Part shown: positions 1 to 32,499 of the stretch, piece by piece
Layout: each line of letters opens with the position of its first letter
Position numbering within the stretch: the stretch's first letter is position 1
Assembly: GCA_027490915.1 (NCBI GenBank)
Contig: JAIXXG010000091.1
Coordinates: 1-32,499, forward strand
From: Microbacteriaceae bacterium
Lineage (GTDB): Bacteria; Actinomycetota; Actinomycetes; Actinomycetales; Microbacteriaceae
DNA length: 32,499 nt
Direction: 5' to 3'
Program-made: the position numbers and the translations under genes
The notes under the pieces: generated by a model
Databases searched by the model: none
What the model was told of the DNA's origin: nothing
What the model saw: only the letters and a program-made list of their open reading frames with translations

Positions 1-372
1 ATGGTGAGCGTCAGCATCGTCGAGATTCCCGCCCGCGACCTCGAGCGGGCCCGTGCCTTCTACGCGCGCGTCTTCGCCGTCGAGCTCGAGATCACCGAGG
101 TCGACGGGCAGCGCATGGTGTTCTTCCCGACGGACGAGCCCGTCGGCGGGGTCGAGCCGACCGGCCTCGCCCTCACCGAGGGCGACGATTACGTGCCGAG
201 CGGCGAGGGCGTGCGGTTCTACCTCACCGTCGACGACCTCGACGGGGTGCTCGCGCGCGCCGTCGAGGCCGGGGGCGAGATCGCCGCCGAGGTCGAGGCC
301 GTCGAGGGCTGGGGGCGGTACGCCGCGTTCCGCGATCTCGAGGGCACGGTGGTCGGGGTGACCCAGCCCTAG
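1..372 (+). CDS. VOC-family (glyoxalase/bleomycin-resistance fold) protein
   Basis: A 123-residue protein, the usual length of a single-domain VOC protein. The N-terminal stretch (SIVEIPARDLERARAFYARVF) is the typical first beta-alpha-beta module, in which a strand is followed by a helix holding R-A-x-x-F-Y. The second half has the repeat module (VRFYLTVDDLDGVLARAVEAGG) and ends with the typical G-x-x-A-x-F-R-D-L-E-G strand. Such proteins are often metal-dependent lyases, dioxygenases or resistance proteins, but the substrate cannot be read from sequence. The ATG is the first base of the window, so an upstream start cannot be excluded, although the length argues that this copy is complete. 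It stands before ftsE with a gap of about 114 bp and probably has no functional link to it. Confidence 0.8.
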   Translation: MVSVSIVEIPARDLERARAFYARVFAVELEITEVDGQRMVFFPTDEPVGGVEPTGLALTEGDDYVPSGEGVRFYLTVDDLDGVLARAVEAGGEIAAEVEAVEGWGRYAAFRDLEGTVVGVTQP

Positions 373-472
373 GCGCGGCGCGAGCCCGCATCCCGCCGCC
401 GGAGCGGTTCGGAGGGTGCTGGGAAGTGCGCCGCGGTGGGTGTCGCAGCCCGGCACCGCCCGCGCCCCCGCC

Positions 473-478
473 TACGCT
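473..478 (+). promoter_or_regulatory. Candidate -10 box for leaderless ftsE
   Basis: TACGCT fits the actinobacterial TANNNT -10 pattern and ends 8 nt before the ftsE ATG at 487. Transcription would therefore begin at or next to the start codon. No clear Shine-Dalgarno sequence precedes the ATG, which fits a leaderless mRNA. No convincing -35 box is seen. Confidence 0.4.
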
Positions 479-486
479 GGCCAGCG

Positions 487-1218
487 ATGATTCGATTCGA
501 CGAGGTCACCAAGGTCTACCGCGGCACCGCGCGGCCGGCGCTCAACGGCGTCAGCCTCGAGATTCTCAGCGGCGAGTTCGTGTTCCTCGTCGGCGCCTCC
601 GGGTCGGGCAAATCGACCTTCCTGCGCCTGGTGCTGAAGGAGGAGAAGCCGTCGACCGGCACCATCCACGTGCTGGGGCAGGACCTCGGGCGCATCTCGA
701 GCCGCAAGGTGCCGTACTTCCGGCGCAATCTCGGAGTCGTCTTCCAAGACTTCCGCCTGCTGCCCAACAAGACCGTCTTCGACAACGTGGCGTTCTCGCT
801 GCAGGTCATCGGCAAGAGCGCCGGGTTCATCCACGAGGCGGTGCCCGATGCGCTGCAGACGGTCGGCCTCGACGGCAAGGCCCAGCGCTACCCGCACGAG
901 CTCTCGGGCGGTGAGCAGCAGCGCGTCGCGATCGCCCGGGCCGTCGTCAACAAGCCCGCCATCCTGCTCGCCGATGAGCCGACAGGCAACCTCGACCCCG
1001 AAACCAGTGGCGGGATCATGGCCTTGCTCGAGCGCATCAACGCCAACGGCACGACCGTCATCATGGCCACGCACGACGCGGGCATCGTCGACCGCCTGCA
1101 GCGGCGCGTGATCGAGGTCATCGGCGGGCGCGTCGTGCGCGATGAGCGCGGGGGCGGCTACAAGACGCAGGCGACCCCGATCGTGACGCAGGGATTCGGG
1201 CTCGGTGATGCCCGATGA
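487..1218 (+). CDS. ftsE: Cell-division ATP-binding protein FtsE
   Basis: ABC-transporter ATPase of the FtsEX complex, which at the division septum transmits ATP hydrolysis to periplasmic or wall-bound peptidoglycan hydrolases. The protein has 243 residues. Visible motifs are Walker A (GASGSGKST, about residues 36-44), the Q-loop ([22 protein letters not shown], with the FtsE-typical F-R-L-L), the signature [14 protein letters not shown], Walker B ([13 protein letters not shown]) and the switch His in MATHD. I chose the ATG at 487 because homology begins at [11 protein letters not shown]; the frame stays open upstream to 436 but those residues do not look like protein. The stop overlaps the ftsX start by 4 nt (ATGA), so the two genes are translationally coupled. 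About 30 residues after the D-loop and His switch are less conserved, as is usual in actinobacterial FtsE. Confidence 0.96.
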
Positions 1219-2129
1219 GACTCGGTCTCGTGATCTCCGAGGTCGGGCAGGGTCTGCGCCGCAACCTCAGCATGGTCATCTCGGTCGTGCTCGTCACGTT
1301 CATCTCGCTGACCTTCGTCGGCGCCGCGGTGCTGCTGCAGATGCAGATCACCCAGATGAAGTCGTACTGGTTCGACCGCGCCCAGGTCGCCGTCTACCTC
1401 TGCACCGAGTTCTCGACGGTCGGCGGCTGCGACCAGCAGGCCGCGACGCCCGACCAGGTGGCGCTCGTGCAGGCCCAGCTCGAGAGCGAGACGCTCGCGC
1501 CGTTCATCGACACGTTCTACTTCGAGACGCAGGAGGAGGCGTTCGCGCGCTTCCAGGAGCAGTTCGAGGGCCAGGCGGTCGCCGACCTCATCACGCCCGA
1601 GCTGCTGCCCGAGGCCTTCTGGGTCAACCTCATCGACCCGACGCAGAGCGACATCCTCGTCGACGCGCTCGGCGGGCTCGTCGGGGTCGAGAGCATTGTC
1701 GATCAGCGCAGCTATCTCGAGCAGATCTTCGCCATCCTCAACGCGGCGAGCTTCACCGCCATCGGCATCGCGGCCCTCATGCTCGTGGCCGCGGCGCTGC
1801 TCATCGCCACGACGATCCGGTTGAGCGCCTTCTCGCGTCGACGCGAGATCGGCATCATGCGTCTCGTGGGGGCGTCGAACCGGTTCATCCAGACCCCGTT
1901 CATCATCGAGGGCGTCGTCGCGGCGCTCATCGGCTCGGTGCTCGCCGGGCTCGCCGTCGTGGCCATCGTGCAGTTCTTCGTGCAGGGCTACCTGGCCGAG
2001 ACCCTGCCCCTGACCTCGTTCGTGGGCCTGCAGGATGCCCTGCTCGTGGTGCCGCTGCTCATCGCTGCCGGCGCCGTGCTCGCGGCGCTCTCGGCCAACG
2101 TCGCCATCACCCGCTACCTGCGGGTCTGA
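1215..2129 (+). CDS. ftsX: Cell-division permease FtsX
   Basis: Membrane partner of FtsE, 304 residues, with the usual FtsX layout. A short cytoplasmic N-terminus is followed by TM1 (about 20-42), a large extracytoplasmic domain (about 45-165), TM2 (about 173-198), a cytoplasmic loop with the family signature [16 protein letters not shown]3 (about 220-243) and TM4 (about 262-290). The extracytoplasmic domain is the part that contacts hydrolase partners such as RipC in mycobacteria; the partner here is not in the window. Cys63 and Cys72 lie close together near the start of this domain and could form a disulfide. The gene is coupled to ftsE by a 4-nt overlap and is followed by a 181-bp gap before smpB. 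Confidence 0.96.
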
Positions 2130-2163
2130 GCGCGGTCGCCCGCGCCGTCGAGCTCACGGGCGA

Positions 2164-2235
2164 GCACGAACGTCGGCAGAACGCGGGGTGCAGCCCGCTG
2201 CCGCCGTCCGCTGCCCGTTCTGCAGACGTTCGTGC
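2164..2235. repeat. Imperfect inverted repeat between ftsX and smpB
   Basis: The arms at 2164-2183 and 2216-2235 are reverse complements over 20 bp with one mismatch (GCACGAACGTC[G/T]GCAGAACG on the same reading), separated by 32 nt. The structure lies 34 nt after the ftsX stop and its right arm reaches the expected -35 region of smpB. It could be an ftsX terminator, an operator, or a copy of a dispersed palindromic element. There is no T-run after it. Confidence 0.7.
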
Positions 2236-2247
2236 CCGGCGCCCGGG

Positions 2248-2253
2248 TATGCT
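2248..2253 (+). promoter_or_regulatory. Candidate -10 box for smpB
   Basis: TATGCT matches TANNNT and would place a transcript start near 2260. That leaves a leader of about 50 nt before smpB, containing the AGGAGG ribosome binding site at 2299-2304. The -35 region (about 2225-2230) lies inside the right arm of the inverted repeat and is not a good consensus match. Confidence 0.35.
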
Positions 2254-2310
2254 GGAGGGCTGCGCGCGGGGCGCGCGCAGCATCCGTCGGTCGAACGCAG
2301 GAGGTGAACC

Positions 2311-2787
2311 GTGCCGAAGGAGAAGGGCGAGAAGGTCGTGGCGACCAACCGCAAGGCGCGGCACGACTACGCGATCGAGGACACCTACGAGGCCGGCCTC
2401 GTGCTGAGCGGCACCGAGGTCAAGTCGCTGCGGCAGGGCCGGGCGAGCCTCGTCGACGGTTACGGCTTCATCGACAACGGCGAGGCCTGGCTCGATGCCG
2501 TGCACATCCCCGAGTACACGCAGGGCACGTGGACCAATCACCCGCCGCGGCGCAAGCGCAAGATGCTGCTGCACAAGGCGCAGATCATCAAGATCAGCCA
2601 GAAGGTGAAAGAGGGCGGCTACACCCTCGTGCCGCTGCGCATCTACTTCAGCGACGGGCGCGCCAAGGTCGAGCTCGCCGTCGCGAAGGGCAAGAAGGAG
2701 TACGACAAGCGGCACGCGCTGCGCGAGCGGCAGGACAAGCGTGAGGCCGAGCGCGCCATGCGCACCCGCAACAGGATGGGCGAGTAG
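2311..2787 (+). CDS. smpB: SsrA-binding protein SmpB
   Basis: Binds the tRNA-like domain of tmRNA and carries it to stalled ribosomes for trans-translation. The protein has 158 residues, the normal SmpB length. Recognisable blocks are [20 protein letters not shown] followed by [11 protein letters not shown], then [16 protein letters not shown], the TLVPLRIYF strand, and the basic K-K-E-Y-D-K-R tail that enters the decoding centre. The start is GTG at 2311, chosen because a strong AGGAGG (2299-2304) sits 6 nt upstream and the protein homology begins directly after it. The tmRNA gene lies 890 bp downstream, separated by one gene on the opposite strand. Confidence 0.96.
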
Positions 2788-2823
2788 CCCCGCTGGTAAC
2801 GCCGCCCGCCTGCGCGCGCCTGC

Positions 2824-3513
2824 TCAGGCGGCGCTGAACCGCGCGTCGACGGCCGCCTCGACGACGATCGGCTGCGGCTGCAGCGTGAACCCGCCGCCCA
2901 TGTCGGCAGCCATCGCCATCGCCTTCTCGAAGCGCGGCTGCGGCCCGCCGCCGCTTCCGCCGCCGTCGAGCATGCCGGGGTCGGCGAGGGCCGTCACCTG
3001 GATGCTCGGCCGCCCGACCGCGGAGGCCAGGGTCTCGGCGGCCTCGAGCGCGTCGGCGACCGCCCGCGCCCGCACGTCGGCCCGCGCCCGCGCGGCTGTC
3101 GCCTCGGTGAGCGACCACTCGACGCCGTCGATCGTGACGAGCGCGTCGGCGGCGAGCGCGTCGACGAGGGCGGCCGCGGCGACGCCGTCTCCGGGCACGA
3201 CCGCACGACCCTGCGCGCTCGCCCGGTGCACGAGCGGCGCCTGGCTGCCATCGTTCGTCCACGGCCGCTGGGCGCTCACCGCGAGCTGGTCGACCGACCA
3301 CTCGAGAGCGGCCGTGGCGGTGGTGGAGGCGGCGGTGGTCGCGGCGGCGTGCGACTCGAGCGCTGCGGTGGTGCGGGCCAGGGCGGTGCGAGCAGCCTCG
3401 AGCACCGCATCCCGCTCGGCCCCGTCGGCGCTGACGGTGAACCGCACGGTGGCGCGCTCGGGGGCCAGCTCGGCGCGGGCGCTGCCGCGCACGGTGAGGG
3501 TGAGGGCGGTCAT
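2824..3513 (-). CDS. SIMPL-domain (DUF541) protein
   Basis: A 229-residue protein with the SIMPL/DUF541 layout: a first beta strand (LTLTVRGSARAELAPERATVRFTVSADG), a long alanine-rich helix (about 35-65), a W-S-V-D-Q-L region, a second helix-rich half (about 120-165, ARADVRARAVADALEAAETLASAVG) and a closing IVVEAAVDARFSA strand. Most family members are exported, but no signal peptide or lipobox is visible here, so this one may be cytoplasmic. The family is linked to oxidative-stress tolerance and outer-surface assembly in some bacteria; its molecular role is unclear. I chose the ATG at 3513 because AAGGAG lies 5 nt upstream (3519-3524 on the complementary strand) and homology begins at once; the frame is open further upstream but runs into the tmRNA leader. 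It converges on smpB with a 36-bp gap. Confidence 0.85.
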   Translation of the reverse strand: MTALTLTVRGSARAELAPERATVRFTVSADGAERDAVLEAARTALARTTAALESHAAATTAASTTATAALEWSVDQLAVSAQRPWTNDGSQAPLVHRASAQGRAVVPGDGVAAAALVDALAADALVTIDGVEWSLTEATAARARADVRARAVADALEAAETLASAVGRPSIQVTALADPGMLDGGGSGGGPQPRFEKAMAMAADMGGGFTLQPQPIVVEAAVDARFSAA

Positions 3514-3546
3514 GGATGCTCCTTCGAGGGAAGGTCGGTCGTGACG

Positions 3547-3552
3547 TATACT
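3547..3552 (+). promoter_or_regulatory. Candidate -10 box for ssrA
   Basis: TATACT is a near-perfect -10 hexamer in otherwise GC-rich sequence and points toward the tmRNA. A start near 3559 would give a precursor with a 5' leader of about 119 nt, including the left arm of the inverted repeat that brackets ssrA. The -35 region is not a clear match. Confidence 0.5.
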
Positions 3553-3607
3553 GTAGGGCTGCGTCTGAAACGGCGCATGAACGCCCGGTTCCCCCGGGCT
3601 CGGCAAC

Positions 3608-3629
3608 TCCACAGTGCGTGACAACGACC
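3608..3629. repeat. Left arm of 22-bp perfect inverted repeat bracketing ssrA
   Basis: These 22 bases are the exact reverse complement of 4052-4073. The arm ends 48 nt before the mature tmRNA 5' end. Between the two is a small hairpin, GCCCGA-TCCG-TCGGGC, at 3644-3659. Confidence 0.9.
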
Positions 3630-3677
3630 CGCCCCTGCTGCGCGCCCGATCCGTCGGGCCGCGATGGCGGCGACCGA

Positions 3678-4049
3678 GGGGATGATCGGTTTCGACATCG
3701 CCTGCGAAACGGTGAGAAGCGGGTCGAGGATGCAGGGTTATCTCGTAAACGATCTCTGCAAACAACAGGTGCCGATGCTAAGGGCACCGACTTCGCTCTC
3801 GCCGCCTAAGGCAGAGTAGATAAGTCCGTCAGCCCGGGTTCGTCTCCGCCCCGGTGTCTGGCGTCATCCAGGAGACTTGCTGCGTGCCTGTGTCTCAGGT
3901 GTACGCGGGACTTTCACTGAGGCTGGGCTCGTCGACCTAGGGGTCTGCAACAAAGGTCGGAGCCGAGCAGAACGATTCAGCAGACTACGCCCGTAGAAGG
4001 CTCCGGCTCACAGCGATGGACGGGGGTTCAATTCCCCCCATCTCCACCA
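3678..4049 (+). ncRNA. ssrA: tmRNA (transfer-messenger RNA)
   Basis: One-piece tmRNA of 372 nt that rescues stalled ribosomes with SmpB. The 5' end GGGGATG (3678-3684) pairs with CATCTCC (4039-4045) to form the acceptor stem. The third pair is G-U, the identity element for alanyl-tRNA synthetase. CCA is encoded (4047-4049). The T-arm is GGGGG-TTCAATT-CCCCC (4022-4038), and the conserved GGTTTCGAC follows the 5' strand. The tag reading frame ends at TAA 3807-3809 and encodes ADAKGTDFALAA if translation resumes at GCC 3771-3773; A3767 then sits at -4, as A86 does in E. coli tmRNA. The tag resembles the mycobacterial form (ending in D-Y/F-ALAA). The ends are inferred from pairing and may differ by a base. 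Confidence 0.95.
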
Positions 4050-4051
4050 CC

Positions 4052-4073
4052 GGTCGTTGTCACGCACTGTGGA
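4052..4073. repeat. Right arm of 22-bp perfect inverted repeat bracketing ssrA
   Basis: Exact reverse complement of 3608-3629, starting only 2 nt after the tmRNA CCA end. In a precursor RNA the two arms could pair and close a loop holding the whole tmRNA. Confidence 0.9.
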
Positions 4074-4109
4074 TGCTCCCGGGGCCCCACCCTCTGCCAG
4101 ACTGGGCCC

Positions 4110-4484
4110 ATGCGCACCCTCCTCAACATCATCTGGCTCGTGCTCTCGGGCTTCTGGCTCTTCCTCGGCTACGCCATCGCGGCGCTCGTCATGTTCATCC
4201 TCATCGTGACGATCCCGTGGGGCATCGCGGCGTGGCGCATCGGCGTCTACTCGCTGTGGCCGTTCGGCAAGACGGTCGTCGACAAGCCCAACGCGGGCGT
4301 GTGGTCGGTGCTCGGCAACATCATCTGGGTGATCCTCGCCGGTTGGTGGCTGGCGATCGCGCACGTGACGTCAGCGATCGCCCTCGCGATCACGATCATC
4401 GGCATCCCGTTCGCCTGGGCCAACCTGAAGATGGTGCCCGTCGCGCTGCTGCCCCTCGGCAAGGACATCGTCGACAAGCCGTGA
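4110..4484 (+). CDS. YccF-family (DUF307) membrane protein
   Basis: Small inner-membrane protein of 124 residues made of two related halves, as in the YccF family. Each half has a hydrophobic stretch that runs into a P-W/F-A motif and then an L-x-P-x-G-K-x-[IV]-V-D-K-P end: WPFGKTVVDKP (about 50-60) in the first half and LPLGKDIVDKP at the C-terminus. Membrane segments lie at about 5-45 and 66-100. The function of the family is unknown. CAGACT lies 6 nt before the ATG and could be a weak -10 box of a leaderless transcript, with C in place of the first T. The last codons overlap the GTG start of the EamA transporter by 4 nt, so the two are co-translated. Confidence 0.88.
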   Translation: MRTLLNIIWLVLSGFWLFLGYAIAALVMFILIVTIPWGIAAWRIGVYSLWPFGKTVVDKPNAGVWSVLGNIIWVILAGWWLAIAHVTSAIALAITIIGIPFAWANLKMVPVALLPLGKDIVDKP

Positions 4485-5395
4485 CCCTGCGCCACTCCCT
4501 GCTGGCGCTGCTGGTCGTCGTCATCTGGGGGGCCAACTTCGTCGTCATCGATGCGGGGCAGCAGGATGTCCCTCCGCTGCTCTTCCTCGCCCTGCGCTTC
4601 CTCGTGGTGTGCGTTCCGGCGGTCTTCTTCCTGAAGCCGCCCGGAATCGGCTGGCGTCAGCTGCTGCTGGTGGGCGGATTCCTCAGCCTCGGCCAGTTCG
4701 CCCTGCTCTACCTGGCGCTCGCGCTCGGCATGCCGCCGGGCCTCGCGTCGCTGCTGCTGCAGACGCAGGTGATGTTCTCGCTCGTGGTCGCCGCCTTCGT
4801 GCTGCGCGAGCGCCCGTCGCGGCGTCAGCTCGCGGGTGTGGTCATCGGCATGATCGGCCTCGCGCTTGTGATCGCCGGCCACACGCAGGCGGCGCCGCTG
4901 CTGCCGCTCGTCGTCACCCTCGGGGCGGCGCTGTCGTGGTCGATCGGCAACGTGCTCGCCCGGCGGGCCCAGGCCAGCTCGGGGCTGTCGCTCGTCGTGT
5001 GGTCGGGTCTCATCGTGCCCCTCCCGGCGCTGGCGCTCTCGCTCATCGTCGACACGCCCGCTGTGGTCTGGCAGGCCCTGACGGGCCTGTCGTGGGTCGC
5101 GATCGGCAGCACGGTGTACACGGCCGTGTTCGCGAGCCTCATCGGCTACGGCATCTGGAACTCGCTGCTCGCGCGCTACCCGACGAGCGCCGTGGTGCCG
5201 TTCACGCTGCTCGTGCCGGTCGTGGGCATCCTGACCGCGTGGCTCGTGCAGGGGGAGGTGCCGGCGATCACCGAGTTCATCGGCGGCGCGATCATGCTCG
5301 CCGGGCTCGCCGCCGCGGTGCTGCAGCCTCGGAGGCGCGAGGCGCGTCCGCCGCTCGCGCCGCCCGATCGAGTGAGTCAAGAAAACTTGACATGA
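4481..5395 (+). CDS. EamA-family (drug/metabolite) transporter
   Basis: Ten-helix inner-membrane transporter of 304 residues with two EamA repeats, of the YedA/RhaT type that exports amino acids, metabolites or drugs. The first repeat starts at the N-terminus (LLALLVVVIWGANFVVIDAG, with the conserved W-G-x-N-F) and ends near G-x-x-x-I-A-G-H. The second starts at about 145 (LGAALSWSIGNVLARRA) and ends in GGAIMLAGL. The substrate cannot be read. The start is GTG at 4481, overlapping the yccF-like stop by 4 nt; the frame is open further upstream, but there it runs through the tmRNA. The last codons (5376-5395) contain the first operator and the -35 box of the next operon. Confidence 0.9.
   Translation: MTLRHSLLALLVVVIWGANFVVIDAGQQDVPPLLFLALRFLVVCVPAVFFLKPPGIGWRQLLLVGGFLSLGQFALLYLALALGMPPGLASLLLQTQVMFSLVVAAFVLRERPSRRQLAGVVIGMIGLALVIAGHTQAAPLLPLVVTLGAALSWSIGNVLARRAQASSGLSLVVWSGLIVPLPALALSLIVDTPAVVWQALTGLSWVAIGSTVYTAVFASLIGYGIWNSLLARYPTSAVVPFTLLVPVVGILTAWLVQGEVPAITEFIGGAIMLAGLAAAVLQPRRREARPPLAPPDRVSQENLT
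5376..5391. promoter_or_regulatory. Palindromic operator 1 (GTCAAG-N4-CTTGAC)
   Basis: GTCAAG-AAAA-CTTGAC is a perfect 6-bp-arm palindrome. It overlaps the TTGACA -35 box (5387-5392) of the promoter ahead of the membrane-protein/XRE operon. The same palindrome recurs 47 bp downstream, so a dimeric repressor, most simply the XRE protein encoded at 5896, is the likely ligand. Confidence 0.7.
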
Positions 5396-5415
5396 TGTAA
5401 TGCGTGCTTTACCTT
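5387..5415 (+). promoter_or_regulatory. Sigma-70-type promoter of the XRE operon
   Basis: The -35 box TTGACA (5387-5392) and the -10 box TACCTT (5410-5415, TANNNT) are separated by exactly 17 bp. The start would fall near 5422, inside the second palindrome. The -35 box lies partly inside operator 1. A leader of about 37 nt follows, with GAAGGGGG just before the ATG at 5459. Confidence 0.7.
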
Positions 5416-5421
5416 CGAGCA

Positions 5422-5439
5422 TGTCAAGCATTCTTGACA
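5422..5439. promoter_or_regulatory. Palindromic operator 2 (TGTCAAG-N4-CTTGACA)
   Basis: TGTCAAG-CATT-CTTGACA has 7-bp perfect arms and contains the same GTCAAG-N4-CTTGAC core as operator 1, with centres 47 bp apart. It covers the predicted transcript start, a position suited to repression. Confidence 0.75.
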
Positions 5440-5458
5440 CTGACCGAAGGGGGCCACC

Positions 5459-5902
5459 ATGGCCGAACACCAGCTCTCGTTCGAGGAGAAGATCGCCTGG
5501 GGCGGCCTGATCGTCGCGATCGTGCACGGAACCGTCTACCTGAGCGTGCTGCTGACCCGCGCCGCCAGCACGCCGATGCCCGAGACGCCGTACGTCGACG
5601 CCCTGCTGTGGAGCCTCGGCGCGGGCATCCTGGCGATGATCATCCTCTCGATCGTGGTCTCGATCACGACCGGCGAGGAGGGTCGAGCCACCGACATCCG
5701 CGACAAGCAGATCACGGCCCGCGCCGAGTTCACCGCCCGCGGCGTGCTCGTCGCGGGCGCGCTCGCCGCGATGATCCTCGCGATGCTCGAGCAAGACGGG
5801 TTCTGGATCGCCAACGTGCTCTACCTGGGTTTCATGCTCTCGGCGCTGCTCGAGACCGTCACCAAGATCGCCCTCTACCGCGGGGGAGTGCCGGCATGGT
5901 GA
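5459..5902 (+). CDS. Four-helix membrane protein, DUF2178-like
   Basis: A 147-residue membrane protein with four predicted helices (about 13-33, 48-70, 92-111 and 116-139). Between helices 2 and 3 is a charged cytoplasmic loop containing D-x-R-D-K-Q-I, which resembles the E-R-D-x-x-I segment of DUF2178-type proteins. I do not recognise a specific function. Proteins of this shape are commonly encoded next to small XRE regulators, as here, where the next gene overlaps by 7 nt. It is the first gene of an operon driven by the promoter at 5387-5415. Confidence 0.7.
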
Positions 5903-6126
5903 AGCCCACGCGGGTCGCCAACAACATCCGCGCGCTGCGGTTCGCCGCCGGCGAGCTGACCCAGGCCGAGCTCGCCGCCCGCGTCGGCGTGACGCGCCAG
6001 ACCATCATCGCGATCGAGCAGGGCAAGTACTCGCCCTCGCTCGAGATCGCCTTCCAGATCGCCCACGCGCTCGGCGCCCGCCTCGACGAGGTGTTCAGCT
6101 ACCCCACGAACGGAGACCCCGCATGA
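5896..6126 (+). CDS. Small XRE-type helix-turn-helix regulator
   Basis: A 76-residue DNA-binding protein that is almost only an HTH_3 domain: [40 protein letters not shown], with the recognition helix in [14 protein letters not shown]. It is closely like the stand-alone YozG-type regulators (N-N-I-R-x-L-R start, V-F-S/x-Y near the end). The start is ATG at 5896; GTG at 5899 is possible too. It overlaps the membrane-protein gene upstream by 7 nt and the oxidoreductase gene downstream by 4 nt (ATGA). The pair of GTCAAG-N4-CTTGAC palindromes at the operon promoter makes autoregulation likely, though this is inferred from position. Confidence 0.9.
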
Positions 6127-7148
6127 CCACGACCGCATCCACCACGACGACCATGGCCGCGATCACGCAGCACGGCTACGGCGGCATCGAGCAGCTGCGC
6201 ATCGACCGGATGCCCGCACCGACGCCCGGCCCCGACCAGGTGCTCGTGCGCGTGCACGCGGTGAGCCCCGACTCGGGCACGATCCACATCATGGCCGCTG
6301 ACCCGAAACTCGTGCGCCTCGCCTTCGGCTGGAGCCGTCCGCGCCAGCCCGTCATCGGGCTCTCCTTCGCGGGCGAGGTCGTGGCGGTCGGCGACCGGGT
6401 CAAGGGCGTCGCGGTCGGAGACCGGGTGGCCGGCTCGGCCCCCGCCGCTTTCGCCGAGTACGTCGTCGCCGCGCCGCAGAAGATCGCCCGCATCCCGGAC
6501 GCGGTGTCGATGACCGATGCCGCGACCCTCGCGATCTCGGGCACCACCGCCCTGCAGGCCGTGCGCGATGCCGCTCGGGTGCAGGCCGGGCAGAGCGTTC
6601 TCGTGATCGGAGCGGGCGGCGGCGTCGGCGCCTTCCTCGTGCAGCTCGCGGTGGCGGCGGGCGCCCGCGTGACCGGGGTGGCGAGCGCGGCGAAGGCCGA
6701 CCTCGTGCGCTCGCTCGGGGCCGTCGATGTGATCGACTACCGCACGACGCCGGGCCCGGAGGGGTGGGGCCGCTTCGACGTCATCATCGACACCGCCGAC
6801 GGTCGGGCGCTGCACGTGCTGCGCCGCGCGCTCACCGAGCGCGGAACGCTCGTCATCGTCGGTGCCGATAACGCGGGAGGCCCGCTGCTGCGCGGGGCCG
6901 ATCGTCAGCTGCGCGCTGTGCTGCAGAACCCGTGGGTGCGTCACCGGCTCGCCGCTGTCGTGAACCGCGAGAACGGCGACGACGTCGCGGTGCTGCTCGA
7001 CATGGTCGCCCGGGGTGCGCTGCGCGCACCGATCGACGCCGTCGCCCCGCTCGAGGAGGCCCTGCCACTCGTCGAGCGGCTGCAGCGGCAGCAGGTCGCG
7101 GGCAAGGCGGTCATCCGCCTGGTCGCGGAGGCCGGCTCTAGTCGGTGA
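6123..7148 (+). CDS. MDR-family NAD(P)-dependent oxidoreductase (quinone-oxidoreductase type)
   Basis: Medium-chain dehydrogenase/reductase of 341 residues without the structural-zinc cysteines, so of the quinone oxidoreductase/crotonyl-reductase type. The N-terminal GroES-like domain has [18 protein letters not shown] and [12 protein letters not shown]. The Rossmann part has the nucleotide motif [18 protein letters not shown] (about 160-177), and [10 protein letters not shown] closes the protein. The substrate is unknown. A threonine-rich stretch (TTTASTTTT) precedes the domain, and the true start could be the ATG a few codons later. It is the last gene of the XRE operon and its 3' end overlaps the convergent lipoprotein gene by 11 bp. 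Confidence 0.88.
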
Positions 7149-7650
7149 CGCCGCGCAGCGAGCCCGTCACCGGGCCGGCGGGGTCGTAGATGACGCACAG
7201 CACCTCGCGGTCGCCCGAGGCCCAGCTCTCCTCCGTGGGGTAGTAGTAGGCGAAGTCGAAGCGCGACTCGAGGTAGGGCTCGCCGACGAACTCCTCGAAG
7301 GCGGGCAGGCACAGCGCGTCGGCCTTGCCCTGCGTCGTCTCCTCACCCGGGTAGGCCGACTGCGTGAGCTCGAAGGCCGCGAAGATCTCGCTGTCGTGCG
7401 GCTCCGAGCACGGCACGGTCGGCACGGTCGTCACCTCACCGGTGGCGGCGGCGTCATCGAGGCAGTCGCCGACTTGCAGGGCGAAGGCGTCGGTCTGCTC
7501 GTTGGGCTCGACGATCTGCCCCTCGTCGTCGCGCACCGGAGCGTCCGGGTCGAGGAGCGGGCCGATGGTCGAGCAGCCCGAGAGCACGACGGCGGCGACG
7601 CCGACCGCGAGGAGCGCGATCGGCGTGCGCCGCCGTCGTGACCGGATCAT
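7138..7650 (-). CDS. Septum-formation-family lipoprotein (second copy)
   Basis: A 170-residue exported lipoprotein. A basic N-terminus and hydrophobic segment lead to the lipobox L-S-G-C with Cys26 as the lipidated residue. The mature part has the Septum_form pattern: LQVGDCLDD, V-P-C-x-E-P-H-D-S-E-I, a C-L-x-x-F segment, and REVLCVIYD near the end. The four cysteines after the lipobox probably form two disulfides outside the cell. Family members are found in actinobacteria; the name rests on a weak link to septation. It lies 11 bp after a close paralog on the same strand, so the pair is a tandem duplication in one operon. Confidence 0.85.
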   Translation of the reverse strand: MIRSRRRRTPIALLAVGVAAVVLSGCSTIGPLLDPDAPVRDDEGQIVEPNEQTDAFALQVGDCLDDAAATGEVTTVPTVPCSEPHDSEIFAAFELTQSAYPGEETTQGKADALCLPAFEEFVGEPYLESRFDFAYYYPTEESWASGDREVLCVIYDPAGPVTGSLRGVTD

Positions 7651-7660
7651 GCGGCGGGGC

Positions 7661-8176
7661 TCAGCGGCCGATGTTCTCGAGCGAGCCGGTGACCTGCCCG
7701 GCCTCGTCGTAGATGGTGCAGAGCACCTCGCGGTCGCCGTTGGCCCAGCTGCCCTCGGTCGGGAAGTAGTAGCTGTAGTAGTAGATCGAGTCGGAGTACG
7801 GCAGTCCGACGAAGCCCGGGAAGGCCTCCAGGCAGGCCGCGTCGGCCTCGGCGATTACGGCGTCGGTGCCGGGGAAGACGTCGCCCTCGATGATGTACGA
7901 GGCGTAGATCTCGCTGTCGTGCGGCTCGTCGCAGGGAACGGTCGGGATCGTCTCGACGGTCTCAGACGCAGTGGCGTCGTTGAGGCAGTCGCCGACCTGC
8001 AGGGTGAAGACATCGGTGCTGTCGTTGCCCTCGATGACCTCGCCGCTGTCGTCGCGGGTGGCGGTGCCGCCGCCGAACATGGGCAGCAGGCTGCAGCCGC
8101 TGAGGGCGAGGCCGGCAGACGCGACGGCGACGAGGGCGAGGGCGCGCATCCAGGGAGCGCGAGTGGCGTTGGTCAC
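7661..8176 (-). CDS. Septum-formation-family lipoprotein (first copy)
   Basis: A 171-residue lipoprotein, paralogous to the gene at 7138-7650. The signal peptide ends in the lipobox L-S-G-C (Cys28). The domain contains LQVGDCLND, V-P-C-D-E-P-H-D-S-E-I, Y-Y-Y-S-Y-Y-F-P-T-E, W-A-N-G-D-R-E-V-L-C and G-Q-V-T-G-S-L. The same cysteine, PHD and G-D-R-E-V-L-C blocks appear in the other copy. The mature N-terminus is acidic and probably a flexible tether. I chose GTG at 8176, with AAAAGAG a few bases upstream; an ATG at 8149 would shorten the signal peptide too far. A 74-bp gap separates it from hisN upstream. Confidence 0.85.
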   Translation of the reverse strand: MTNATRAPWMRALALVAVASAGLALSGCSLLPMFGGGTATRDDSGEVIEGNDSTDVFTLQVGDCLNDATASETVETIPTVPCDEPHDSEIYASYIIEGDVFPGTDAVIAEADAACLEAFPGFVGLPYSDSIYYYSYYFPTEGSWANGDREVLCTIYDEAGQVTGSLENIGR

Positions 8177-8250
8177 GGAAGGCTCTTTTCGTCTCGGTTC
8201 GGGGTGGACGAGCCCCCCGTGCTGTGCGGGATGCTCGCCTGCGAGCCTAC

Positions 8251-9114
8251 TCAGCCCCGCAGGCGATGCAACACCTCGTCGTGCAGCAGCCTGTTGGTGG
8301 CGAGCGCGCTGCCGTGCCACGGCCCCGCCTCCCCGTCGACCGAGGTGAACCGCCCGCCCGCCTCCTCGACGATCGGCTGCAGCGCGGCCATGTCGTAGGG
8401 CTGCAGGTCGAACTCGCCGGCGATATCGATGGCGCCCTCGGCGACGAGCATGTACGACCACATGTCGCCGATGGCGCGCGCCCGCCACACCGCGCGGGTG
8501 AGACCGATGATCTGCTCGAGGCGGCCGGCGTCGTCCCAGCCCGGCAGGCTGTTGTAGCTCAGCACGGCGTCGTCGAGGGCGCTCACCGCGCTGACCCGCA
8601 GGCGCCGCGGCTCGGCGTCGCCCGCGGCGGCCGTGTGCGCGCCGAGCCCCCGCGCGCCCCACCAGCGACGACCGAGCGCGGGGGCGCTCACGACGCCCAC
8701 CACCGGCACGCCGTCGATCGCGAGCGCGATGAGCGTGCCCCAGATCGGCACACCGCGCAGGAAGTTCGCGGTGCCGTCGATGGGGTCGATGATCCACTGC
8801 CGCTGGGCTCCGTCACCGCTGCCCGCCGCCGTGCCGTACTCCTCGCCGAGAACACCGTCGCTCGCGCGCTCGGCGGCGAGCCCGGCGCGGATCGCCCGCT
8901 CGACCGCCTGATCGGCGTCGGTCACGGGCGTGCGGTCGGGCTTCGTGCTGACGTGCAGGTCAACGGCCCGGAAGCGGTCGAGCGAGACCGCGTCGGCGGC
9001 GTCGGCGAGACGCAGCGCGAGCGCGAGGTCGGCGGCGAGGTCGGTGCCTGCAGAGTCGGTGCCGGCGGGGTCATTCGGGTCGGCGCTGCGCGGCGCGGGG
9101 GATGCGGAGCTCAC
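8251..9114 (-). CDS. hisN: Inositol-monophosphatase-family enzyme, probable histidinol-phosphatase HisN
   Basis: Magnesium-dependent phosphatase of the IMPase fold, 287 residues. Metal-binding motifs are G-E-E (about 90-92), D-P-I-D-G-T-A-N-F (110-118) and the C-terminal block G-A-I-D-I-A-G-E followed by P-Y-D-M-A-A-L-x-P-I-V-E-E-A-G-G. Actinobacterial members with G-V-P-x-W-G-T-L-I after the D-P-I-D-G-T motif have been assigned as HisN, which dephosphorylates histidinol-phosphate. The place after aroA-rsgA is usual for hisN in this group. Inositol-phosphate activity cannot be ruled out. The start GTG at 9114 overlaps the rsgA stop by 4 nt. The first 25 residues are a low-complexity Ala/Asp/Pro extension. 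Confidence 0.85.
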   Translation of the reverse strand: MSSASPAPRSADPNDPAGTDSAGTDLAADLALALRLADAADAVSLDRFRAVDLHVSTKPDRTPVTDADQAVERAIRAGLAAERASDGVLGEEYGTAAGSGDGAQRQWIIDPIDGTANFLRGVPIWGTLIALAIDGVPVVGVVSAPALGRRWWGARGLGAHTAAAGDAEPRRLRVSAVSALDDAVLSYNSLPGWDDAGRLEQIIGLTRAVWRARAIGDMWSYMLVAEGAIDIAGEFDLQPYDMAALQPIVEEAGGRFTSVDGEAGPWHGSALATNRLLHDEVLHRLRG

Positions 9115-10178
9115 CCCTTCAGCGTATCCGCGCCCGCCCGGCCCGCGCCGGGGGCCAGCGTCGTCAGCAGCCGCTGCAGCGAGTCGAGCCGCTCGGCCCC
9201 GAAGTCGCCGAGCTCGCCGGAGGCCGCAGCCTCGACGATGGCGCAGTCGGGCGCGTCGGGCAGGTGGGTGCAGCCGCGGGGGCACTGCTCGCCGATGACG
9301 GCGAGGTCGCCGAACGCGCGCAGGATGTTGTCGGGGTCGACGTGCCCGAGCCCGAACGAGCGCACGCCGGGGGTGTCGATGATCCAGCCGCCGCCCGGCA
9401 GTCGCAGCGACACGGTCGACGACGAGGTGTGACGACCGCGCCCGGTGACGGCGTTGACGACCCCGGTCGCGCGATGCGCGTCGGGCACGAGCGCGTTGAC
9501 GAGCGTCGACTTGCCGACCCCCGAGTGGCCGACCGCGACCGTGGTGCGGTCGCGCAGCAGCGCGTGCAGCGCCTCGACCGGCGGGGCATCGGAGCGGCTC
9601 TCGACCACCCGCAGGTCGAGGCCGCGGAACTGCGCCAGGAACGGCGCGGGGCCGGCGAGGTCGGTCTTGGTCATCACGAGCACCGGCTCGATGCCGGCGT
9701 CGAACGCGGCGACGAGGTACCGGTCGACGAGGCGCGGCCGCGGCTCGGGGTTCGCCGCCGCGACGACCACCATCAGCTGGTCGGCGTTGGCGACGATGAT
9801 GCGCTCGATGGCGTCGGTGTCGTCGGCGCTGCGGCGCAGCAGCGTTCGCCGCTCGTGCACGCGCACGATGCGCGCGAGCGTGCCCTCCGCACCCGAGGTG
9901 TCGCCGACGAGGTCGACGCGGTCGCCCGTGACGATCGCGGTCGACCGCAGCTCGCGGGCGCGGGTGGTGATGACGGAGCGCTCGGTAGGGGCATCCTCTT
10001 CGACGAGGCAGAGGTAGCGGCCGCGGTCGACGGTGACGACTCGCCCGACGACGGCGTCGTCGTGCGCCGGGCGCTGCTTCGAGCGCGGGCGGTTCGCCTT
10101 CGGGTTGGGGCGCGCCCGCACGAGCGACTCGTCGTACGCGTCGTACGGGTCGTCGTCGTCGGGCGGCAGCCAGCTCAT
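9111..10178 (-). CDS. rsgA: Ribosome small-subunit-dependent GTPase RsgA
   Basis: Circularly permuted GTPase that takes part in late 30S subunit assembly; 355 residues. An acidic/basic N-terminal extension is followed by an OB fold (about 42-115). The permuted G domain shows G4 T-K-T-D (170-173) before G1 GHSGVGKST (217-225) and G3 D-T-P-G (268-271). The zinc finger has Cys299, Cys303, His305 and Cys312 (CPRGCTH then C). The start is the ATG at 10178, which overlaps the aroA stop by 4 nt (ATGA); the reading frame continues open upstream only because of base composition. It is the middle gene of aroA-rsgA-hisN. Confidence 0.95.
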   Translation of the reverse strand: MSWLPPDDDDPYDAYDESLVRARPNPKANRPRSKQRPAHDDAVVGRVVTVDRGRYLCLVEEDAPTERSVITTRARELRSTAIVTGDRVDLVGDTSGAEGTLARIVRVHERRTLLRRSADDTDAIERIIVANADQLMVVVAAANPEPRPRLVDRYLVAAFDAGIEPVLVMTKTDLAGPAPFLAQFRGLDLRVVESRSDAPPVEALHALLRDRTTVAVGHSGVGKSTLVNALVPDAHRATGVVNAVTGRGRHTSSSTVSLRLPGGGWIIDTPGVRSFGLGHVDPDNILRAFGDLAVIGEQCPRGCTHLPDAPDCAIVEAAASGELGDFGAERLDSLQRLLTTLAPGAGRAGADTLKG

Positions 10179-11578
10179 GCGGGCGGAGCCGCCTGGTCGA
10201 GCATCGCCGCCCACAGCTGCGCGAACTGGGGCAGGGTCTTCGCGGTCGATCCGATGTCGTCGACGCGCACGCCGTCGACGGCGAGGCCGATGATCGCCCC
10301 CGCCGTTGCCATGCGGTGGTCCTCGTAGGCGCGCCACGGTCCGCCGTGCAGTGGTCGCGGCTCGAGGGCGAGCCCGTCGTCGAGCTCGGTGCAGGCGCCG
10401 CCGAGAACGCTGATCTCGGCGGCGAGGGCCGCGAGCCGGTCGGTCTCGTGGCCCCGCAGGTGGCCGATGCCGGTGATGGTGCTGGGCCCGCCGGCGAGCG
10501 CGGCGAGCGCGACGATCGCGGGCGCCAGCTCGCCGCCGGTTGAGAGGTCGAGCTCGACGCCGCCGACCGCCGCTCCACCGAGGAGGCCCGCACCGCCATC
10601 GACGACGAGGGCGTCGCCGTCACGGCGCACCGTCGCCCCGAAGCGCGGCAGCAGGTGCGCGAGGTCGGCGCCCACCTGGGTGGTCGCGGTGGGCCAGCCC
10701 TCGACGGCGACCGTTCCCCCCGCGATGACGGCGGCGACGAGGAAGGGCGCGGCGTTTGAGAGGTCGGGCTCAATGACGACCTCGCGACCCCGGATCGGTG
10801 CGTGCGGAACGACCCACACCGCGGGCTCCGGGCTCTCGACGGTGACGCCGCGGTCGGCGAGGGTGGCGATGGTCATCTCGATGTGCGGCATGGAGGGCAG
10901 GCGCTCGCCGGTGTGCCGCAGCACGAGGCCCTCGGTGAAGCGGGGCGCGGCCAGCAGCAGCCCCGAGACGAACTGGCTGGAGGCCGAGGCGTCGATCGCG
11001 ATCTCGCCCCCGCGCACGGCACCCGAGCCCCAGAGGCTGAACGGCAGAGCCCCGCGACCGTCGTCGTTGACGTCGACGCCGAGAGCGCGCAGCGCGTCGA
11101 TGGTCGTGCGCATCGGGCGGCGGCGCGCGGCCTCGTCGCCGTCGAACGCCACCGGTCCGAGGGCGAGCGCGGCGACCGGGGGCAGGAACCGCATGACGGT
11201 GCCCGCGAGCCCGCAGTCGATCGAGGCGCTGCCCGACAGCTCGGCGGGCGGGGTGATGCGCAGGTCGGCGCCGTACGCGCCGTCGCCCTCGACCTGCTCG
11301 ATCTGCACCCCGAGCGCGCGCAGCGCCTCGATCATGAGCATCGAGTCGCGCGAGTGCAGCGGGCGGCGCAGCAGGGAGGGGCCGTCGGCGAGGGCCGAGA
11401 GCACGAGCTCGCGATTGGTGAGGCTCTTCGACCCGGGCAGGCTGACGCGCGCCGCGAGGGGCCCCGTCGCTCGGGGGGCGAGCCAATCGCCGTCGGTCGG
11501 AAGGGCAGCGGAGTCGCCGGGGCGCTGCTCGTCGCCGTAGGGCGAGAACCGGGCGCCGGAATAGGTGAAGACCTGCAT
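10175..11578 (-). CDS. aroA: 3-phosphoshikimate 1-carboxyvinyltransferase (EPSP synthase)
   Basis: Shikimate-pathway enzyme that joins phosphoenolpyruvate to shikimate 3-phosphate. The 467 residues are somewhat longer than usual (about 430), because of a tail of about 35 residues before the conserved W-x-A-P. Active-site signature LPGSKSLTNRELVL starts at 47 (Lys51), D-C-G-L-A-G-T-V-M-R-F-L-P-P is the second EPSPS signature, and R-G-H-E-T-D-R-L is near the end. The ATG at 11578 lacks a Shine-Dalgarno sequence, but TACCCT ends 8 nt upstream (11592-11587 on the minus strand), consistent with a leaderless start. The ATG lies inside the SigR-type promoter of the divergent sigR gene. First gene of a coupled operon with rsgA and hisN. 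Confidence 0.95.
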   Translation of the reverse strand: MQVFTYSGARFSPYGDEQRPGDSAALPTDGDWLAPRATGPLAARVSLPGSKSLTNRELVLSALADGPSLLRRPLHSRDSMLMIEALRALGVQIEQVEGDGAYGADLRITPPAELSGSASIDCGLAGTVMRFLPPVAALALGPVAFDGDEAARRRPMRTTIDALRALGVDVNDDGRGALPFSLWGSGAVRGGEIAIDASASSQFVSGLLLAAPRFTEGLVLRHTGERLPSMPHIEMTIATLADRGVTVESPEPAVWVVPHAPIRGREVVIEPDLSNAAPFLVAAVIAGGTVAVEGWPTATTQVGADLAHLLPRFGATVRRDGDALVVDGGAGLLGGAAVGGVELDLSTGGELAPAIVALAALAGGPSTITGIGHLRGHETDRLAALAAEISVLGGACTELDDGLALEPRPLHGGPWRAYEDHRMATAGAIIGLAVDGVRVDDIGSTAKTLPQFAQLWAAMLDQAAPPA

Positions 11579-11583
11579 CGGTT
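11558..11583 (+). promoter_or_regulatory. SigR/SigH-type autoregulatory promoter of sigR
   Basis: GGAAT (11558-11562), 18 nt, then GTT (11581-11583). This is the consensus promoter of SigR in Streptomyces and SigH in mycobacteria. It points at sigR, and transcription would begin near 11590, upstream of the GAGGAG at 11634-11639. It overlaps the start of aroA on the other strand. Confidence 0.75.
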
Positions 11584-11644
11584 ATCAGGGTAACGGCACC
11601 GCACGGGTGCCCGCCGTGCCCACGACGCGCCGAGAGGAGCCCCC

Positions 11645-12322
11645 ATGCCGACAGGCCTGCTGGATGCGCCGCCCGCGCCGCGCGTGCAGACCCGCTCGCT
11701 AGACTCGCGGGCGATGTCTGACACGACCGATGAGCTCGCCGAGCGCCGCCGCCTCTTCGAGGAGCAGGCGCTGCCGTTCATGGACCAGCTCTACGGCGCG
11801 GCCATGCGGATGACCAAGAACCCCGCCGACGCCGCCGACCTCGTGCAGGAGACGTTCGTCAAGGCGTTCGCCGCGTTCGGCCAGTTCGAGCAGGGCACGA
11901 ACCTCAAGGCGTGGCTCTACCGCATCCTGACGAACACGTTCATCAACGTGTACCGCAAGAAGCAGCGCGACCCCTACCAGGGCACCATCGACGACCTGGA
12001 GGACTGGCAGCTCGGCGGCGCCGAATCGGCGACGTCGAGCACGACCCGCTCGGCCGAGGCCGAGGCGATCGACCGCATGCCCGCGAGCGCGGTCAAAGAC
12101 GCCCTGCAGGCCATCCCCGAAGACTTCCGCCTGGCGGTCTACCTCGCCGATGTCGAGGGCTTCGCCTACCAGGAGATCGCCGACATCATGAAGACCCCCG
12201 TCGGCACCGTCATGAGCCGGCTGCACCGTGGCCGCCGGCTGCTGCGCGAGCTGCTCGCCGATTACGCGCGTGAGCGCGGCATGACCGCGAGCACCGCCCC
12301 GACCCGAAGGAGCACGCGATGA
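11645..12322 (+). CDS. sigR: SigR/SigH-type ECF sigma factor of the thiol-stress response
   Basis: ECF sigma factor that turns on thioredoxin, mycothiol and proteolysis genes when thiols are oxidised. Numbered from ATG 11714 (202 residues), region 2 runs about 18-84 ([14 protein letters not shown], then [12 protein letters not shown]) and region 4 about 125-180 ([20 protein letters not shown], then [14 protein letters not shown]). Two starts are credible. ATG 11645 has GAGGAG 5 nt upstream and would be used from the SigR-type promoter. ATG 11714 has TAGACT (11700-11705) 8 nt upstream and could be a leaderless short form. Streptomyces SigR also has a longer isoform made from its autoregulated promoter. 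The stop overlaps rsrA by 4 nt. Confidence 0.93.
11700..11705 (+). promoter_or_regulatory. Candidate -10 box for leaderless short sigR
   Basis: TAGACT fits TANNNT and ends 8 nt before the ATG at 11714. It would supply SigR at a basal level, independent of the SigR-type promoter at 11558-11583. No clear -35 box is seen. Confidence 0.45.
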
Positions 12323-12558
12323 GCGACTGCGGCTGCGACAAGGCCAAGGCGGAGCTCGAGGAGTTCCTGCACAACGAGCTCAGCCCCGATCAGTGCCAGG
12401 ACATCCGCGACCACATGGCCAACTGCGACGACTGCTCGGCCGAGCACCTCGTCGGGGTCACCCTGACCACGAAGGTCAAGGAGGCCTGCCAGGAGAAGGC
12501 GCCCGACGAGCTGCGGGCGATGATCCTGGGCTCCATCGAACGGCTGGATGCCCGCTAG
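12319..12558 (+). CDS. rsrA: RsrA/RshA-type redox-sensing zinc anti-sigma factor
   Basis: A 79-residue anti-sigma factor of the ZAS family that holds SigR in the reduced state and releases it when a disulfide forms. The core H-x3-C-x2-C is His32, Cys36 and Cys39. Cys6 lies 26 residues before His32, the spacing of Cys11 and His37 in S. coelicolor RsrA, so Cys6-Cys39 is the expected trigger disulfide. Cys26 and Cys57 match RsrA Cys31 and Cys62 with the same offset of 5. Cys4 is an extra residue next to Cys6. The ATG overlaps the sigR stop by 4 nt, giving coupled synthesis of the pair. Confidence 0.93.
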
Positions 12559-12598
12559 ACGTTCAGCGTCGGCCCGCGGTGCCCGCGCGCACCCCGTA

Positions 12599-12638
12599 AC
12601 GGCTGCGGCGCCCGCCCGAAGGCGAGCGCCGCAGCCGT
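12599..12638. terminator. Strong hairpin between convergent rsrA and kgd
   Basis: The 13-bp perfect arms at 12599-12611 and 12626-12638 enclose one mismatch and a further 4-bp stem with a CGAA tetraloop (12613-12624). It lies 41 nt after the rsrA stop and 13 nt after the kgd stop, so it could stop both transcripts. There is no T-run, as is common in actinobacterial terminators. Confidence 0.8.
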
Positions 12639-12650
12639 GAGCCCCACGCG

Positions 12651-15600
12651 CTAGGCGAGCGCGGCATCCATGATGTCGGCGTGCTCCTGGGCGCTGCGCT
12701 TGCTCGATCCGGTCGCGGGCGAGGCCGAGGCGGGCCGCGACACGACGCGCATCGGCTTCATGCCGCGCTTCTGCGTCTCGAGCGCCAGGAACGGCCAGGC
12801 GCCCTGGTTCTCGGGCTCGTCCTGCACCCACACGACCTCGGCGTTCGGGTAGCGGTCGAGCGCCGCCCGCAGCTGCGCCTCGGGCAGTGGGTAGTACTGC
12901 TCGAGCCGCACGAGGGCCACGCCCGTGGTGCCGCGCTTCTCGATCTCGCTCTTCAGGTCGTAGTGGATCTTGCCCGCGTGCAGCAGCACCCGGCGCACGG
13001 CGCCGGCATCCGTGATGGACGCGTCGTCGATCACCGGCTCGAAGCGGCCGTTCGTGAAGTCGGCGACCTCGCTCGTCGCGCCGCGGAGTCGCAGCATCGC
13101 CTTCGGGGTGAAGACGACGAGCGGGCGGCGGGGGCGCGCGTAGGCCTGGCGGCGCAGCAGGTGGAAGTACGAGGCGGGCGTCGACGGACGCGCGATCGTC
13201 ATGTTGTCCTCCGCCGCGAGCTGCAGGAACCGCTCGATGCGCGCCGAGGAGTGGTCGGGCCCCTGGCCCTCGTAGCCGTGCGGCAGCAGCAGCACGACGC
13301 TCGAGCGCTGGTTCCACTTTTGCTCGGCCGACGAGATGAACTCGTCGATGATCGTCTGGGCGCCGTTGGCGAAGTCGCCGAACTGGGCCTCCCACAGCAC
13401 GAGCGCGTCGGGGCGCTCGACCGAGTAGCCGTACTCGAAGCCCATGGCGGCGTACTCGCTGAGCAGCGAGTCGTAGATCCAGAACTTCGCCTGGTTCTCG
13501 CTGAGGTTCGCAAGCGGCAGCCACTCCTGGCCGTTGACGCGGTCGTGCAGCACCGCGTGCCGCTGCACGAAGGTGCCGCGGCGCGAGTCTTGCCCCGCCA
13601 TGCGCACGGGGGTGCCCTCCATGAGCAGCGAGCCGAGCGCGAGAAGCTCTCCGAAGCCCCAGTCGATCTGGCCCTGACGGCTCATCTCGACGCGCTTCTT
13701 CAGCATCGCCTGCAGCTTGCCGTGCACGGTGAAACCGGCGGGCATGTTGTCGTGGGCATCCCCGATGTGCTGGATGACCGCCACATCGACCGCGGTCGAC
13801 TCGGGCTCGACGACCCCGTCGTCGGCGGGCTGCGCCGCGGTGCCGCCGACGACCGGCAGGGTTCCGGTCTGGGCGGCGTGCGTCTCGGCGAAGGCCACCT
13901 CGAGGCGGTCTTGGAAGTCGCGGTGCGCGGCCTCGAACTCCTCCTCGGTGATGTCGCCGCGGCCGACGAGGGCCTCGGTGTAGAGCGTGCGCACGCTGCG
14001 CTTGGCCTCGATGAGGTTGTACATCAGCGGCTGGGTCATCGAGGGGTCGTCGCCCTCGTTGTGCCCGCGGCGGCGGTAGCAGACGAGGTCGATGACGACG
14101 TCGCGGTTGAACGCCTGACGGTAGGCGAAGGCGATCTCGGCCACACGCACGACCGCCTCGGGGTCGTCGCCGTTGACGTGGAAGATCGGCGCCTGGATGG
14201 TCTTGGCGACATCGGTCGAGTAGGTCGACGAGCGGCCCTCGCCGGGCGGGGTGGTGAACCCGACCTGGTTGTTGATGACGACGTGGATCGTGCCGCCCGT
14301 GCGGTACGCCCGCAGCTGGCTGAGCTGCAGGGTCTCGAGCACGACACCCTGTCCGGCCATCGCCGCGTCACCGTGCACGAGCACCGCCATGGTGCTGTAC
14401 GAGCCGTCGCCCTTGCGGTCTTGCTTGGCGCGCACGATGCCCTCGAGCACGCCGTTGACCGCCTCGAGGTGCGAGGGGTTGGCGGCGAGCGACACGGCCA
14501 CCTGTTGGCCCGACATGGCGGTGAAGACGCCCTCGGTGCCGAGGTGGTACTTGACGTCGCCCGAGCCCTGCACCGACTTCACGTCCTGCGTGCCCTCGAA
14601 CTCGCGGAAGATCTGGCCGTAGGTCTTGCCCGCGATGTTGGCGAGCACGTTCAGGCGGCCGCGGTGGGCCATGCCGATCGCGACTTCGTCGAGGCCCTGC
14701 TCGGCGGCACCCTGCAGCACCTCGTCGAGCAGCGGAATGACGCTCTCGCCGCCCTCGAGGCTGAAGCGCTTCTGGCCGACGTACTTCGTCTGCAGGAAGG
14801 TCTCGAACGCCTCGGCCTGGTTGAGCTTGCCGAGGATGCGCATCTGCTCGTCGTGGGTCGGCTTCTGGTACGGCTTCTCCAGGCGCTCCTGGAACCAGCG
14901 GCGCTGCTCCGGGTCTTGGATGTGCATGTACTCGATGCCCACGGTGCGGCAGTAGGTGTCGCGCAGCACACCGAGCACCTCGCGCAGCAGCATCGTGCGG
15001 CGGCCGCCGAAGCCCGCGGTGACGAACTCACGGTCGAGATCCCAGAACGTCAGCCCGTGGCTCGAGATGTCGAGGTCGGGGTGGCTGCGCTGGCGGTACT
15101 CGAGCGGGTCGACGTCGGCCATCAGGTGGCCGCGCACGCGGTACGCGTTGATGAGCTCGTGCACGCGCGCCGTCTTGTTGATCTGGTCGGCGAGGTCGAC
15201 GTGGATGTCCTGCGCCCAGTGGATCGGGTCGTAGGGGATGCGCAGGTCGGCGAAGATGTCCTCGTAGAAGTGGCGCTCGCCGATGAGCAGCTCGTGCACC
15301 TTCTTGAGGAACTCGCCCGAGCCCGCGCCCTGGATGACCCGGTGGTCGTAGGTGCTCGTGAGCGTGACCGTCTTGCCGATGCCGAGGTCGGCCAGGGTGG
15401 CCTGCGACATGCCCTGGAACTCGGCCGGGTACTCGAGGGCGCCGGCGCCGATGATCGCGCCCTGGCCCTTCATGAGCCGCGGCACCGAGTGCACGGTGCC
15501 GATGCCGCCCGGGTTGGTCAGCGAGATCGTGTTGCCCTGGAAGTCGCCGGCGACGAGCTTGTTGTCGCGGGCGCGCTTGACCACGTCTTCGTAGGCGACG

Positions 15601-16373
15601 AGGAAGTCGCCGAAGCCCATCGACTCGCACTTCTTGATGCCGGGCACCATGAGGGCCCGTGTGCCATCGGGCTTCGGGAGGTCGATCGCGATGCCGAGGT
15701 TGATGTGGGCGGGGGTGACGACCACGGGCTTGCCGTCGACCTCGTCGTAGAAGACGTTCTGGCTCGGGAACTCTTTCAGGGCGCGCACCATCGCCCAGGC
15801 GATGAGGTGCGTGAAGCTGACCTTGCCGCCGCGCGCGCGCTTGAGGTGGTTGTTGATGACGATGCGGTTGTCGATCATCAGCTTCGCGGGGATGGTGCGC
15901 ACGCTCGTCGCCGTCGGCACCGAGAGGCTCGCATCCATGTTGCTCGCGAGGGTCTTGGCCATGCCCTTGAGCGGCGTCACGATGTCGTCGAGCTCGCCGT
16001 CGCCGTCGGCATCGACGTGCGCTGCCGGGCCCGCGGGCGCGGGGGCCTGGGCGGGAATCGGCGTCGGCTGCGGGGCGATCGAGGTCGTGCGCGCGACGGG
16101 GTGGCTGCCGGTGCTGGGGGCAGCTGCGGGGGCGGGCGCCTCGGCGGGGGCCACCTCGGTGGCGACGGATGCCGCTGCCGGGCTCGCGGACTCGGGGGCC
16201 GCGCCTCCGGTCGTGGTGGCGTGGTACTTCTCGAGAATCGGCCACCAGGATGGGTCGACCGCGTTCTTGTCGACCTTGTACTGCTCGTACAGCTCGTCCA
16301 CGAGCCACTCGTTGGCCCCGAATTCGCCCGCGGCGTTGCCGTCAGGGCCGACTCCGGTCACTTGGCTTGACAC
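12651..16373 (-). CDS. kgd: Multifunctional 2-oxoglutarate decarboxylase/dehydrogenase E1-E2 protein (Kgd/SucA)
   Basis: A 1240-residue actinobacterial Kgd, which feeds 2-oxoglutarate into the TCA cycle with ThDP. Order: E1 N-terminal segment (about 17-50, FGANEWLVDELYEQYK); an Ala/Pro-rich linker (about 55-125); an E2-like acyltransferase domain (about 127-370, with TYDHRVIQGAGSGEF at 341-355) without a lipoyl domain, as known for this family; then the E1 dehydrogenase with HRGRLNVL, the ThDP motif start G-D-A-A-M-A-G-Q-G and the C-terminal transketolase region ending in EPENQGAWPFLALE. The GTG at 16373 is chosen because homology starts soon after it; the ribosome binding site is weak. GarA, the usual inhibitor, is not in the window. 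It converges on rsrA. Confidence 0.96.
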   Translation of the reverse strand: MSSQVTGVGPDGNAAGEFGANEWLVDELYEQYKVDKNAVDPSWWPILEKYHATTTGGAAPESASPAAASVATEVAPAEAPAPAAAPSTGSHPVARTTSIAPQPTPIPAQAPAPAGPAAHVDADGDGELDDIVTPLKGMAKTLASNMDASLSVPTATSVRTIPAKLMIDNRIVINNHLKRARGGKVSFTHLIAWAMVRALKEFPSQNVFYDEVDGKPVVVTPAHINLGIAIDLPKPDGTRALMVPGIKKCESMGFGDFLVAYEDVVKRARDNKLVAGDFQGNTISLTNPGGIGTVHSVPRLMKGQGAIIGAGALEYPAEFQGMSQATLADLGIGKTVTLTSTYDHRVIQGAGSGEFLKKVHELLIGERHFYEDIFADLRIPYDPIHWAQDIHVDLADQINKTARVHELINAYRVRGHLMADVDPLEYRQRSHPDLDISSHGLTFWDLDREFVTAGFGGRRTMLLREVLGVLRDTYCRTVGIEYMHIQDPEQRRWFQERLEKPYQKPTHDEQMRILGKLNQAEAFETFLQTKYVGQKRFSLEGGESVIPLLDEVLQGAAEQGLDEVAIGMAHRGRLNVLANIAGKTYGQIFREFEGTQDVKSVQGSGDVKYHLGTEGVFTAMSGQQVAVSLAANPSHLEAVNGVLEGIVRAKQDRKGDGSYSTMAVLVHGDAAMAGQGVVLETLQLSQLRAYRTGGTIHVVINNQVGFTTPPGEGRSSTYSTDVAKTIQAPIFHVNGDDPEAVVRVAEIAFAYRQAFNRDVVIDLVCYRRRGHNEGDDPSMTQPLMYNLIEAKRSVRTLYTEALVGRGDITEEEFEAAHRDFQDRLEVAFAETHAAQTGTLPVVGGTAAQPADDGVVEPESTAVDVAVIQHIGDAHDNMPAGFTVHGKLQAMLKKRVEMSRQGQIDWGFGELLALGSLLMEGTPVRMAGQDSRRGTFVQRHAVLHDRVNGQEWLPLANLSENQAKFWIYDSLLSEYAAMGFEYGYSVERPDALVLWEAQFGDFANGAQTIIDEFISSAEQKWNQRSSVVLLLPHGYEGQGPDHSSARIERFLQLAAEDNMTIARPSTPASYFHLLRRQAYARPRRPLVVFTPKAMLRLRGATSEVADFTNGRFEPVIDDASITDAGAVRRVLLHAGKIHYDLKSEIEKRGTTGVALVRLEQYYPLPEAQLRAALDRYPNAEVVWVQDEPENQGAWPFLALETQKRGMKPMRVVSRPASASPATGSSKRSAQEHADIMDAALA

Positions 16374-16541
16374 AGCCGACCGCCCACTTTCGCTTCACAT
16401 CGATGGGTGTGGAACCGGCGGCGCCGTCTCTGGCGTCGCCCGTGCAAGCTTAACGGCTTCACGGCCCGCATCCTGCCCAACGGCGATGTCGGCGGCATTA
16501 AATCCGCGCGATCTTCGCGGTGCCGCATCGGCGGGCGCGGC

Positions 16542-16547
16542 TATACT
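16542..16547 (+). promoter_or_regulatory. Candidate -10 box for the CNNM operon
   Basis: TATACT is a near-consensus -10 hexamer and would start a transcript near 16555, about 80 nt before the gene at 16636. The -35 region is not a clear match. The gap 16374-16635 also must hold the kgd promoter, on the minus strand, for which I see no convincing box. Confidence 0.5.
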
Positions 16548-16556
16548 CCTCACGTT

Positions 16557-16646
16557 ATGGAGCCTCCGAGTACGGGTCACGCACCCGCCACCGACGAACC
16601 CAGCCATAGACCCTCGCCGATGAGGGGAGGCGCGCATGGGCTCTGA
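16557..16646 (+). CDS. Possible 29-residue leader peptide (uORF)
   Basis: An ATG lies 9 nt after TATACT, near the expected transcript start, and opens a frame of 29 codons that ends in TGA inside the start of the next gene. The peptide is MEPPSTGHAPATDEPSHRPS followed by nine more residues; it has no known motif. Translation could be leaderless. It may only be chance, as frames are often open at this base composition. Confidence 0.25.
   Translation: MEPPSTGHAPATDEPSHRPSPMRGGAHGL
16562..16631 (+). promoter_or_regulatory. Structured leader with an anti-Shine-Dalgarno segment
   Basis: GCCTCC (16562-16567) is complementary to GGAGGC (16626-16631), which contains the ribosome binding site of the CNNM gene. 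Two local hairpins are also possible: CGGGT-N5-ACCCG (16573-16587) and CCCTC-N6-GAGGG (16611-16626), the latter ending at the ribosome binding site. This could be regulatory RNA, but each stem is short. Confidence 0.35.
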
Positions 16647-17982
16647 GTGGATCGGAGTGCTCGCGGGCGTCGTCCTCACCATCGGCACCGGTTTCTTCGT
16701 GGCGAGCGAGTTCTCGCTGATCAACCTCGACCGCTCCGAGCTCGAGGCCCGTCAGGCCCGCGGCGAGAAGCGCCTCGGTCCGACGATCGCGGCGCTGAAG
16801 ATCACCTCGACGCATCTGTCGAGCGCGCAGCTGGGCATCACGCTCACCACCCTGCTCACGGGCTTCCTCATGGAGCCCGCGATCTCGAGCCTGCTCTCCG
16901 GCCCGCTCACCGCGATCGGGCTGCCGGCCCCGGCCGTTCCGGTCGTCGGCTCGATCACGGCCGTCGTCATCGCGACCCTGCTGTCGATGATCGTCGGCGA
17001 GCTCGTGCCCAAGAACTTCGCGCTGAGCCTGCCGCGCCAGACCGCGAAGGTCGTGGTGCCGTTCCAGTGGGCCTTCACCACGGTCTTCCGCCCGGCGATC
17101 GCGCTGCTCAACGGCTCGGCGAACGCGATCCTCCGGGCGATGGGCGTCGACCCCAAGGAGGAGCTGAGCGGTGCCCGCACGGCAGAGGAGCTCGCTTCGC
17201 TCGTCCGCCGCTCGGCCAGCCAGGGCAGCCTCGACCACGACACGGCGACCCTGCTGTCGCGCACGCTCGCGTTCTCGCAGCTCACCGCGGCCGACGTCAT
17301 GACGCCGCGCCCGCGCGTCGAGGCGGTCGAGCGCGGTGACAGCGCGCAGGCGGTCATCGACCTCGCGCGCCGCACGGGCCACTCGCGCTTCCCGGTGATC
17401 GACGAGTCGATCGACGACATCGTCGGCATCGTGCACGTCAAGCAGGCCGTGGCCGTGCCCCGCGATCGCCGCGCCGAGGTTCCGGCCTCGGCGCTGCAGA
17501 GCGAGGCGCTGCGGGTGCCCGAGACGATGGTGCTCGACACCCTGCTGGCCGAGCTGCGCGGCCGCGGCTACCAGATGGCGATCGTCGTCGACGAGTACGG
17601 CGGCACCGCCGGCGTCACCACCCTCGAAGACCTGGTCGAAGAGCTCGTCGGCGAGGTGAGCGACGAGCACGACCGCGCGCGCGTCGACGTCGTCCGCTCG
17701 CGCAACTGGCTGACCTTCCCCGGCATGCTGCGCCCCGATGAGCTGCTCGACCGCGCCGGCGTCACCGTTCCCGACGATGGCCCGTGGGAGACGGTCGGCG
17801 GCTTCCTCATGGCCGAGCTCGGCCGCCTTCCCGAGGTGGGCGACACCGTCGAGATCGCCTCCGGCACGTTCCGCATCGAGCGGCTGGATGGCCGCCGCAT
17901 CGATCGCGTGCGCTTCACCCCTGTCGCCACGGGCGAGATCGCCCTGCCGGCCGCGGCCGCCGATGAGGGGGGTGCCCGATGA
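16636..17982 (+). CDS. CNNM/CorC-type membrane protein with CBS pair and CorC_HlyC domain
   Basis: A 448-residue 'hemolysin-family' protein of the DUF21-CBS-CorC type, related to magnesium-efflux CNNM proteins. The DUF21 membrane part covers about 1-175 (ASEFSLINLDRSELEARQARG, SSAQLGITLTTLLTGFLMEP, and the G-E-L-V-P-K-N motif). CBS repeats lie at about 215-335 (ADVMTPRPRVEAV; G-T-A-G-V-T-T-L-E-D-L-V-E-E-L-V-G-E-V). The C-terminal CorC_HlyC domain (about 350-435) holds a G-G-F-L-M-A-E-L-G-x-L-P segment. The start at 16636 has GGGGAGG 5 nt upstream. The 3' end overlaps the next gene by 4 nt. Most such proteins are annotated as hemolysins by old similarity; ion transport is the more likely role. 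Confidence 0.92.
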   Translation: MGSEWIGVLAGVVLTIGTGFFVASEFSLINLDRSELEARQARGEKRLGPTIAALKITSTHLSSAQLGITLTTLLTGFLMEPAISSLLSGPLTAIGLPAPAVPVVGSITAVVIATLLSMIVGELVPKNFALSLPRQTAKVVVPFQWAFTTVFRPAIALLNGSANAILRAMGVDPKEELSGARTAEELASLVRRSASQGSLDHDTATLLSRTLAFSQLTAADVMTPRPRVEAVERGDSAQAVIDLARRTGHSRFPVIDESIDDIVGIVHVKQAVAVPRDRRAEVPASALQSEALRVPETMVLDTLLAELRGRGYQMAIVVDEYGGTAGVTTLEDLVEELVGEVSDEHDRARVDVVRSRNWLTFPGMLRPDELLDRAGVTVPDDGPWETVGGFLMAELGRLPEVGDTVEIASGTFRIERLDGRRIDRVRFTPVATGEIALPAAAADEGGAR

Positions 17983-19028
17983 CCGAGGCCGACTGGTGGG
18001 GCATCGCGTGGCTGTTCGTGCTGCTCGCGGCCAACGCGTTCTTCGTCGGCGCCGAGTTCGCGGTCGTCGCCGCGAAGCGCTCGCAGGTCGAGCCGCGCGC
18101 CGAGGCCGGCTCGCGGGCCGCGAAGACCGCGCTCTGGGCGATGGAGCACGCGACCCTCATGCTCGCCACCTGCCAGCTGGGCATCACGATCTGCTCGCTG
18201 CTGATCCTGAACGTCTCCGAGCCGGCCATCAAGCACCTGCTCGAGATCCCGCTCGGGCTCACCGGTCTGAGCCCCGCCTGGATCGCCGGCATCGCCTTCG
18301 CGATCGCCCTGCTGCTCGTCACCTACCTCCACGTGGTGTTCGGTGAGATGGTGCCGAAGAACCTCTCGTTCTCGCTGCCGACGCGCGCCGTGCTGATTCT
18401 TGCGCCGCCGCTCGTGCTGGTCTCGCGCATCTTCGGCCCCGTCATCCGGGGATTGAATGCGATCGCGAACGGCATCCTGCGCCTGTTCCGCGTCGAGCCG
18501 AAGAACGAGGCGGCGAGCGCGTTCACCCTCGATGAGGTCGAGACGATCGTGCGGCAATCGACGCGCGAGGGGCTGTTGACCGACACGACCGGTGCGCTCA
18601 CGGCCGCGTTCGAGTTCACGAGCAAGGTGGTCGCCGATGTGGCGCTGCCGATGGATGCCCTCACCTCGCTACCCGACGACGCGAGCGCTCTCGACGTCGA
18701 GCGCGCGGTCGCCCAGCGCGGGTTCAGCCGCTACGTACTGGTCGACGAGGCGGGCGAGCCCACCGGCTACCTGCACCTGAAAGACGTCATCGACCTGCCC
18801 GACGACGAGCTCGACGACCCGGTGCCGCCGAAGCGCATCCGCCGCCTGGTGTCGATTCCGGCGACGGCCGAGCTGGAGGATGCGCTCGCCGTCATGCGGC
18901 GCACGGGTGCCCACGTGGCGCGCGCCGCCGATTCTGAGGGCCGCACGACGGGCGTGCTCTTCCTGGAGGACATCATCGAGGAGCTCGTCGGCGAGGTGCA
19001 GGACGCGACGCAGCGCCGCGGGCGCTAG
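17979..19028 (+). CDS. CNNM/CorC-type membrane protein without CorC_HlyC domain
   Basis: A 349-residue paralog of the preceding protein. The DUF21 part (about 1-185) has NAFFVGAEFAVVAAKRSQVE, CQLGITICSLLILNVSEPA and the conserved GEMVPKNLSFSLPTRAVL. A CBS pair follows (about 200-345), ending in F-L-E-D-I-I-E-E-L-V-G-E-V-Q-D. The chain stops 8 residues later, so the CorC_HlyC domain found in the first protein is missing. The tandem pair, one long and one short, linked by ATGA, suggests a heterodimer, which is inference. It ends 4 bp before the convergent old-yellow-enzyme gene. Confidence 0.9.
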   Translation: MTEADWWGIAWLFVLLAANAFFVGAEFAVVAAKRSQVEPRAEAGSRAAKTALWAMEHATLMLATCQLGITICSLLILNVSEPAIKHLLEIPLGLTGLSPAWIAGIAFAIALLLVTYLHVVFGEMVPKNLSFSLPTRAVLILAPPLVLVSRIFGPVIRGLNAIANGILRLFRVEPKNEAASAFTLDEVETIVRQSTREGLLTDTTGALTAAFEFTSKVVADVALPMDALTSLPDDASALDVERAVAQRGFSRYVLVDEAGEPTGYLHLKDVIDLPDDELDDPVPPKRIRRLVSIPATAELEDALAVMRRTGAHVARAADSEGRTTGVLFLEDIIEELVGEVQDATQRRGR

Positions 19029-19032
19029 TTCG

Positions 19033-20202
19033 TCAGCGGTAGGCGCGGCGGTACTGCGGCGGCGTGCCGACGGGCACCCCGTCGACCTCGGCGCCGAGGG
19101 CGCGGGCGAATCGCAGCGCCGCGTGCGGGTCGCGCATGAACTCGCGGCCCATCATGACGGCGTCGGCGCGCCCGGAGGCGACGATCTCCTCCGCCTGCGC
19201 GGGCTCGGTGATGAGCCCGACGGCGTTGACGAGCACGTCGCCCTCGCGGCCCACCGTCTCGGCGAAGGGCACTTGGTAGCCCGGGCCCACCTCGATGCGT
19301 GCGCGCACGAGTCCGCCCGACGAGATGTCGAAGAGGTCGGCCCCCGCATCCTGCGCCCACGCGGCGACGATGGCGGTGTCGTGCTCGTTCCAGCCCCGGA
19401 TCTTGTCAGCACCGTCGCCGCTGTCGGCGAGGCCGTGCGCCGCGAGCCAGTCGTCGTCGACCCAGTCGCTCGCCGAGAACCGCACGAGGATGGGCACGTC
19501 GACGGCGGCGCGCACCGCGCGCACGATGTCGAGCAGCAGTCGGGCGCGGTTCTCGAGGGTGCCGCCCCACTCGTCGTCGCGGCGGTTCGACAGCGGCGAG
19601 AGGAACTGGTGCAGCAGGTAGCCGTGGGCGGCGTGGATCTCGACGAGGTCGAAGCCCGCCTCGATGCTGCGGCGAGCGGCGTCGGCGAACGCGGCGACGA
19701 GGTCGTGGATGCCCTGCGCGTCGAGCGCGACCGGCTCGGCGTACCCCTCGAACGCGATCGCCGAGGCCGAGACGGTCTGCCAGCCGCCGAGCTCGGCGGG
19801 CACGGTGCCCGAGCCCGAGGCGCCGTTGGTCATCGCTCCCCACTCGGGATAGACCGAGGCCTTGCGCCCGGCGTGCGCCAGCTGGATGCCCGCGGCCGCG
19901 CCCTGGGTGTGGATGAAGTCGGTGACCCGGCGCCACGCGGCGACCTGCGCGTCGTTCCAGATGCCGGTGTCGTGCGGGCTGATGCGCCCCTCCGGCACGA
20001 CCGCGGTCGCCTCGGCGACGACCAGCCCGGCGCCGCCGCGTGCGAACGAGCCGAGGTGCACGAGGTGCCAGTCGGTCGGCACGCCGTCGCGCTCGGTCAC
20101 GGTGTACTGGCACAGCGGCGACACCCACAGCCGGTTGCGCAGGGTCAGCTCGCCGGGGAGGGTCGGGCGGAGGGTCAGCGGGGAGAACAGTGCGGAGGTC
20201 AC
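19033..20202 (-). CDS. Old-yellow-enzyme family NADH:flavin oxidoreductase (YqjM-like)
   Basis: FMN-dependent ene-reductase, 389 residues, that reduces activated C=C bonds such as those of enones and quinones using NAD(P)H. Motifs: S-P-L-C-Q-Y-T near residue 40, the first strand of the TIM barrel, with the YqjM-type cysteine; H-A-G-R-K-A-S; the catalytic E-I-H-A-A-H-G-Y-L-L-H-Q-F-L-S-P; R-x-D-E-W-G-G-T-L-E-N-R; and M-M-G-R-E-F near the end. The C-terminal P-P-Q-Y-R-R-A-Y-R resembles the arginine-finger tail of YqjM enzymes. I chose GTG at 20202, where homology starts; the frame is open to 20271. A GGAAT motif lies 32 bp upstream on the same strand. Confidence 0.9.
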   Translation of the reverse strand: MTSALFSPLTLRPTLPGELTLRNRLWVSPLCQYTVTERDGVPTDWHLVHLGSFARGGAGLVVAEATAVVPEGRISPHDTGIWNDAQVAAWRRVTDFIHTQGAAAGIQLAHAGRKASVYPEWGAMTNGASGSGTVPAELGGWQTVSASAIAFEGYAEPVALDAQGIHDLVAAFADAARRSIEAGFDLVEIHAAHGYLLHQFLSPLSNRRDDEWGGTLENRARLLLDIVRAVRAAVDVPILVRFSASDWVDDDWLAAHGLADSGDGADKIRGWNEHDTAIVAAWAQDAGADLFDISSGGLVRARIEVGPGYQVPFAETVGREGDVLVNAVGLITEPAQAEEIVASGRADAVMMGREFMRDPHAALRFARALGAEVDGVPVGTPPQYRRAYR

Positions 20203-20291
20203 GCTGAGAGTCAAGCGCAGGTCGTCTGGGCGTATTCCGCGGGGGATGCACGCTCGGCCGATCGAGAGCACCGCGCGGCTCCGCTCGTGGG

Positions 20292-20297
20292 TAGGGT
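20292..20297 (+). promoter_or_regulatory. Candidate -10 box for leaderless nnrD
   Basis: TAGGGT fits TANNNT and ends 6 nt before the GTG at 20304, with no Shine-Dalgarno sequence in between. Confidence 0.45.
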
Positions 20298-20303
20298 GAC
20301 GGC

Positions 20304-21185
20304 GTGAGTGACGAGCACGAGCTGACGCCGGCCGAGGCCGCCGCCCTCGTGCGCGTGCCGACGCACGGCGACGACAAGTACGCGCGCGGAGTGCTCGGCC
20401 TGCTCACCGGCTCGAGCCGGTATCCGGGCGCCGCGGTGCTCGGCGTCGAGGCCGCTCTGCGCACCGGCGTCGGCATGGTGCGCTACCTCGGCACCGCGCG
20501 GGCCGCCGACCTCGTGCTGCAGCGCCGGCCCGAGGCCGTGACGGAGCCCGGCCGGGTGCAGGCGTGGGTCGTGGGCTCGGGAATGCCGCTGCTCGGCGCC
20601 GACGCGACCGGCGCGGCCGGGGAGCCCCTCGACTCCGCGACCGCCGAGCACGTGCGGGCGGCGCTCGCGAGCGGGCATCCGCTGATCATCGACGCCGGGG
20701 CGATCACCCCGACCGTGCTCGCCGCGGCGACCGGGCCCGTGATCATCACCCCGCACGCGGGCGAGCTCGCGCGCCTCACCGGGGCCGACGCCTCCGCCGT
20801 GCGCGCAGAGCCGGTCGCAGCGGCTCGGGCCGCCGCCGAACGCTTCGGGGTCGCCGTGCTGCTCAAGGGGCACACCACGCGGGTGGTCGCGCCCGGCGGA
20901 CCGGTGCTCGTCGCGCGGCAGGCTCCGGCGTGGCTGGCCACCGCGGGGGCGGGGGATGCTCTCGCGGGCATCCTCGGAGCCCTCGCCGCCACGCACGCCG
21001 CCGCGAGCCCACTCGACAACACCCCCGTCGACCTCGCGCACCTCGCCCGCCTGGGTGCGGCCGCCGCCGTGCTGCACGGCCTCGCGGCGACCCGCGCGTC
21101 GGCCGGCGGTCCGCTCACCGTGCTCGACCTGTGCGCGGCCCTGCCCGCGACGATCGCCGCGCTGCTCGACGCATCAGCGCGCTGA
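20304..21185 (+). CDS. nnrD: ADP-dependent NAD(P)H-hydrate dehydratase (NnrD-type)
   Basis: Repairs hydrated NADH and NADPH (NADHX, NADPHX) by dehydration with ADP. The 293 residues cover the ribokinase-like dehydratase domain only; the epimerase half (NnrE) is absent here and must be encoded elsewhere. Motifs: HGDDKYARGVLGLLTGSSRY, PGAAVLGVEAALRTGVGMVRY, P-V-I-I-T-P-H-A-G-E-L-A-R-L, L-L-K-G-H-T-T and W-L-A-T-A-G-A-G-D-A-L-A-G-I-L-G, with the Asp in G-A-G-D as the catalytic residue. The gene is divergent from the flavin oxidoreductase, a fitting neighbour for NAD(P)H repair, though this may be chance. Confidence 0.92.
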   Translation: MSDEHELTPAEAAALVRVPTHGDDKYARGVLGLLTGSSRYPGAAVLGVEAALRTGVGMVRYLGTARAADLVLQRRPEAVTEPGRVQAWVVGSGMPLLGADATGAAGEPLDSATAEHVRAALASGHPLIIDAGAITPTVLAAATGPVIITPHAGELARLTGADASAVRAEPVAAARAAAERFGVAVLLKGHTTRVVAPGGPVLVARQAPAWLATAGAGDALAGILGALAATHAAASPLDNTPVDLAHLARLGAAAAVLHGLAATRASAGGPLTVLDLCAALPATIAALLDASAR

Positions 21186-21193
21186 GCCCCGAC

Positions 21194-21199
21194 TACCCT
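21194..21199 (+). promoter_or_regulatory. Candidate -10 box for leaderless GT87-like gene
   Basis: TACCCT fits TANNNT and ends 6 nt before the ATG at 21206. It lies between the nnrD stop and that ATG, a gap of only 20 nt. Confidence 0.4.
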
Positions 21200-21205
21200 C
21201 GAGGT

Positions 21206-22522
21206 ATGCCCGCGCCTGAACCGACGCTCGATCGCGCGGTGTCGCTCGTGCGCGCGCGCGAGGTCGTCGGGCTGATCGGCGGCAGCGCCATCACCCTGTG
21301 GCTCGTGTTCGGCGCCGTGCACCTCTGGCTCGGCTACCTCAACCTCTACGGCCCCGGCCTGCCGATGGGCGACGTCACCTACGTGTACCTGTTCTGGGTC
21401 GAGCGCGGCCTGCTCGGCAACGAGTGGGTCGGCATCGACACCTCGTGGGTCTACCCGCTGCTCGCGCTCGTGCCGATGCTGGCCTCGTACGTGTTCGGGC
21501 CCGACCTGTACGGCTCGACGTGGCTGACGATCGTCATGATGCTCAACGCCGCCGCCCTCGTGGCGATCATCGGGGTGCAGGAGCGCGCGCGGCACGCCGC
21601 GATCGCCTGGTGGTGGATGCTCTACCTCGTGCTGCTCGGCCCCATCGCGCTCGGCCGCATCGACGCCGTCACGGTGCCCGTGGCGCTCGTCGCCGTCATG
21701 CTCATCGCGCGGCATCCGAGGTGGGGCGGCGCGCTGCTGGCCGTCGGCGCCTGGATCAAGGTCTGGCCCGCGGGGGTACTGCTCGCTGCCCTCATCGCCC
21801 TTCGCGACCGCGGGGCCGTGATGGCCGCCGCGGTCGGCACCTCGATGGTGGTCGTGGCGGCGGGCATCGCGCTCGGCGGCGCCTCCGCTCTGCTGACCCC
21901 GATCACCGAGCAGACCGGCCGCGGCCTGCAGGTCGAGGCGCCGATCTCGACCGTGTGGCTCTGGGCGGCGGCCGCGGGCGAGTGGGCCGCCCGGGTGTAC
22001 TACGACGAGGGCATTCTGACCTGGCAGGTCATCGGTGACGGCAGCGCGCAGGCGGCCGCGGCGATGACCCCGCTGCTCGCCCTCACGGTGGTGGTCATCG
22101 CGGGGCTCGGGCTGCTCGCGATGCGGCGCGGGGTCGACGAGGTCGTGCTGTTCCCGGTGCTCGCGCTCGCGATGGTGATGGCGCTCATCACCGTCAACAA
22201 GGTCGGTTCGCCGCAGTTCGCCACCTGGATCGCCGTGCCCGTCGTGCTCGGGCTCGCCTGGCAGCGCTGGGGCGGGGTGTCGTTCCGCGTGCCTGCGGTG
22301 CTCGCGCTCGCCATCGCCGCGCTCACGCAGGTCGTCTACCCGGTGCTGTATGCGAACCTGTTGTCGCTCGAGCTCGGCATGCTGCTCGTGCTGACGGCGC
22401 GCAATCTGCTGTACGTCGTGCTGCTGGGCTGGGCGGTCGGTCAGCTGGTCATGCTGTGCTGGCGGCCGGCCCGCGCCGCCGCGCTCGAGCCTGTTCGCGC
22501 TCAGGAAGGAGCATCCGCGTGA
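21206..22522 (+). CDS. Multi-helix membrane protein, GT87/DUF2029 glycosyltransferase-like
   Basis: A 438-residue polytopic membrane protein with about ten or more helices. The layout is that of actinobacterial GT87 (DUF2029) polyprenyl-phosphate mannosyltransferases: a first extracytoplasmic loop with an acidic patch (V-W-I/x-D region, V-E-R-G-L-L-G-N-E-W-V-G-I-D), several helices, and the motif W-I-K-V-W-P, comparable to the K-x-[WY]-P signature of the family, near residue 190. If correct, it would add mannose or arabinose units to wall glycans outside the membrane. The acceptor cannot be predicted. The stop overlaps the next gene by 4 nt. Confidence 0.72.
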   Translation: MPAPEPTLDRAVSLVRAREVVGLIGGSAITLWLVFGAVHLWLGYLNLYGPGLPMGDVTYVYLFWVERGLLGNEWVGIDTSWVYPLLALVPMLASYVFGPDLYGSTWLTIVMMLNAAALVAIIGVQERARHAAIAWWWMLYLVLLGPIALGRIDAVTVPVALVAVMLIARHPRWGGALLAVGAWIKVWPAGVLLAALIALRDRGAVMAAAVGTSMVVVAAGIALGGASALLTPITEQTGRGLQVEAPISTVWLWAAAAGEWAARVYYDEGILTWQVIGDGSAQAAAAMTPLLALTVVVIAGLGLLAMRRGVDEVVLFPVLALAMVMALITVNKVGSPQFATWIAVPVVLGLAWQRWGGVSFRVPAVLALAIAALTQVVYPVLYANLLSLELGMLLVLTARNLLYVVLLGWAVGQLVMLCWRPARAAALEPVRAQEGASA

Positions 22523-22839
22523 TCGTCGCGTTCTCGGTCGCCCCCTCGGGCGGCTCGTCGTCGGATTCGGTGCACGATGCGGTCGCCGCCGCCGTGCGCA
22601 TCGTGCGCGAGTCGGGCCTGCCCAACCGCACCTCGTCGATGTTCACCGAGATCGAGGGGGAGTGGGACGAGGTCATGGATGTCGTCAAGCGCGCCTCCCT
22701 CGCCGTGGCCGAGCACGGAACCCGCGTATCGCTCGTGCTGAAGGCCGACTACCGGCCCGGGCACACCGGCGAGCTCGACGGCAAGGTGCAGCGGCTCGAG
22801 CAGGCGCTCGCCGCCACCGAGGCGGAGGGCACCGCGTGA
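22519..22839 (+). CDS. MTH1187/YkoF-type thiamine-binding protein (DUF77)
   Basis: A 106-residue protein of the MTH1187 family (DUF77), which forms a ferredoxin-like dimer or tetramer and binds thiamine. Visible blocks are I-V-A-F-S-V-A-P-S-G, A-V-R-I-V-R-E-S-G-L, T-S-S-M-F-T-E-I-E-G-E-W-D-E-V-M and V-S-L-V-L-K-A-D-Y-R-P-G. The GTG at 22519 overlaps the previous stop, with AGGAAGGA 8 nt upstream; it again overlaps the following gene by 4 nt. Together with the MFS gene next to it, it may serve metabolite uptake or export, but thiamine transport for the partner is only inference. Confidence 0.88.
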   Translation: MIVAFSVAPSGGSSSDSVHDAVAAAVRIVRESGLPNRTSSMFTEIEGEWDEVMDVVKRASLAVAEHGTRVSLVLKADYRPGHTGELDGKVQRLEQALAATEAEGTA

Positions 22840-24176
22840 CCGTCTCGACCGCCAGTGTGCCGATCATCGATGACGCCACGGCGGCCGCCTACGCCGCCCA
22901 GCAGCGCGCGCACGACGAGGCCTACCGGCGCGCCCACGGCGGGGCCGACCGACCGCCGCTGAGCACGGCGCGCGTCTACGCCGCGCTGCTGGCTCTGGCG
23001 CTCGGCGGCTTCGGCATCGGCTCGACCGAGTTCGTCGCGATGGGGCTGCTGCCCGAGATCGCGCGCGACCTGCTGCCGGGCCTGTACGCGAGCAATGCCG
23101 AGGAGGCCATCGGGCAGTCGGGCTGGGTCATCACGGCCTACGCACTCGGTGTCGTCGTCGGAGCCCCCGTCATCGCCGCGCTCGGCGGCCGGATGCCACG
23201 CCGTCGCCTGCTGCTCTGGCTCGCGGCCGCTTTCACGGTCGGCACCGTCGCCTCCGCCACGCTGCCGACGTTCGAGCTCGTCATCGCGGCGCGGTTCGCG
23301 GCCGGTCTGCCGCACGGCGCCTACTTCGGAGTCGCCGCGCTCGTCGCCGCGAGCCTCATGGGCCCGGGCAAGCGCGGCCAGGGGGTCGCGCTCGTGCTGA
23401 GCGGCCTCACCGTCGCGACCGTCATCGGCGTGCCGCTCATCACCGCGGTCGGGCAGGCCGCCGGGTGGCGAGCCGCCTACCTCGTGGTAGCGGCGCTGTT
23501 CGCGGCGACGTTCGTCGCGGTGCGCATCCTCGTGCCCTGGCAGCCCGGTGACGCCAACTCGACCGTGCGCAGCGAGCTGGCCGCGTTCGGCCGCCTGCAG
23601 GTGTGGATCGCCGTCGCCGTCGGCGCCATCGGCTTCGGCGGCTTCTTCGCCGTCTACAGCTACATCGCGCCGATGGTGACCGACGCGGCCGGGATGCCCT
23701 CCGCGACCGTGCCGTGGGTGCTGGCCAGCACCGGCATCGGTCTGACGATCGGCAACCTCATCGGGGGCCGCCTCGCCGACGCCGGCACCGTGCGGGCCAT
23801 GTTCCTCGGCTTCGCGGGACTCATCGGCGCACTCGCCCTGCTCGGCCTGACCGGATCGTGGCCGCTCGGGCTCATCGCCGGTACCTTCGCCGTGGGGTTC
23901 ATGGCGTCGATCATCTCGCCGGTCGTGCAGACCCGCCTCATGGATGTCGCGGGGGAGTCGCAGACCCTCGCCGCGGCGCTCAACCACTCGGCACTCAACG
24001 TCGGCAACGCGCTCGGCGCCTTCCTCGGCGGGCTCGTCGTCGCGGCGGGCTGGGGCTACCTCACGCCGGCCTGGGTCGGGCTGTTGCTCGCCGTCGGCGG
24101 TGTGCTGCTCGCGACGATCAGCGTGGCGCTCGAACGGCGCGACAGCGCCGCCGACGCGGTGCGGGGCAGCGCCTAG
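22836..24176 (+). CDS. MFS transporter (DHA1, drug/sugar efflux type)
   Basis: Twelve-helix major-facilitator protein of 446 residues of the DHA1 (AraJ/YdhP-like) type. A cytoplasmic tail of about 45 residues precedes helix 1 (LALALGGFGIGSTEFVAMGLLPEIA, the DHA1-typical G-x-x-T-E-F). Motif A-like G-G-R-M-P-R-R-R follows helix 2-3, and L-P-H-G-A-Y-F-G is the AraJ-type helix 4-5 segment. The second half begins about 250 (FGRLQVWIAVAVGAIGFGGF). The substrate is unknown. The gene starts with GTG at 22836, overlapping the thiamine-binding gene by 4 nt, and its TAG stop overlaps the TAG of the convergent response-regulator gene in the palindrome CTAG. Confidence 0.9.
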   Translation: MTVSTASVPIIDDATAAAYAAQQRAHDEAYRRAHGGADRPPLSTARVYAALLALALGGFGIGSTEFVAMGLLPEIARDLLPGLYASNAEEAIGQSGWVITAYALGVVVGAPVIAALGGRMPRRRLLLWLAAAFTVGTVASATLPTFELVIAARFAAGLPHGAYFGVAALVAASLMGPGKRGQGVALVLSGLTVATVIGVPLITAVGQAAGWRAAYLVVAALFAATFVAVRILVPWQPGDANSTVRSELAAFGRLQVWIAVAVGAIGFGGFFAVYSYIAPMVTDAAGMPSATVPWVLASTGIGLTIGNLIGGRLADAGTVRAMFLGFAGLIGALALLGLTGSWPLGLIAGTFAVGFMASIISPVVQTRLMDVAGESQTLAAALNHSALNVGNALGAFLGGLVVAAGWGYLTPAWVGLLLAVGGVLLATISVALERRDSAADAVRGSA

Positions 24177-24841
24177 ATTCCGCCGCCGCCGGAGGGAGCA
24201 TCCACCAGGATGCCGTCGGCGATCGCCTGCTTGCGCAGGGCGACCTTCGTGCCCACGTCGATGCCCGCGATGCGGTACTTCTCGCGGATGCGCTTGAGGT
24301 AGCTCTTGGCCGTCTCCTCCGAGATGCCGAGCTGGTAGGCCACCGTCTTCACGGGCTCGCCGGCGCCGTACAGGGCCATCACGCGGCGCTCCTGCGCGCT
24401 CAGGCGCGGCGAGCCGCCGACGTCGGCGGCGTTGAGTGCGAGGTCGAGCTCGGCCGAGATGAACGACTCACCGGCCTTCGCGGCGCGGATCGCCTCGACG
24501 ATCATGCCCGCGTCTTCGCTCTTCACGAGGTAGCCCAGAGCGCCGGCGTTGAGCGCCTCGCGCACGACGTTGGGCTCGCTGTAGGTGCTCATGAGCACGA
24601 CCCGCACGTTCATCGATCGCAGGGTCTGGATCTTGAGCGAGACCGGGATGTTGTCTTTCAGATCGAGGTCGAGCAGCACGACGTCGACGGGGAAGGCGGG
24701 GTGCGAGAGGAGGTCGGGCCAGGTGGCGACGGCCGCGACCATGTCGATGTCGTCGGCGGCCTGCCGGATCCACTCGGTCAGCGCGCCCAGCAGCATGCGG
24801 TGATCATCGACCAGGGCCAGTCGAATCGGCGTCAGCGCCAT
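24173..24841 (-). CDS. LuxR/NarL-type response regulator
   Basis: A 222-residue two-component regulator. The receiver domain (about 5-125) has the acidic pair Asp12-Asp13, phosphoacceptor Asp58 (V-V-L-L-D-L-D), Ser85 and Lys107 (G-Y-L-V-K-S). The LuxR HTH (about 150-210) has L-S-A-Q-E-R-R-V-M, the recognition helix in G-I-S-E-E-T-A-K-S-Y-L-K-R-I-R-E-K-Y and a C-terminal glycine tail. A ribosome binding site AGGAG lies 8 nt before the ATG. It is the last gene of the order kinase, mini-ORF, kinase-like membrane protein, regulator, so the cognate kinase is most probably the protein encoded at 26238-27401. Targets are not known. Confidence 0.93.
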   Translation of the reverse strand: MALTPIRLALVDDHRMLLGALTEWIRQAADDIDMVAAVATWPDLLSHPAFPVDVVLLDLDLKDNIPVSLKIQTLRSMNVRVVLMSTYSEPNVVREALNAGALGYLVKSEDAGMIVEAIRAAKAGESFISAELDLALNAADVGGSPRLSAQERRVMALYGAGEPVKTVAYQLGISEETAKSYLKRIREKYRIAGIDVGTKVALRKQAIADGILVDAPSGGGGI

Positions 24842-24904
24842 CGCGATCGCTCCTGCTCTCTCACGGGGTCTCGGGTCACCGGGCGCCTCCGCGTCCGGAC
24901 GGTA

Positions 24905-26164
24905 TCACTGCGGTCGGGCCGCATCGGCGGGGTTCTCGACCGTGCAGTCGAGCTCGACGACGACAGTGCCGCTGACCGTGCTGTCACTGTATCGCCCGAC
25001 CCGGTCGAGGGCCTCCCACACACCGGGGTCGACACGATTGCGTCGCATCCCGGTGGCCTCGATGCGCAGCGGGATCACGAGGCCCTGCCCGCTCGTGCCC
25101 GCGCGCTCCTGGTCGAGCGGGCCGAGGGCCACCGTCACCGCACGGGGGCTCGCCGGGCCGGCCGGGTCGGCGGCGAGCAGCCACAGCGCGGCGAGCAGCG
25201 AGTCGCGCTGCACGTCGTCGAGCAGGCCGGCGAGGCTCGCGGGGTCGCTGACCGTGACGCGCGGCCCCAGGTGCTCCGACTCGCTGATGGCGTGCACGAG
25301 CCACGTCTCGCGCCGCCCCTCGATCAGGTGCAGGCGCAGCTCCGTAGCCAGGGTGGATGCTCGCGCTGCGTAGGTCTCGGGCAGCGGCAGCGGCGCCTCA
25401 CCGGTCGCGACCGCCTCGAGCAGCTGCTCGGCGTCGAGATCGAGCCGCGCGAGCTCCTCGCTCGCGAGCATGCCCACGGCCAGGCGCGGCGCCGTCACGG
25501 TCGACTGCACGAGCACGCGGTCGAGCTCGCGCTTGAGCATCCTCTCGAAGCCCTGCACCAGCAGCACCCCCGCGATGCCGGGGCCGACCGCGAGCGCCAC
25601 GGCGGCGAGCTGCGAGGGGATCGTCACGGGGGTCAGCGGCGTCGTCACGAGGATCGCCCCCACGAGAGCCAGGCCCAGCGCGGTCGTCGCGACGAGAACC
25701 TCCCAGCGCGGGCGCAGCGTGACGATCACGAGCAGCACGAAGCCGGCCGAGATCGAGGCCGTCGCGTACTGGCCGACGTTTCCCAGGGGCGCGATCGCCA
25801 CGATGTCGAGCCACACCACGGCGGCCAGAGCGGCCAGGAACACCGCGTACAGCCAGTCGGGCAGCCGCTCGCCGCTCGCCGAGATCGTGATGGTCAGACC
25901 GAGGAAGGTCACCATGAGCAGCAGCCAGGCGGCCGCGATCGGCAGCACCGAGGGGTACGCGTCGACGCGCAGGAGGAACAGGGCGATGCCGATCATCGAC
26001 TGCAGGGCGGCGATGATCGCGACGCCGAGGCCCAAGAATCCGGAGCCCAGAGCGGAGGCGTGCGTGGAGGTCGGGCTGCCGCGGCGGGTCGACGAGCGCG
26101 CGCCCGAGGGCCGCACGAGACCGCCGAGGGTGGACTCGTCGGGAGGGGTGTAGCGGGAGGTCAT
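24905..26164 (-). CDS. Membrane protein with degenerate histidine-kinase-like C-terminus
   Basis: A 419-residue protein with about six to eight helices between 40 and 210, followed by a cytoplasmic part. The C-terminal part looks like a histidine kinase that has lost its motifs. LDDVQRDSLLAALWLLAADP lines up with LPSDVLDAFLLALAECLENV of the neighbouring kinase, but without the N-box Asn. G-T-V-V-V-E-L-D-C at the end lines up with the kinase's G-T-T-V-I-L-E-V-P. I see no H-box His in an E/R-x-L-H-D context. It is probably a pseudokinase partner or regulator, not an active kinase. GGAGG lies 7 nt before the ATG at 26164, in the third copy of a tandem repeat. I know of no named family for it. 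Confidence 0.8.
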   Translation of the reverse strand: MTSRYTPPDESTLGGLVRPSGARSSTRRGSPTSTHASALGSGFLGLGVAIIAALQSMIGIALFLLRVDAYPSVLPIAAAWLLLMVTFLGLTITISASGERLPDWLYAVFLAALAAVVWLDIVAIAPLGNVGQYATASISAGFVLLVIVTLRPRWEVLVATTALGLALVGAILVTTPLTPVTIPSQLAAVALAVGPGIAGVLLVQGFERMLKRELDRVLVQSTVTAPRLAVGMLASEELARLDLDAEQLLEAVATGEAPLPLPETYAARASTLATELRLHLIEGRRETWLVHAISESEHLGPRVTVSDPASLAGLLDDVQRDSLLAALWLLAADPAGPASPRAVTVALGPLDQERAGTSGQGLVIPLRIEATGMRRNRVDPGVWEALDRVGRYSDSTVSGTVVVELDCTVENPADAARPQ

Positions 26165-26241
26165 CGCGGCACCTCCGCGGTGCTTGCGGGTCGGTGCCTC
26201 ATCGCGGCACCTCGGCTGTGCTTCTCGGGTCGGTGCCTCAT
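26161..26241 (-). CDS. 26-residue repeat mini-ORF between kinase and pseudokinase genes
   Basis: The frame from ATG 26241 encodes two 13-residue units, MRHRPEKHSRGAA and MRHRPASTAEVPR, and ends in a TGA that overlaps the next ATG (26164). Its own ATG overlaps the kinase stop (ATGA). Each unit begins after a GAGGTG-like ribosome binding site. The second unit ends in EVPR, as does the kinase. It is probably a by-product of a tandem duplication; a translated product is possible but not shown. Confidence 0.4.
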   Translation of the reverse strand: MRHRPEKHSRGAAMRHRPASTAEVPR

Positions 26242-26253
26242 CGCGGCACCTCC
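26161..26253. repeat. Tandem direct repeat, 2.4 units of 38-39 bp
   Basis: The 15-bp block TCATCGCGGCACCTC occurs at 26161, 26199 and 26238 (spacings 38 and 39). GGTCGGTGCC is shared before the second and third blocks. On the coding (minus) strand each block is a ribosome binding site followed by ATGA, so the repeat multiplies the stop/start junction of two overlapping genes. Confidence 0.92.
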
Positions 26254-27401
26254 AAGATCACGGTGGTGCCGGCGCCGGGGGTCGAGAACACGCGGGCGCT
26301 GCCGCCGACGTCGCGCAGGCGGGCGACGACCGACTCGGTGACGCCCAGGCGCTCGGCGGCGACGTCGGCCGGGTCGAACCCGACACCGGCGTCGGTGACG
26401 ACCGCCCGCAGCACGTCGTCGCTCTGGGTCAGCGTGACGTCGGCCTCGTCGACCCCGGCGTGCCGGCGCACGTTCTCGAGGCACTCGGCGAGCGCGAGCA
26501 GAAAGGCGTCGAGCACGTCGCTCGGCAGCAGCACCTGCCCGGTGCCGTGCCAGCGCACGGTGAGGCCCATGCGCAGGAAGCGCTGCTTGACCGACTCGAG
26601 GGTCGTGCCGAGCGGCGTCTCGGCCACCGGCTCGAGGCTGTAGACGCCCGAGAACTGCGGCATCGGCGTCGAGCCCATGCGCAGCTGGCGCAGCAGGCGG
26701 GCGTCCTCCCCGGCCTGCTGGCGCAGCGCGTCGGCGCTCACCCCCACGCCCGAGTGCGCGAGCAGCGTGAGGGTCGCCAGCACAGTGTCGTGCAGCAGGC
26801 GGGCGCCCTGGCGGCGCTGCGCCTCGGTCTCGCTGGCCTGGCGCTCGAGCTGGTGGGCGCGGCCGATGTTCTCGATGCGCCGCACCGCGCGTTGCACGCC
26901 GACCGTCACCCACAGCCCGATGATGAGCGTGATCACCCAGCCGGCGAGCGTGGCGATCGCGGCCGTCGAGAAGAGGCCGGCGGTGGGCCCCGCGGTGGCG
27001 ACGAGCAGGCTGCTGGTCAGCGTGCCCCCGGCCCACAGCAGCCAGCGCCCGGTGCTCTCGCTCAGCACGAGTCCGACACCGCCGAGCCCGGCGGCCCCCA
27101 GCGGGGCGAGCGAGGTGGCGAGAGCCAGTGACGTCGGTTGCCCCCACGGCAGCTGGGCGAGGGCGAGGGCGGCGCATCCCAGCACGATCGTCAGCACCAC
27201 CCAGCCGACGTGACCGGAGCGCCCCACCATCACGAGTGCACCGGCCTGCCCGGCGAGCAGCATGAGCACCGAGGGCAGCAGATCGGAGTCGACCACGCCG
27301 GGCATCGACAGGCACACGGCCGCGAGCAGCACGCCGGCGAGCCCGAAGGCCCGCGCGGCCGACTGCAGCAGGCGTCGGCGCTCTTTCTCGATCAGCTCCA
27401 C
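26238..27401 (-). CDS. Sensor histidine kinase (LuxR-regulator type)
   Basis: A 387-residue membrane kinase of the HisKA_3-like kind that pairs with NarL/LuxR regulators. Membrane segments occupy about 15-170 (five to six helices), with no sizable extracytoplasmic domain, so the signal may be in the membrane. The dimerisation helix holds R-R-Q-G-A-R-L-L-H-D-T-V with His204 as the phosphorylation site. The ATPase part has the N-box E-C-L-E-N-V-R-R-H-A (Asn310), G1 D-A-G-V-G-F (337-342) and a glycine-rich G-A-G-T-T (376-380). The start GTG at 27401 is weakly supported; GGGGGG lies 6 nt upstream. It is transcribed toward the mini-ORF, the kinase-like protein and the response regulator. Confidence 0.88.
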   Translation of the reverse strand: MELIEKERRRLLQSAARAFGLAGVLLAAVCLSMPGVVDSDLLPSVLMLLAGQAGALVMVGRSGHVGWVVLTIVLGCAALALAQLPWGQPTSLALATSLAPLGAAGLGGVGLVLSESTGRWLLWAGGTLTSSLLVATAGPTAGLFSTAAIATLAGWVITLIIGLWVTVGVQRAVRRIENIGRAHQLERQASETEAQRRQGARLLHDTVLATLTLLAHSGVGVSADALRQQAGEDARLLRQLRMGSTPMPQFSGVYSLEPVAETPLGTTLESVKQRFLRMGLTVRWHGTGQVLLPSDVLDAFLLALAECLENVRRHAGVDEADVTLTQSDDVLRAVVTDAGVGFDPADVAAERLGVTESVVARLRDVGGSARVFSTPGAGTTVILEVPR

Positions 27402-27455
27402 CGCGAGCCCCCCAGCATCATGGGGCCCAGTCTGGCACCCGGTCGGCCCGCAGGC

Positions 27456-28361
27456 TCACAAGCCGCACGCCCGCGTGTACGCGTCGTACAGCGCCGCCCG
27501 GGTGGCGTCATCGGCGACGACCGTCACCACGCCCGGCTGGCCGTCGACCTGCACCGCGACCCGGAACAGGGTTCCCTGCTTGTCGTCGGCGATCGCGTGC
27601 GCGTCGCACCGCGCCGGCGTCAGCAGCAGCGGGATGCTCACCGCCGCCGTGCCGCCCGCGGCCTCCGGCGGCAGGGGCGCGCTCGTCACCCGGGCGCCGT
27701 CGGCGGCCTGCACGAGCCCGAACAGCACGGTGTCGCTGAGGCTCACGAGCGCGACCTCCGCCCCGCGGGCGCCGGACCGCGGCGCGATGTCGAGCAGCAG
27801 GCCGATGAGCGAGCCGTCGTCGCGCGTCGGGTCGTGGCGCACCGTCAGCTGCACCCGCTCGGCCACCGCGGCCGCGAGGCACTCGGCCGCGACCCACTCG
27901 GCCCACTGGCCGATGCGGTCGACGGTGGGCACCGCGACCTCGGCGGTGCTGCCGTCGATGAGCTGCACGACGAGCACCGCCTGCGGCGGCTCCGGCTCGT
28001 CGGCCGGGCACGCGGCGGCGGTGAGGGTGAGGGCGAGGTCGCGGGTGAGGCCCGGGCCGATGACGGTCGTGCGCTCGCGCACGATCGGCTGCTGCAGGGC
28101 CGGCGACTCGAGGCGGGCGCCGACGATCGTGAGCGGCACCGCGGCGTCGTTGCGCACCGAGAGCTGGATTCCGCCGCGCGACGGGTCGATGCGCGAGCGG
28201 TAGACCTCGGCGGTGACCGAGACGTCGGTGACCGTGACCGGCCCGGGCTGGGCGAGCGAGCCGGGGTCGGCGGGGGCGGTCGGCGAGCATCCGCTCAGCA
28301 CCGCCGCGGCGACGACGAGCAGGGCGGCCACGCGTGGGGCGATGGTGGCGCGGCGCGGCAT
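27456..28361 (-). CDS. Lipoprotein of unknown function
   Basis: A 301-residue exported lipoprotein with a basic N-terminus, a hydrophobic stretch and the lipobox L-S-G-C (Cys25). The mature part begins with a short S/T/P/D linker and holds repeated beta-strand patterns (VTVTDVSVTAEVYRS; IQLSVRNDAAVPLTIVGARLES), which suggests an Ig-like fold resembling DUF4232-type surface proteins. Cysteines near 118, 160, 254 and the C-terminus (R-A-C-G-L) could make two disulfides. I do not recognise it. It lies 6 bp after metX and 54 bp before the kinase on the same strand, so it may be co-transcribed with either. Confidence 0.75.
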   Translation of the reverse strand: MPRRATIAPRVAALLVVAAAVLSGCSPTAPADPGSLAQPGPVTVTDVSVTAEVYRSRIDPSRGGIQLSVRNDAAVPLTIVGARLESPALQQPIVRERTTVIGPGLTRDLALTLTAAACPADEPEPPQAVLVVQLIDGSTAEVAVPTVDRIGQWAEWVAAECLAAAVAERVQLTVRHDPTRDDGSLIGLLLDIAPRSGARGAEVALVSLSDTVLFGLVQAADGARVTSAPLPPEAAGGTAAVSIPLLLTPARCDAHAIADDKQGTLFRVAVQVDGQPGVVTVVADDATRAALYDAYTRACGL

Positions 28362-28367
28362 GGTCGG

Positions 28368-29567
28368 CTATTCGGCCAGCAGCGCGGCGAGCGGCGGCCC
28401 GACGAGGTCGTTCTCGATGAGGAAGGCGTCGTGCCCGAACGGCGACGAGATCACGACCGGCGCATCGCCGTGGATGCTGCGGGGCAGGTGCGCGGCGATC
28501 GCCCGCTGCTGCTCGACGGGGAAGAGCCGGTCGCTGTCGATGCCGAGAACGAGCGAGCGGGCCGTCACCCGCCCGAGCGTCTCAGCGAGCGTGCCGCGGC
28601 CGCGCGTGACGTCGTGCGCGTTCATCGCCTCGACGAGGCTGAGGTAGCTGCCCGCGTCGAAGCGTCGCGTGAACTTGTTGCCGTGGAAGTCGAGGTAGCT
28701 CTCGACCGCGAAGCGCCCGCCCTTGCCGAGCGGGTCGAGCACCCCCTGCCACGAGCGCTCGAACCGCTCGTTGAGCTCGGTGGGCGACCGGTAGTTGAGC
28801 AGCGCCATGCGCCGCGCGAGGGCGAGGCCGCGGAAGGGCCCCTCCGGCTCGTCGTAGTAGTCGCCGTCGCGGAACAGCGGGTCCATGCGGATCGCCTCGA
28901 GCTGCACCGAGTTGAGGGCGATCTGGTCGGCGCTCGTCACCGCGCAGGTGGCGAGCAGGCCGAGCCGCTCGACCCGGTGCGGATGCTCGATGGCCCACTC
29001 GAGCGCGTGCATGCCGCCCATCGATCCGCCGATGATGGCCGCGAACCGGTCGATGCCGAGCGCGTCGGCGAGGCCGACCTGCGCGGCGACCTGGTCGCGG
29101 ATCGTCAGGTACGGGAAGCGCGACCCCCATTCGACGCCGTCGGGCGAGAACGAGGCCGGGCCGGTCGAGCCCTGGCAGCCGCCGAGCGTGTTGGGGGCGA
29201 TGACGAACCAGCGGTCGGTGTCGATCGCGAGACCGGGCCCGACGATGCCGCCCCACCATCCGGCCGTGGGATGCCCGGGGCCGGGTCGCCCGACGACGTG
29301 ACTGTCGCCGGTCAGCGCGTGCACGATGAGCACCGCGTTGTCGCGGGCGTCGTTCAGCGTGCCCCACGTCTCGTAGGCGAGCCGCGCGTGGGGGAGCGTC
29401 GCCCCCGACTCGAGCGCGATCGTGCCCACCCCCACGAACTGCCGATGGCCGGGGTCGTCGCCCTCGCGCCAGGCGCCCGTCGTCGGCGGAGTGCCCAGCA
29501 TCGAGCGCCGGTTGGCCTCGGTGATGAACGCCGAGGGCACCGTGTCTTCGCTCGTCTGCCAGTCCAT
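28368..29567 (-). CDS. metX: Homoserine O-acetyltransferase
   Basis: Alpha/beta-hydrolase-fold enzyme of 399 residues that moves acetyl from acetyl-CoA to homoserine, the first committed step of methionine synthesis. Catalytic Ser182 lies in G-G-S-M-G-G, the catalytic Asp in G-I-D-S-D-R-L-F-P (probably Asp346) and His379 in P-F-G-H-D-A-F-L. The N-terminal L-A-Y-E-T-W-G-T-L and the N-T-L-G-G-C-Q-G-S-T-G-P oxyanion region are typical. I chose ATG 29567 (MDWQTSED); a GTG at 29588 is possible. metY, which uses the product, is upstream on the same strand, and a strong hairpin fills the 109-bp gap. Confidence 0.95.
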   Translation of the reverse strand: MDWQTSEDTVPSAFITEANRRSMLGTPPTTGAWREGDDPGHRQFVGVGTIALESGATLPHARLAYETWGTLNDARDNAVLIVHALTGDSHVVGRPGPGHPTAGWWGGIVGPGLAIDTDRWFVIAPNTLGGCQGSTGPASFSPDGVEWGSRFPYLTIRDQVAAQVGLADALGIDRFAAIIGGSMGGMHALEWAIEHPHRVERLGLLATCAVTSADQIALNSVQLEAIRMDPLFRDGDYYDEPEGPFRGLALARRMALLNYRSPTELNERFERSWQGVLDPLGKGGRFAVESYLDFHGNKFTRRFDAGSYLSLVEAMNAHDVTRGRGTLAETLGRVTARSLVLGIDSDRLFPVEQQRAIAAHLPRSIHGDAPVVISSPFGHDAFLIENDLVGPPLAALLAE

Positions 29568-29590
29568 GCTGCGCCCATTGTCTCGCACGA

Positions 29591-29634
29591 ACGACCGGGC
29601 CCTCGCCGTGTTACGACGGCCAGGGCCCGGTTGT
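29591..29634. terminator. Strong hairpin between metY and metX
   Basis: ACCGGGCCCT (29594-29603) pairs perfectly with AGGGCCCGGT (29622-29631). An inner GCCGT/ACGGC stem (29605-29609 with 29616-29620) encloses a 6-nt loop after one C-C mismatch, and three outer pairs (one G-U) extend it to 29591-29634. It lies 43 nt after the metY stop and 24 nt before the metX ATG. It could be a metY terminator or an attenuator of metX; no T-run follows on either strand. Confidence 0.75.
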
Positions 29635-29676
29635 CGTCGACGCGGCGACGGTCAGCCTCAGAGAGAAGGATGCGCG

Positions 29677-30996
29677 CTACAGCGCCGCGTTGGCGGCGAC
29701 CACCGCGCGCGCGGCCGCGAACCCCTTCTCGAGGTCGGCGATGATGTCGTCGATGTTCTCGAGGCCGACCGAGAGGCGCACGAGGCCCGGGGTGACCCCG
29801 CTCGTGAGCTGCTGCTCGGGAGTCAGCTGCGAGTGGGTCGTCGACGCGGGGTGGATGATCAGGCTGCGCACGTCGCCGATGTTGGCGACGTGGCTGAAGA
29901 GCTCGACCGAGTCGACGAGCGCGCGTCCCGCATCCACACCGCCCTTCAGCTCGAACGAGAGCACGGCACCGGCTCCGCGCGGCGCGTACTTCTGGGCCGC
30001 GGCGTGCCACGGGCTCGACGCGAGGCCGGCGTAGCTGACGCTCGCGATGTCGGGGTGGGCCTCGAGCCACTGCGCGACGGCGAGGGCGTTCTGCACGTGC
30101 CGCTCGACGCGCAGGCTGAGGGTCTCGATGCCCTGGATGAGCTGCCAGGCGTTGTCGGGCGAGACCGCGGCGCCGATGTCGCGCAGCAGCTGCACGCGCG
30201 CCTTGATGATGTAGGCGATGCCGTCGCCGAGCACGCCCGTGTAGCTCGCACCGTGGTACGAGGGGTCGGGCTCGGTGAGGCCCGGGAAGCGGTCGACGTG
30301 CTGCGACCACGCGAACTTTCCGCCGTCGACGATGACGCCGCCGAGCACGGTGCCGTGGCCGCCGAGGAACTTCGTGGCCGAGTGCACGACGATGTCGGCC
30401 CCGTGCTCGAGCGGGCGGATGAGGTACGGCGTGGCGATCGTGTTGTCGACGATGAGCGGCAGGCCGTGCGCGTGCGCGACCTCGGCGACCGCGCTGATGT
30501 CGAGCAGGTTGACCTTCGGGTTGCCGATCGTCTCTCCGAAGAACAGCTTGGTGTTGGGGCGAACGGCGGCGGCCCAGGCCTCGGGGTCGTCCTGGTTCTC
30601 GACGAAGGTCACCTCGATGCCGAGCTTGGCGAGCGTGTAGGTGAAGAGGTTGTAGGTGCCGCCGTAGATCGACGACGACGACACGATGTGGTCGCCCGCC
30701 TGCGCGATGTTGAGCACGGCGTAGGTGGTGGCGGCCTGGCCCGACGACAGCAGCAGCGCGGCGGTGCCGCCCTCGAGCGCGGCGATGCGCTGCTCGACCA
30801 CGTCCTGCGTCGGGTTCTGGATGCGGGTGTAGATGTTGCCGAACTCGGCGAGGGCGAAGAGGTTCTTCGCGTGCTGCGCGTCGTTGAAGGTGTAGGCGGT
30901 CGTGCGGTACACCGGGGTGGCGCGCGCGTTCGTGACCGGATCGGGCTGAGCGCCCGCGTGGATCTGCAGGGTCTCGAACTTCCAGCTGGCGGTCAT
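29677..30996 (-). CDS. metY: O-acetylhomoserine sulfhydrylase/aminocarboxypropyltransferase
   Basis: PLP enzyme of the Cys/Met-metabolism family, 439 residues. It replaces the acetyl group of O-acetylhomoserine with sulfide to give homocysteine. The PLP lysine is Lys209 in [13 protein letters not shown]; other blocks are S-S-G-Q-A-A (phosphate-binding cup), F-G-E-T-I-G-N-P, and R-L-S-V-G-L-E near the end. The start is ATG 30996 with GAGGAG 6 nt upstream (31003-31008); the frame is open further upstream but without homology. It sits directly ahead of metX, so the two enzymes of the direct sulfhydrylation route are made together or under one signal. No SAM riboswitch was recognised in front. 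Confidence 0.95.
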
Positions 30997-31030
30997 GGGG
31001 GTCTCCTCGTGGGTCGGTGGATCGCCTCGA

Positions 31031-31060
31031 ACGGTACGCCCGGCTCTCGCGGCCCGGCAA
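31031..31060 (-). promoter_or_regulatory. Candidate promoter of metY
   Basis: On the minus strand TTGCCG (31060-31055) and TACCGT (31036-31031) are separated by 18 bp. Transcription would start near 31024, leaving a leader of about 28 nt with the GAGGAG site. The divergent SDR gene starts at 31107. Confidence 0.35.
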
Positions 31061-31094
31061 TGCACGACGACACACGCCGTAACCTGCCCGGCGC

Positions 31095-31100
31095 TAGCGT
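31095..31100 (+). promoter_or_regulatory. Candidate -10 box for leaderless SDR gene
   Basis: TAGCGT fits TANNNT and ends 6 nt before the ATG at 31107. There is a GGAG directly ahead of the ATG, but too close to act as a normal ribosome binding site. Confidence 0.45.
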
Positions 31101-31106
31101 GGAGCC

Positions 31107-31883
31107 ATGACGACGCTGACGGCAGTGGTGACGGGGGCCAGTTCGGGCATCGGAGCCGCGACGGTGCGGCTGCTGCGGCAGCACGGCTGGCGCGTGATCG
31201 CGGTCGCCCGCCGGGCCGAGCGGCTGCAGGCGCTCGCCGCCGAGACCGGGTGCGAGCCGTTCGTCGCCGACCTCACCGACCAGGCGGCGGTGGATGCCCT
31301 CCGCACGCACATCGAGGCCGACGGCCCCGTGCACGCCCTCGTCGCCGCGGCGGGCGGGGCGATCGGCACCGACCCGGTCGCCACGGCCGACGCGCGCGAC
31401 TGGATGCGCATGTTCGACATCAACGTGCTCAGCGCGCAGCGGTCGATCGCCGCCCTGATGCCCGCCCTTCGAGCTGGGGCGCGCGAGCGCGGCGTGGCCG
31501 ACATCCTCGCCATCACCTCCACCGCGGGCCAGATCTCGTACGAGTCGGGTGGTGGCTACAACGCGGCCAAGTTCGCCCTGCGCGGCATGATGAACGCCCT
31601 CCGTCTCGAGCTCGCGGGCGAGCCGATCCGCGTGATGCAGGTGGCGCCGGGCATGGTCAAGACCGACGAGTTCGCCCTCAACCGCTTCGGCGGCGACACG
31701 GCCAAGGTCGACGCGCTCTACGAGGGCGTCGAGCACCCGCTGCTCGCGGAGGACATCGCGGCGCTCGTCGTGCACGCGCTCGAGGCTCCGGCGCACGTCA
31801 ACATCGACGAGCTGACCGTGCGTCCGGTGGCGCAGGCGGCGCAGCACAAGCTCGTGCGCGAGCCGCTGCGCGTGCGCGACTGA
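31107..31883 (+). CDS. SDR-family NAD(P)-dependent oxidoreductase
   Basis: Classical short-chain dehydrogenase of 258 residues, closest in style to the YdfG-like hydroxy-acid/serine dehydrogenases. The cofactor motif is T-G-A-S-S-G-I-G (9-16), with an arginine pair after strand 2 (V-A-R-R-A-E-R-L) that favours NADP. The catalytic triad is Ser138 region (I-T-S-T-A-G), Tyr151 and Lys155 in Y-N-A-A-K. A conserved N-x-x-S (NVLSA) sits at about 106, and P-G-M-V-K-T-D-E-F is the usual post-catalytic loop. The substrate is unknown. It is divergent from metY and convergent with the MFS gene, with 42 bp between them. Confidence 0.9.
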   Translation: MTTLTAVVTGASSGIGAATVRLLRQHGWRVIAVARRAERLQALAAETGCEPFVADLTDQAAVDALRTHIEADGPVHALVAAAGGAIGTDPVATADARDWMRMFDINVLSAQRSIAALMPALRAGARERGVADILAITSTAGQISYESGGGYNAAKFALRGMMNALRLELAGEPIRVMQVAPGMVKTDEFALNRFGGDTAKVDALYEGVEHPLLAEDIAALVVHALEAPAHVNIDELTVRPVAQAAQHKLVREPLRVRD

Positions 31884-31925
31884 GAAGCCCGCAGGTCGCG
31901 GGGCGGCCGACCCGGGGCCGGGCGG

Positions 31926-32499
31926 CTAGGGCTGCGCGCTCGGCGTCGGCTCCGCATCCAGCTCGGGGGCGGTGTCGGCGAAGGCGAGCTTCGGCACGAC
32001 GAGCAGCGCGAGCGCCGCGACGACAGCCGAGCCGCCGCAGATCGCGAACACCGCGAGGTACCCGGCCAGGCTCGACGCCGTCTCGGTGACGAGCTGCCCC
32101 GCCGACATCGCGAGCACGACGGCGAAGATCGCGCTCGCGAAGGCGCCGCCGATGGTCTTCGTGGTGTTGGTGAGCCCGGTGGCGATGCCGGTCTGCCCGA
32201 GCGGAGCGGCCGCGGCCGCGGCGGCCGGCAGCGCGGCGACGAGCGCCCCCGAGCCGATGCCGGCCACGACCATGTTGAGCGTCACGCCGACGACCGTCGC
32301 GTTGTTGACGAGGAAGGCGAGGTAGCCGATCGCCACGAGCACGGTGGCCGAGATGAGCGCGATGCGGGGCGTGGTGCGCCGCGACACGAGTGGGAAGAGC
32401 AGGGCGCCGATGATCATGGCCACGAGGTAGGCGCCGATGATGTACGAGCGCTCCGAGGCGTCGAGCCCGAGACCGAAGCCGTTCGCGGGGTCGGTGCCC
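31926..32499 (-). CDS. MFS transporter, C-terminal part (gene runs off the window)
   Basis: The frame is open from the stop at 31926 to the window edge, 191 codons, with no start inside that fits a whole protein; the N-terminal half lies beyond 32499. It covers about five helices, including IIGAYLVAMIIGALLFPLVS, a basic loop R-R-T-T-P-R, A-G-I-G-S-G-A-L-V-A-A-L-P and G-I-A-T-G-L-T-N-T-T-K-T-I-G-G-A-F-A-S-A-I-F. The last block is typical of DHA2 (EmrB/QacA-like) drug exporters. The last 20 residues are acidic and proline-rich. The substrate is unknown. Confidence 0.85.
   Translation of the reverse strand, partial: GTDPANGFGLGLDASERSYIIGAYLVAMIIGALLFPLVSRRTTPRIALISATVLVAIGYLAFLVNNATVVGVTLNMVVAGIGSGALVAALPAAAAAAAPLGQTGIATGLTNTTKTIGGAFASAIFAVVLAMSAGQLVTETASSLAGYLAVFAICGGSAVVAALALLVVPKLAFADTAPELDAEPTPSAQP

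Follow-up and report, generated by a model that had tools for sequence, protein, structure and literature searches.

A SigR-type promoter, two in-frame sigR starts and an interlocked aroA start compared across Microbacteriaceae

The production of two isoforms from two promoters is already known for the sigma factor SigR of Streptomyces. According to passages of PMC5472188 and PMC4921905, the sigR-rsrA operon of Streptomyces coelicolor has an upstream autoregulatory promoter as well as a downstream promoter for the short form, and the long form, SigR′, is unstable because of its extension. In Mycobacterium tuberculosis, sigE (sigEp1/sigEp2) and sigH (sigHp1/sigHp2) similarly have a downstream promoter and an upstream one of the SigH/SigE type, and sigEp1 gives a leaderless mRNA (PMC4921905, in part). 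The sigH-rshA pair of Corynebacterium glutamicum is of the same ECF/anti-sigma kind (PMC3489674, in part). The locus described here resembles that of S. coelicolor in that an ECF sigma factor gene with its putative rsrA-type partner is preceded by a putative autoregulatory promoter (p2), an in-frame upstream ATG and a downstream promoter (p1). It differs in the start of the short form, which in the Streptomyces sources is an RBS with GTC and here an ATG that lacks a Shine-Dalgarno (SD) site and follows a leaderless-type -10, and in its extension of 23 amino acids, compared with the 55-58 reported there. The leaderless case of M. tuberculosis, in contrast, concerns the paralogue sigE, and the passages of PMC4921905 considered do not mention an aroA overlap. 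C. glutamicum sigH is reported with an ATG and RBS, unlike the SD-free short start here. A leaderless p1 is thus not universal, since both C. glutamicum sigH and Streptomyces use an RBS according to these sources.

The window, i.e. the whole stretch of 32,499 nucleotides that was analysed, comes from a 2.57-Mb genome; all family comparisons refer to Microbacteriaceae. The nearest SigR is that of a Microcella MAG locus (98% identical), and two named Microcella species are among the next matches, so that we read the window as Microcella, Microbacteriaceae. With 308.7 bits the sigR product lies above the cutoff of TIGR02947 (SigH_actino, 251.55); the gene encodes an actinobacterial SigH/SigR ECF sigma factor. 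The product of the following gene scores 55.0 bits against TIGR03988, which is under the cutoff of 62.5, and 30.9 bits against zf-HC2 (cutoff 22.2); by eye, its translation contains HX3CX2C, which we take to be the RsrA-type anti-sigma motif. In C. glutamicum, rshA has its own SigH-dependent promoter. On the 5′ side of sigR lies the divergent aroA, whose start codon at 11578 falls between the -35 and the -10 of p2. We consider it likely that the region controls a SigR-RsrA thiol-stress operon, with two promoters that would choose the form of the protein, and that this explanation holds as a whole. The features are as follows.

10175..11578, minus strand: aroA, 3-phosphoshikimate 1-carboxyvinyltransferase (TIGR01356, 357.5 bits, cutoff 287.25)
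11558..11563, minus strand: aroA codons 6-7 (TAT TCC, Tyr-Ser), coinciding with the p2 -35 GGAATA
11558..11583, plus strand: p2, sigRp2-type promoter GGAAT-N18-GTT, conserved, predicted to be SigR-dependent and autoregulatory
11587..11592, minus strand: leaderless-type aroA -10 TACCCT (AGGGTA on the plus strand), 8 nt before the aroA ATG
11589..11592, plus strand: predicted p2 transcript start, about 6-9 nt past GTT, deduced from the promoter type
11634..11639, plus strand: GAGGAG, SD site of the long form, by direct reading
11645..11713, plus strand: 23-codon N-terminal extension of the long form (SigR′), with a selected tag within residues 1-9 and an apparently neutral linker after it
11645..12322, plus strand: long reading frame of sigR (225 amino acids; the short form from 11714 has 202)
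11700..11705, plus strand: TAGACT, the -10 of p1; the short-form ATG at 11714 follows after 8 nt
12319..12558, plus strand: gene for a putative rsrA-type anti-sigma factor, its start overlapping the sigR stop

By direct reading, p2 is composed of GGAAT (11558-11562), an 18-nt spacer and GTT (11581-11583). Part of PMC4803200 gives GGAAYR-N17-18-GTT as the optimal SigR promoter, and counted in the same way p2 is GGAATA-N17-GTT, a match. The preliminary description had placed p2, GAGGAG, both ATGs and TAGACT at coordinates that all prove right on direct reading. It had also proposed that p2 is SigR-type and autoregulatory, which the comparison supports, and had named loss of the promoter and of the extension in close relatives as grounds for refutation; the relatives compared show no such loss. 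Within the genus, SigR was matched in 25 of 26 genomes and p2 is kept in 24 of the 25 loci; the 25th (L016) is cut by a contig end yet keeps the end of the promoter. In the family sample, SigR was found at E 1e-60 in 144 of 149 genomes, and 199 loci were gathered, some of which represent one organism in two collections. The exact pattern GGAAT-N17-20-GTT occurs within 420 nt 5′ of the sigR core in 192 of them. L016 and L133 are incomplete at contig ends, L141 and L182 have the pattern further upstream, L162 has a one-base variant of the -10, and p2 is absent from L186 and L195 (2/199). Removal of duplicates left 181 unique promoter-bearing family loci. Their -35 reads GGAATA (170), GGAATT (6) or GGAATG (5), and the spacer after GGAAT is N18 in 139, N19 in 21, N17 in 20 and N20 in one. 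Since GGAATA-N16-18-GTT occurs 14 times on both strands of the 2.57-Mb genome versus none for the reversed control pattern, and since p2 recurs in 192/199 family loci, the pattern is beyond chance. At the level of sequence comparison, the observed promoter arrangement is confirmed as real.

It had further been proposed that ATG 11645 starts a protein of 225 residues and the inner ATG 11714, in the same frame, one of 202, and the comparison agrees: an in-frame long start follows p2, and the short form has its own putative promoter. As long-form start we took the earliest start codon past the predicted p2 start that has an SD-like tetramer. By this rule, 12 of the 181 loci have none; of the other 169, 153 have this start in the sigR frame and 16 have it out of frame. 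When 5-base SD matches were required, 108 of 113 starts were in frame and 68 loci had no such match; in a sample of about one locus per genus (55) the ratio was 41/46, with 9 loci lacking a start (binomial p 5e-15). The stretch from p2 to the core is free of stops in frame 0 in 168 of 181 loci, in frame 1 in 54 and in frame 2 in none; this test is weak for frame 2, because the TAG/TAA of the p1 -10 itself closes it, and only the comparison with frame 1 is informative. An extension could be assigned in 170/181 loci and has 3 to 52 codons (median 22). The long form is very probably translated, judging by the spacing changes counted on a tree (below). The sigR match of one family genome (L174, G093) contains a TGA.

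The last codons of the extension overlap p1. Here, the Streptomyces type of short start (an RBS, AGGAGGTG, with GTC) is replaced by an ATG without SD site, with TAGACT 8 nt upstream. In all 181 unique promoter-bearing family loci, a TANNNT hexamer precedes an in-frame ATG at a distance of exactly 8 nt; as a control, TANNNT occurs 5-10 nt upstream at 1,217 of 29,807 other positions. A clear p1 -35 was not found by eye in the window. An SD-like tetramer is missing before the short-form ATG in 170 of the 181 loci. As most short starts are SD-free, the natural reading is that the short-form mRNA is leaderless or nearly so, and the earlier proposal of a leaderless short form thus gains comparative support.

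It is important to note that the 8 nt between the p1 -10 and the ATG are coding sequence of the long form. Single-base indels in this spacer would therefore break the long form. We counted minimum changes on one tree of 168 family loci. The p1 spacing requires 0 changes, being 8 in every locus, compared with 35 for the spacing of the aroA -10, 85 for extension length in codons and 65 for leader length modulo 3; the last two values treat 8 unassigned loci as missing and become 91 and 72 when these are counted as a state. Across the class, and with duplicates and loci with fewer than 350 bases upstream excluded, the spacing is 8 nt in every one of the 228 loci for which p2, p1 and an extension were scored (180 from the family, 48 from outside). 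Of 20 loci scored without an extension, a small and phylogenetically clumped set, 11 have 8 nt, 8 have 7 nt and one has 9 nt. The difference between loci with and without an extension gives a Fisher p of 2e-11, with loci treated as unrelated and with 16 loci left out that have no p1 by the rule (L186, L232, L235, L250, L252, L253, L254, L256, L257, L259, L260, L265, L267, L281, L284 and L286). Three members of the no-extension set were kept as scored: L162, which plainly has an extension, and L185 and L196, which have three-codon ones. Most 7-nt cases and the 9-nt case come from one small-genome family (L262, L269-L276); L277 and L278 of the same family have p2, the extension and 8 nt. A spacer frozen in this way could mark promoters that are translated through, and the genomes can be searched for other genes that have it.

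As a separate matter, we considered whether 8 nt is simply the optimal distance for a leaderless start. In aroA 8 nt also predominates, but other values occur (among 168 loci 8 nt in 101, 9 nt in 44 and 7 nt in 23). Because aroA also uses 7 and 9, this idea alone is insufficient for 228/228. The loci L262 and L269-L276 lack both an exact GGAAT-type p2 and an in-frame extension but have kept the p1 -10 at 7-9 nt.

The content of the extension was compared between close relatives. Codons 2-9, compared in 35 disjoint close pairs, have 53 nonsynonymous and 37 synonymous changes, a nonsynonymous fraction of 0.589 against 0.75 expected, and only 1 of 1000 randomisations was as low. From codon 10 onward, 99 nonsynonymous and 22 synonymous changes (34 pairs) give 0.818 against 0.806 expected; the sigma core as control gives 86 and 329, i.e. 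0.207 against 0.793. We thus rejected strong conservation of the whole extension, as purifying selection is seen at codons 2-9 only; the three codon positions differ only slightly in their number of substitutions (100, 72, 107; chi-square p 0.025). Judged by these substitutions, the extension consists of a short N-terminal tag under selection, confined to codons 2-9, and a neutral linker. Since it is neutral from codon 10 on, most of the extension may be tolerated rather than functional. Examples of the tag are MLATLER, MTAVLERP and MTTLLLDAP. A hydrophobic-acidic-[RAPH] triplet within residues 2-11 occurs in 106 of 167 family extensions (shuffled mean 17.4, maximum 32). Outside the family 12 of 50 loci have it, near-duplicates included (shuffled mean 2.43, maximum 8); 38 do not, and these sequences were known before the motif was chosen, so that a class-wide tag motif is suggestive only. 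If the Streptomyces analogy is followed, the tag most likely serves as a degradation signal and would render the stress-amplified form short-lived; it can be named as a degron candidate. In the short forms of L141, L177 and L182 the sigma core is preceded by a long N-terminal tail of about 90 to 115 residues, which in the translation of L177 is acidic.

The preliminary description had also noted that p2 overlaps the aroA start, and the family agrees with the window in this respect. Of 181 unique family loci, 170 have within the p2 spacer a CAT usable as aroA start; all 170 were first counted as aroA ATG, and 164 proved to be in frame and open to aroA. In the 11 loci whose spacer has no CAT, the aroA N-terminus extrapolates beyond the -35. 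The p2 -35 is in phase on aroA codons 6-7 in 168/170 loci and spells TATTCC in 159/170, and in 167/170 the variation in p2 spacer length is matched by the number of noncoding bases (1, 2 or 3) that separate CAT from GTT. A predicted stress promoter inside the first aroA codons is found in most family relatives examined. The Tyr codon TAT is rare: among 50 Tyr codons in four open reading frames of the window it occurs once, at aroA codon 6. We add the aroA -10 to the earlier description. It overlaps the predicted p2 transcript start, and TANNNT stands 7-9 nt before the aroA-type ATG in 168/170 family loci. Because the -35 coincides with aroA codons 6-7 and the predicted p2 start lies on the aroA -10, two polymerases should be unable to hold the p2 and aroA promoter DNA together. 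Synonymous removal of a promoter located inside codons would probe both autoregulation and the exclusion at aroA.

The promoter, both starts, the in-frame extension, the selection on the tag and the interlock are demonstrated by sequence comparison; transcript starts, isoform switching, instability and aroA repression are inferred, along the following lines. Basal transcription from p1 (TAGACT) would yield a leaderless or nearly leaderless mRNA and hence the 202-residue SigR. Under thiol stress SigR would be freed from RsrA, and SigR-RNA polymerase would start at p2. The resulting leadered mRNA would carry the SD site that directs synthesis of the 225-residue SigR′, and it would give mostly the long form because the inner ATG has no SD site. 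The choice of form would then follow a simple rule, in which leaderless mRNA means short protein and p2 mRNA means long protein. If the tag acts as a degradation signal as in the Streptomyces analogy, the stress-amplified SigR′ would be short-lived. Finally, p2 being interlocked with the divergent leaderless-type aroA promoter, the two polymerases would not be bound at the same time.

Alternatively, both sigR starts could be served by one leadered mRNA, p1 being no promoter and TAGACT mere coding sequence. The missing p1 -35 in the window would fit; however, TANNNT keeps its distance of exactly 8 nt in all 181 loci despite varying neighbour codons, a -10 precedes the start even in the 20 loci scored without an extension, and the short starts mostly lack an SD-like tetramer; we regard this reading as very improbable. 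A better case can be made for the long form being stable and the extension a by-product: p2 would simply add SigR, and an RBS-bearing start must lie upstream somewhere. The neutrality from codon 10 and the variable length of the extension favour such a by-product, whereas the purifying selection at codons 2-9, the excess of the tag motif over shuffled sequences and the instability of SigR′ reported in the passages on Streptomyces (PMC5472188, PMC4921905) argue against it, and on balance we find it unlikely.

Concerning aroA, the overlap may reflect compaction and have no regulatory effect, both promoters having become locked together in a short intergenic region so that they rarely separate, and we hold the chances of this to be even. 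The 11 loci in which p2 exists without a spacer CAT are in line with compaction. Placement of the -35 on codons 6-7 in 168/170 loci, though Tyr TAT is rare, speaks against it, but the same placement is equally expected from keeping p2 alone. The preliminary description had suggested that the extension may alter stability and that stress could reduce aroA transcription; the comparison shows a selected N-terminal tag and a physical interlock, and both consequences are possible. That the region is a two-way switch, with its -35 drawn from aroA codons 6-7, in which freed SigR shuts aroA and amplifies a tagged, short-lived form of itself, is a possibility that we put forward tentatively.

Of 78 unique loci from outside the family, 10 carry a divergent aroA within the upstream sequence retrieved. 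It lies far from p2 in L209, L210, L219, L220 and L224 and ends near p2, with a possible overlap, in L277, L278 and L285; L276 and L283 have no p2. L285 also has a CAT in the p2 spacer and is a possible second case of the interlock. Among the loci sampled the interlock characterises the family, though it is perhaps not exclusive to it. L259 and L260 combine GGAAT-N18-GTT and an upstream ATG with a GTC that has a strong AGGAGG-type RBS, as published for Streptomyces; from the GTC and RBS they are taken to be Streptomyces, and aroA was not seen in the upstream stretch fetched for them. Fifty out-of-family loci, counting near-duplicates, have p2, p1 and an extension. A start codon lies 7-11 nt after GTT in at most 28 of them, an upper figure since the start rule favours this range; in L236, by eye, a later start is the better fit. 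In 19 loci the start is exactly 9 nt after GTT; 20 loci have an SD start and 2 neither. In some of these loci (L209-L288) the long form itself may be leaderless.

A literature search found nothing joining aroA with SigR, and nothing on leaderless starts in Microbacteriaceae. Within the literature searched, the new elements are the proposed choice of form through a leaderless mRNA, the frozen spacer, the short selected tag and the use of aroA codons as a -35. Kim et al. 2009 reportedly treated SigR′ in actinomycetes, and both this work and Kim et al. 2012 may cover part of the present findings. With this comparison, the SigR/SigR′ feedback design of Streptomyces reaches across an entire family and into many others of the class.

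Apart from p2, the genome of the window has 13 other SigR-type sites, and the downstream proteins of four were scanned. They are DsbA-like (L008), a DUF4193 protein (L299), a glyoxalase fold (L296) and a flavin reductase (L297). A DUF1684 gene follows a separate consensus site, and trxB-trxA were recognised downstream of L298 by reading the translation, without a scan; no convincing gene was picked downstream of L291 and L294. Thiol genes near these sites fit the SigR regulon of Streptomyces. The gene start at L293 is nearly identical to that of the DsbA-like gene at L008; both have SigR-type promoters and lie near contig ends, and the pair is possibly a repeat or an assembly duplicate.
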